A stretch of 39,369 nt of DNA from a virus, in IMG/VR virus record IMGVR_UViG_3300048833_000051, positions 1-39,369 of that record; one strand, 5' to 3'. Each line of letters begins with the position of its first letter. Positions within the stretch are counted from its first letter, which is position 1. Under the pieces are notes generated by a model. It was not told where the DNA came from. It saw only the letters and a list, made by a program, of their open reading frames with translations, and searched no databases. Of this stretch, positions 1-39,369 are shown in pieces. A program made the translations under genes and the position numbers.

Positions 1-127
1 TGTGCAGCACCGGATAGCGCCAGTACGCCTGTTCCTGTGCGTCCTGAAGGAAGCTGGTCAGCAATGCCTCCATGCCGGGCGGGTAGCCCTGCGCCGCATA
101 GCCCAAGCGCGTCAGCAGCTCAAGTTT
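1..127. repeat. Terminal direct repeat (left copy), assembly overlap
   Basis: Bases 1-127 are identical to 39243-39369 (offset 39242). The repeat lies inside one open reading frame that continues without interruption across the join. A length of exactly 127 is the usual largest k-mer of short-read assemblers, so I read this as the closing overlap of a circular contig and not as a biological terminal repeat. The genome unit is then 39,242 bp. Confidence 0.93.
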
Positions 128-670
128 CAACTGCCCCAGCGTCTTGGTCGTCGGGTCACTGAACAGTCCAGTGTTGTAGTCGACGGGTGCGTCATAGCAC
201 AGGAACCGCGTGTAGTCGGACGATCCGCCATTGACAAGCACCTGACCATTCTTGCCCTGCGGCGCGGTCTGGAGCGTGGAGTTGAGGAAAGTGGGCGCAA
301 CGTAGGTCACGCCGTTGTACGCCACCACGCTCACGGAAAAGGCGGTGACCCCCGTGGGCAGCGTGAACACTTGGTCGTAGATGCCCAGCTCATTCCCGAG
401 CGGAAACAGCAGCTGGTACGGCGTCACGCCCACAGAATAGTCGATAGCCACATACAGGCTTTCCGACAGCGGATTGTCCTGTACATGCAGCGTTGAGGTG
501 TATTTCCCTGGCAGCAGGGCGAAGTCACCGATGAAGGTGATTGAGCGATCTCCAACCCCTGCGCCGTCAGTAGCGAACAGGTAGCCGGCGTCCTCAACAA
601 AGAACGGCGGCGGGGTCACGGCAAGCGCCGACTCCCAATCTCCCCCATTCCGGAACAGACCCTCAATCAT
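1..670 (-). CDS. Tail adaptor/head-completion-like protein, N-terminal part (gene spans contig ends)
   Basis: This is the 5' part of a 393-residue protein whose 3' part is at 38731-39242; joining the circle gives one uninterrupted frame. The start is ATG at 670-668, preceded by AGGTGATCC, a nine-base match to the sequence complementary to the 3' end of 16S rRNA. The N-terminal half (about 220 residues) is Gly/Thr/Val/Tyr-rich with alternating hydrophobic residues, as expected for a beta-sandwich, and opens with MIEGLFRNGGDWESAL. The C-terminal half resembles short-tail adaptor or P22 gp4-like proteins. Its place between the head genes and the gp10-like tail protein fits a head-tail connector. 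Function is inferred mainly from position; no catalytic motif is visible. Confidence 0.75.
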   Translation of the reverse strand, partial: MIEGLFRNGGDWESALAVTPPPFFVEDAGYLFATDGAGVGDRSITFIGDFALLPGKYTSTLHVQDNPLSESLYVAIDYSVGVTPYQLLFPLGNELGIYDQVFTLPTGVTAFSVSVVAYNGVTYVAPTFLNSTLQTAPQGKNGQVLVNGGSSDYTRFLCYDAPVDYNTGLFSDPTTKTLGQLKLELLTRLGYAAQGYPPGMEALLTSFLQDAQEQAYWRYPVLH

Positions 671-686
671 GGATCACCTATAGAAG

Positions 687-710
687 AAGGGCCGGGGGTT
701 GCCCGGCCCT
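687..710 (-). terminator. Hairpin between head and tail genes, terminator-like
   Basis: A perfect 9-bp stem, AGGGCCGGG (688-696) with CCCGGCCCT (702-710), encloses a 5-base loop. On the minus strand it is followed by TTCTTCTAT, a broken U-rich tract. It lies between the 110-residue head gene and the tail adaptor gene, so it may partially terminate or set a processing point between head and tail messages. Confidence 0.6.
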
Positions 711-715
711 ATGGG

Positions 716-1048
716 TCACGCGTCAGCAGGCTTGGGCTTGCGCTTCTCTTCGATCTCGGAAGCCTTGATCGCCTTCTCCAGCGCCTTGATTCCGGCAGGC
801 CCACGGCCATACACGACTTCAACGAACGGGATCTTGCTATCTTCCTCAACCTTGTAGTGACGCTCTAAGCGCGCCTTTTCAGACGCTACGTCGATATCAG
901 GAATGTCGCGCTGCTCCTCGGCCTGAACCTCAATGCTTCCTTCACCATAGATTTCCTGGAGGATGGGCAGCTCCCATGCCGAGACGAGTCGCGGGATATG
1001 GAAGTTGGCATCACGGATGACATTGACGTTATAGAACAGCGCACGCAT
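716..1048 (-). CDS. Hypothetical head-region protein, 110 aa
   Basis: A 110-residue, charged protein with an acidic middle and a lysine-rich C-terminus (EKRKPKPADA). No membrane segment, signal peptide or known domain is recognised. Its ATG overlaps the stop of the upstream decoration-like gene by one base (TAATG), so the two are translationally coupled. It is the last gene of the head block before the hairpin at 687-710. Position next to coat and decoration genes suggests a minor head or head-completion protein, but this is inference from context only. Confidence 0.75.
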   Translation of the reverse strand: MRALFYNVNVIRDANFHIPRLVSAWELPILQEIYGEGSIEVQAEEQRDIPDIDVASEKARLERHYKVEEDSKIPFVEVVYGRGPAGIKALEKAIKASEIEEKRKPKPADA

Positions 1049-1374
1049 TACTGCACCCCTTCGGCGTAGACGTTGGCGATACCGGCACTTCCTGCAACCG
1101 ACTGGCGAACACGCACCAGCGGATACAGTTGGATTTCCTGCTGGACGGACGGCAGGCCGGCGGTAATCGCAAAGGTGCCAATCGTGGAGTAGGACGTGCC
1201 GCCGTTCTCCGAACCCTCAATGAGCAGGGTCGGGGTGCCGGTGACACCATCCAGATTCACACGGATGATGACTTTGCGGTAAGCATTGAGCGGTGTGTCA
1301 CGCATCGAAACCGCCGTCTGGGTGACGGTTCCGGTGAGTGCGACGTTCGCGGCGAGTTGTACGGTCATTGGCAT
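1048..1374 (-). CDS. Small beta-rich head protein, possible capsid decoration protein
   Basis: A 108-residue protein rich in Thr, Val, Gly and Ala with alternating hydrophobic residues (for example NVALTGTVTQTAV), typical of small beta-sandwich proteins that decorate capsids. It lies directly downstream of the coat gene, with only 12 bases between, the usual place for a decoration or stabilising protein. Two in-frame ATG codons (MPMT) can serve as start. There is no cysteine, signal or membrane segment. The decoration role is inferred from position and composition; a minor tail or fibre-base protein is the alternative. Confidence 0.75.
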   Translation of the reverse strand: MPMTVQLAANVALTGTVTQTAVSMRDTPLNAYRKVIIRVNLDGVTGTPTLLIEGSENGGTSYSTIGTFAITAGLPSVQQEIQLYPLVRVRQSVAGSAGIANVYAEGVQ

Positions 1375-1386
1375 GGGTGTCTCTCC

Positions 1387-2454
1387 TTAGCTCAGGGCCA
1401 GAACGGCCATGGAGTTGGGCTTGGTGACCGACAGGCCGAAACGGCTGGTCATGGCAAGGTAGTGGGTGTAGCGGTCATACACGCGGGGCGGACGACGCGC
1501 CTGGTTCCACTGGCCCTTGGCAGGATTCAGTCGCAGGAACTTGGTGTTCAGGAAGTAGCAACGCTTGTCCCAGTCCACCGTCGAACCCGGCAACTCCGCT
1601 TCCAGTCGATCCAGCATCGGGTCCCAGATCACCGGCAGACCCTTGAAGAACACGCTGGAAATACCGGCGTTCATGTTCGGGGCGGTGGCACCGTTGCCCT
1701 GCAGCATGATCTCGCGCTGCACCGTGTTCTTGGCGTCGTTGCGATAGGCGTCGAAGAACTTGCCGCCGCAGATGATGGCGTTCGGAGACTCGCCACCGTA
1801 GCGGGTGCAGTTGCGCCACTGTGTTTCCATGGCTTCGGTCAGGACGCCAGCGGTGGCCGTACTGATACCCGTCTGCGCGTTGTTCCGCCAGTACTCGTTG
1901 CCCGCCGTAGCGCGGTTGATGCCGCCCACGATGCCGGTATTCGGAGTGGTGGAGATCAGCGCATCCAGACCCGGAACCGAGTCCGTGGACTGCGTGCCGT
2001 CCAAGTGCAACTCGTGGTCAAGGAAGTCCTCGTGACCGAGGTTGATGACGTCGTTGGTTTCTTTGAGCAGGTTGGTCAGCTGCACGACTTCCGAGCGGGT
2101 CGGGGTGACCTTCATGTCGTCGGTGACGCTGATGCCGTTCTGCAGCAGTTCCTCTTCCGTCAACAGAGCGCCCGAGTGGACGTTCGACCACAGGAAGTTG
2201 GCCTGACGGATGGTTTTGCGGCTGTTGTAACCCACCTGACCATCACTACCGAACCACTGTGAGTTGTCGGCGTTGGTCGTGCGGATCTGATGGACGATGT
2301 ACTGCTTACCGCCATCGAAATCCATCTTTGAGCGCTCCAGAAGGGAGAGCAGGGGGTGCGCAATGTTGATTTGGTCTACAGGCGGCTTGTTGCGGACATA
2401 GAAATCGAGGGAAGTGTACGCGGCTTCCTGAAGCTGGCCTGGGGTCCAGGGCAT
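1387..2454 (-). CDS. Major capsid protein
   Basis: A 355-residue protein in the canonical place for the coat subunit, downstream of portal and scaffold. The reading frame stays open up to 2505, but I choose ATG at 2454 (MPWTPGQLQ) because AGAGG lies nine bases upstream and phage coat proteins normally lack the charged 17-residue extension. The N-terminal 50 residues resemble the N-arm of coat proteins. The rest, including GGKQYIVHQIRTT and KFFDAYRNDAKN, fits HK97-fold coat proteins of short-tailed phages with a separate scaffold. The 162 bp upstream of the start hold no gene; they contain an exact TTGACA on the minus strand (2591-2586), but no -10 box at the right distance. Confidence 0.88.
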   Translation of the reverse strand: MPWTPGQLQEAAYTSLDFYVRNKPPVDQINIAHPLLSLLERSKMDFDGGKQYIVHQIRTTNADNSQWFGSDGQVGYNSRKTIRQANFLWSNVHSGALLTEEELLQNGISVTDDMKVTPTRSEVVQLTNLLKETNDVINLGHEDFLDHELHLDGTQSTDSVPGLDALISTTPNTGIVGGINRATAGNEYWRNNAQTGISTATAGVLTEAMETQWRNCTRYGGESPNAIICGGKFFDAYRNDAKNTVQREIMLQGNGATAPNMNAGISSVFFKGLPVIWDPMLDRLEAELPGSTVDWDKRCYFLNTKFLRLNPAKGQWNQARRPPRVYDRYTHYLAMTSRFGLSVTKPNSMAVLALS

Positions 2455-2616
2455 GATGGCAATCCTCTTGGGGATGAAAGGGAAGTAACACCTCTCACGC
2501 TCCAAGGGGCATGACGCCTTGATTACATGCTACCGGGCGCGACACCGGCAATCGCTTGCGTGTCCCGGCTGGCATATCGCCGGTATGTCAATAGTGCGCC
2601 CAGAAAACCGGAGGCG

Positions 2617-3615
2617 TCAAGCCCCCGGCGACAATCCAAGCGCAGCCAGTACCGCCTCTTCCGCGTTCTTGGGGCGAGCGCCACCTGCGCCACCTTCAGG
2701 GCGTCGTGCGTTGGCCGGGTCGGGACGAGTGACCACAGGCGCAGCAGCGGGCAATTGCAGCTTTGCATACGCCTCCGCATACGTGGCAACCCACTTGTCC
2801 GCAGGCACCCCCGGCAGCGTGGCGCGCATGATCGGCTCCAGTATGGCGCGCTTGCGGGAATAGTCCGGATCGTTCGCCTTCAACTCAGCCTCCAGTGCAT
2901 TGAGTCCGTCGCGGGTCGCATTCAACTGCCGCGTCTGCTCCGATTGCGCATGGGTGACCTGAACATGCTCACGGGTCACGGCCTCGCGTCGACGCGCGCC
3001 GGCCAGCTCAACCGCTGTGGCCCGGTCAATGTCGCCTTCGTCCACGCGCTTGGCCAGCTCAGGGAACTCGGACAACGGGTCATAGCCTGGAGCCTCTTTC
3101 CCCAGCTTCTTTCCCAGCGAGGCCAGCTCGGCGGACAGCGCCTGATAAGCTCGATCCAGTCGGGCGGGGTCATTGCTGTTCACGTCGCCGGCAATGGCGG
3201 TCATCATCCCGAACTGCTCGCCCGTGATGCCGCTGGACTCTAGGTGCTGGAACACCTTTTCCTGCGCCTGCACGGTTTCCCTGTACTCACGCCCCTCGCG
3301 GGCCTCATTGGCAAGCTCGCGGAATCGCCTCTGCGTGTCGTCCTTGGTCAGCCCAAGCGCCTTGATCTCGTCCTCAACATTTTGCTCATGCTCGGACAGG
3401 ACCGGCGCGTCAGCAGGCGGAGTATCGTCTGCAGCCTCCGGCTTGGCTTCAGCATCTCCGCCCTCAACAGCCGGCTCTGCATCGTCAACCACAGGAGCCT
3501 CGGCCTCCGGGGCTTGCGCATCGTAGGGAGCCTCCTCCACCGCGCCGACATTCTGGAAGATCACGTCCTCCATGCTTTGGGTTTCGTTATCCGGCTTTCC
3601 GTCATTCGGGCCCAT
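2617..3615 (-). CDS. Capsid scaffolding protein
   Basis: A 332-residue protein with the classic scaffold composition. The first 85 residues are very acidic and Ala/Pro/Glu-rich, the middle (about 85-260) is long, charged, helical sequence likely to form coiled coils, and the C-terminal tail is Gly/Ala/Pro-rich. It is not a sequence-recognisable enzyme. It lies between portal (9 bases after the portal stop) and coat, the standard order portal-scaffold-coat. Such proteins fill the procapsid interior, guide coat assembly and leave before or during packaging. The call rests on composition and gene order. Confidence 0.85.
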   Translation of the reverse strand: MGPNDGKPDNETQSMEDVIFQNVGAVEEAPYDAQAPEAEAPVVDDAEPAVEGGDAEAKPEAADDTPPADAPVLSEHEQNVEDEIKALGLTKDDTQRRFRELANEAREGREYRETVQAQEKVFQHLESSGITGEQFGMMTAIAGDVNSNDPARLDRAYQALSAELASLGKKLGKEAPGYDPLSEFPELAKRVDEGDIDRATAVELAGARRREAVTREHVQVTHAQSEQTRQLNATRDGLNALEAELKANDPDYSRKRAILEPIMRATLPGVPADKWVATYAEAYAKLQLPAAAPVVTRPDPANARRPEGGAGGARPKNAEEAVLAALGLSPGA

Positions 3616-3624
3616 GTCTCGTCC

Positions 3625-5766
3625 TCATGGTGCAATGCCGGGAACTGCCGGCTCAGGCGCAGGCATCGGGGCCGGCTGGGTGGGTGCTGGGAGTGGCTGC
3701 ATGCCCTGACCCATGCCCTGTATGCCACCAGGGGAAGTCATAGGCAGGAAGCGGTCCACGTCGATCTTATCGCCTGTGCGCGACACGGTTTCACGCAACA
3801 ACTCGGTCATCTTGTCCGCCATCTCGGCAGGGTCAGCGCCTCGCGCTTGGCCGATCTGCGCCATCATCGCCTGAAGCTGTGGAAGGATAGCGGCCCATGC
3901 CTCGCGCTCGGAACTGGTATTTGGCTTGCCGCTGGAGCCGGCTCGGATGGACACATAGACCAGCGACTCCAGCTTCTCCGGCGTCGTGCCCTGCGGCCAT
4001 ACGGCATGCGGGCCTGCCCACGTCCGCACCTGCTCGGCGGTGAACCCCTGCAGGGCCAGCTCGGCGGTGTACTGCGCCATGTCGGTCAGCATCTCGTCCA
4101 AGTTGTCGCGGCCATAGCCGGTGCGCGCCTGACCGCCTGCCGCCTCAATCTCTGACTGCGTGGCCGTCTTGGCGTACTGCTGGCCGCCGCGCAAGGCGTC
4201 CTGTGCGCCACTGACCGCCTCCATGTCCTGCTGGATCGGGCCGGTGTCGTACAGGCTACCGTCTACGGAGTTGTACGGTTTCGGGGCGAATCCGCTGGAA
4301 ATCGGCTCGCCCGGGCGCAAGGGGGAGATGCCGATCAATTCCTGATTGGTGCCATTCTCCAGTCGCTCTGCATCCTCCGGCGAGATGTTGGTCTTGTCGA
4401 AGATCACCGCCTGCTTGGCGCGACGGCGCACCTCAGCAAAGTTGGAGCGGGCGCTGGCAAACTCGTCCTGCAGCTTGGACAGGCGGCTGGACAAGGATTG
4501 CGAATGGCGCTGTCCATCGACCTCGTACAAGGCCAGCAGGAAGTACGGATAGAACCGGGTCGTCTGGAAGCGCGGCGGCTGCGGCGGCTTGGCCCAATAC
4601 TCCGTCCCTTCAAAGAACGTGTAGATGATGTTGTCCTTGCGTGACCAGACTTCCCAACAGCACACCATGCCATCTGAATCGGCGTCATTGGTCTTGGTCC
4701 ACCCGTCAGCCTCTTGCGCCCATGATGGGGCCGGACGATCCGGGCCGGCGAAGTCGACAGGCTGCTCGGCCTGCTTGTACCGGGTCGCAGAGGCAAGCCT
4801 CGCTTTGTCGATCCCGTAGCGGTCGCTGGCCTCGTCCACCGTGAAGAAGGTGCGGTCTGCCATCCATGGGCCATTGATGCCCTCGGACACGGAGCGCGGC
4901 TCAAGACTAGTTTGCATGTCCAGCGTGTCGATCCAGTCGATCACCAAGCAGCGGGCGACGTAGGTCTCCACGCGGGACTGTGCGCCATCTATCTTGACCT
5001 GCAGCTCGGCGCGCTTGGCGTCGTAGTCGATGGCCTGCTCGCCCTGCGCCAGCCGGCGCTCCAGCCCATCGATGGCCTGATACTGCTGCTGCAGCGTGTA
5101 GAGTTCCTGCTGCACGGTCGGATCGGTGCGCAGGTCGCCCTGCAATGACACCTTCATCCACCCCTCGGCGCTGGACATGCTGCCGCGCAACGTCTTTTTC
5201 GCCTCGCGCTTCAGCTTCGCCTTGGTCCACAGACGGGAGATGACGATCTCAATCGTCTGCGAGAGCCTGCGTATGAAGTCGTTTTGATCCCGGTCAGCCT
5301 TGGCCTTCGCCTCCATCTCGGCCATCTCGGCCTGATACTTAGCCATCGCTACCGCATGCTGAACCATCTGCTCCGGGCCGGGCGACACCGGAACCCCGTC
5401 CGGGGCCATCATCGGCAGGCCGTCCGGACCAATCGCACCGGTTGGTGGCTGCGGCGGCTGGGGGCGGAGCTTAGGGGCTGCGGCGACCTGATCCTGTGGA
5501 ACCACGTCCACGTCAGGGTCTTTCGCGTACATGAAGGGGATCAGCGTTTCAATGGTCGCCTGGATCAGGTTGGTGCTGACCTCCCAGCCAAGCAGCGCCT
5601 CGCCAGAACAATACTTCCGGTCACGCACCACGACCTTGCGGAACGGCTCATCCTTCTTGCGGGCATGCTCAATGGTCTTGGCCCATTGTGCGACCAGCGC
5701 CTTCTCTTCGGCGCTCGTGTCACCGGGCTGGACGGCCTGCACGACCTTGTTGACCACCTCATCCAT
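3625..5766 (-). CDS. Portal protein
   Basis: A 713-residue protein directly downstream of the large terminase, as expected for the dodecameric portal through which DNA is packaged and ejected. I start at ATG 5766 (MDEVVNKVV), three bases after the terminase stop and eight bases after AGAGG; the frame extends upstream to 5910 inside the terminase gene, but that part reads as shadow sequence. Sequence such as STNLIQATIETLIPFMYAK near the N-terminus, the tryptophan- and aromatic-rich middle (FYPYFLLALYEVDGQRHSQ), and the long charged helical stretch before a Pro/Met/Gln/Gly-rich tail fit long podovirus portals. A proline/glycine-rich insert near residues 100-130 looks like a flexible loop. Length is at the upper end for portals, close to the P22 type. 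Confidence 0.88.
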   Translation of the reverse strand: MDEVVNKVVQAVQPGDTSAEEKALVAQWAKTIEHARKKDEPFRKVVVRDRKYCSGEALLGWEVSTNLIQATIETLIPFMYAKDPDVDVVPQDQVAAAPKLRPQPPQPPTGAIGPDGLPMMAPDGVPVSPGPEQMVQHAVAMAKYQAEMAEMEAKAKADRDQNDFIRRLSQTIEIVISRLWTKAKLKREAKKTLRGSMSSAEGWMKVSLQGDLRTDPTVQQELYTLQQQYQAIDGLERRLAQGEQAIDYDAKRAELQVKIDGAQSRVETYVARCLVIDWIDTLDMQTSLEPRSVSEGINGPWMADRTFFTVDEASDRYGIDKARLASATRYKQAEQPVDFAGPDRPAPSWAQEADGWTKTNDADSDGMVCCWEVWSRKDNIIYTFFEGTEYWAKPPQPPRFQTTRFYPYFLLALYEVDGQRHSQSLSSRLSKLQDEFASARSNFAEVRRRAKQAVIFDKTNISPEDAERLENGTNQELIGISPLRPGEPISSGFAPKPYNSVDGSLYDTGPIQQDMEAVSGAQDALRGGQQYAKTATQSEIEAAGGQARTGYGRDNLDEMLTDMAQYTAELALQGFTAEQVRTWAGPHAVWPQGTTPEKLESLVYVSIRAGSSGKPNTSSEREAWAAILPQLQAMMAQIGQARGADPAEMADKMTELLRETVSRTGDKIDVDRFLPMTSPGGIQGMGQGMQPLPAPTQPAPMPAPEPAVPGIAP

Positions 5767-5768
5767 CG

Positions 5769-7085
5769 CTAGAACCTCTTGACAGGCGCAGCCGGGCGAT
5801 CCCCGGATTTCAACCATTGTACGGTAAACGGCTTCACGCCACGATCCTCCGGTGACTGCTCGGGCAGGGCATCTATCATCTCGTCCACGCCCCGCCCGAA
5901 CAGGCTGCAAGTGTCCACCATATCATCGGTCTTGCCGTCTTGCCCGGTGAACGCGCAAAGCTGGTTTATCAGGCGATCGCCCCACTCGCACTCCGGAACC
6001 CACACCTCGTTGGTGCTGGCGTAGGCCGCGAAACCCAGCGCACGGTCAGCCTTGGAGGAGGCCGAAGCAATCGGGTGCCGGTAGGCATTAGTCTTGCTGC
6101 GGCGCATCGCGGTGTCGATGGTGCCGTCCAGGGTTCGCAGGATCGTCCCCTTCTCCTCAAACACGGCCAGCGGCTTGTGCTTGCGGACCAATTGCAGCCA
6201 TGCGGGAATCCAGTCCTCCGCATCCTCCTGCCCGGAATACCAATCGACGAACCACAGGCCGCCACCGGAGTCCAGCCCGCCCACGCCGAACTCATTCCAG
6301 TCCGGCTCACGCTCCGGCTGGTCAGGGTCAGGTGCGCCCGCGTAGTCCGTGGACATGTAGAGCTTCAGGGACTTCGGATGCTCGCCCAGGGGGTAGCGCT
6401 TGAACCATCGGCGCTTGAACAAGATGCCACCCTTGGACCGGCACTTGCCCTCCCAAATGTGCTGATACAGGTCATCGTTCAGCGCCTTCATTGCCAGACG
6501 CTCGCCTTCCAGTTCCTTGGGGAAGAACCGGTTGTCTGACCAGTTTATGTCGATGACAAGCACGTCTTGTCGCCCGGAGTTGGCCAGCTTGTGGACAAAA
6601 TCGTCCTCTTGGTCTGGGTTGTACGCCCAAATCAGCTTTGAGCCAGGCTTGCGAAGGGTAGGGATCAGGACGTTGGCGGATCGGTCCCGGACGGCATGCG
6701 CTTCTTCTATGAACGCAATATCGAACCCCTCATAGCTCTTGATGCTGTCGGCGGTGTGATCCTTCAGGCCAGCGAAGGCGTATTCGCTTCCATTTTGCCC
6801 CTTAATGACCTTCTCTTGAATGTCGAAGGCTGACCCCATCCCCAACCCTTTGATCCGGTCCGATATCAATCGGTAGCTGGATTCCTTGATGGACTTCTGC
6901 GTCTCTCGGCAGCACAGGATGCGCAACGACTCCGCGTAGGAGTGGGCAACAAGTACGTCGGTGACCCCCCGCGACTTCCCCGACCCTCGCCCGCCTCGCA
7001 GGATGATGTGACGATAACGGTCTCCGCGAATCTCCCGCGCCAGCGGCTTCAGCTTGTCAGGTATCAATATTTCCAGCACCGTCAT
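5769..7085 (-). CDS. terL: Terminase large subunit (PBSX/Terminase_3 type)
   Basis: A 438-residue packaging motor. The N-terminal ATPase has Walker A GGRGSGKS (31-38) and Walker B plus catalytic glutamate in FIEEAH (125-130), followed by a coupling motif in WAYNPDQEDD near 150. The C-terminal nuclease domain shows the first acidic cluster STDYAG near 244 and a last acidic motif DDMVDTCS near 395. It pumps DNA into the procapsid through the portal and cuts concatemers; this family is mostly associated with headful-type packaging, in agreement with a circularly assembling genome. Its start overlaps the small-terminase stop by 4 bases. Complete and intact. Confidence 0.96.
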   Translation of the reverse strand: MTVLEILIPDKLKPLAREIRGDRYRHIILRGGRGSGKSRGVTDVLVAHSYAESLRILCCRETQKSIKESSYRLISDRIKGLGMGSAFDIQEKVIKGQNGSEYAFAGLKDHTADSIKSYEGFDIAFIEEAHAVRDRSANVLIPTLRKPGSKLIWAYNPDQEDDFVHKLANSGRQDVLVIDINWSDNRFFPKELEGERLAMKALNDDLYQHIWEGKCRSKGGILFKRRWFKRYPLGEHPKSLKLYMSTDYAGAPDPDQPEREPDWNEFGVGGLDSGGGLWFVDWYSGQEDAEDWIPAWLQLVRKHKPLAVFEEKGTILRTLDGTIDTAMRRSKTNAYRHPIASASSKADRALGFAAYASTNEVWVPECEWGDRLINQLCAFTGQDGKTDDMVDTCSLFGRGVDEMIDALPEQSPEDRGVKPFTVQWLKSGDRPAAPVKRF

Positions 7086-7360
7086 TCAACGGCAACCCCA
7101 ATGAACTTGATGCCAGTGAACAGTGGATCGCCGTTGGGGCCGGTGACCTCTTTGGGAAGGGTTTTCCCTACAAGGGTCATAAATGCGCCGGGGTTCGCCT
7201 TTGCCTGCGTAGTGAGGTAGTCCACACCGCCCGCATTGGCTAAAGCCTCATGGATCATGTTACGGAGGTCGGCTGTGACCTTATTGGGGACGCCTTTCTT
7301 GCGTCCAGGGCCAGGTGACCCTTTCCCGATTCCTGATGTTTGTTTTTTTTGTGCATTCAT
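7082..7360 (-). CDS. Probable terminase small subunit
   Basis: A 92-residue protein directly upstream of, and 4-base-overlapping with, the large terminase. The N-terminus is a basic, Gly/Pro-rich stretch (GKGSPGPGRKKGVPNK) followed by a helical segment (TADLRNMIHEALANAGGVDYL) and a short C-terminal part. This arrangement is common in small phage proteins encoded before terL that recognise the packaging site on DNA. No classical helix-turn-helix is obvious, so the DNA-binding role is inferred from gene order and the basic N-terminus. The start ATG follows a weak GGACGAG. Confidence 0.75.
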   Translation of the reverse strand: MNAQKKQTSGIGKGSPGPGRKKGVPNKVTADLRNMIHEALANAGGVDYLTTQAKANPGAFMTLVGKTLPKEVTGPNGDPLFTGIKFIGVAVE

Positions 7361-7392
7361 TGGTCGTCACTCGTCCAAACGCATGCGTATGG

Positions 7393-7515
7393 TTACTTGA
7401 ACAGCCGGCGGTTAGCTCGCTCCGCCGCTGCGTTGTCCTTCTTGGACGGCTTGCATGCCCATCCTATGACGACGAACGCCAGGATGGTCAGCAGCATGAT
7501 CTCATCTGCGGTCAT
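7393..7515 (-). CDS. Small membrane protein, 40 aa
   Basis: Forty residues: a short polar start (MTADEI), one hydrophobic segment (about residues 7-21, MLLTILAFVVIGWAC) and a basic tail (KPSKKDNAAAERANRRLFK). By the positive-inside rule the C-terminus is cytoplasmic. The ATG overlaps the preceding stop by 4 bases, as for its neighbours, which supports translation. Function unknown; size and topology are like small phage membrane proteins that modulate lysis or block superinfection, but nothing here decides that. Confidence 0.6.
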   Translation of the reverse strand: MTADEIMLLTILAFVVIGWACKPSKKDNAAAERANRRLFK

Positions 7516-7679
7516 TCTACCCACTCCGGGCTGTTGCTGTTGGCATTGCATGTGGCGGTGACTTCGGCAATGCGGGCATCAGCTCCTGAACGGGCCAGTT
7601 CCTCGGCTCTTGCTCGGGCCATCTCTTCGGAGATGGTCTCAAGGTGTACCTGACTATTGGCGATGACGAGGTAGGTCAT
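7512..7679 (-). CDS. Hypothetical protein, 55 aa
   Basis: A 55-residue soluble protein whose middle is a charged helix (ETISEEMARARAEELARSG) and which ends in a polar Asn/Ser-rich tail. Both ends join its neighbours by exact 4-base ATGA overlaps, which is the main evidence that it is translated. No known domain is recognised and there is no membrane segment. Confidence 0.6.
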   Translation of the reverse strand: MTYLVIANSQVHLETISEEMARARAEELARSGADARIAEVTATCNANSNSPEWVE

Positions 7680-7852
7680 GGCGCTGGCATCCTCACGACG
7701 CCTTGGGAGGCAATGACGGCATCGTACACCGTTTCGGCGGCTCGCTTGGCGTCACGGGCGCGGGTGATGCCGTGGCGCTGCCCGCGCAGGCTGGGCTTGG
7801 CGGGTTCCGGCGGCGGAAGCGGCGGCAAGCCGTCGTCCTCACGGTCATGCAT
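7676..7852 (-). CDS. Hypothetical protein, 58 aa
   Basis: A 58-residue protein with an acidic start (MHDREDD), a proline-rich stretch (LPPLPPPEPAKPS) and a basic helical second half (RHGITRARDAKRAAETVYDAV). ATG at 7852 overlaps the upstream stop by 8 bases; a second ATG at 7848 opens a less protein-like frame. The downstream junction is a 4-base overlap. Function unknown. Confidence 0.55.
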   Translation of the reverse strand: MHDREDDGLPPLPPPEPAKPSLRGQRHGITRARDAKRAAETVYDAVIASQGVVRMPAP

Positions 7853-8192
7853 TGCCGATTACCTCGGGCTTCGCGATGACTACGACACCAGGCGCAGGCG
7901 CAGGCTCGTCCTCCATTTCCTTCTTGGCCTTACCCGCCGCGCTCTTGAACCTGGCACGTGCCGCGGTGTCCGCAATGACGGCAGCCTTGTAGGCGGCTTG
8001 CTCGGTTGCGGTGTAGGCGGCTAAAGCGGCGTGGTCTTCTTCTTCCATGTCGTTGCGCTCTACGCCTTCGTCGCTGTCGTACCACTCTGCCGCCTTTTTG
8101 TTGCGCGCTCGCTTAGCTGCTACTCGGGCATCACGGGCATCAAGCCATGCGATGCCAAGGGTTGCGACGGTCTGTGCGGTGCTGTTCTTCAT
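7845..8192 (-). CDS. Hypothetical Ala/Lys/Glu-rich protein, 115 aa
   Basis: A 115-residue, mostly helical, highly charged protein (many AAxK/ARxx repeats, then EMEDEPAPAPG and a short hydrophobic VVVIAKPEVI). The frame is open far upstream, to 8399, but ATG at 8192 (MKNSTAQTV) is chosen because it forms an ATGA overlap with the preceding small frame and the sequence before it reads like noise (Arg/Pro/His-rich). It lies between the lysis and terminase modules. A role cannot be assigned. Confidence 0.65.
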   Translation of the reverse strand: MKNSTAQTVATLGIAWLDARDARVAAKRARNKKAAEWYDSDEGVERNDMEEEDHAALAAYTATEQAAYKAAVIADTAARARFKSAAGKAKKEMEDEPAPAPGVVVIAKPEVIGNA

Positions 8193-8278
8193 TGCGGGTC
8201 GACTCCTACGTTCTCGGTCTTGTTCTCTTGGAGGAAGATGCGGATGGCAGCAACGATGGCTACCTTGCGTGGATCCAT
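8189..8278 (-). CDS. Small frame with uncertain start, at least 29 aa
   Basis: The frame ending at 8189 reads as real protein (KALAHIPKPSGPIGARMDP followed by an amphipathic helix KVAIVAAIRIFLQE) and its stop overlaps the next ATG by 4 bases. The only ATG (8278) falls in the middle of the plausible sequence, leaving 29 residues. The coding-like sequence extends upstream to about 8345, where only CTG or ATT codons are available, inside the preceding gene. A non-standard start, or re-initiation coupled to the upstream gene, is possible. Confidence 0.4.
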   Translation of the reverse strand: MDPRKVAIVAAIRIFLQENKTENVGVDPQ

Positions 8279-8316
8279 CCTTGCGCCGATGGGGCCACTG
8301 GGCTTGGGGATATGGG

Positions 8317-8481
8317 CTAGCGCCTTCTCCAGCAGGTCCAGTGCCAGCCCTTCTTGCCCTTGAATACTTGGAAGTATGGCAGGCGTGGCTTATCAGCAAC
8401 TATATGGAACGAAACTCCATGATGCCTAGGGTTGAGCCTTCCCTCTCGGTATTGCTCTGCTAATTTTGGCATGTCGCTCAC
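8317..8481 (-). CDS. Hypothetical basic protein, 54 aa
   Basis: Fifty-four residues starting at GTG 8481, with a strong ribosome-binding site GGGGGAG five bases upstream. The protein is basic and aromatic (HHGVSFHIVADKPRLPYFQV, then KGKKGWHWTCWRRR). A conserved-looking short fold with a Lys/Trp/Arg-rich end suggests nucleic-acid or membrane-surface contact, but no family is recognised. It follows the spanin pair by 19 bases. Confidence 0.6.
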   Translation of the reverse strand: MSDMPKLAEQYREGRLNPRHHGVSFHIVADKPRLPYFQVFKGKKGWHWTCWRRR

Positions 8482-8500
8482 TTGCACTCCCCCTTGTTAA

Positions 8501-9022
8501 CTACTTCACAGCCGCTTGCTGGGTTGCCCATGCCTGCCATGCCGCTACTGTCTCGTAGGCGATGTGACACCGCTCGGTGTTGACGGCGTGGGTGTCGGCA
8601 ACGTCTGCAATGGGGACAGGGGCTGCATCAGTGATGCTGGCGGACTCGGGAATGGAACCCGTGATGGCGGCATCGAAGAACAGCCGGAAGCCACCAGGCA
8701 GCTCGCCAGAATCCACAGGAACGAATACCTCACGGACGGTTTCGATTGCACGGGCTTTCTCCCTGACGACCTGAACGCGGTCAACGTAGACGGTTTCGAC
8801 CTTCACGGTCACTTTGGCGCGTAAGGCGGTCAATCGGGCGATCTCCGCCTCATCCCTAGCCTTCTGGGCATCCCACTGGGCCTGAACCTCGGCCTTACCT
8901 TCCGCCTTTTCGCTATGGCCGTACCACAGGACTGAGCCTACCACTCCAAGCGCGAGCAAGGCTATCAGCCCCCACTTGATTAGGCTGGCGTAGGGGGCGA
9001 GTGGGTCAGGGAGTCGCATCAT
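8501..9022 (-). CDS. i-spanin (Rz-like inner-membrane lysis protein)
   Basis: A 173-residue protein with a short cytoplasmic N-terminus, one membrane segment at about residues 17-34 (GLIALLALGVVGSVLWYG), then a long charged helix (about 36-95) that should form a periplasmic coiled coil, and a C-terminal periplasmic domain. This is the layout of Rz-type i-spanins, which join an outer-membrane lipoprotein partner to fuse inner and outer membranes in the last step of lysis of Gram-negative hosts. The partner is encoded in another frame within this gene (8545-8751), as in the lambda Rz/Rz1 pair, which confirms the assignment. Two ATGs (MMRL) compete for the start. Confidence 0.85.
   Translation of the reverse strand: MMRLPDPLAPYASLIKWGLIALLALGVVGSVLWYGHSEKAEGKAEVQAQWDAQKARDEAEIARLTALRAKVTVKVETVYVDRVQVVREKARAIETVREVFVPVDSGELPGGFRLFFDAAITGSIPESASITDAAPVPIADVADTHAVNTERCHIAYETVAAWQAWATQQAAVK
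8545..8751 (-). CDS. o-spanin (Rz1-like outer-membrane lipoprotein), embedded in the i-spanin gene
   Basis: A 68-residue lipoprotein read in a different frame entirely inside the i-spanin gene. I place the start at GTG 8751, seven bases after GGGAG; a TTG at 8784 is possible but has no such site. The signal peptide (FLWILASCLVASGCSS) has two possible lipidation cysteines, in LASC and in ASGC. The mature part is proline/serine-rich (MPPSRVPFPSPPASL), the hallmark of Rz1 proteins. It should sit in the inner leaflet of the outer membrane and bind the i-spanin across the periplasm. Confidence 0.82.
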   Translation of the reverse strand: MQSKPSVRYSFLWILASCLVASGCSSMPPSRVPFPSPPASLMQPLSPLQTLPTPTPSTPSGVTSPTRQ

Positions 9023-9074
9023 CCACCCATGTATTCCACAGCAGCGTCACGGCGTACCAGATTGCGTCAATCAT
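9006..9074 (-). CDS. Possible 22-aa peptide
   Basis: A 22-residue frame (MIDAIWYAVTLLWNTWVDD, then ATP) begins in an ATGATTGA overlap with the stop of the upstream gene and overlaps the i-spanin start. It fills the only gap between those genes and is hydrophobic and aromatic. Position suggests a coupled tiny lysis-region peptide, or simply a leader that carries ribosomes to the i-spanin start. Weak evidence. Confidence 0.3.
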   Translation of the reverse strand: MIDAIWYAVTLLWNTWVDDATP

Positions 9075-9297
9075 AGCGGAGCATCCGGATACTGCGAGCC
9101 ACCTCGCGGGTCGCCTCGACCATGCGGGCATTGCGTGCATCCTCGTGGCGCTGGCGTTCATGCTCGATCTGCTCGGCCTTGCGGTCGGCGATCAGCTTTG
9201 GGGCGATCTCGGGATGCTTGGCACAAGCGGCATAGAACCTTCGTTCTTCCTCATGTCGATACAGGCTTGAAGCAAGCGCGATGTAGGACTGGATCAT
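9067..9297 (-). CDS. Hypothetical helical protein, 76 aa
   Basis: A 76-residue, highly charged helical protein (HEEERRFYAACAKHPEIAPK, then AEQIEHERQRHEDARNAR). ATG 9297 is preceded by AAGGGAAGG. It is the first gene after the terminator at 9311-9348, so its message must come from read-through or a promoter I cannot see. It lies within the lysis region between the holin-like genes and the spanins. Function unknown. Confidence 0.7.
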   Translation of the reverse strand: MIQSYIALASSLYRHEEERRFYAACAKHPEIAPKLIADRKAEQIEHERQRHEDARNARMVEATREVARSIRMLRYD

Positions 9298-9310
9298 GGC
9301 CTTCCCTTGT

Positions 9311-9348
9311 AAAAAGACCCCGGGCGGAGGAGCCGCAGACTCCGGGGT
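9311..9348 (-). terminator. Rho-independent terminator
   Basis: On the minus strand, ACCCCGG and CCGGGGT (9342-9348 and 9317-9323) close a stem that contains an inner GCGG/CCGC hairpin, followed directly by CTTTTTA (U-tract 9315-9311). This is the best intrinsic terminator in the window. It lies downstream of the holin genes and the tRNA-like element and upstream of the spanin region, so it probably reduces rather than stops late transcription, since terminase and head genes lie beyond it. Confidence 0.75.
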
Positions 9349-9434
9349 GAAACTTGTGTGGTGGCCGGTGCTGATCTCCGGCTTCCCATGTAGCGTCCAT
9401 TGGTAGTCATGCGCTTCGTTTACGCGGCATTTCA

Positions 9435-9502
9435 GCCTGCCGGCGGGACTCGAACCCGCAACCCCCGGGCCGCCAGCCCCGGTCGTCTAACCTGTTGATA
9501 GG
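9435..9502 (-). tRNA. tRNA-like element, anticodon position GGC (Ala)
   Basis: The minus strand shows a perfect T arm (GCGGG-TTCGAGT-CCCGC), a 5-base variable loop, an anticodon arm with loop CTGGCGG (GGC at positions 34-36, U33 kept) and 4 of 5 stem pairs, and a 7-bp acceptor with two mismatches. The D region is only 14 bases and no CCA is encoded. The layout is the same as the Gly-type element at 11005-11074. It may be a degenerate tRNA, an unusual short-D-arm tRNA, or a tRNA mimic. It is followed by hairpins and the terminator at 9311-9348, so a discrete RNA is possible. Confidence 0.45.
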
Positions 9503-9584
9503 CACACAACTGCGCATCAGCCTGCGCATTCACCACATCCCATCCTACAACGAAAACGGCAGCGATGGGATACCGCTCGTCGGG

Positions 9585-9728
9585 TTATTCGGCCTTCCCG
9601 TCCAGCACGTCAGCCGCATCACGGAGCATGTCGGCGATGGTTCCTTCACCAACGGCGGGGATATCGGAAAGGTCGACAGCCTTACGCTGGCCACTGGTCG
9701 GCGGCTTCTTGGGTGGTGGTGTAATCAC
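9585..9728 (-). CDS. Hypothetical protein, about 47 aa
   Basis: A small frame with a proline/lysine start (MITPPPKKPP) and a helical second half (VGEGTIADMLRDAADVLDG). GTG 9728 is the only standard start; the frame stays open back to about 9743, where the upstream AAGGAG would be well placed for a non-standard ATC. It follows the 103-residue membrane protein directly. Composition looks coding, but the start is unresolved. Downstream (9537-9571) lies an 8-bp stem ATCCCATC/GATGGGAT with a 19-base loop and no U-tract. Confidence 0.45.
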   Translation of the reverse strand: MITPPPKKPPTSGQRKAVDLSDIPAVGEGTIADMLRDAADVLDGKAE

Positions 9729-9730
9729 GA

Positions 9731-10042
9731 TTATGGTCGGGATGGCACTTTCTCCTTATCCAGCTTGAGGGCTTTCTCTTGCAGGGCCGGGGCCATCATG
9801 TACGTGGCATTCACGTAGTCTCGCATGTCGGCCATCTCTCGGTTTAACGTTAAAAACGCCACCGCCAGCGCGATGTTCATCACAAACGACACCATGCAGC
9901 AGGTCACGACAATCCACATGCCCGCCCCGCCTGCGTTGATATTGATCGTCGCCGTGCCGGACTTCTCCCCCGGGGCCGACAGCGCAATCGTCTCAACCAG
10001 CAGCCGCTCCAGCCGATCAAGCTCCCCGGGCAAGTTGCTCAT
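9731..10042 (-). CDS. Membrane protein of the lysis cassette, 103 aa
   Basis: A 103-residue protein with a soluble N-terminus (1-40), one long hydrophobic segment (about 41-66, MWIVVTCCMVSFVMNIALAV) and a charged helical C-terminus. Its start overlaps the previous membrane gene by 4 bases, in a run endolysin - two-TM protein - one-TM protein - this protein. A single-TM protein here could be a holin modulator or antiholin. Nothing in the sequence separates these possibilities. Confidence 0.72.
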   Translation of the reverse strand: MSNLPGELDRLERLLVETIALSAPGEKSGTATININAGGAGMWIVVTCCMVSFVMNIALAVAFLTLNREMADMRDYVNATYMMAPALQEKALKLDKEKVPSRP

Positions 10043-10275
10043 TTCGCTGCAGCCGCACCCTTCAACTCGTGAACGGTCTTCAGAATCTCGGCCAATTGGT
10101 GCTGAATCTCGGACATGACCGTCTCCATTTTCGTCAGTTCAGGGTGTCGAACGTACCGCTCCGCCACGTCCAGGCGATGCGCTTCCAGCGCCCGCTGGAT
10201 CGAATAGACCCAAGCCACAAGGCCAAGGATGGCAGGGCCGACAAGGTATTGCAGCAGGGACAGGTACTCGTTCAC
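10039..10275 (-). CDS. One-TM protein, possible holin or antiholin
   Basis: A 78-residue protein with a hydrophobic N-terminal segment (about 7-24, LLQYLVGPAILGLVAWVY) followed by a charged helix and a predicted coiled coil (about 45-72). N-out topology with a cytoplasmic helical tail is expected. Such proteins are frequent beside phage endolysins and include single-TM holins. Both ends overlap neighbours by 4 bases. Exact role is unproven. Confidence 0.75.
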   Translation of the reverse strand: MNEYLSLLQYLVGPAILGLVAWVYSIQRALEAHRLDVAERYVRHPELTKMETVMSEIQHQLAEILKTVHELKGAAAAK

Positions 10276-10547
10276 TTTTCCAAGCCCTTCTGCTTGAAAC
10301 TCGTAGCAAACGGGTTCAGCACGCTGGAAACCGACAGGGCGGCCAGCCCCACAAGGAACCAGTCAGGCGTCAGGTCTTGCACGCGCTGCGGCCATGCGGC
10401 AAACGTCACGATAGCCAGCGACGCCATGCCAGACGCCAGTCCGAGCCATGTCGAAATCTTGCGCTTCCACCCGGTGAAGTCGAATCGCCGGCTCATGGCT
10501 GGTGATCCTTCGGGGAGGAATCCAAGGATGAAATCCAGCATGGTCAA
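10272..10547 (-). CDS. Candidate holin, two membrane segments, 91 aa
   Basis: A 91-residue protein with two hydrophobic stretches (about 33-50 and 62-79) joined by a short polar turn containing WPQRVQDLTPDW, and a basic C-terminus (FKQKGLEK). This is the layout of class II-type holins, which form inner-membrane lesions that release or activate the endolysin. It overlaps the endolysin stop by 4 bases. Two ATGs two codons apart (MTM) resemble dual-start holin genes, though without the lysine that marks lambda's antiholin start. The best holin candidate in the window. Confidence 0.7.
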   Translation of the reverse strand: MTMLDFILGFLPEGSPAMSRRFDFTGWKRKISTWLGLASGMASLAIVTFAAWPQRVQDLTPDWFLVGLAALSVSSVLNPFATSFKQKGLEK

Positions 10548-10948
10548 CCCCTTTTCAGTTCAAAGTGGGGGCGGTCTGGCGTGGACTTCCACGATCCTCC
10601 CCATGTGATCGGGACGCCCAACTCGGTTGCCGCGTCCTGCATGGCGGCGGCGATATGCGGGTACAGGCCCAGCCTGCCGGAGTTGTCCCACTCAATCGCC
10701 CCATTTACCCAAGGGGCCAAGTCAACCGCGTTGCCACCGATATGGTTGCTGTTGCGAGTCCATGTGACCTTGGGGCCGGGCTTGGTGCGCCCCTGCGCGT
10801 ATAGCGCGTCCTGCTCTGCCTGCGTGCGGTTGCCTTGCACAACCACGAAATCCACTTCCGTTAGCTCAATGGCCCTTTCGACCACTGCCGCCAGCTTCGG
10901 GTTCACCCCGGCCAGCTTGTCACGCGAACGCTTGGAAAGTCTGAACAT
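10544..10948 (-). CDS. Endolysin, L-alanyl-D-glutamate peptidase type (peptidase M15)
   Basis: A 134-residue peptidoglycan peptidase of the VanY/CwlK/T5-Lys type. The zinc site is clear: SNHIGGNAVDLAP (67-79) gives H69 and D76, and DRPHFEL near the C-terminus gives H128; the preceding Q-G-N-R-T-Q-A-E-Q-D segment is the usual family start. It cleaves the L-Ala-D-Glu bond in the peptide stem. There is no signal peptide, so it depends on a holin. It is the first gene after the Gly-tRNA-like element and has its own candidate promoter at 10974-11001. Confidence 0.92.
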   Translation of the reverse strand: MFRLSKRSRDKLAGVNPKLAAVVERAIELTEVDFVVVQGNRTQAEQDALYAQGRTKPGPKVTWTRNSNHIGGNAVDLAPWVNGAIEWDNSGRLGLYPHIAAAMQDAATELGVPITWGGSWKSTPDRPHFELKRG

Positions 10949-10973
10949 GGGAAGGCACCCCTATGGATGCCGC

Positions 10974-11001
10974 ATCATACCGCGTGAAGTGTGAGATGCA
11001 A
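10974..11001 (-). promoter_or_regulatory. Candidate promoter for the lysis cassette
   Basis: On the minus strand TTGCAT (11001-10996), 16 bases, TATGAT (10979-10974). The -10 box matches the sigma70 consensus at five of six positions, the -35 at three. It lies between the 3' end of the tRNA-like gene and the endolysin start (10948), so it could boost lysis gene expression inside the long late operon. Confidence 0.35.
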
Positions 11002-11004
11002 GGT

Positions 11005-11074
11005 TGGAGCGAAACCGGGGACTCGAACCCCGCCTGCACGGCTTGGAAGGCCAGCGGATACCGTTATGTCTCGC
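11005..11074 (-). tRNA. tRNA-Gly(UCC)-like gene with short D arm and encoded CCA
   Basis: The minus strand folds into a full 7-bp acceptor stem (GCGAGAC/GTTTCGC) with discriminator T and encoded CCA, a perfect 5-bp T arm with loop TTCGAGT, a 5-base variable loop, and an anticodon arm with loop CTTCCAA, giving anticodon UCC (Gly) with U33 and A37; one anticodon-stem pair is a mismatch. The D region is only 13 bases (normally about 19), with a possible CGG/CCG mini-stem. An encoded CCA and intact acceptor argue that it is processed. Phage tRNAs often supplement rare host codons. The odd D arm lowers confidence that it is charged normally. Confidence 0.65.
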
Positions 11075-11081
11075 TAAAGTT

Positions 11082-11143
11082 GCCGGAGACCGCTGGGGAG
11101 TGCGGCCTCCGGCGTACCCAGCCAAAGGGGAGGATGGCTGGGT
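11082..11143 (-). other. Two tandem hairpins upstream of the Gly-tRNA-like gene
   Basis: Hairpin 1: ACCCAGCCA (11116-11124) and TGGCTGGGT (11135-11143), a perfect 9-bp stem with a 10-base loop. Hairpin 2: GCCGGAG (11082-11088) and CTCCGGC (11107-11113), extended inward by CCGC/GCGG. Neither is followed by a U-tract on the minus strand, so simple termination is unlikely. They lie just before the tRNA 5' end and may be RNA-processing or mRNA-stability elements. Confidence 0.55.
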
Positions 11144-11153
11144 GTGAACGATG

Positions 11154-11321
11154 TTACTCCAGTTTTCGGCGCTTGAGTTCCTTCCGCGCCGCGTCGGCCT
11201 CACGCTGGGCCTGCCGTGCCTCCTTCTGCCGGCGGTCGGCGATCATCTGGTACATGGCTGCGAAGCCGGCCATCTCGGCGTCGTCCAGCGTGGCAAAAAG
11301 TTTGGCGAGTGATTGACTCAT
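11154..11321 (-). CDS. Hypothetical helical protein, 55 aa
   Basis: A 55-residue protein with a short hydrophobic start (SQSLAKLFATLDDAEMAGF) and a strongly charged helical tail (DRRQKEARQAQREADAAR, then KELKRRKLE). It begins in an ATGA overlap with the RusA gene. The basic helix could bind nucleic acid, and the coupling to a Holliday-junction resolvase suggests recombination or DNA processing, but this is context only. Confidence 0.65.
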   Translation of the reverse strand: MSQSLAKLFATLDDAEMAGFAAMYQMIADRRQKEARQAQREADAARKELKRRKLE

Positions 11322-11689
11322 GGCATCGGCCCGCTGGTGATCCGAATCCGAACCTCTCCGCCCTTCCGAACCTCATCCTTCACCCAAGGGTGCGGCACGA
11401 ACCTAGCATCGTCTACGCCCATACCATCCGCGATACCGTCCAGCCACGGTTTCAGCGAGGACAACAGGCCGTCCGCATCGCGTCGACGCTTGTCGGCAGG
11501 GTAGGCGTCGATCCAGACGTGCAAGCGCCCTTCAGCCCACGGGATCAAGTGCCATCCGCATGCCTTCGCCGCCATGTGTCCATCAGCACGGGCCACCTTT
11601 GCTGCCTTGCTGCGCTTCGCCCAATGGACGCGAGCGTTCGGGTGCAGGTCGCGGGACGGCCACGGCAGGACGATCTCGTACGCCATCAT
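11318..11689 (-). CDS. rusA: RusA-family Holliday junction resolvase
   Basis: A 123-residue protein with the family hallmarks: N-terminal LPWPSRDLHPNARVHWAKR and the central DKRRRDADGLLSSLK, placing acidic residues D71 and D73 with a third at D93/D94 and a lysine at 80. These match the metal-binding aspartates and catalytic lysine of E. coli RusA (D70, D72, D91, K76). The dimer cuts four-way junctions, resolving recombination intermediates and branched concatemers before packaging. It lies in the recombination/replication stretch with NinB-like and Ref-like genes, a common phage grouping. Two adjacent ATGs (MMAY) are possible starts. Confidence 0.92.
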   Translation of the reverse strand: MMAYEIVLPWPSRDLHPNARVHWAKRSKAAKVARADGHMAAKACGWHLIPWAEGRLHVWIDAYPADKRRRDADGLLSSLKPWLDGIADGMGVDDARFVPHPWVKDEVRKGGEVRIRITSGPMP

Positions 11690-11695
11690 TTGAGC

Positions 11696-11893
11696 TTAAT
11701 TCCCATCGTCACAATGCCCCTTCCGCCTCTCGTACCCGCACACCGTGAGCAACCGCTGCAGCACCCGCAGCGCGCGCCCATCCCCGTTCGTGGCCTCCTT
11801 CCTCGCGGCTTCTGATAGGCGCTGGACGATTTCGTCGCGCCCGTAGTCGATTAGGGTATCCGGGTTCGGGGGCGTTGCGCTGTCAAGATTCAC
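11696..11893 (-). CDS. Hypothetical protein, 65 aa
   Basis: A 65-residue protein with an N-terminal polar segment and a helical body (DEIVQRLSEAARKEATNGDG, then ALRVLQRLLTVCGYERRKG). It starts in an ATGA overlap with the DUF551 gene and precedes rusA by 6 bases. Short helical proteins of this look often sit beside phage nucleases. No domain recognised. Confidence 0.65.
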   Translation of the reverse strand: MNLDSATPPNPDTLIDYGRDEIVQRLSEAARKEATNGDGRALRVLQRLLTVCGYERRKGHCDDGN

Positions 11894-12111
11894 TTCGGCG
11901 GCTCCGGTAGTGGTTGCCAGTGGGTTGGATCTTTCTCAAAAGCATCATATTCGCAGCAGTACCAATGCCCCCGCACAAACCATCCCGTAAAAATATAGTA
12001 ACCGGGGTCAAGGTCGAGATTCGGGCCAATCTGTCCGCCTTCGCTTGGCTGGTATAGCAGGATAGGCTCGCCGGTTTTCGGCGCGGTTTCGATTGGCTGC
12101 CATTTACTCAT
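11890..12111 (-). CDS. DUF551-type protein, 73 aa
   Basis: A short protein with the DUF551 signature: W-x-P-I-E-T-A-P-K at the start, a central aromatic GW...G-W segment and THWQPLPEPP at the end. The family is widespread in phages and prophages and has no known biochemical role. The start is ATG 12111, in a TGATG overlap with the Ref-like gene; a GTG one codon upstream is also possible. GGAGG lies only two bases before the ATG, unusually close, so initiation probably relies on re-initiation after the upstream stop. Confidence 0.8.
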   Translation of the reverse strand: MSKWQPIETAPKTGEPILLYQPSEGGQIGPNLDLDPGYYIFTGWFVRGHWYCCEYDAFEKDPTHWQPLPEPPK

Positions 12112-12458
12112 CACCTCCCACCAATAATAGAATCACGCCAGATGGCGATAAGCCGGTTTTGCTCGGCCAGCAACGCATCATCGTCGCCGAACACTTCGCG
12201 GAACCGGCGCGGCTCGCGGGCGTAGCTGGGCTGTCCGGAATCCAAGCCTACACCCCTGTGGCACCACTCACAAAGGCCAATGGTGAAGTCATGGCCCCTG
12301 CGCTTTTGGCCGTGCTTCCCGCCCACTGTCAAGTGATGAATTTCACAGGCTCGCCGCTCGCCACGGGACAGGCAGGTGATGCAGCCAATGTCCTGCAATA
12401 TGACGAAGCGCGTTTTCTGCGCGATGGTCGGGGTTCCTGTGGATCGGCGCTGCTTCAT
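12111..12458 (-). CDS. Ref-like RecA-dependent HNH nuclease
   Basis: A 115-residue protein with paired cysteines (C26-x2-C29 and C63-x2-C66), tandem histidines H41-H42 and the motif GLCEWCHRG, the layout of the phage P1 Ref (recombination enhancement) HNH family. P1 Ref cuts DNA at RecA-made D-loops. ATG 12458 is chosen because it forms a 4-base overlap with the upstream gene; the frame extends 4 codons further. Compared with P1 Ref this is the C-terminal nuclease part only, as in many phage homologues. It lies between NinB-like and RusA genes, consistent with recombination-linked DNA processing. Confidence 0.85.
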   Translation of the reverse strand: MKQRRSTGTPTIAQKTRFVILQDIGCITCLSRGERRACEIHHLTVGGKHGQKRRGHDFTIGLCEWCHRGVGLDSGQPSYAREPRRFREVFGDDDALLAEQNRLIAIWRDSIIGGR

Positions 12459-12658
12459 GGCTGCAACCATAGGAACAACATGAAGCCTGCGCCGAACACG
12501 ACGCCTGCCGTGAAGTAGATTACAACCGCTACATTGTCCGCCTTCGTATTCCTTTCGTCCGACGAAATGTAAGCGCCACGCAGCCTAATAATCTCATCCG
12601 CCGCAAGGGCGAGTTGCTGCCGCATGACCTCGGCGGTCGGTTGTAGTTTGCGCTTCAT
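12455..12658 (-). CDS. Small one-TM protein, 67 aa
   Basis: A 67-residue protein with a charged helical N-terminus (about 1-40) and a C-terminal membrane segment (about 43-65, NVAVVIYFTAGVVFGAGFML). It is tail-anchored in layout, with the soluble part in the cytoplasm. Both ends overlap neighbours by 4 bases. Its place between NinB-like and Ref-like recombination genes is unusual for a membrane protein. Function unknown. Confidence 0.68.
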   Translation of the reverse strand: MKRKLQPTAEVMRQQLALAADEIIRLRGAYISSDERNTKADNVAVVIYFTAGVVFGAGFMLFLWLQP

Positions 12659-13098
12659 GCAGCCCGCTCCTTCTCTGGATACACAAGGGTCACGCCCTTG
12701 GGCTTGTAGTGGTCTTGAATGTCCGCCATGCAGGCGTCCAGTTGGCGCGTGGTCATGGCTGAAGTCACCGGCAGAATGTCCATCGCCACCAGCTTATCCT
12801 CGTAGCCCAGCGGCTTTATTACCCGATCATACGCGGCCCGGAAGTCGTCATCCTCGGCGCGCAGAATCGGAACCCCGAAATGTAATTTACAGAACCGCTT
12901 GACGCCCCTCGGGTCATACTCCCGAAGCTCACGCGACACCTGGCCGAACCATCCGTGCAGCACCGCGTTCTGCTCAACGCTGCGTCCCTTGCCTTCCTTT
13001 ATCGTCAACTCAAGGTAGCGCCGGGAGTGCCACAGCTCTCGCAGCATCCCCACGAACGACTGAAGCTCCACTTCACTGTTGACGATGTGCTTCGACAT
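12655..13098 (-). CDS. ninB: NinB-like recombination protein
   Basis: A 147-residue protein matching the NinB (lambda Orf) layout: an N-terminal beta segment leading to RSVEQNAVLHGWFGQVSREL, the family's conserved R-S-x-x-Q-N motif, then a helical C-terminal region. Lambda Orf is a dimeric recombination mediator that binds single-stranded DNA and SSB and can replace RecFOR in loading recombinase. ATG 13098 is preferred over GTG 13101 because AAGG lies seven bases before it. The TGATG junction couples it to the preceding small gene. The second half (TSAMTTRQLDACMADIQDHY) is less certain but fits the family length. Confidence 0.82.
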   Translation of the reverse strand: MSKHIVNSEVELQSFVGMLRELWHSRRYLELTIKEGKGRSVEQNAVLHGWFGQVSRELREYDPRGVKRFCKLHFGVPILRAEDDDFRAAYDRVIKPLGYEDKLVAMDILPVTSAMTTRQLDACMADIQDHYKPKGVTLVYPEKERAA

Positions 13099-13271
13099 CA
13101 CGTCACCTTGAAGAACTGGTAGTGGTCGCGCAGGGCGAGGATGGTGCTGGCGTCCTGATAGCAGCAGTCCAGCCCGTTGACCGTCGTGTCGCTCGGGCGA
13201 GCCTTGCGGTAATCCGGATTCGGCTCAAGCCGCACCGGCTCAACCTTGGGCTTGTCTGACTTGCGCGTCAT
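13098..13271 (-). CDS. Hypothetical protein, 57 aa
   Basis: A 57-residue protein (starts MTRKSDKPKVEP, ends HYQFFKVT) with a basic N-terminus and a C-terminal helix (CCYQDASTILALRDHYQFF). ATG 13271 has a good GAGGG site eight bases upstream. It is the first gene after a 69-bp gap that holds a copy of the CCGACAnnnGGT motif and a weak promoter, so it probably opens the recombination sub-operon (this gene, NinB-like, Ref-like, RusA). Function unknown. Confidence 0.65.
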   Translation of the reverse strand: MTRKSDKPKVEPVRLEPNPDYRKARPSDTTVNGLDCCYQDASTILALRDHYQFFKVT

Positions 13272-13316
13272 ATTTGTTTCCCTCGCATGCTGTAACGATA
13301 CGGATATTCCTGCGCC

Positions 13317-13344
13317 ATAGTTGACCGCTTGTCGGAAAGTTCAT
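13317..13344 (-). promoter_or_regulatory. Candidate promoter with CCGACAnnnGGT motif (third copy)
   Basis: On the minus strand ATGAAC (13344-13339), a 16-base spacer containing CCGACAAGCGGT (13335-13324), then AACTAT (13322-13317). The boxes are weak (three of six matches each), but the 12-base motif is identical to the one in the leftward promoter at 16399-16426 and sits in the same slot of the spacer. It lies at the end of the 49-residue gene and 46 bases upstream of ATG 13271. Confidence 0.4.
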
Positions 13345-13490
13345 TTGCTCCACAATTCCGCCAGGTGCCGCATAGTCGCTGCCATAAGCCTCTCGCCTTC
13401 CCACTCGTGCGGGTCTTTCTGCGGGTCTAGCTTTTCCTCTATGGCAGCCGCTTGATTGTTCAGCCATTCGATTCTCTCTTCGATATTCAT
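13341..13490 (-). CDS. Hypothetical protein, 49 aa
   Basis: A 49-residue acidic helical protein (MNIEERIEWLNNQAAAIEEK, then DPHEWEGERLMAATMRHLAEL). It starts in an ATGA overlap with the DnaB-like helicase stop, which supports translation. A small helical protein right after a helicase may act with it, but no family is recognised. Confidence 0.62.
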   Translation of the reverse strand: MNIEERIEWLNNQAAAIEEKLDPQKDPHEWEGERLMAATMRHLAELWSK

Positions 13491-14782
13491 AGTCCGTTAT
13501 CTCCTGATATGCGGCTTGTCGAATCTTTCCACTCGTGGTTGCTATGGACAAACCTGCATCGTCGCAGATCGTCGTCAAGGCGGATCAATCCGGTTGGCCC
13601 ATTGCGCTGGATAGCCAAGTCCAGGCGAAGCCCCTGCTGCGCGTTCTTGTCGTAGTAGCTGGGGCGATGCAGCAGCAGCATGGCGTCCAAGTCCTGCTCA
13701 ATCGCCCCCGAGTCACGCGCATCCGACGGGCGCGGCGTGCGGACGGCCTGCCCGCTTTCGCTGCCACGGTTAAGCTGGAAAACCAGAATCACCGGAATCC
13801 TCAATTCCTTCGCGATGATTTTCACCCGGCGCGTTACATGGGCGATGGATAGATCGTGGCGGTCTGTTTTCGGAAGGCGTAACAGGCCAAGGTAGTCGAT
13901 ACACAGCAGCTTGCACTCGCCCATCGCGTGCATTTGCCTGACCTGCGCTTCAATCATTTCGATGGTTACGTCCGTTCGGTCACTCACCTTCAGTGGCAAC
14001 TCGCGCAGGGTCTTTACGGCCATTGTCAGCTTCGCCCATGACTCCGAGTGATCGTCTAGCAGCTTGGGGCGCTGAAGCAGCACGGAATCTACCTCGCCAA
14101 TTGAACAGGCCATGCGCTGCATCAGCTCTTCGTCGCTCATCTCAAGCGACCAAATCGCCACCGGATGACCGGCACGGGCAACGTTCGTGCAAATGTTCAT
14201 GGCCAGGATGGTCTTCCCCATCTTGGCTCGTGCGCCGATTCCGTATACCCGCCCCGGCTGAAGCCCACCCGTCATGGCGTCAATCGCAGGAAACCCGGTT
14301 GACAGGCCGGCAAGGTCTTCGCCCGCCTCGTAACGGGCTACGACGCCATCCCACATTCGTTTAGCCGCATCCGCCGCCGTGACCGCATGGGCGGGCTGGG
14401 CGGCCAGCAGGGACGTGATCGCGGCCTGCGTAGTCGCCATATCGCCGGTCTTCGCGCCATCCGAACAAATGGCCTTGAACCTGCGCTGCAATGTCTCCGA
14501 CTTCAGGATTTCGGCATGGGCGCGGATATTGGCGTAGCTGAACGCCTTGCTGGCCAAGTCGACCACGTCCGCGTCCGAACACACGCCCAGCCTAGACGCC
14601 TCGCTTCCAACCGAAAACACGTCCAGCGCACCCGCTCCACGGGCAAGGCTGCCGATGATCTCGTACAGTCGGGCATGCAGGGGAGCCGTGAAGTCCGCCG
14701 GGGTAAGCAGATCGGCCACCCGCCAATACGCCTCACGCTCGCCAACCAGGATGCAGGAAATGACGTTCTCGGCGGCGCTCAT
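13487..14782 (-). CDS. DnaB-type replicative helicase
   Basis: A 431-residue RecA-fold helicase. The N-terminal helical domain (about 1-120) matches the DnaB N-domain (MSAAENVISCILVGEREAYW). The C-terminal motor has Walker A GARAKMGKT (about 186-194), LEMSDEELMQRM (H1a region) and Walker B in LLCIDYLGLL near 290, followed by QLNRGSE and the arginine-finger region. It unwinds DNA 5' to 3' at the fork as a hexamer. Length is slightly under host DnaB (about 470), as is usual for phage versions. Its start overlaps the DUF1376/O-like gene by 4 bases, giving the usual initiator-helicase pair. Confidence 0.95.
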   Translation of the reverse strand: MSAAENVISCILVGEREAYWRVADLLTPADFTAPLHARLYEIIGSLARGAGALDVFSVGSEASRLGVCSDADVVDLASKAFSYANIRAHAEILKSETLQRRFKAICSDGAKTGDMATTQAAITSLLAAQPAHAVTAADAAKRMWDGVVARYEAGEDLAGLSTGFPAIDAMTGGLQPGRVYGIGARAKMGKTILAMNICTNVARAGHPVAIWSLEMSDEELMQRMACSIGEVDSVLLQRPKLLDDHSESWAKLTMAVKTLRELPLKVSDRTDVTIEMIEAQVRQMHAMGECKLLCIDYLGLLRLPKTDRHDLSIAHVTRRVKIIAKELRIPVILVFQLNRGSESGQAVRTPRPSDARDSGAIEQDLDAMLLLHRPSYYDKNAQQGLRLDLAIQRNGPTGLIRLDDDLRRCRFVHSNHEWKDSTSRISGDNGL

Positions 14783-15489
14783 GCGGATTTCTCGTGGTAT
14801 CGGTCTTCAATGACCTTGGCAAAGTTGGCAGGCTTCAGCAGCCAGTCCAGTCCCGGCAGGAAGGCGCGTCCACCCTGTCCGGCAACCTGCCCCGTCAAGA
14901 ATGGCGACTTTGCGACATGGCCAAAGAACGCACGCCAGTAATCCAGATTCTGCCGCTTCGGGTCTTCCCTCCAGCGTGTCCGTAACGCCTTGGCCCTTTC
15001 CCCATCCCATACCTTCATGCGCGGGTTTGCAGGGAGTAGCTCGTGGTACAGGGAGACTATCTCGGCTTGCGGACACTGCTGCGCGTCACCGGCTGGTGAC
15101 AAATGCTCTTGCTCTTCTATGGTTACTGGCTTATGGCTAGTGGCTGGGTTAGCGTTCGGTTTGCGTTCGGTAACCGTTTCGGTTTTCCTTGGCCTTCCGC
15201 CTAGCTTTCCGATGGCCGTGTTTATCTCTGACCGCCGCTTGTAGTCGGAAATCTCACGGTCTGCGTAGTGGTGGATCCAGCCTTCCGGAGTGTCGTGGAA
15301 GAACTCAGACAAAACCGTTTCGGTTTCCATTCGGTTAGCTTTCGCTATCCGAAACGCTTTTTCTGTGGGGATGGGCCGCTCGTTGGTGTAGTACCAATCA
15401 AGCAACAGGGTATAGATGCCATGCTCCAGCGCGGACAGGTGTCCCGTGTCTCTGGCGTAGTCGCCAATGTGGCGTTTGTAGTAATTCAC
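14779..15489 (-). CDS. DUF1376/O-like replication initiator or helicase loader
   Basis: A 236-residue protein. The N-terminal half (about 1-90) is a DUF1376 winged-helix domain (YYKRHIGDYARDTGHLSALE, then IYTLLLDWYYTNERPIP). The middle is a basic linker (GGRPRKTETVTERK). The C-terminal part (about 150-236), with LPANPRMKVWDGERAKALR and a W-rich end, resembles phage O-type proteins that load helicase. Such proteins bind iterons or primosomal sites and recruit DnaB. The start is GTG 15489, eight bases after AGGGA; that ribosome site overlaps one arm of a long inverted repeat (15499-15582), so initiation may be controlled by RNA folding. No direct iterons are visible inside the gene. Confidence 0.85.
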   Translation of the reverse strand: MNYYKRHIGDYARDTGHLSALEHGIYTLLLDWYYTNERPIPTEKAFRIAKANRMETETVLSEFFHDTPEGWIHHYADREISDYKRRSEINTAIGKLGGRPRKTETVTERKPNANPATSHKPVTIEEQEHLSPAGDAQQCPQAEIVSLYHELLPANPRMKVWDGERAKALRTRWREDPKRQNLDYWRAFFGHVAKSPFLTGQVAGQGGRAFLPGLDWLLKPANFAKVIEDRYHEKSA

Positions 15490-15498
15490 CGCGAATCC

Positions 15499-15582
15499 CT
15501 AGTGAAGTGGCTGCTGTGGTAGCGGCCCCGGAGGTAGGCGGTCTGACGACCTGATAAGGGTCACAGACAGCCACATCACTAG
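15499..15582 (-). repeat. Long inverted repeat overlapping the replication gene leader
   Basis: CTAGTGAAGTGGCTG (15499-15513) pairs with CAGCCACATCACTAG (15568-15582), 14 of 15 positions, and the stem extends inward by CTGTG/CACAG past a one-base bulge. The 50-odd-base interior holds its own hairpin GGTC-TGAC-GACC. The outer arm ends in the bases that form the AGGGA ribosome site of the DUF1376/O-like gene. It may be a translational attenuator in the leader, or a replication-origin cruciform. Confidence 0.7.
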
Positions 15583-15647
15583 AGACTCACTGCCTCTCAC
15601 GTTCACGACCCGCTACAGGCCGGCGATGAAATCGCATGCGAATCATG

Positions 15648-15664
15648 CCCCCAGCCATCGGGGG
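15648..15664 (-). other. Hairpin after the 113-aa gene
   Basis: CCCCC (15648-15652) and GGGGG (15660-15664) flank a 7-base loop, three bases after the stop at 15667-15669 on the minus strand. The tract after it (CATGATTCGC) is not U-rich. It could slow or partly stop transcription before the structured leader at 15499-15582. Confidence 0.4.
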
Positions 15665-15666
15665 TG

Positions 15667-16008
15667 TCAATGGGGGTCATGGCCAGCAACCAGCGAACCC
15701 CACAACGGACAGATCGAAGCCTTACGGCGCAGGGCGCGGCCAGTGCCAACCATGACAATCACCCCCTCCTTCAGTGCCCTCCTGTAGACCGCTCCCCATG
15801 CGCGGGGCGAGGCTGGCGGATCAAAGGTGGCATCCGACAGGCTGGCATCCGTGACCTGCTCACTGGTGAACCGCTCATGCGCCATCGCGTAGCCGACGAG
15901 GAAGGCATAGGCGTGGTCAGCCCAGCCAGGATTGACCGCCTCCGCATGATTCGCCGCTCGGGCCATGCCTGCGTCTCTTTGGGCTAGGGATTGGGATAGG
16001 GTGGTCAT
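15667..16008 (-). CDS. Hypothetical protein with winged-helix look, 113 aa
   Basis: A 113-residue protein. The core, WADHAYAFLVGYAMAHERFT, then PPASPRAWGAVYRRALKEG and a final LWGS-type segment, has the pattern of small phage proteins with an alpha-beta winged-helix arrangement and a conserved PRAWG turn. I choose ATG 16008 for its ATGA overlap with the membrane gene upstream; the frame stays open to 16047. It lies just before the replication module and may act in replication or its regulation. I do not recognise a named family. Confidence 0.7.
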   Translation of the reverse strand: MTTLSQSLAQRDAGMARAANHAEAVNPGWADHAYAFLVGYAMAHERFTSEQVTDASLSDATFDPPASPRAWGAVYRRALKEGVIVMVGTGRALRRKASICPLWGSLVAGHDPH

Positions 16009-16214
16009 GACGCCTCCATCAATGACGTGCCGACGAACATCGCACACACGCCAACGAGGCCAACGATCATCGGGCCAAGTATGGCGATCAGCAGGCCAGC
16101 CAAGAACCCGCCAGTGAACATGACGAATACCCCGTACAGGAACATCGCCGTAGTGCCTGCGGCCATGCAGGCGTATCCGACGATCATGAAAAGGAATCCG
16201 ATTGCTGCGGTCAT
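16005..16214 (-). CDS. Small membrane protein, 69 aa
   Basis: A very hydrophobic 69-residue protein, two or three membrane segments (about 4-26 and 33-62), Gly/Ala/Met-rich (GFLFMIVGYACMAAGTTAMF), with almost no charge. It overlaps both neighbours by 4 bases. As the second gene of the leftward operon it is probably made early. Possible roles include superinfection exclusion or membrane take-over; the sequence cannot decide, and a holin role is less likely given its distance from the endolysin. Confidence 0.72.
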   Translation of the reverse strand: MTAAIGFLFMIVGYACMAAGTTAMFLYGVFVMFTGGFLAGLLIAILGPMIVGLVGVCAMFVGTSLMEAS

Positions 16215-16369
16215 TTCGCTTGCTCCTTGTGGATTTGCATTACACGCTGCCGGGTAAGGCCGACCGCCTTTGCGATTGAATCGAAGGTTTCACCTTTCTT
16301 GCGGCGGCGCACAATGTCCGCGTTACGCTGCTTTACTGCTTTCTTTACCGAATCCTGAAGGGTTGCCAT
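16211..16369 (-). CDS. Small helix-turn-helix DNA-binding protein, 52 aa
   Basis: A 52-residue basic protein; residues 26-48 (GETFDSIAKAVGLTRQRVMQ) form a clear helix-turn-helix of the sigma-region-4/resolvase type, preceded by a basic helix (KKAVKQRNADIVRRRKKG). It is the first gene of the leftward operon and stands beside the divergent promoters, the usual place for a phage regulator that acts on its own promoter region. The ATG is followed by an ATGA overlap with the next gene. A likely target is the CCGACAnnnGGT motif at 16404-16415, 16454-16465 and 13324-13335; this is inference. Confidence 0.75.
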   Translation of the reverse strand: MATLQDSVKKAVKQRNADIVRRRKKGETFDSIAKAVGLTRQRVMQIHKEQAK

Positions 16370-16398
16370 GGCGGCTCTCGTTGTTGGGACGATTGCAC

Positions 16399-16426
16399 GA
16401 TATACCGCTTGTCGGGGAATTGCAAA
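16399..16426 (-). promoter_or_regulatory. Leftward promoter of the divergent switch
   Basis: On the minus strand TTTGCA (16426-16421; or TTGCAA one base on), 16 bases, TATATC (16404-16399). The spacer holds CCGACAAGCGGT (16415-16404). Start of transcription would fall near 16392, about 23 bases before the HTH gene's ATG. A GCAAA/TTTGC inverted repeat (16422-16435) overlaps the -35 box and may be another binding site. Confidence 0.5.
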
Positions 16427-16444
16427 CTATTTTGCGCAAGGGGG

Positions 16445-16472
16445 TTGACACTTCCGACAGAAGGTCTAAGCT
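16445..16472 (+). promoter_or_regulatory. Rightward promoter of the divergent switch
   Basis: A consensus -35 TTGACA (16445-16450), a 16-base spacer that contains CCGACAGAAGGT (16454-16465), and a poor -10 TAAGCT (16467-16472). It stands 37 bases before the first rightward gene. A perfect -35 with a weak -10 and a motif in the spacer suggests a regulated promoter. It would drive the whole 24-gene operon to 24817. Confidence 0.5.
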
Positions 16473-16508
16473 GGACTCCTACCAACCAACACCGCACCGG
16501 AGACTGCA

Positions 16509-16796
16509 ATGTCACAGCGCAACACCTCCACCGAGCGCAAGTGCCGAACCTGCAACGGCGCAGGCGAAACGACGCACAACGATACAAACCCGCACGGCTA
16601 CGGCCCTGACCCGCAATGCGACTACGGCGTGCGCTGCGATGATTGCGGCGGCGAGGGTTGGATTAGGTTCGCGCCCGTCGATCCCCTGGTTGCCTTGCAG
16701 CGCGTGCGCCGTGACCGTTACAAGTTGTTCCCGATCAATGTCGTGCGCTACGGCGAGCTTCGCCAGCGTGCGGTTAGCCCGGTGATGCTGCCATGA
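16509..16796 (+). CDS. DnaJ-type zinc-finger protein, 95 aa
   Basis: A 95-residue protein with two CxxCxGxG-type knuckles: C12-x2-C15-N-G-A-G and C43-x2-C46-G-G-E-G, the pattern of the DnaJ cysteine-rich domain; the four cysteines should bind one zinc. The C-terminal half (after about 55) is basic and helical. It is the first gene of the rightward operon, with GGAG six bases before ATG. Without a J-domain it is not a co-chaperone by itself. Such stand-alone zinc knuckles in phages are of unknown role, perhaps binding nucleic acid or host proteins. Confidence 0.8.
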   Translation: MSQRNTSTERKCRTCNGAGETTHNDTNPHGYGPDPQCDYGVRCDDCGGEGWIRFAPVDPLVALQRVRRDRYKLFPINVVRYGELRQRAVSPVMLP

Positions 16797-17020
16797 ACGG
16801 CTTTGACGTGCTGGCGGTGATGGATAGATACGAACGCGCCGATGCGCTGGCAGGTCTGCCGGGGTTTGATCGGAGGAAGTATTTGATCGCGGACGCAGCC
16901 AGAAGCTTTCAATCGCTAGGCATTGCTTTTTGTCGCGACCCGCTCGCCGTTAAAAAATGCAGGGCGGAAGCTATGCGCCGATACGCCGCCCTTCGATTGC
17001 TCCGCAGGGGTGACGCATGA
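16793..17020 (+). CDS. Hypothetical basic helical protein, 75 aa
   Basis: A 75-residue protein, helical and basic, with Ala/Arg-rich C-terminus (KKCRAEAMRRYAALRLLRRG). It overlaps its neighbours by 4 bases on both sides. The length and charge suit a small nucleic-acid-binding or host-targeting protein, but no family is recognised. Confidence 0.65.
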   Translation: MNGFDVLAVMDRYERADALAGLPGFDRRKYLIADAARSFQSLGIAFCRDPLAVKKCRAEAMRRYAALRLLRRGDA

Positions 17021-17208
17021 AAACCCGCACCGCCCTAGACGGAATCGACGCCGCCGACCTCGCCAACTACGTCCGCCGCCTGTCAGAGATGCGGCCTGAT
17101 TTGCTGGACGTGGTTCACATGAATAACGAGTCAATCGAACCCGTCCGCGATTCAGTGCTGGACGCCGAAGCGAATGGCACGATGCCCCGACAGGAGTATA
17201 GGAAATGA
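17017..17208 (+). CDS. Hypothetical acidic protein, 63 aa
   Basis: A 63-residue acidic protein with helical middle (AADLANYVRRLSEMRPDLLD) and an acidic C-terminal part. 4-base overlaps on both sides support translation. The acidic composition could suit an interaction or DNA-mimic role, but the charge density is modest and I do not propose one. Function unknown. Confidence 0.6.
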   Translation: MKTRTALDGIDAADLANYVRRLSEMRPDLLDVVHMNNESIEPVRDSVLDAEANGTMPRQEYRK

Positions 17209-17606
17209 GTAACGCGAAATACGAATTTGTTGACGGCGACACCGTAACGTCATGGGATGGCCGAAAGCTGCGAAGAATCCGCGCTCTTGTTGCTATCGGC
17301 GCATTTGTAGAGGCTGGCGACTTGGGCGGCTACGTAGAAGCCGAGGCTAACCTACAGGTGTCCGGCGATGCGCAGGTGTCCGGCGATGCGTCAATTCTTT
17401 GGGTGTCCCGAGTCGGCTCCGAAGGTGGCACGCTCACGGTTTCGCACGGCAAGGATGGACTGGTCGCCACTCGCGGATGCTTCACGGGCAGCGATGAGCA
17501 ATTCTTGGCGGCGGTCGCAGAACGGCACGGCATGGATTCCAAGATTGGTCGCGAGTATGCGCTGCTGATTGAGTTTGCACGGCTGCGTCTTGGAGAAACG
17601 AAATGA
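17205..17606 (+). CDS. Protein with short beta-helix (hexapeptide-type) repeats, 133 aa
   Basis: A 133-residue protein. The N-terminus (YEFVDGDTVTSWDGRKLRRI) and the GDLGGYVEAEANLQVSGDA repeat region resemble phage proteins whose middle is a ladder of left-handed beta-helix repeats. Here only two identical repeats remain (QVSGDA twice), made by an 18-bp perfect tandem DNA repeat at 17355-17390. The C-terminal half (about 75-133) is a compact domain with CFTGSDEQFLAAVAERHG. The family is frequent in phage early regions with repeat number varying by tandem duplication. Role unknown. Confidence 0.72.
   Translation: MSNAKYEFVDGDTVTSWDGRKLRRIRALVAIGAFVEAGDLGGYVEAEANLQVSGDAQVSGDASILWVSRVGSEGGTLTVSHGKDGLVATRGCFTGSDEQFLAAVAERHGMDSKIGREYALLIEFARLRLGETK
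17355..17390 (+). repeat. 18-bp perfect tandem repeat, two copies
   Basis: CAGGTGTCCGGCGATGCG occurs twice without a gap (17355-17372, 17373-17390) inside the beta-helix-type gene. It codes QVSGDA-QVSGDA in frame, so copy number can change without breaking the gene. Confidence 0.9.
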
Positions 17607-17815
17607 CCCATAACCGTAAATCACGCGGCGAGTGGATACACCGATGGCTGTACCAGCACACAGACATTCGCAGCATCGCCGACCTGATCGCGTTCCTGAT
17701 TATCGCGATAGGCTTCGCGGTGATCGTGGTATCGCTGGTCATCGTGCTGGCGGCGAGTGACGCACAGTGGGCTTGCATCGTGGAGGCGCTGGCCTCTAGT
17801 GGGGTACGCGGATGA
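17603..17815 (+). CDS. Small one-TM protein, 70 aa
   Basis: A 70-residue protein with a basic, Trp/His-containing N-terminus (THNRKSRGEWIHRWLYQH), one strong membrane segment (about 26-50, LIAFLIIAIGFAVIVVSLVI) and a short polar tail. The positive N-terminus should stay in the cytoplasm. Coupled to its neighbours by 4-base overlaps. As an early phage membrane protein, possible roles are superinfection exclusion or anti-defence; unproven. Confidence 0.7.
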   Translation: MTHNRKSRGEWIHRWLYQHTDIRSIADLIAFLIIAIGFAVIVVSLVIVLAASDAQWACIVEALASSGVRG

Positions 17816-18105
17816 TAAGACATACGCCGGGGCCATGGGTAACATTGGGCGCATGGGGTCTTGAGATACGGCCGGAACACCCCGCGCAAGGCTCTACGAT
17901 TGGGTTTGCACCAATTGCCAAAGTGGTTGGCGACAAGCGATTGATGCGTGATGGCGAGCGAGAAGCCAATGCCCGACTTATCGCAGCCGCGCCAGAGTTG
18001 CTTGAGGCGTGCAAGCTCGCTCTAAACGCATTTGAGCGCAATGACGCTATCGACTGGAGCGTGCTTTCAGATGCCATCTCCAAGGCCACCGGAGTGGAGC
18101 CATGA
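17812..18105 (+). CDS. Hypothetical protein with NARLIAAAPELLEA motif, 97 aa
   Basis: A 97-residue protein that contains the phage-typical stretch NARLIAAAPELLEA (about 53-67) preceded by a beta-rich N-terminal half (TPGPWVTLGAWGLEIRPEH). This motif is widespread in early proteins of tailed phages that infect proteobacteria, usually at the C-terminal side of a small N-terminal domain. Function of the motif is unknown. ATGA overlaps at both ends. Confidence 0.72.
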   Translation: MIRHTPGPWVTLGAWGLEIRPEHPAQGSTIGFAPIAKVVGDKRLMRDGEREANARLIAAAPELLEACKLALNAFERNDAIDWSVLSDAISKATGVEP

Positions 18106-18296
18106 TCGCCACCCTTTGCCGCCTGCTGGCCCCGAGTCCGCTGCCTTTCCCGTTGAGCCTGTACCGCGTGACGCACGGCGTTCCGAGCGTGCCCACGCCT
18201 GACGACAGAATCAAGGCATATCGCCGATATTCCTCCGTGCAATTCGGAAACCCCAATTTCAACAGCGCCCCGATTGGGGCAGGAGATTTTAAGTGA
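18102..18296 (+). CDS. Hypothetical protein, 64 aa
   Basis: A 64-residue protein with a hydrophobic, proline-rich N-terminus (CRLLAPSPLPFPLSLYRV) and a basic/tyrosine middle (DDRIKAYRRYSSVQF). It precedes the candidate annealing protein by a 4-base GTGA overlap; a strong AGGAG inside its 3' end serves that downstream start. Function unknown. Confidence 0.58.
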   Translation: MIATLCRLLAPSPLPFPLSLYRVTHGVPSVPTPDDRIKAYRRYSSVQFGNPNFNSAPIGAGDFK

Positions 18297-19114
18297 ACCA
18301 GGTAGTCGCGTTTCAGCCCGCCGTGGAGAACTACGGCTCTCGCTCACTCACTGCCGCAGACGTTCGCGCACAGGTCAATCTTATGCAGGATGTGATGTTG
18401 GAAGTGATGAAGAAGGACACCCACTTCGGCATCATCCCCGGCACCAAAACCCCGAGCCTCTACAAGCCCGGCGCAGAAAAGATCATGTCTACGTTCCGAC
18501 TGGCAGCAGACCCGGAAGTCACCGACCTTGGGCGTGATGGCGAAATCCATTACCGGGTGAAGGTGTCCATCCTGTCCGCTGGCGGCGCGTTCCTTGGCGC
18601 GGGGATCGGCGAGTGCAGCAGCAGCGAGGACAAGTACGCATGGCGTGCAGCTGTGTGCGAGGAAGAGTTCGACGCCACGCCGGAGAATCGCCGCCGGATC
18701 AAGTTCAGCAAGTATCAGGGCCGTGTCGAACAGAAAAAGCAGGTGCGCACGAACCCGGCAGACGTATCGAACACCATCCTGAAGATGGCGAAGAAACGCG
18801 GCCTGATTGACGGCGTGCTGACTGTGACGGCAGCGTCCGACCTGTTTACGCAGGACATTGAGGACTTGCTGCCCGAAGTGGTTGCGGAGATTGTCGCGCA
18901 GCACGTCCCCGCACAAAAACACGCGGCAACTGTAGCGCAGCCGGTGGACAGCCCAGAACGCGACGCCCTGCTGTTGAGTCTGCAAGACATTGCCACGACT
19001 GGCGCGGACGCGCTGGCAGACGCATGGGGGAACCTGTCCGCAGAACAGCGGAAGATGATCGGCGCGGCGGCCCTAGAATCGCTGAAGAAGAAGGCCCAGG
19101 AGGGTGCAGAATGA
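18293..19114 (+). CDS. Candidate single-strand DNA annealing protein, 273 aa
   Basis: A 273-residue protein encoded directly upstream of, and coupled to, a YqaJ-type exonuclease, the place of Red-beta/RecT-type annealing proteins. It starts at GTG 18293, seven bases after AGGAG. The N-terminal half is mixed alpha/beta (AADVRAQVNLMQDVMLEVMK; PGTKTPSLYKPGAEKIMSTF; GAFLGAGIGECSSSEDKY), the next part basic (GRVEQKKQVRTNPADV), and the C-terminal 70 residues are a helical, charged tail. I do not see a RecT or Erf signature, so it may be another annealase fold or a single-strand-DNA-binding partner. The order annealase-exonuclease supports a role in recombination-dependent replication. Confidence 0.6.
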   Translation: MNQVVAFQPAVENYGSRSLTAADVRAQVNLMQDVMLEVMKKDTHFGIIPGTKTPSLYKPGAEKIMSTFRLAADPEVTDLGRDGEIHYRVKVSILSAGGAFLGAGIGECSSSEDKYAWRAAVCEEEFDATPENRRRIKFSKYQGRVEQKKQVRTNPADVSNTILKMAKKRGLIDGVLTVTAASDLFTQDIEDLLPEVVAEIVAQHVPAQKHAATVAQPVDSPERDALLLSLQDIATTGADALADAWGNLSAEQRKMIGAAALESLKKKAQEGAE

Positions 19115-19746
19115 TTCTGCTGCCACACGAACAGGGAAGCCCCGAATGGCTGAAGGCCCGCGCCGGACTGTTCACGGCCAGCGGCTACGGCGACCTGATG
19201 GCCATGACCAGATCCGGCCCCAGCACCAGCCGCGCCAACCTGATTACGAAGGTAGCCATTGAGCGCATTACCGGCGAGGCGCAGGCCACGTTTCAGAATG
19301 AGGCCATGCGCAGGGGGAGTGAATTGGAACCCTTCGCACGGGCCGCGTATGAGGCGTGGACGGGCTTGCTAGTGCAGCAGGTGGGCTTAGGTATCCATGA
19401 AGAATACGCCTACGCGGGCGCGTCGCTGGATGGCCTTGTCGGGAATCACGGCGCGGTGGAGTTTAAATGTCCCGGCGCGCAGCACAAGCACGTCCAGGCA
19501 CTCCGAACCGGCGAGCACGCCAAAGAGTACAGATGGCAGGTGCAGGGCCAGCTATGGGTGTCTGGGCGCGTTTGGTGCGACGTAGTGAGCTATGACCCGC
19601 GATTCCCGGATGGGCTGGAGCTGGCCATCGTGCGGGTATTCCGCGATGAGTCGGCCATTGCCGAGCTTGCGAAGGCATGCGAGGCAGCAGACAAGGAGGC
19701 AACTGCACTGGTGGACGAGCTGCTGACCATGAGGCGGGCCGCATGA
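19111..19746 (+). CDS. YqaJ/lambda-type viral recombinase exonuclease
   Basis: A 211-residue PD-(D/E)XK nuclease. N-terminal QGSPEWLKARAGLFTASGYG and RRGSELEPFAR match the YqaJ family; the active site is D107 in GASLDGLVG, then E117-F-K119 (EFKCP), and the later QGQLWV segment carries the supporting glutamine. ATG 19111 gives an ATGA overlap with the annealing gene and is the correct start; an upstream start would extend it into unrelated sequence. As lambda exonuclease it should degrade the 5' strand from double-strand ends to yield a 3' tail for the annealing partner. Confidence 0.92.
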   Translation: MILLPHEQGSPEWLKARAGLFTASGYGDLMAMTRSGPSTSRANLITKVAIERITGEAQATFQNEAMRRGSELEPFARAAYEAWTGLLVQQVGLGIHEEYAYAGASLDGLVGNHGAVEFKCPGAQHKHVQALRTGEHAKEYRWQVQGQLWVSGRVWCDVVSYDPRFPDGLELAIVRVFRDESAIAELAKACEAADKEATALVDELLTMRRAA

Positions 19747-20033
19747 GCGCCGCCCGTCGTCAGCGGATCATCGCAGACATAGTGCTAGATGGCTGGGCAG
19801 AGGCTGCCCGCCGCGTGTACCGCAAGGTACGGAACATGCCAGGAACCCGGGTTGCGGTATGGGTGGACGGTGCGGGTTGCGTCTGGACGCGGGGCGTATG
19901 CGCTAACGAGGACTTCACCCCGCCAGAACACCAGTTTCTCGCAACGTACCGCGCAGGGATTCCGATCAATGAAATAGAGGATGACATGCTGGATCGTTTG
20001 CGCAGCATGACGAACACGAGGAAGGCCGCATGA
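19743..20033 (+). CDS. Hypothetical protein, 96 aa
   Basis: A 96-residue protein with a basic N-terminus (AARRQRIIADIVLDGWAEAA, then RRVYRKVRN) and a mixed second half with one pair of cysteines. It follows the exonuclease with ATGA overlap and may work with it, but no family is recognised. Confidence 0.65.
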   Translation: MSAARRQRIIADIVLDGWAEAARRVYRKVRNMPGTRVAVWVDGAGCVWTRGVCANEDFTPPEHQFLATYRAGIPINEIEDDMLDRLRSMTNTRKAA

Positions 20034-20242
20034 CCCGCAAGCGCAAGCCCATAGACAAGTCGCTGCAACAGCCCTCCATCCGGCGCAATCTTCCCGACGA
20101 ACGGTCAACTGGCGCGGCGGAAACCGTGGAAGAATACACCGCAAGGGGTGGGCAGATTCAGTACGACCCGGGATTCCAGAACAACGGCGTATACCCGCGC
20201 CGTCGACCAACAGGGCCGCAGGGCTACAGGAGTATGACATGA
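20030..20242 (+). CDS. Hypothetical basic protein, 70 aa
   Basis: A 70-residue, basic and proline/glycine-rich protein (KRKPIDKSLQQPSIRRNLPD, end YPRRRPTGPQGYRS), probably extended or disordered, of a type that could bind nucleic acid or a partner protein. ATGA overlaps on both sides. Confidence 0.55.
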   Translation: MTRKRKPIDKSLQQPSIRRNLPDERSTGAAETVEEYTARGGQIQYDPGFQNNGVYPRRRPTGPQGYRSMT

Positions 20243-20424
20243 GCGACGAGACAAACAAATACAAAGCAGGGACTCCCGAGTGGCAGCTACTTGAGAACGC
20301 AATAAGCGCAGACCGTGCAGCGAGGGCATTCGACGCGGACGCCGAGCGCTTTCGAGCGAAGTCAGAAGAGCAGCGGATTCGCGCCGAAGCTTACCGCGCA
20401 GCATTAAGCAAGGTGGTCGCATGA
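20239..20424 (+). CDS. Hypothetical coiled-coil protein, 61 aa
   Basis: A 61-residue, Ala/Glu/Arg-rich helix over nearly its whole length (ADRAARAFDADAERFRAKSE), with heptad-like spacing, probably a dimeric coiled coil. Overlaps with both neighbours by 4 bases. Confidence 0.6.
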   Translation: MSDETNKYKAGTPEWQLLENAISADRAARAFDADAERFRAKSEEQRIRAEAYRAALSKVVA

Positions 20425-20879
20425 CCACCAAGACCCCATCCGAATCGCTGGCCGAGGTGTTGCGGCTGTCGGAGTTGGCGACGGCTGGGCCGTGGCTTGA
20501 CCATGGATTCCATGATGACGGGATTGATGGCGAGCGCATTGTTGCCCAGCACGTCACAGAGGCGATGGGATACGCGGTCGCTAGCGTGTTGCCTTGTGGA
20601 GTCCCTGATGACAATCCGTCGCTTACCGAGGCTAACGCCCAATTCATCGCCGCCGCCGTCAACTTCATCCGCAATCACGCAGCCAAGTATGCGGAGATGG
20701 AGAGGGATGCGGATAGGTATAGGTGGCTGCGCGACAGGCTTTCAGGGCGAGACCACATTATGGGGTTGGTCGAGTACAACCATAACTTCCATACCGAGCT
20801 GCGCTCCGAGGTAGACACCGCAATCGACGCAGCCATCGCGGCGCAGGACACAGCACAAGGGGGATCGCATGAGACCTGA
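20421..20879 (+). CDS. Phage early protein with DADRYRWLRD motif, 152 aa
   Basis: A 152-residue protein of two modules: an N-terminal part ending in EANAQFIAAAVNFIRNH and a C-terminal part with RDADRYRWLRDR followed by DTAIDAAIAAQD. Both motifs recur, in varied combinations, in early proteins of many tailed phages of Gram-negative bacteria (Ea22-like and related). The biochemical role is unknown; recurrence across phages suggests shuffled modules. Confidence 0.75.
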   Translation: MTTKTPSESLAEVLRLSELATAGPWLDHGFHDDGIDGERIVAQHVTEAMGYAVASVLPCGVPDDNPSLTEANAQFIAAAVNFIRNHAAKYAEMERDADRYRWLRDRLSGRDHIMGLVEYNHNFHTELRSEVDTAIDAAIAAQDTAQGGSHET

Positions 20880-21087
20880 ATGTTTAAGCGGCTTTCGAAA
20901 GGTTGGCAGTAACGGGCCAGCGTGTCCTACAAGCGAAGAAACCGTCAAGGCGATGGCCGAGGCTTTGGCGGTTGCCGAGAAAGACATCCTCGGATGGTGT
21001 GACGAGTATTCGTGGAGTCCCGGCGCGCACGAACCGCTTGTGATTATTCGCGCCGCCCTATCCGCCTACCGAGGGGAACTGAAATGA
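20869..21087 (+). CDS. Hypothetical protein, 72 aa
   Basis: A 72-residue protein with a Cys-containing N-terminus and a helical C-terminal half (EALAVAEKDILGWCDEYSW, then VIIRAALSAYRG). The start overlaps the previous gene by 11 bases, unlike most junctions here, and has its own AAGGGGG five bases before ATG. Function unknown. Confidence 0.6.
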   Translation: MRPECLSGFRKVGSNGPACPTSEETVKAMAEALAVAEKDILGWCDEYSWSPGAHEPLVIIRAALSAYRGELK

Positions 21088-21308
21088 ACGCTAAAGAATT
21101 GGGAAGGATGCCAGTCACGGAAGGCGGCAATGACCAATGGGGTGACCCAATACGAGGCATCACCCTACGCCAGCACTTCGCTGGGTTGGCGATGCAGGCA
21201 ATCATGTCTGGTGGAGGCCATGGGAATCCCGACTACGCGAGGGATGCGTACCTCTCAATAAAGGCCGCAGACGCACTACTCGCCGAACTCGCAAAGGAAC
21301 AGCCATGA
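21084..21308 (+). CDS. Phage early protein with LRQHFAGLAMQAIM motif, 74 aa
   Basis: A 74-residue protein. GITLRQHFAGLAMQAIMSGG followed by a helix ending ADALLAELAK is a module seen in many phage and prophage early proteins. I start at ATG 21084 (ATGA overlap, GAGGGG upstream) although the frame runs back to 21012. Function unknown. Confidence 0.72.
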   Translation: MNAKELGRMPVTEGGNDQWGDPIRGITLRQHFAGLAMQAIMSGGGHGNPDYARDAYLSIKAADALLAELAKEQP

Positions 21309-21619
21309 CCAACGACCAACGCGCAAAGGAGATTATCGCTGGTGTGTATGACGCGCACAATTTCCCGATGCTTTCACACGCCATTCGTACTGGCAGCAGG
21401 GATATGGGAACGATCAATGAGGAATTGATCCGCGCCATCGTCGCCGCGCTGGAGGCGGAGCGGGAGGAGTTGTCGCAGTTTGAACCGCTCGCTCGCTGGG
21501 TGGCTAACTGTGCTGGCCACGGAATTAACGCAGGCATGCGGGCGCGAGGCGATAAATTGCTTGCCTATATTAAGGCTACCAACCCCGCAAGACGGGGTTA
21601 TGAGGGGGAACTAAAGTGA
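21305..21619 (+). CDS. Hypothetical protein, 104 aa
   Basis: A 104-residue helical protein with segments EELIRAIVAALEAEREELSQ and FEPLARWVANCAGHGINAGM. It ends with RRGYEGELK, like the end of the gene at 20869-21087 (AYRGELK), hinting at a shared 3' module. 4-base overlaps on both sides. Function unknown. Confidence 0.62.
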   Translation: MTNDQRAKEIIAGVYDAHNFPMLSHAIRTGSRDMGTINEELIRAIVAALEAEREELSQFEPLARWVANCAGHGINAGMRARGDKLLAYIKATNPARRGYEGELK

Positions 21620-22017
21620 TCGACGAAATCGTAGGCCACAAGACATTGGGTGATGGCAAAGGCGGTTATCGTCACGAACCGCTGCGCCGTAGCGAGGCAG
21701 ACGAATACTTCCGTCTCGCGCAGGAACAGGATGCTCGCCGCAAAGAGCTTATGCCAGACGAAGATTCGGCACGCCGGATGATGTTCGATGCATGGTTGCG
21801 GCTCAAGGACTACGGCTGGAAAGAAGCCATGTATTGCCCTAAGGATGGCCGCATGTTTGACGCCATTGAGGCTGGCAGTTCAGGTATTCACAAATGCAGC
21901 TACAGCGGCGAATGGCCTAAAGGAGATTACTGGATTCACAGCGAGAATGACTTGTGGCCATCGCGCCCAATCCTATTCCGAGCCACACCCACCAACCAGG
22001 AGCAAGCCGATGAGTGA
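21616..22017 (+). CDS. Hypothetical protein, 133 aa
   Basis: A 133-residue protein starting at GTG 21616. The C-terminal half (AMYCPKDGRMFDAIEAGSSG, then IHKCSYSGEW, DYWIHSENDLWPSRP) has two cysteines and an aromatic pattern seen in small phage proteins with a YCPxDG-type turn. N-terminal half is charged. It ends just before the HNH gene. Role unknown. Confidence 0.65.
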   Translation: MIDEIVGHKTLGDGKGGYRHEPLRRSEADEYFRLAQEQDARRKELMPDEDSARRMMFDAWLRLKDYGWKEAMYCPKDGRMFDAIEAGSSGIHKCSYSGEWPKGDYWIHSENDLWPSRPILFRATPTNQEQADE

Positions 22018-22498
22018 TCAGAAGCTCAAGGAAACCTATTCATACGACCCGGAGAGTGGAGAGCTTGAAAGAATTTCTGGACGGCTCGCTGGACCGATCA
22101 ATCGCAGATTTAGCAGCCGAGGCTATTTGGTTGCTTGCTTTAATCAGCGGATGCAGTTTGTTCACCGGCTTGCTTGGGAGCTTCACTACGGGTCGCCTCC
22201 ATCTGGGCAGATCGACCACGTAAATGGTGACAAACTGGACAACAGAATAGAAAACCTGCGCATAGCTACCCCGCTAGAAAATGGTCGAAACAAGCGCATG
22301 AATAGTACGAAAGTCGGCGCGAAAGGAGTTTTCCGTGCCAGACATCGTTGGCGCGCCCACATATACGTCGTTGGCAAATGCGTAGAACTCGGATGCTTCG
22401 ATACCCAGGACGAAGCAGCCCACGCATACAACCGAGCGGCTGTCCGCCATTTCGGCGACTTCGCATGCCTTAACCCCGTTCCCGTAGGAGCTGAATAA
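22010..22498 (+). CDS. HNH-AP2 homing endonuclease
   Basis: A 162-residue free-standing endonuclease. The HNH core is VHRLAWELHYG (H52), QIDHVNGDKLDNRIENLR (D69, H70, N78, N82), and the C-terminal AP2 DNA-binding domain is GVFRARHRWRAHIYVVGKC with EAAHAYNRAAVRHFG (about 103-157). ATG 22010 lies in an 8-base overlap with the gene upstream. Such enzymes spread by cutting homing-less relatives. Unlike nearly all other junctions of the operon, its two borders are not 4-base overlaps (8 and 1 base), which fits a later insertion between two coupled genes. Confidence 0.9.
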   Translation: MSDQKLKETYSYDPESGELERISGRLAGPINRRFSSRGYLVACFNQRMQFVHRLAWELHYGSPPSGQIDHVNGDKLDNRIENLRIATPLENGRNKRMNSTKVGAKGVFRARHRWRAHIYVVGKCVELGCFDTQDEAAHAYNRAAVRHFGDFACLNPVPVGAE

Positions 22499-23286
22499 TG
22501 GAAGCCCCCACACCGTCCGCGCTGGCGGAGTTCCTAAATGGCTCGGCACCGCTGGATGGCGTATGGTTCGGCGAGCGGCACCCCACGGATCGCGGGATGT
22601 ACTGGTGGCGCAAGTACCTGGCCGCCCTCGCCCAGCCTGCTAAGGGGGATGGGGATGTGTACTACAACAACGGGTTTACCGCTGGCGAGCAAGCAGCGAG
22701 ACGGGCTGATGCTGCGGACGCGGTGCACGGCAGGTACACATCAGCAACGTCAAAGATGGCTATCGAGTACGCAGCCCGCATCTGTGAATCCGTGAACAAC
22801 CATGACAGCCCGATGACCGCACAGGACTGCGCTGACGCGATCCGCAGGCTTGCCACCCCCGCCAGCGAACCCGCACCCGAGGCGCGCGGAAGTCTGTTAA
22901 GGAATGCTGGGCCACTGCCGTCCGGTTGCTATTGCAAGCCCGGAAAGTGTGCCGCTCCTGTTGTGATGGGCAGGCAGACGGCTTGCCGCGATCCAGCGAA
23001 AGCGCAGTCCGCACCCGAGGCCAAGGTGGTGGATGAGCAGAGGGCGCGGGAGTTGTTGGCAGCTGAGATGGGGAACTCCAGTACGGACGAGTTGGGCCGC
23101 GTGCCGCTGGAATACGCACTCCGCGCAATCACCGCCGCCCTCTCCGCGCAGCCGCGTGATGCTTTGCCTAAGCAGGTGTACGCGCTGCTAGATGACTACG
23201 ACAACGCGAAACTGTACGCGGGAGGATTCGTTCAAGCAATTCGCGCACTCGCATCCGCCCCGCAGCGGAAGGAGGGGAAGGAGTGA
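22498..23286 (+). CDS. Modular phage early protein, 262 aa
   Basis: A 262-residue protein that reads as several modules: an N-terminal segment with SALAEFLNGSAPLDGVWFGE, a middle helical segment (AIEYAARICESVNNHDSPMT), a short Cys-containing segment PSGCYCKPGKCAAPVV, and a C-terminal helical part (PKQVYALLDDYDNAKLYAGG). Cysteines in C-Y-C-K-P-G-K-C could bind metal. ATG 22498 shares one base with the HNH stop (TAATG). Modules of this kind are shuffled among phage early regions. Function unknown. Confidence 0.65.
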   Translation: MEAPTPSALAEFLNGSAPLDGVWFGERHPTDRGMYWWRKYLAALAQPAKGDGDVYYNNGFTAGEQAARRADAADAVHGRYTSATSKMAIEYAARICESVNNHDSPMTAQDCADAIRRLATPASEPAPEARGSLLRNAGPLPSGCYCKPGKCAAPVVMGRQTACRDPAKAQSAPEAKVVDEQRARELLAAEMGNSSTDELGRVPLEYALRAITAALSAQPRDALPKQVYALLDDYDNAKLYAGGFVQAIRALASAPQRKEGKE

Positions 23287-23420
23287 ATCGTTGGCTGGCA
23301 ATTCTGGCGCTACTGTTCGCTATGCTCATCAATGACGACAAAACACATGCCGCCATCTTCTTTGTCGGAATTTGCATTCTAGTCGGAACCGATAGACCAC
23401 AACCGAAGGAATCGAAATGA
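23283..23420 (+). CDS. Small membrane protein, 45 aa
   Basis: Forty-five residues starting at GTG 23283, with two short hydrophobic segments (LAILALLFAMLI and HAAIFFVGICILVG) joined by DDKT and a polar tail. Both junctions are 4-base overlaps. A hairpin-type membrane peptide of unknown role. Confidence 0.6.
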   Translation: MNRWLAILALLFAMLINDDKTHAAIFFVGICILVGTDRPQPKESK

Positions 23421-23875
23421 CCCCAACCGACCAACAGGCGGCGCTTCTTGATTGTCCGTTTTGCCGCAGTTCCAATGTATCCGTTGGCGGCATGATCCCA
23501 TGGGTAGAGTGCGCCGATTGTGGCGCGTGCGGCCCCGTGCATGGCACAGATGCCGAAGCCATCGCCGCATGGAACACCCGAGCCACACCCACAGCGGCAG
23601 ATGGCGGGCGGGCGGAGGCGGCGGTTGGATACGTCACACAGGACGGCGAGGTGGCGTTCTATGTGGATGACTTCAGCCATTCACGTATGCCGAAGCCCGG
23701 TACTGAACTCTACGCCCGCCCATCCCCATCGCCCGTGGTGGATGATGCGACGGTGATGCGGACAGACATAGGCCCGCAGCACTTCGGGGTTCCCGTGGAA
23801 CATTGCGACGCGGCAAGGAATTATGCGGACTATTTAGCCGCCCTGAACGCCCGCGACACGGAGCAACCGAAATGA
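23417..23875 (+). CDS. Lar-like zinc protein, 152 aa
   Basis: A 152-residue protein whose N-terminal 55 residues match the Lar (restriction alleviation) zinc domain: CPFC at 13-16, CADC at 32-35, then GPVHGTDAEAIAAWNTR, the family end. Lar of the Rac prophage lessens type I restriction; phage homologues are common but mostly untested. The rest (about 70-152) is a second, unrelated module, with YVTQDGEVAFYVDDFSHSRM and a helical end NYADYLAALNARD. If active, it would protect incoming DNA from restriction; that is inference from the family. Confidence 0.75.
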   Translation: MTPTDQQAALLDCPFCRSSNVSVGGMIPWVECADCGACGPVHGTDAEAIAAWNTRATPTAADGGRAEAAVGYVTQDGEVAFYVDDFSHSRMPKPGTELYARPSPSPVVDDATVMRTDIGPQHFGVPVEHCDAARNYADYLAALNARDTEQPK

Positions 23876-24342
23876 CCGACGAAACGATAGCTGGGCTGGT
23901 GGAGGAACTGCGCGAGGCGATATTAGATTCTTCGCCGTCAGACCGCGAGCTTTCCGCAATGCTGGACAAGCTGGACAAGCTAGAAGCCGCCATCGCGCAA
24001 TCGGGCTGGGAGGAAGAGTTAACGGAGTCCGACAAGGATGTTGCGATAGCGCAGGCCGTCGAGTTTGCGCAATACGTCAGTGACGCAGCCAAGGGTTCAA
24101 TGGTCGAACGTGCGCGGCACTTCCTGTCAGTTCCATACGCCCAGCAAATAGCCGCACGCCTGAAACCCATCCCGCCGACCGGGGGTGATGCGATGGTGGC
24201 TCGTGCCGCAAAAGCATATGAGGCAGAGGCAGTCCGCTACGGCTTCGCCCCATGCCACGACCACGAAACAGAGCTGCATCACCGATTCATTCGGGAAGCC
24301 CTCACAGCCGCCATGAACGCCCGCGACGGGGGTGATGCGTGA
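23872..24342 (+). CDS. Hypothetical helical protein, 156 aa
   Basis: A 156-residue, mostly helical acidic protein (AGLVEELREAILDSSPSDRE, AMLDKLDKLEAAIAQSGWEE) with a C-terminal histidine-rich stretch (FAPCHDHETELHHRFIREAL). The start is ATG 23872, overlapping the Lar-like stop by 4 bases. Its end (AMNARDGGDA) is almost the same DNA as the end of the Lar-like gene (see the repeat at 24306-24327). Function unknown. Confidence 0.65.
   Translation: MTDETIAGLVEELREAILDSSPSDRELSAMLDKLDKLEAAIAQSGWEEELTESDKDVAIAQAVEFAQYVSDAAKGSMVERARHFLSVPYAQQIAARLKPIPPTGGDAMVARAAKAYEAEAVRYGFAPCHDHETELHHRFIREALTAAMNARDGGDA
24306..24327 (+). repeat. 22-bp repeat shared with the Lar-like gene end (partner 23836-23857)
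   Basis: AGCCGCCATGAACGCCCGCGAC here and the matching 22 bases at 23836-23857 differ at one position. Each copy codes the end of its gene (A-A-M/L-N-A-R-D), in the same frame, a sign of module exchange or duplication within the early operon. Confidence 0.75.
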
Positions 24343-24608
24343 TTGAGTTCATCAGGCAGGCGCGGAAGTTAGCGAAGGAAGCAAAGGCTGCGCGACGAGA
24401 GAGGAAGAAACTTTGGGATGCAGCGATGGCGTTCAACACGCTACACACCTATGCCCGTCTTAGGATGTGGATGTGTCCCAAGTGCAACCGAGTACACACG
24501 TCCACCGGATATAGCGGCATGACCGGGCTGCTCTATCCGGCCTGTTGCGACATTGAAGATGGGCATCGTCAGCACAGCTATCACGCAACAAAGGAGGGCT
24601 CACGATGA
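24339..24608 (+). CDS. Zinc-ribbon-like protein, 89 aa
   Basis: An 89-residue protein starting at GTG 24339. The N-terminal 30 residues are a very basic helix (RKLAKEAKAARRERKKLW). The C-terminal part has CPKC (about 46-49) and CC-D (about 70) plus several histidines (H53, H76, H79, H82), a possible zinc site. Basic helix plus zinc ribbon suggests nucleic-acid binding. 4-base overlaps on both sides. Confidence 0.65.
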   Translation: MIEFIRQARKLAKEAKAARRERKKLWDAAMAFNTLHTYARLRMWMCPKCNRVHTSTGYSGMTGLLYPACCDIEDGHRQHSYHATKEGSR

Positions 24609-24817
24609 CCGCCCTGTCCGACGCGAGGGAGTACCTGAAAACCGTGTCCGTTGACTCATACCGTTACGATCACCCGATCCAGTTACTACACCGGATTGTG
24701 GCCGAGATTGAAGCTGCGCCCAAGGTCAAAGTACGCGGCAAGGTTGGCGAGCTGGCGACGATCCATGTCTCCCATTCGCTCGTCGGCCAAACCGTCCGGC
24801 TGCTGGGGGATGGTTAG
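24605..24817 (+). CDS. Hypothetical protein, 70 aa, last gene of the rightward operon
   Basis: A 70-residue protein with a helical N-terminus and a beta-rich C-terminus (KVRGKVGELATIHVSHSLVG). Its TAG stop overlaps the TAA stop of the convergent tailspike gene (24814-24817), so no terminator separates the two operons. Function unknown. Confidence 0.62.
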   Translation: MTALSDAREYLKTVSVDSYRYDHPIQLLHRIVAEIEAAPKVKVRGKVGELATIHVSHSLVGQTVRLLGDG

Positions 24818-26556
24818 GTTCCCATTGACGGAATGGTCAACGTTCCGCTGCCTACAGATTGTGGGCCGAGCGACTCCATGACCAGCGTGACGCTGGCGAT
24901 ATAAACGTCCCCCGCCGCTGTATCAGCTCCGTCCGTCCCCATGCGCTGAATTGCGAGCATTAGAATCCCATCGTTCGGGATCGTAATCGGAGATGCAAAG
25001 GCAATGTTTGCAATGAAGTTGCGATCTGCCGTATTGGATGGAACTGCCACGGTCTGCGTGGTCTGCGTCGGAACACCAACAACCGCGCCACTGGTCTGCG
25101 CGCCAGCATTGAAGTGGGTTCGGAACACGACCGCCGTGCCAACCCCGGGCGCACCAGTGAACGAATAGCTGATGATGACGCGAGTGGCCCGTGCGTTGCG
25201 CCAGCTTTTCGGCACTCGCCTGGCTGTGGCGATGGCCTCATTTGCAGCGGCGTCCAACGTCCAGCAAGGCAGAACGCTGGCAAGATTCAGCACGGTGGAC
25301 CCAGCGCCAAGCGCAGACTGGTTGAAGTCGTTGGGCGTGAAGGTCAATTCATCGGACAACAGGAACCGGTTTGTCTGCCACATGCCGGCGTTGATGTAGT
25401 CCACAATCCCCTGCAAGTGGTACTGGCCGGAGCCGGTAATACTGGTCGTTTCAGACGACGTTGCGCCAATCACGTTGCCGAATGTGTTGGTGTCGAAGAA
25501 CGCAGCACCGCCCGCCCAAAACAGGAAGAAGTTGATGCGCGGCACCGCGACGCCTGCGATCAGGGCAAGGTTGCGCCCCGTCCCCGTTACGGCCCCGCCC
25601 GCGTAGTAGACGATGGCATTGTCCACGTCCGACTCAAAGCGCAGGTTGTCGCCGTTGACCGTTTCGGCAAACGACATGAAGATGCGCTGCTGCGGGTTTC
25701 CTGCGCTTGTACCTTGCGTGCCGATGATCCACAAGCCATGCGACCCTGCCGTTGAACCATCGACGCCAGCGATATAGCAGTTCCGGATTTCATTGAACGA
25801 ACTGAGCGTGGCGTTGGCATCGTCCAGCCGCATGCCAGCCAAGCGGCAACGGAACTCAGACACGTCCAATTTCCAGCGTGACAACGACGACCCGTGGAAG
25901 CCGTAGGAGGGGTACCCCTGGCCCTGCAATTGGATGCCGGTGAACTCACCTTGGATCAGCACGTCCCCCGAAACTGCCGCAATCACGCGCACCATTGGCT
26001 TGTCTGCCATCGCTGCAGATGCAATGAGCTGCGTCATGGCGCGACCCGTGCCGGGGGCGTTGTTGGTAGGTATGTCCCCCGTTCCATCGCCGAACACGGC
26101 AATCGGCGTGCTGATCGTCAACGTGTCACTGACGACGTAGCTTCCTCGCGGAATATACAAACGGCAGTTGGTCGCGTTCCCGTTCGCTGTGGTGACGGAT
26201 TGCACATAATTGATGGCCGCCTGAATCGCCACCGTGTCGTCCGTCACGCCGTCACCCGTAGCGCCGAAGTCCTTGACGGATACCGTATCGCGAAGCCTGT
26301 CCTGCACCGTGCGAAGAACAGCGCCGGCTCCCGCCTGCAGGAAGCGAGCGTTACTCCCGTTCGGCACCCCAATCAGTTGATTGATCGCATAGGTAAGCGA
26401 TGCTGTATCTGCGGAGTTCTCAACCCCTACATACTCCTGCACCGCCTCCATGGCATCCTCAATGTCCTGATGCCGATCATGGTGTTTGACCGCTACCGCT
26501 TGATTGCGCGGGACGGGGCCGTACTGGTCAAGCGACGTGGGGAAGTTCGTGGTCAT
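24814..26556 (-). CDS. Tailspike with pectate-lyase-type beta-helix, probable depolymerase
   Basis: A 580-residue protein. The N-terminal 90 residues are a head/tail-binding type domain (VKHHDRHQDIEDAMEAVQEY). Residues 92-115 (VSVKDFGATGDGVTDDTVAI) are the hallmark of Pectate_lyase_3 / tailspike beta-helices, followed by about 300 residues of Gly/Asn/Thr-rich parallel beta-helix, and a C-terminal region likely to trimerise. Such spikes bind and often cleave surface polysaccharide. AGGAG lies six bases before the ATG. It is the last gene of the leftward unit. Catalytic residues cannot be assigned from sequence alone. Confidence 0.88.
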   Translation of the reverse strand: MTTNFPTSLDQYGPVPRNQAVAVKHHDRHQDIEDAMEAVQEYVGVENSADTASLTYAINQLIGVPNGSNARFLQAGAGAVLRTVQDRLRDTVSVKDFGATGDGVTDDTVAIQAAINYVQSVTTANGNATNCRLYIPRGSYVVSDTLTISTPIAVFGDGTGDIPTNNAPGTGRAMTQLIASAAMADKPMVRVIAAVSGDVLIQGEFTGIQLQGQGYPSYGFHGSSLSRWKLDVSEFRCRLAGMRLDDANATLSSFNEIRNCYIAGVDGSTAGSHGLWIIGTQGTSAGNPQQRIFMSFAETVNGDNLRFESDVDNAIVYYAGGAVTGTGRNLALIAGVAVPRINFFLFWAGGAAFFDTNTFGNVIGATSSETTSITGSGQYHLQGIVDYINAGMWQTNRFLLSDELTFTPNDFNQSALGAGSTVLNLASVLPCWTLDAAANEAIATARRVPKSWRNARATRVIISYSFTGAPGVGTAVVFRTHFNAGAQTSGAVVGVPTQTTQTVAVPSNTADRNFIANIAFASPITIPNDGILMLAIQRMGTDGADTAAGDVYIASVTLVMESLGPQSVGSGTLTIPSMGT

Positions 26557-26630
26557 GTCTTGCTCCTGTTCGTGGAGGGTTTGATTGCGGGAAGTCTACT
26601 CGTCTTGGATGGTATTGGGCTGTGTATACA

Positions 26631-26801
26631 CTAGCTCGTGAACGAAATATGTCCGGTGAAAGAACCGCCCACGGGGGGCAGCGGGGCGGCTCCTGCGGGC
26701 ATCGCCAAACTCACGTCCGGCCATGCAGGTATCGAAACCTCCACGGACGACCAAGAAACCGCCACCTTCATGTCAGTACTAATATCACCTAGCGCAGCCA
26801 T
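26631..26801 (-). CDS. Small beta-rich tail protein, 56 aa
   Basis: A 56-residue protein (MAALGDISTDMKVAVSWSSV, later PAGAAPLPPVGGSFTGHIS), Ser/Val/Pro-rich. ATG 26801 is in a TGATG overlap with the fibre-like gene and has GGAG nine bases upstream; a start at 26816 is possible but lacks this. It lies between fibre-like protein and tailspike and may be a connector or chaperone. The 74-bp gap downstream holds the perfect palindrome GTGTATACAC (26622-26631). Confidence 0.6.
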   Translation of the reverse strand: MAALGDISTDMKVAVSWSSVEVSIPAWPDVSLAMPAGAAPLPPVGGSFTGHISFTS

Positions 26802-27730
26802 CACGGCGGACTCCATGTGTCTGTTTCTTCCATAATTACAAACTGAATTGTGCTTGAGCTTAGGGCGCGAAACGAAGCTGATGGGTTGTAGGTAGTGTCA
26901 GTGAACGTATCAACGCCCTGTAAAGAGCCTTTACCTGCATGTAGACCACTCCACAAGTTAGGTATCCATCCTCGCTTAAGTAAGCCTAGCGAGTGAACAG
27001 TGGCCGTACCGCCACTATCGGTAGCCCCTACCTGCTCACGATAGACTCTGTTTTGATAGCCTGCACGAGCAGCGGGCATACCTACCACGTTCCCAAAGCT
27101 TGTTCCTGATGTGTAGACAATACCGCGAGTTGATTTTGTTGCGCCAGTAATATCGCGCATCCAGAAAAGATTAGATCCTGCCGTAAATCCAGAACCTGTA
27201 GTTTGCGTAATTCCATTCTGTGCAGATGGGGATGAGTTGTTTCTTATATTACAAACGGTGTAATACACATCCGATCCGAGGACGCCCTCAACATCGCCAA
27301 AGAATCCCACATCCCACTGATCAGCGGTGCCAGTACTATTTGAAAAATAGAATACAAAGGTTTCACTAAGATAAATTCTGAATGGACGGTCTGTAGTGTT
27401 TGCGGAGTTTGAGATGTTCCAAGTGCTTAAGTTATTGGCGATCTGCGAAACTAACGGGAACGGGTCAGTCAGCGATGAGGAGCTGCTGGCATTCTCACAG
27501 CCGCGTACAGTTGCTAGTCCTGCATTGCCTGACGTAGCTGTATTGTGGTTCACATAGAGCCGATTTCGCAGGCCCGTACTTGGCCTATACACGCGCTCAT
27601 TGGTGCCCGTGTACTCAATTGCCCAGCTTGCTTGTGGCAACGCCCAATCAAGCAGGGTAGTCAAGTCACCCTGCGTTCCCGCATTGCGGGTCGCACCGGG
27701 AGATGCATTCGTAAGAATAAGCCAAGTCAT
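26801..27730 (-). CDS. Fibre-like/receptor-binding protein, low GC, 309 aa
   Basis: A 309-residue protein, rich in Asn, Ser, Thr, Gly and aromatic residues (DTFTDTTYNPSASFRALSSS; NNLSTWNISNSANTTDRPF), typical of phage adhesins. ATG 27730 (MTWLILTNASPG) is in an ATGA overlap with the upstream fibre gene. The base composition is clearly unlike its neighbours: 44% GC over 27241-27480 by hand count, against more than 60% around, pointing to recent exchange. It is a good candidate for host-range determination. No enzymatic motif is visible. Confidence 0.78.
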   Translation of the reverse strand: MTWLILTNASPGATRNAGTQGDLTTLLDWALPQASWAIEYTGTNERVYRPSTGLRNRLYVNHNTATSGNAGLATVRGCENASSSSSLTDPFPLVSQIANNLSTWNISNSANTTDRPFRIYLSETFVFYFSNSTGTADQWDVGFFGDVEGVLGSDVYYTVCNIRNNSSPSAQNGITQTTGSGFTAGSNLFWMRDITGATKSTRGIVYTSGTSFGNVVGMPAARAGYQNRVYREQVGATDSGGTATVHSLGLLKRGWIPNLWSGLHAGKGSLQGVDTFTDTTYNPSASFRALSSSTIQFVIMEETDTWSPP

Positions 27731-28437
27731 ACTGCCTCCAAAAGTAAAGCAAACCACGTCACAGTTGTTGCAGAATTGACAACAACTGACAAGGCGTCAT
27801 TTTGCGTGATTGTGGTCGACGTCCAGCCCGCATAAGTGCCAGACGCGGACAAGCCGCCAACAACCGCAGGTTCATTGCCACCGCACATGGAATCACCAGG
27901 GCCAGGAGGAAGTGTTCCGAATGTCGTGCGCCGAACATCCACCTCAACCGAACCGGATGGCGAACACCACAAGTACCAGTTACCGGTCAGCGTGTAGTCG
28001 GATGCGGACAGCCCGCCAACCGCATCGCCTCCAATCAATGCGGAGCCACTGAATGAGCCGCCCGTGACCGTGATGCCTCGCGGCTTCCCGCCGGATGCAG
28101 ACAAGTCGATATCCCCAGCAACCCCGTCACCATTGGTAATGGTGACGCTGCCGTCCGTGCTGACGATCTCGCGCACCGCACTTGTACCGGGCCCGGTCAG
28201 CACGTAGACGCCTGTACCACCCTGCGCTGCCAAGGTCGCAAGGTTCGGTGCTAGGGCGGAGGTTGTGCTGCCTGCCGGTGTCGACGGGTTGAGGACGCTG
28301 GAATACGGAACCAGCGTGCCGTCCGGCGCATAGACGTTCTTCCCAAAGGTCGCGCCTTCCGTGGCATCCGGGTCGATGGACACCTGCACTGGACGGCCAG
28401 CGGTGCGGTAGGCGGATAGGGTGATCTTGGTGCCCAT
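27727..28437 (-). CDS. Fibre-like tail protein, 236 aa
   Basis: A 236-residue, Gly/Ser/Thr/Val-rich protein with short beta-type repeats (SDYTLTGNWYLWCSPSGSVE; GYVLTGPG-like turns; TITNGDGVAGDIDLSASGG). The N-terminal 60 residues (GTKITLSAYRTAGRPVQVSI) look like a virion-anchoring domain. It is coupled to the giant protein upstream by a TAATG junction and to the low-GC fibre-like gene downstream. Likely a tail fibre or fibre base. Confidence 0.75.
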   Translation of the reverse strand: MGTKITLSAYRTAGRPVQVSIDPDATEGATFGKNVYAPDGTLVPYSSVLNPSTPAGSTTSALAPNLATLAAQGGTGVYVLTGPGTSAVREIVSTDGSVTITNGDGVAGDIDLSASGGKPRGITVTGGSFSGSALIGGDAVGGLSASDYTLTGNWYLWCSPSGSVEVDVRRTTFGTLPPGPGDSMCGGNEPAVVGGLSASGTYAGWTSTTITQNDALSVVVNSATTVTWFALLLEAV

Positions 28438-31400
28438 TACTGCTCCGCGTTGTTCTTGCCCTCTTCGGCCTCTTCGGGCCTTGGGGCTTCTTTGGGCTTG
28501 CGGTACTGGACGCCCATGCCAAGCAATCCAAGCAGCGTGATCGCAGCGCCGCGAGAGACGCCTTGCTCCTCCATGACGTCAGCGATGTTGCCCATGGACA
28601 TTGGCGTCACCAGCGAGAGCGCCGTATTGCCGGGGGTCGCCGGCTCGCCAATCATGTTTTGTCCGGCGAGCGTGTTCACGATTGCGCCAGGAACCGGGGC
28701 CAGCTTCGACCGCAGGAAGCGGAACAGCACGCTTGCGCCGTCGCCAGAGCCGAATGGCAGCCGCCCGTCCTTGGAGAGCTTATGCGGCGTCACGTCTTGA
28801 CCCATGGCACCACGCAAGTCTGTCAGCGTGTAATTGGCGCGCAGCGGCTTGACGCCTTTCGTCGTGACCGTTTCGCCCGTGACCATGCGGCCAAGGAAGG
28901 TGGTGACCTGCGCCAACCCAGCCAGCGGATCAAGGAAGGTGTTGCCGAAGCGCACCTTCCCGAAATCAGCGGAGCGTGGGTCCCATGTAATTGTCGGGGT
29001 CTCGTCGTCGTCGTCCCTCATCATCGCCGCCAGCGTGATGGCGATACCGACACCCGTCAGGAATCGCGCATATTCCTTTACGATCATGCTACGGGTGCGG
29101 TTCGTTCCACCATAGAGCGGCTGGCCGGCAAGCAACTGGAAGCGCGAGGCCACAAGGCGCGGAGCGAAGAACACCGTATTCAGCACTTCGCCCGCATTGT
29201 TGGAGGAGCCAACCTTGCCGCGACCGGTGGCCACGTTGATGTAGTTGGCAATCGCAGCGCCCTCCTCCTTGGTCGGGTTGCTCCCATCCTTGGCCAGCGC
29301 GGCCACCATGGCATCGAAGCTGTCCGCACGGAGGCGGTTCAGCATGACGGTATAAGACCGGCCAGAGCCGCGCACGATACCGCCGCCAACAAGTGCCGGT
29401 AGCTTGTTCAGCCAGCGCGTTGCGTATGCCTCCTCGACCTTGGACAGTGGCCCCGATCCGATCCCGGTCAGCTCCAGCCCGAACTTCTTGTAGAGCGGCG
29501 CATTGGGGCGGTTTTTGATCTCCTCGTTGGCCTCAAACTCTGCCTTCTCAGAGACAAACGCCTTGAGCGAGGCCGGCACCGACTTGGCGGCGCGCACCGG
29601 ATGGCCGAACGATATGAATCCGCCCTGACGGAGCAGCCCGGAAAGGTCGACGCTCGTCATGTAGGCGCGGGCAAGGTTGACCGCATCCCGAGTTCCGCCA
29701 AGAACCTTCTGGAGCGGGGTGCGCCTCTCCATTTCCGCCTCAAACCGCAGTCGCTCAAACTCTTCCTTGACCTTCTCCAGCTCGTAAGCCGCCCGCTTGT
29801 TGGCGTCGTCCAGCTCACGCGGAACCCGCTTGACCTTCTCAAAGTCGCCGGACGCAATGCGCTTTTCAAGCTCTTCGATCCGCCGCTGTATGCCTCGGCC
29901 TCGCTGCTCCTGATACCGGGCCTCCGGGTCCACCGGCTTCTTGTCGATGGCTCGTATTTCGTCGCGCAACGCGTCACGCTTGGCAATCAGTGCCTGCACC
30001 TCAGCAGACGGGATTGGCTTTGCCCGTGGAGACGGCCTTTCTCCCGTGTCGATCTGCTTCTGCAAATCCTCAATCTGGTTGTTAAGGTTCCGGATGCGCG
30101 CATCGTTGTAGCTGGCAAGCTGCTCTGGCGTCTTGGCCGACTTGACTAGGGTTTTCAGCAGCTCGTTCAGGCGCGTGCGCTTCTCCCGGATTTCTTGGAT
30201 GTCCTTGTCGCGCTGCGGACCTGACTTGAGAGCGGGCTGCCCGGATTCCAGTCGGGTGATGCTTTCCTGAAGTTGCACCAATGACCGGAGCCGACGCAGC
30301 TCAACCTTCACCTCATCCTTGCTCGGGAACGTAGCCTTTCCGTACTCGGAAAACAGGACGCGAACCTCCCTCTCTGTCAGGTCGGGGAAGTTCTTTTGCA
30401 GGGAGGCCGTCACCGCCGCCATGACCGGACCTTCGCCGCGCAGACCGGCCCGTATATGGGCCTCGGCCAGCTTGCGCACGTCCTGCGTGGTCGGCGCGTC
30501 GCCCAACTCGGAGACAATGGAATCTACAGACTGGCCCTGCCCCAAGCTCTCGGCGGTCAGCACCTTGGACGCCCGGAATACTTCGGGCAGCATCTCGCGG
30601 AACTCATCGAACCGCTCAGACAGCGCCGTTTTCATGCGTGCGGTCCAGTCGACCAGCGTTACCGCACCATTGGCGAACTCGTAGGCTCCGATTCTGGCGA
30701 GATGGTAGAACGCCGCCGGATTGATTGCCGCGCCGGACTGTCCTTTACGCCTCGGAACGCTCTCCACGGCAGCCAGCGCGGCACGCGACTCGTTCGCGGC
30801 CTCACGGAGACGGCTCAACGTCGGACGCTTGCGTGCGCCCTTCGCGGCCTGCTGCATGGCCCTCACAAGGTCGTCGTAGGTCGTCGCTGACTGCGCCTCG
30901 GCAAGCTGGGCATTGGCTGCTTCCAGCTTCTCCTGCGCCTTGGCAAGCTTCTCGTGCAACGCCTTGATCTCGGCGGTCTGCTCCTGCGTCAACGGCTCGC
31001 CCGTCACGGCCCGAAGCTTGCGCTCCATCGCCTCAAGGCTGAAATCCTCGCGCAGCATCCGCTGGCGGAATTGGCCCAGCCTACCCCATTCCCGGCCTGA
31101 CGCATAACTGGCTTCGTCGATGGCGCTTATTTCGGATTCTGTGCGCTCCCACTCGCGCTGCGCCACAGCCTTGGCAGGTTCAGTAGCCTCGGGGTCAGAC
31201 AAGGTGTCGGCGGCCTTGTTGCGCTCGTTCATCAGCTTGCGCTTGTGCACCATCAGGACAGCTTCGTCCTCCAGCGAGATGGCGCTCACTCCATCGCTGC
31301 GTAGGCGTTCGACCACTTCAGCGCCACGCGTCGGACTATCTGCCAACGACTGGATGGCCTCATCCACCGTGGACTGATTCGACTTGCGGGCATCGCGGAT

Positions 31401-33545
31401 GATTGGATCACGACCAGCCTCGGCGCGCTCGGCGTCCATCACGGCATTCTTGGTGCCGGTGGACTTGGGCGGCTGCACACTGGCAGGCTCTATACGCGCC
31501 TGCTGCTGTTCTACCTCTTGGGTAGTATCAACTGCGCCTTCACCGGCTTCTTGCCTTCCTTCTCCAGCCGCTCTATCACTTGCGACGGGCTGGGCAGTCC
31601 GGTCGGTGCGGAGTCCTGCGGCCCTGCGGGCCTCTTTGTCTCGGTATTGGGCACTTTCTGCCTCCTGAATGGTGGGGCCGGCTCCGTAGGAGAACCCTAC
31701 CCCGTTCTGTTCCACGACCGTCCCATCTTCCAACGTAACTCGGAGGACAGAATCGGCCAACCTCTGGCGCACGGCCTGCATGGCAGCGTCCAGTTGTTCA
31801 GGCGTGTCCGCCTGCATCACATATTCGTCGCCGCCCCGGTGGAACACGTTGCCGTCGCCAAGCTGCTCGGCGAACAGGCTGCCCATCTGGCGGATCACAT
31901 CATCCCCGACCTCATGCCCCAGCCGGTCATTCACGGCCTTGAAGTTGTCGGCATCCGCGAAGGCTTGCACGGGCTTCAGTTGCCCAGAGGCTTCCGCTTC
32001 GGTGCGAGCCTCCATGTTCTGCACGCCTAGGATGCGTCGGCCCGCGACACGGGCGGTCAGTCGGTCGCGCTCGGCTAAATCCAGAAGCTCGGCGGATTGC
32101 TCCGGAGTGATCGACCCCTCTCGGCGCAGAGTCCGCAGCTCGCCCATGCGCGCCGCTTCGATTTCGTCGGCGCGGCGGGTCGGCGCTTCCATTTCAATTG
32201 CAGGAGCGGCCTCAATCGCCGGTCCTGTCTCGGGACGGAGGAGCGCAACCGCAGCCAAGGCGGCATCTAGGTCAGCCGTGTCCTCGCGAGGAATGTCGAT
32301 GGGCATAGGCTCAACAAGCGCTGCTTGTACGGGTGCGACGGCAGGGACCGGCGCGGGACGAGTCGCCTCCGGCCCCCGCTCGCCGCGTAGATCAAGTGTT
32401 TGGGCAATCTGCTCGGGAGTGACTTCAGGAACGAGATCGGCGTAGGAGTCACCAAGGGGGCGGGGCGCGCCGCGAGACTCCAGCGCAGCGATGGTCGCGC
32501 CTGGAAGGCCGCCAGCCGCCACACCCTGCAACCCCGCTTCCGCCGCATTGGCAAGGTCGATCTGACGCCCCAGCGCAACATCACCCGCGACGCTCTGGCC
32601 CGCTTCTTCGATGCCCTCAAACGGAGCATCTGCCACGAAGCCGCCGAACATGGCGCGCAACAGGTTGGACGCCTGCTGTCCCTGTCCTGCCGACGCTGCG
32701 CCACCCGCGCCGCCCGTCAAAGCGGTGAGCGGAGCCAGCATGGTAAATGCTTTCTTGGAGGCAAGGTCAGCCTCCGCCTCGGATGCGCCTTCGGCCAGCG
32801 CCTGCATGCGCACATCTTCCGCGCCAGTCGGAGCAACCATTGCCGCATTTGCTCCGCCATACCCAACGGCAGCGGCAAGGCGTGGCGATTTGGTCAGTAC
32901 GCTGTCCGCAAGCTTTCGCAGGCTCCCGCCGCCAGCCAACAGCAACGGGATTTGTGGGGCGCTCTGCGTGAGCGAACCAAGCACAGACTCTGCAGACGGA
33001 AGGCCTACGCCCTCAATGCCGCCTTCGGCATCGCGCCGCACAATCGGAACCGCCTGCTCGCTGCGGTAGGCTTGCGGCTTCAGGGTTTCCAGGTAGTCGC
33101 GTGACCCTTGGATATCCGCCTTGGCAGTCGGGGTCAGCAGGGATTCACCACCGCCAAACAGCCAGCCGAGAGTATCCGCAAGCCCCTCTGGAACGCGGGT
33201 CAGTCCCTGCAGAAGATCAACACCCGCACCCTTGACCGTCTCGCCTATCGTGGTTTCGCGGGCAGCATCGCCGAAGTCGAATGACTCGCCATTCCATCGA
33301 CGTGGACGGCCAGCGGCGTCGGTATAGATCATGCCGGCGCGCCGATCCTCTGGACGTAGCGGGATCGTGGTTCCAGGCGCAACTGCGCCGGCACTAGGCA
33401 CAAGGTCATCAAACATCCCAGTCTTGGCGGGCTGCTTGTTGGCAGGAACGTAAAATGACGGATCATCCAGCCAAGCATCCGCGCCACCACTTTTAGATGG
33501 TGTTGGTTTCTTGTATAGGGCCGGATCATCAAGCCAGTCAGCCAC
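28437..33545 (-). CDS. Giant (1,702 aa) virion/ejection-type protein with a GGDEF diguanylate-cyclase-like domain
   Basis: The largest protein of the phage, starting at GTG 33545. (1) Residues 3-31: two copies of a short motif, WLDDPALY and WLDDPSFY. (2) About 90-370: Ala/Gly-rich helical region with hydrophobic stretches. (3) About 500-640: GGDEF domain, with FADADNFKAVNDRLGHEVGD, then RGGDEY (570-575) and a matching C-terminal YRDKEARRAAGLR; the usual inhibitory RxxD site is absent. (4) About 700-1290: long charged coiled-coil sequence. (5) About 1290-1650: a helical domain (AYMTSVDLSGLLRQGGFISF) with a hydrophobic stretch near 1495, resembling domains of large phage polyvalent-type proteins. 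Position after three internal-virion-type genes suggests that it is packaged and ejected. Synthesis of cyclic di-GMP is possible but unproven. Confidence 0.85.
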   Translation of the reverse strand: MADWLDDPALYKKPTPSKSGGADAWLDDPSFYVPANKQPAKTGMFDDLVPSAGAVAPGTTIPLRPEDRRAGMIYTDAAGRPRRWNGESFDFGDAARETTIGETVKGAGVDLLQGLTRVPEGLADTLGWLFGGGESLLTPTAKADIQGSRDYLETLKPQAYRSEQAVPIVRRDAEGGIEGVGLPSAESVLGSLTQSAPQIPLLLAGGGSLRKLADSVLTKSPRLAAAVGYGGANAAMVAPTGAEDVRMQALAEGASEAEADLASKKAFTMLAPLTALTGGAGGAASAGQGQQASNLLRAMFGGFVADAPFEGIEEAGQSVAGDVALGRQIDLANAAEAGLQGVAAGGLPGATIAALESRGAPRPLGDSYADLVPEVTPEQIAQTLDLRGERGPEATRPAPVPAVAPVQAALVEPMPIDIPREDTADLDAALAAVALLRPETGPAIEAAPAIEMEAPTRRADEIEAARMGELRTLRREGSITPEQSAELLDLAERDRLTARVAGRRILGVQNMEARTEAEASGQLKPVQAFADADNFKAVNDRLGHEVGDDVIRQMGSLFAEQLGDGNVFHRGGDEYVMQADTPEQLDAAMQAVRQRLADSVLRVTLEDGTVVEQNGVGFSYGAGPTIQEAESAQYRDKEARRAAGLRTDRTAQPVASDRAAGEGRQEAGEGAVDTTQEVEQQQARIEPASVQPPKSTGTKNAVMDAERAEAGRDPIIRDARKSNQSTVDEAIQSLADSPTRGAEVVERLRSDGVSAISLEDEAVLMVHKRKLMNERNKAADTLSDPEATEPAKAVAQREWERTESEISAIDEASYASGREWGRLGQFRQRMLREDFSLEAMERKLRAVTGEPLTQEQTAEIKALHEKLAKAQEKLEAANAQLAEAQSATTYDDLVRAMQQAAKGARKRPTLSRLREAANESRAALAAVESVPRRKGQSGAAINPAAFYHLARIGAYEFANGAVTLVDWTARMKTALSERFDEFREMLPEVFRASKVLTAESLGQGQSVDSIVSELGDAPTTQDVRKLAEAHIRAGLRGEGPVMAAVTASLQKNFPDLTEREVRVLFSEYGKATFPSKDEVKVELRRLRSLVQLQESITRLESGQPALKSGPQRDKDIQEIREKRTRLNELLKTLVKSAKTPEQLASYNDARIRNLNNQIEDLQKQIDTGERPSPRAKPIPSAEVQALIAKRDALRDEIRAIDKKPVDPEARYQEQRGRGIQRRIEELEKRIASGDFEKVKRVPRELDDANKRAAYELEKVKEEFERLRFEAEMERRTPLQKVLGGTRDAVNLARAYMTSVDLSGLLRQGGFISFGHPVRAAKSVPASLKAFVSEKAEFEANEEIKNRPNAPLYKKFGLELTGIGSGPLSKVEEAYATRWLNKLPALVGGGIVRGSGRSYTVMLNRLRADSFDAMVAALAKDGSNPTKEEGAAIANYINVATGRGKVGSSNNAGEVLNTVFFAPRLVASRFQLLAGQPLYGGTNRTRSMIVKEYARFLTGVGIAITLAAMMRDDDDETPTITWDPRSADFGKVRFGNTFLDPLAGLAQVTTFLGRMVTGETVTTKGVKPLRANYTLTDLRGAMGQDVTPHKLSKDGRLPFGSGDGASVLFRFLRSKLAPVPGAIVNTLAGQNMIGEPATPGNTALSLVTPMSMGNIADVMEEQGVSRGAAITLLGLLGMGVQYRKPKEAPRPEEAEEGKNNAEQ

Positions 33546-33547
33546 GC

Positions 33548-34537
33548 CTATTCCTTGAATTTGATGGTGCCGTTTGGCAATCGGATGCCCGCGCCTTTTG
33601 CGAGCCTAGCCCATGCAGCCTTGGCCTCTTCAGGCGTATCAACGGACACCACTGGACGTCCTCCGACTTGGCTTATTCGCGGGCTTCGCGCCTTGACTTG
33701 CTGTCCATCCGCACCCTGATAGAACGTATCGCCCGCCATCACGTCGCCGAGGCCGCGCTCTTCGCCAACCACAGGAACGCCATCGTCAGGGCCGGGGCTG
33801 TAACGGTTCGGGTTCGGACGCCATGAGCCATGCTCATTGATGGTGAACACGTCAGCACCATTCACGAACGTCTGCAGCGCCTCCTCACCGTTGCGAATCT
33901 CCGGGTTGTCCTGACGCCAGCGCAGGAACAGGTTGTAGCGCGACTGGTCAAGCTTGCCGTCTTTTCCAAAGGCGTTCTTCAGTGAGCCTTGCGTTGGCTG
34001 GGAGAATCGTTCCGGCGCACGGGTTGACCCCGACACGCGGCCCGACTTCGCCGCACTGGCCTGATTCTCCAGGATCATGGAGTCGCCCAGCGGCGTTGAA
34101 ATCAGCCCTTCCGCAGACGGGGCGGCATACGGATCAAAGGCGGTGTTCCCGCTGATCTGCGTCCGGGCCAGTGGCTTCTTGGCGCGCAGGGCGATGATGC
34201 GGTTCAGTTCGTCCACATCGGATGGGTTCGCCGCCAGTTCTTCGCCGCGATTCAACAGGGCAAGGTCAGCAAGGTTGCCAAGGCCTGCAGTGCCCTGCTG
34301 GAAGTTGCCGAACCCGCCACGCATGACGGTGCCCAAGGACTCCCCGTTCTCAACACCCAAGGCGGTCAGCGCATCGCCCAACCCTTCACGCGAGCGAAGC
34401 TCATCGGCGCGAATCTGTGCGCGCAGCATTTGATCGGCGGTTCCGACTGCGCGACGCTCTGCGTCCTGGCGCACCGCACCACGCGAGCCAAGCGCCCGCA
34501 CGAAGTCACCCACGCCGCGCTCCAGTGGAGAGGCCAT
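33548..34537 (-). CDS. Probable internal virion protein, 329 aa
   Basis: A 329-residue protein: an N-terminal helical, Arg/Ala-rich part (ADQMLRAQIRADELRSREGL), a long low-complexity middle, and a C-terminal region with RISQVGGRPVVSVDTPEEAK that looks like a small folded domain. It lies between the 213-residue internal protein and the giant GGDEF protein, the place of ejection proteins in short-tailed phages. One-base TAATG/TGATG couplings at its upstream border. No enzymatic signature. Confidence 0.68.
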   Translation of the reverse strand: MASPLERGVGDFVRALGSRGAVRQDAERRAVGTADQMLRAQIRADELRSREGLGDALTALGVENGESLGTVMRGGFGNFQQGTAGLGNLADLALLNRGEELAANPSDVDELNRIIALRAKKPLARTQISGNTAFDPYAAPSAEGLISTPLGDSMILENQASAAKSGRVSGSTRAPERFSQPTQGSLKNAFGKDGKLDQSRYNLFLRWRQDNPEIRNGEEALQTFVNGADVFTINEHGSWRPNPNRYSPGPDDGVPVVGEERGLGDVMAGDTFYQGADGQQVKARSPRISQVGGRPVVSVDTPEEAKAAWARLAKGAGIRLPNGTIKFKE

Positions 34538-35178
34538 TACCGTGGACCTCCGACGCCACGACCCATCCCGTAAGCGATGGGCGCAGACTCACTCGCCCCG
34601 CCACCGGCAGAGGACGTCATGCCGCCTGCATAGGAGTTCAGAGCCGCCGAGGCTGCGTCAATCCATGGGTTTCGGCGTATCCCTTGTGCGCGCATCCGCG
34701 ACAGGAAGCCTTGGCCCTCTGCCTCACGGCCCAGGATGCGAAGGTTGCTGGCCAAATCGCCCACGCGGAAGCCTTCGCCCTCGCGCTGCTGGCCTGCAGC
34801 ATCCATCCGGCTCAACAGGCCTGCAATCTTGCTGACGTACTCGTTCGACTTCGCGTTGTTGCTGGTCGTCGCGGCGTCGTACTCCTTCGACAGTCCGGCC
34901 ATCGCCTGCCCTGCGCGGGCCTGCTGCTCGGTGCCTTGGAGCGCGCTCTGGTACTGCTGCAGGGTGGAGGCGGCTTCGTCGGCAGAGCGGCTGCCCTCCA
35001 AGGAAGTCAGCTCGTCGGCGATCTTCGTGTTCGCCTTGCGCTGGGTTTTCGCCTGCTCACGGATACCTGCGGCCAGCGCGTCATCCTGCTTGCGCGCCGT
35101 CCGGTTCGTGTTGTAGATGCTCGCGCCGGTTGCCGCCGCCGCCAGAAGGTACGGCACCGCTGCTGCTGCTGCGCCCAT
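34537..35178 (-). CDS. Probable internal (ejection) protein, 213 aa
   Basis: A 213-residue protein with an N-terminal hydrophobic segment (AAAAAVPYLLAAAATGASIY) followed by a long Ala/Gln/Glu-rich helix (about 30-130) and a Gly/Ser-rich tail. A short hydrophobic anchor plus long helix is the pattern of T7 gp14-like and P22 gp7/gp16-like ejection proteins that form a channel across the cell envelope. It is encoded next to two similar helical proteins. Assignment rests on layout and position. Confidence 0.72.
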   Translation of the reverse strand: MGAAAAAVPYLLAAAATGASIYNTNRTARKQDDALAAGIREQAKTQRKANTKIADELTSLEGSRSADEAASTLQQYQSALQGTEQQARAGQAMAGLSKEYDAATTSNNAKSNEYVSKIAGLLSRMDAAGQQREGEGFRVGDLASNLRILGREAEGQGFLSRMRAQGIRRNPWIDAASAALNSYAGGMTSSAGGGASESAPIAYGMGRGVGGPR

Positions 35179-35798
35179 TAGGTTCCGCCTCCGTATCCGG
35201 CTTGATAGCCCTGTGGCTGGTAGAGAGTGTTGTAGATCGACTTCTGCGCCCTACGCTCCTCGTCCTGCTTGACCGAGTTGCTGTAGATGTCGCCGAAGCT
35301 GGAGAACAAGCTGCCCAGCGAACCCTCGCGGGCATCCGCCTTAGCGCCGGACAGGTTGTTGCGCAATGCCTGCGCGGCATTGGTGGAGGCTGTTGTCATA
35401 TCTAGGCCAGACTGTGCCATGGCCAGAAGCTGCTGCTTGGATTGCTGGTCTGCCGAACGCAGGGCTGCCGCGCTGCTCTGCGCCCGCCGGTCTGCCTCAA
35501 GGATGCCGCGCTGGTAGGTTTCCGCCAGCCGGCGATTGGTGTCTGCGTCATACGAGCCGCCCGTGTTGCCCGTGCGGGCCAAGGCGAATTGCAGGCTTCG
35601 GGCTGCATCCCCCTGCTGACGATTGGCGTCGTCGCGGTAATACCCTCGCGTTGCCTCAAGGAAATCCGCAATGTCTGCTTCACGCTGCGGCGCAGCAAAT
35701 ACGCCTTCGATGCGCTGCTGTGTTGCGTTGATCTGCGCTTGACGCTCGCGTTCGGCCTGTTCGGCTTGTGCGGTTGCGTTGCCTCCACTACTGCCCAC
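35178..35798 (-). CDS. Probable internal virion protein, 206 aa
   Basis: A 206-residue, Ala/Gln/Arg-rich, helical protein (QAEQAERERQAQINATQQRI; LAETYQRGILEADRRAQSSA) ending in a Gly/Tyr/Gln tail. The start is GTG 35798, six bases after AGGAGG. It overlaps the GNAT-like gene by 11 bases and the next gene by one. Composition and place match podovirus internal core or ejection proteins. No enzymatic motif. Confidence 0.7.
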   Translation of the reverse strand: MGSSGGNATAQAEQAERERQAQINATQQRIEGVFAAPQREADIADFLEATRGYYRDDANRQQGDAARSLQFALARTGNTGGSYDADTNRRLAETYQRGILEADRRAQSSAAALRSADQQSKQQLLAMAQSGLDMTTASTNAAQALRNNLSGAKADAREGSLGSLFSSFGDIYSNSVKQDEERRAQKSIYNTLYQPQGYQAGYGGGT

Positions 35799-36318
35799 AA
35801 TGAACCTCCTCTAGGATGGTTCGCGGGACGAAGCGCGAGTACGTGATCGCATTTTCACCCCTTACCCCGTAGCCGCGCAAGACCCCCTCACGCTCCAGCT
35901 TCAACCCCTTTTCGTACCAGCGGCACGTCTGCTCGCGGCTTTCCAGTACCAGCGTTTCCAGCCGCGTGGCCCCATCCTCAATCAGACAGTCCATGACAAA
36001 CCGGGTCGCCTCGGTGATTGACCGCCAGTGCGCACTCCACGTATCCATCGTTCCGCACATCCATGACCGCCAGACGTTCCCGTGCAAGCGCACGTATCCG
36101 CCCGCCACGATGGGCGCACCGTCCGGCCCAAGCAGGGTGAACTTCACCCCCGGCAGGCCGTAGAACATGTGCGCCGCCTGCTCAAAATCCCATCCGTCAA
36201 CCTCATGGAAGGCAAGGTACTGCTCAATCTCGTCTGGACGCATGTTCGCGCACAGCACGATCAGCTCGCGCAGGGTGGGGCGGGCGAGTGTCCACTTCTT
36301 GCGGAGTGCTTCACTCAT
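35788..36318 (-). CDS. GNAT-fold protein, T7 gp13/DUF2833-like, 176 aa
   Basis: A 176-residue protein. The pattern HMFYGLPGVKFTLLGPDGAP, GGYVRLHGNVWRSWM, then RLETLVLESREQTCRWYEKG and a last strand (GENAITYSRF) follows the GNAT acetyltransferase fold as found in T7 gp13 (DUF2833), a protein encoded just before the T7 internal virion proteins and needed for virion assembly. Same order here. ATG 36318 forms an ATGA overlap with the gp10-like gene. An obvious acetyl-CoA loop (Q/RxxGxG/A) is missing, so it may be a structural or chaperone version. Confidence 0.75.
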   Translation of the reverse strand: MSEALRKKWTLARPTLRELIVLCANMRPDEIEQYLAFHEVDGWDFEQAAHMFYGLPGVKFTLLGPDGAPIVAGGYVRLHGNVWRSWMCGTMDTWSAHWRSITEATRFVMDCLIEDGATRLETLVLESREQTCRWYEKGLKLEREGVLRGYGVRGENAITYSRFVPRTILEEVHCGQ

Positions 36319-37625
36319 GCGGTGGGCCTCTGGTCTTGGATAAACAGGTTGGCGGACAGCAGCTCCCACCGCTCGGCAGCACCCTGATAGGTCACGCGCA
36401 GCGAGTACGAGGGAGCGGTCAGCGGGAAGGGGATGATGTGCCCCGGCTGCGTATCTGCCGGCAGGGCATACGGGGTGGTGAATGCGGTGACGTTGGTTTG
36501 GTCGTAGCCGATGGATGCCAGTGGCGTACCCGTGGACACCAAGTCCATGCCCACCATCATCTTGTTGACCCCCGGCTGGCCCATGTCCAGCCATGGCCAT
36601 TGCACGAAGCCATTGACCGGCGTCGCGTCATCCAATCCAGTGCTTTCGTCGACGAGATAGATCGTATCGCCGGAGCGCAGGTACAGTTCGCCGTCCTGCT
36701 GGGCCACGTAATCCACCGCATCAGCGAACACGTACCGGCTCCATGCGCCAATTCCGCCAAGACGGGACTGTGAATAGACGTACACCTGCGCGCCGAACGC
36801 GAGCCAGTACTGTCCTGCAGCAGGGTAGAAGAATCCAAGCGGATCGGAGCTGGGAAGCAGCGGCTGGATCAGGCTGTCCACAGGCGTACCCACATCGCCG
36901 GCCTGCAGGTTCGTGGAGCCGCCTGCAATCGAAACGGAGCGCACGCCCAGCCGGGTCAGGAAGTACAGATCACCCGACACCGATGCATGGGCGCGGTAGA
37001 AGTTCGACCCAATGGAGGGAATGTTGTCCAGCAACGCCATGCGGCCCGGGTCAGGGTCAACCTGCCACACCTGCATCTCGCCAGACGACCAGACCGTCAT
37101 GTTGCCGCGATACAGGCCCAACGCCTGCACGATGGGGTCAACCTGCGCCTGCAAGCCCGTAGGCAGGAAGCCGGCGTTATCCTGCGTTGACCAGTCCATC
37201 GGGTTGGAGGTGGCCGAATAGCGCACCACGTCCCGCGAAGCGGCGAACACCTTGGAGGCTGCGATGATGACCTGCTTGGTATTCGGGCAGCGGGGGTCGG
37301 TCACCTGGTAGGTCGTCGCCGTCCATGTAATGCTGCCGTCCACGACGGTGCCACCCATGGTGGCCGGGAATACCGGCTCCGTCGCCCCGCTCTTGTAGAT
37401 CGGCACCGCCTCCCATGTGATCGACGTCGCGGTCACCGCCTCCCACGTCACCGCGCCATCGACCACTGTGTTGCCGGCGATCAGCGGCCAGCTTGGCTCG
37501 GCAGTACCCGTGCGGTCGGTAGGAACCTGCACGGCCTGATAGACAAACCCGTTCGGCAGCGTGGGGGCGATCACCTGGCCGGTGGAGGTCAGGATGCCGG
37601 GTGCCCATATCGCGACTATCGCCAT
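36315..37625 (-). CDS. P22 gp10-like tail hub/DNA-stabilisation protein
   Basis: A 436-residue beta-rich protein. The central part (MTVWSSGEMQVWQVDPDPGR; GSNFYRAHASVSGDLYFLTR) shows the repeating beta-strand pattern of the gp10-type beta-propeller that forms the nozzle of short tails and holds packaged DNA in. The N-terminal 110 residues are extra, Thr/Val/Trp-rich, and contain a repeated motif (VVDGAVTWEAVTA / VVDGSITWTATTY), i.e. two similar strands-and-turn units. Neighbours are the tail adaptor and internal proteins, the P22/T7-type order. ATG overlaps the preceding stop (TAATG). Confidence 0.8.
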   Translation of the reverse strand: MAIVAIWAPGILTSTGQVIAPTLPNGFVYQAVQVPTDRTGTAEPSWPLIAGNTVVDGAVTWEAVTATSITWEAVPIYKSGATEPVFPATMGGTVVDGSITWTATTYQVTDPRCPNTKQVIIAASKVFAASRDVVRYSATSNPMDWSTQDNAGFLPTGLQAQVDPIVQALGLYRGNMTVWSSGEMQVWQVDPDPGRMALLDNIPSIGSNFYRAHASVSGDLYFLTRLGVRSVSIAGGSTNLQAGDVGTPVDSLIQPLLPSSDPLGFFYPAAGQYWLAFGAQVYVYSQSRLGGIGAWSRYVFADAVDYVAQQDGELYLRSGDTIYLVDESTGLDDATPVNGFVQWPWLDMGQPGVNKMMVGMDLVSTGTPLASIGYDQTNVTAFTTPYALPADTQPGHIIPFPLTAPSYSLRVTYQGAAERWELLSANLFIQDQRPTA

Positions 37626-38410
37626 TACATGATGCTCGTTTCGCCCGTGCGCGGATCTTCACGCGGCGGGAAGGGGGCGTACTCGCCGCCGACTTCAGGC
37701 GGGAATGTCGTGGTCGGCGGCGGTGGCGTGGTGGACGGCGTGGTGCCGCCATAGCTGTACTCGACGACCTGCGCGCCTTCGGTGGTCGGCCATACCGGCT
37801 CGGTGTCTGAAGTCTTGACGGGTGCCACGCCAGCGATGGCCACGGCCTCAAACTTGAAACCAGAGTACGTGCGCGGCTGGCGAACGTCGGTCAGCACGAT
37901 GGTTTCACCCGCAACCCACGCCGGCGAGGTGTCCACATTCGTGACTTCGTACACGTACCCATTGGGCACAGTCGGCACCACCTGCTGCTTGTAGCCGTAG
38001 ACCGTGTTTGCCGTCCAGTCATCAGCATTGGTCACCCAATAGTGGAAGATATCGCCATTGTCGAACTCAGCCACCACGTACAGTCGACCAAGGAATGGCT
38101 GGGCGAAATGGATCTTCGTGACCGTGCGGGCATTGTCTGTGGGATGTTTCAGGACGATGCACTCCACACGCGGGTCAGATTGCGGAACCAAGTCCTCCGC
38201 GAACACATAGAACATGCCATTGAAGGCCGTCAGACCGACAGTCCCGGGGTTCAGCGTGATGTGTGTGGTCCTGCCTGGGCGCGCACGGATCGTCTTGGCC
38301 GTGGTGACGTAGGCATCTTGTAGGTCGTACAGGGTTTCCGCAGACGCGCCGCCCTTATCCCGCAGGCGCGATATGCCACCCTTCTGCGTGGAGAGTACGG
38401 CCTGGCGCAT
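37625..38410 (-). CDS. Tail-associated beta-rich protein, 261 aa
   Basis: A 261-residue protein rich in Thr, Val, Tyr and Pro with a C-terminal low-complexity tail (TTPSTTPPPPTTTFPPEVG). The central region (ITLNPGTVGLTAFNGMFYVF, TKIHFAQPFLGRLYVVAEFD) looks like the first part of a beta-propeller continued by the gp10-like protein after it; the two are coupled by a TAATG junction and the N-terminal strands of the next gene echo its end (NGYVYEVTNVDTSPAWVAGE). They may form one nozzle from two chains. Exact role unproven. Confidence 0.68.
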   Translation of the reverse strand: MRQAVLSTQKGGISRLRDKGGASAETLYDLQDAYVTTAKTIRARPGRTTHITLNPGTVGLTAFNGMFYVFAEDLVPQSDPRVECIVLKHPTDNARTVTKIHFAQPFLGRLYVVAEFDNGDIFHYWVTNADDWTANTVYGYKQQVVPTVPNGYVYEVTNVDTSPAWVAGETIVLTDVRQPRTYSGFKFEAVAIAGVAPVKTSDTEPVWPTTEGAQVVEYSYGGTTPSTTPPPPTTTFPPEVGGEYAPFPPREDPRTGETSIM

Positions 38411-38727
38411 CAGGTGCCATCGTCAACGTCAACGCCCACGGCAACCGATATCACAGGGCGGTTGGCGCGGAAGCTACCCGGCATGTTCAGCAGGATGCTG
38501 GTGCGCGGCGACAGGTTCGAACCTGACTGGCCGGACAGCATGAGTCCCGTTGGACTCCATGTTGCCGACGAGTTGAGTCGCTCAATCGGAATCAGCACGT
38601 CAGCCGGAATGTTGCCGCCCGCTGCAGTGAACAGGGACAGCGACTTGGGGCCGCTGGCAGTAGTGACCACGACGGTGGAGCTTTGGCCTGCCGTGGTGGC
38701 AGGGGCGAGAACGGCAGAGACGGCCAT
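38410..38727 (-). CDS. Hypothetical tail protein, 105 aa
   Basis: A 105-residue, Ser/Thr/Ala/Val-rich protein that resembles small beta-sandwich virion proteins (TTAGQSSTVVVTTASGPKSL; PGSFRANRPVISVAVGVDVD). It lies between the tail adaptor and the gp10-like pair and may be a head-tail plug or a decoration protein of the neck. Starts 4 bases after the previous stop codon begins. No signature. Confidence 0.68.
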   Translation of the reverse strand: MAVSAVLAPATTAGQSSTVVVTTASGPKSLSLFTAAGGNIPADVLIPIERLNSSATWSPTGLMLSGQSGSNLSPRTSILLNMPGSFRANRPVISVAVGVDVDDGT

Positions 38728-38730
38728 GGA

Positions 38731-39369
38731 TCAACCTCCGGGGACTTGTCGAATGGGGAGCGGAAGCCCGACACGCGGACTCTCGCCGGGAATGTAACGC
38801 TTCGTGTAGTGAGTGCCTGCTGCCATACGGCCAATCAGGATTTCAACCTCGCGGTCATAGCGCCCCGCGTCCGGCTGGCCGTAGTGGGCCTTGGCATTGG
38901 CCAGCGCGGCAAGGAACACCACGCGGGAGTCGATGGTGGTTCGGTCATCATCTTCCTCAAACGGCATCAAGCCAATGTGGCCCTTCAGCCAGATGACGTA
39001 GCTCGCCTTGTCCGGGGCTGGCCAGATTTCCAGCGACTCGCGCAACTCGTAGTACTGCGGCAGGCTGTTCATGGTCTGGTTGAACAACAGCGGATTGATG
39101 CCGGCCACCAGCGGGAACCACGCGTCATCATCTTGCAGGCCCGCCCACGTCACGCGACGGAAGTTCAGATACTTCGTGCAATCAATCGGAACATCGTAGA
39201 ACCGCTGTCCGATCTGCGTCTGCCACGGGAACCACTTCTCCGTGTGCAGCACCGGATAGCGCCAGTACGCCTGTTCCTGTGCGTCCTGAAGGAAGCTGGT
39301 CAGCAATGCCTCCATGCCGGGCGGGTAGCCCTGCGCCGCATAGCCCAAGCGCGTCAGCAGCTCAAGTTT
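38731..39369 (-). CDS. Tail adaptor/head-completion-like protein, C-terminal part (gene spans contig ends)
   Basis: The 3' part of the 393-residue protein whose start is at 670 (bases 39243-39369 repeat 1-127). This half (about residues 185-393) holds LLTRLGYAAQGYPPGMEALL, a helical stretch AQEQAYWRYPVLHTEKWFPW, then beta strands and a C-terminal helix (LAALANAKAHYGQPDAGRYD), the pattern of gp4-type short-tail adaptors. An apparent shorter start (TTG at 39348) is an artefact of the contig cut. Neighbours are head genes on one side and tail nozzle genes on the other. Confidence 0.75.
   Translation of the reverse strand, partial: KLELLTRLGYAAQGYPPGMEALLTSFLQDAQEQAYWRYPVLHTEKWFPWQTQIGQRFYDVPIDCTKYLNFRRVTWAGLQDDDAWFPLVAGINPLLFNQTMNSLPQYYELRESLEIWPAPDKASYVIWLKGHIGLMPFEEDDDRTTIDSRVVFLAALANAKAHYGQPDAGRYDREVEILIGRMAAGTHYTKRYIPGESPRVGLPLPIRQVPGG
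39243..39369. repeat. Terminal direct repeat (right copy), assembly overlap
   Basis: Identical to bases 1-127. Removing either copy closes the circle and restores the reading frame of the tail adaptor gene. Confidence 0.93.

Follow-up and report, generated by a model that had tools for sequence, protein, structure and literature searches.

Giant polyvalent proteins of phages, which are predicted to be injected into the host together with the DNA and which carry exchangeable effector modules, have been reported to include GGDEF domains, for example in a giant prophage protein of Acetonema longum; the proposed role of these domains is the alteration of, or conflict over, nucleotide signalling, including interference with host nucleotide responses, and a peptidase of the HExxxH form has also been described for such proteins (Iyer et al., 2017, PMC5512222). 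The virion RNA polymerase of phage N4 offers a comparison by mode of action, with an N-terminal injection part, a central enzyme and a C-terminal encapsidation part (PMC5512222). GGDEF genes are also annotated in Yuavirus and Vojvodinavirus, and the hyperbiofilm phenotype of Bordetella LK3 lysogens has been discussed in that light (PMC8471281). In the case of N4, production of the receptor in Escherichia coli is controlled by the c-di-GMP of the host (PMC8669472). The literature searched yielded no experiment in which an ejected GGDEF domain had been tested.

The protein described here is encoded in IMG/VR record IMGVR_UViG_3300048833_000051, all 39,369 nucleotides of which were analysed and are referred to below as the window. 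Like the polyvalent proteins, it is a giant phage protein with a GGDEF domain and is predicted to be injected with the DNA, and giants related to it bear HExxH/HExxxH peptidase motifs; unlike them, it combines the GGDEF domain only with an unassigned C-terminal carrier region, the LPD38 domain being undetected. It can be compared with the N4 polymerase by mode of action, with no sequence relation shown, and carries a different enzyme. The sequence-only reading of this locus was unsure whether such a fusion had been described; it has, and since GGDEF domains in phage polyvalent proteins were reported in 2017 (PMC5512222), the kind is already known. The phage-restricted GGDEF lineage and its swapping between carriers, in contrast, look new.

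The giant protein and its genomic setting

An exact direct repeat of 127 bases is present at the ends of the window (1-127 = 39243-39369), so the genome is probably complete. Among the products encoded in the window are a terminase and a major capsid protein of podophage type (NF033394, 258 bits), and there is a portal match. Further genes encode a DnaB helicase, a YqaJ exonuclease, a primosomal protein and an HNH product; no integrase turned up in the open reading frames that were scanned. Among named phages, the capsid protein has remote relatives, in one Rhizobium and one Microcystis phage (28% identity).

The 1,702-residue giant protein is encoded on the minus strand (28437..33545), with a GTG start and, directly 5′ of it, a plausible ribosome-binding site, AAGGA. 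Within the virion gene block, its gene is the final large one ahead of the tail-spike region, the position of podophage ejection proteins, which makes the product a candidate ejection or polyvalent protein. The tail spike gene follows downstream (24814..26556, minus strand; Pfam Pect-lyase_RHGA_epim, E 1.2e-16, and PHROG tail spike matches). Of the three internal-virion-type genes that the sequence-only reading had placed upstream, what stands is one weak match, a possible internal virion protein in the same cassette (35788..36600, minus strand; phrog_308 E 2e-4, phrog_4177 E 9e-9), whereas the three genes adjoining the giant gene gave no family match. Weak homologues of the 35788..36600 product adjoin loci with related capsid proteins (L017-L019), and in one capsid-related phage (L018/L072), in whose record no GGDEF domain was found, a 1,018-residue protein occupies the slot before the tail-fibre gene.

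The N-terminal region of the giant protein (residues 1-460; 32166..33545, minus strand) consists of repeated WLDDPxxY segments followed by an Ala/Gly-rich stretch, and a family search with it returned zero matches. The repeats, at 33365-33545, have a counterpart in a repeated DHDPFA segment of the giant encoded by locus L030; both are possibly packaging tags. Two predicted helices (residues 462-492; 32070..32162, minus strand; AlphaFold secondary structure) lead into the GGDEF domain, and the second of them is conserved in the alignment of relatives.

The GGDEF domain itself (residues 493-640; 31626..32069, minus strand) is real, far beyond chance. It had been placed from the letters at about residues 500-640, and Pfam PF00990 matches residues 493-640 with E 1.7e-10 and 41.3 bits, above the curated cut-off of 23.8, while TIGR00254 matches with E 4.6e-13 and 49.2 bits (cut-off 37.4); phmmer retrieved from the PDB the solved diguanylate cyclases SadC (4wxo), TpbB, DosC and PleD. 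AlphaFold, run on residues 462-660 together with four relatives, gave a model of this segment with the GGDEF fold (pLDDT 88.3, pTM 0.81), and all Foldseek matches of this model listed from the PDB were GGDEF or GGDEF-containing proteins. In VIA-align, the model superimposes on DgcR (6zxb) with Z 15.9 and 1.9 Å over 135 residues, and on GTP-alpha-S-bound DosC with Z 15.5. The profile searches and the structural comparison with known cyclases thus both bear out the initial assignment, and a chance motif is ruled out by the Pfam, NCBIfam, PDB and fold evidence.

Residues kept and altered in the active site

Three motifs lie where the sequence-only reading had located them, all on the minus strand: the DADNFKAVNDRLGH segment (residues 531-544; 31914..31955), the RGGDEY signature (570-575; 31821..31838) and the C-terminal Y-x-x-K-x-x-R at 634-640, extended by one further Arg to residue 641 (31623..31646). 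The first of these contributes the metal-binding Asp531, the phosphate-binding F535/K536 and the guanine-binding Asn539, and the last provides basic phosphate-binding positions in a lineage-specific D-K-x-x-R form; these roles are assigned from established knowledge of PleD-type cyclases. Over the GGDEF domain, the identity of four close relatives with the window sequence is only 50-55%, and in the alignment of all five members the D, D, F, K, N and D of the first segment are invariant, as are, over the entire domain, Asp531, F535/K536, Asn539, Asp548, Asp573/Glu574, K637 and R640. The metal, guanine and phosphate residues of a diguanylate cyclase are accordingly present: the GG(D/E)E(F/Y) signature reads GGDEY (571-575), Asp531 is the first metal ligand, and guanine recognition falls to Asn539 and Asp548. 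Because the base-recognition position is Asn, guanine is the predicted base.

Other positions depart from the canon. The first Gly of the signature is Ser in two of the five members (SGDEF; L003 and L006), the N-terminal DxLTGLxN is altered in the window domain to R-x-I-x-G-V-Q-N, with G and N retained, and YxAKxxGRN is replaced by (Y)xDKxxRxxxGLR, with the C-terminal K/R motif shifted relative to canonical cyclases. The canonical DxLTGLxN is usual in diguanylate cyclases, although not shown to be obligatory. The R-x-x-D product-inhibition site, sought in the sequence and the alignment at the I-site position upstream of GGDEF, is absent, as had been claimed. Given the altered DxLTGLxN and the shifted C-terminal motif, activity could be lost; judging from residue conservation and the predicted fold, the domain is likely to be catalytically competent. 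Bacterial diguanylate cyclases (DosC, PleD, DgcR, TpbB) share the fold and the active-site residues of the window domain but are only ~20-25% identical to it, are sensor-linked and usually possess the canonical DxLTGLxN and YxAKxxGRN.

A phage lineage of GGDEF domains and its carriers

The four close relatives were found in IMG/VR searches (L002, L003, L004 and L006), and further viral scans added zero new close members, the proteins recovered (L075-L078) being of the canonical GGDEF type. In three of the four (L002-L004), the domain resides within phrog_1145 proteins, which belong to the ejection cassette of epsilon15/YA3-type podophages and are flanked on one side by an internal protein of the lysozyme or transglycosylase type (phrog_992/1044) and on the other by a structural protein of the virion (phrog_684); the cassette was assigned by family scans for L002 and L003 and by layout and homology for L004. 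This cassette is common to epsilon15-like phages (phiV10, SPN1S) and Pseudomonas phage YA3, and the window carrier region belongs to a different family. The YA3 homologue (640 residues) retains the N-terminal region and the C-terminal end and lacks GGDEF, which identifies the GGDEF domain as a module in a variable slot. The fourth relative is a 2,347-residue protein combining GGDEF, RadC and LPD38 (L006:6399-13439). In the L002 protein (L002:6816-9791), GGDEF is followed by ~280 additional residues that include a HEVEEQ stretch, and this extra part may be a second module occupying the slot.

In a tree of 48 domains, with one Yuavirus representative and bacterial rows mainly from Pseudomonadota, the five members form a single phage-only clade (support 98/99), to which the solo GGDEF protein of the Yuavirus is sister (96/88). 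The latter (L034:5959-6429), 156 residues long, has the C-terminal DKxxR...GLR segment of the ejection-protein lineage but is free-standing and retains DPLTGVLN; its gene lies apart from the virion gene block, with exonuclease and antirestriction genes in its vicinity. A close bacterial origin of the domain was considered and rejected: the five phage members score 317-340 bits against their HMM and the best sampled bacterial protein ~57. The phage alignment found 0 matches in 398 Pseudomonadota genomes at E <= 1e-16 and a bacterial maximum of ~57 bits in 150 genomes at E <= 1e-9, the bacterial sampling covering one phylum plus a few others. BFVD includes a viral protein, A0A516M277, that is 1,143 residues long or longer and contains a domain 30% identical to that of the window. 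Matches in genome contigs (L007-L011) were discarded as phage members because they are bacterial proteins, L007 being a PAS-GGDEF-EAL protein, and a fecal GenBank record labelled 'Bacteriophage sp.' (L037:6888-8522) encodes an ordinary sensor-type diguanylate cyclase and is probably bacterial DNA.

The C-terminal carrier region (residues 687-1681; 28503..31487, minus strand) also occurs in other phage giants, in which no GGDEF domain is found. When the last 371 residues of the giant protein were used as the query, five loci were recovered (L029-L033), four of which (L030-L033) encode giants of 1,985 to 2,991 residues, that of L032 being cut by the contig start. Residues 687-1681 of the window protein recur in these four, with 40-62% identity in the best segments; L031 and L033 give identical matches to the window and may be near-copies. 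The N-terminal parts differ among the carrier giants: that of L030 contains HEAVGH and HEIAGH motifs, recognised by eye and of the HExxxH peptidase form known from polyvalent proteins (PMC5512222), and sub-threshold acetyltransferase and ART-PolyVal matches, and that of L031 a sub-threshold ParB match, whereas none of the five carrier records, some of them fragments, yielded a GGDEF match. For the last ~400 residues, hhalign also finds a counterpart in a 1,583-residue protein of phage MW202497 (E 5e-18), which has a HELGH motif.

The LPD38 domain is found only in phage-type polyvalent proteins, in which it is not obligatory. Its presence at the C-terminus of the 1,702-residue protein is unsupported, with no Pfam match and no significant hhalign alignment to the LPD38 of L006; the predicted structure of the C-terminal domain is of low confidence (pLDDT 41). 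What is recognised in the protein is the GGDEF domain and the conserved carrier, with no second assigned module; with one module besides the carrier, and LPD38 undetected, the 'polyvalent' label is drawn from the relatives. From these sequence comparisons, the product is most likely a polyvalent-type ejection protein.

Enzyme, sensor or counter-defence

The favoured explanation, to which we assign a probability of roughly one half, is that the window encodes an effector GGDEF domain within an ejected polyvalent-type protein, and that this domain, as a homodimer, would convert 2 GTP to c-di-GMP. The C-terminal carrier region would place the giant protein in the virion head, which it would leave together with the DNA; the GGDEF domain would be an exchangeable effector that reaches the newly infected cell in this way, and its homodimer would there produce c-di-GMP, free of I-site feedback, before phage gene expression. 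Diguanylate cyclase activity requires a dimer. The sequence-only reading had already suggested that the protein is packaged and ejected, and context lends good support to a location in the virion or to ejection: the C-terminal half is shared with other giants, the GGDEF lineage occurs in an ejection cassette, and the capsid-related phage has its 1,018-residue protein in the slot before the tail-fibre gene. Packaging and ejection, like dimerisation, catalysis and product, are steps that we infer. Somewhat more tentatively, the lineage may represent phage-restricted diguanylate cyclases, distinct from the bacterial ones, that move as a cassette between unrelated ejection scaffolds and a solo early-type gene and deliver an immediate pulse of c-di-GMP prior to expression.

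Sensors with a degenerate GGDEF domain exist, FimX and LapD among them, and the change of DxLTGLxN, the displaced basic motif and the Ser in L003 and L006 would all be compatible with a domain that enters the virion and is ejected but has little or no catalytic activity, acting as a GTP- or c-di-GMP-binding sensor or as a structural element. We consider this unlikely, because metal and guanine-contact residues invariant in five ~50% identical proteins with different carriers would be unusual for a dead enzyme, and because the window domain lacks the I-site, the c-di-GMP binding site of many degenerate GGDEF receptors. Still less probable is that the enzyme works at a late stage, in the producer cell prior to lysis, and is present in the virion incidentally or not at all. 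The location of the giant gene in the late virion block does lead one to expect late expression, and in Yuavirus the related domain is encoded by a separate gene that lies apart from the virion block; against this, the domain recurs in different phages as part of ejection-protein scaffolds, not as a free-standing product of late operons.

An equally improbable alternative is that the domain makes or binds cyclic dinucleotides that blunt a host antiphage pathway (CBASS or similar) instead of changing lifestyle. It would fit the interference with nucleotide responses proposed by Iyer et al. (2017, PMC5512222), the fold that GGDEF domains have in common with the mCpol enzymes of defence (PMC12657218) and the location of the Yuavirus sister gene one gene away from an annotated antirestriction gene. 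However, no defence partner was identified for the window domain, and the base-recognition Asn predicts plain c-di-GMP. We know of few defence effectors that use this nucleotide.

Cyclic di-GMP is the bacterial signal for settling down, and under the effector explanation a push of the infected cell towards the sessile state would be one of several possible outcomes, with counter-signalling against host nucleotide defences standing equally beside it. The benefit to the phage may lie in an altered motility or envelope state, in interference with nucleotide-based defence of the host or in effects on a rival element. GGDEF domains in injected phage proteins have been a bioinformatic prediction since 2017, and the present lineage offers compact, well-folded, conserved domains of ~200 residues that are testable in vitro, as well as natural carriers with and without the GGDEF module for comparison. 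If the domain is delivered and active, the phage would set the main lifestyle second messenger of its host at the moment of entry, and infection would have a direct link to the regulation of biofilm, motility and the cell surface, or else to defence based on nucleotides.
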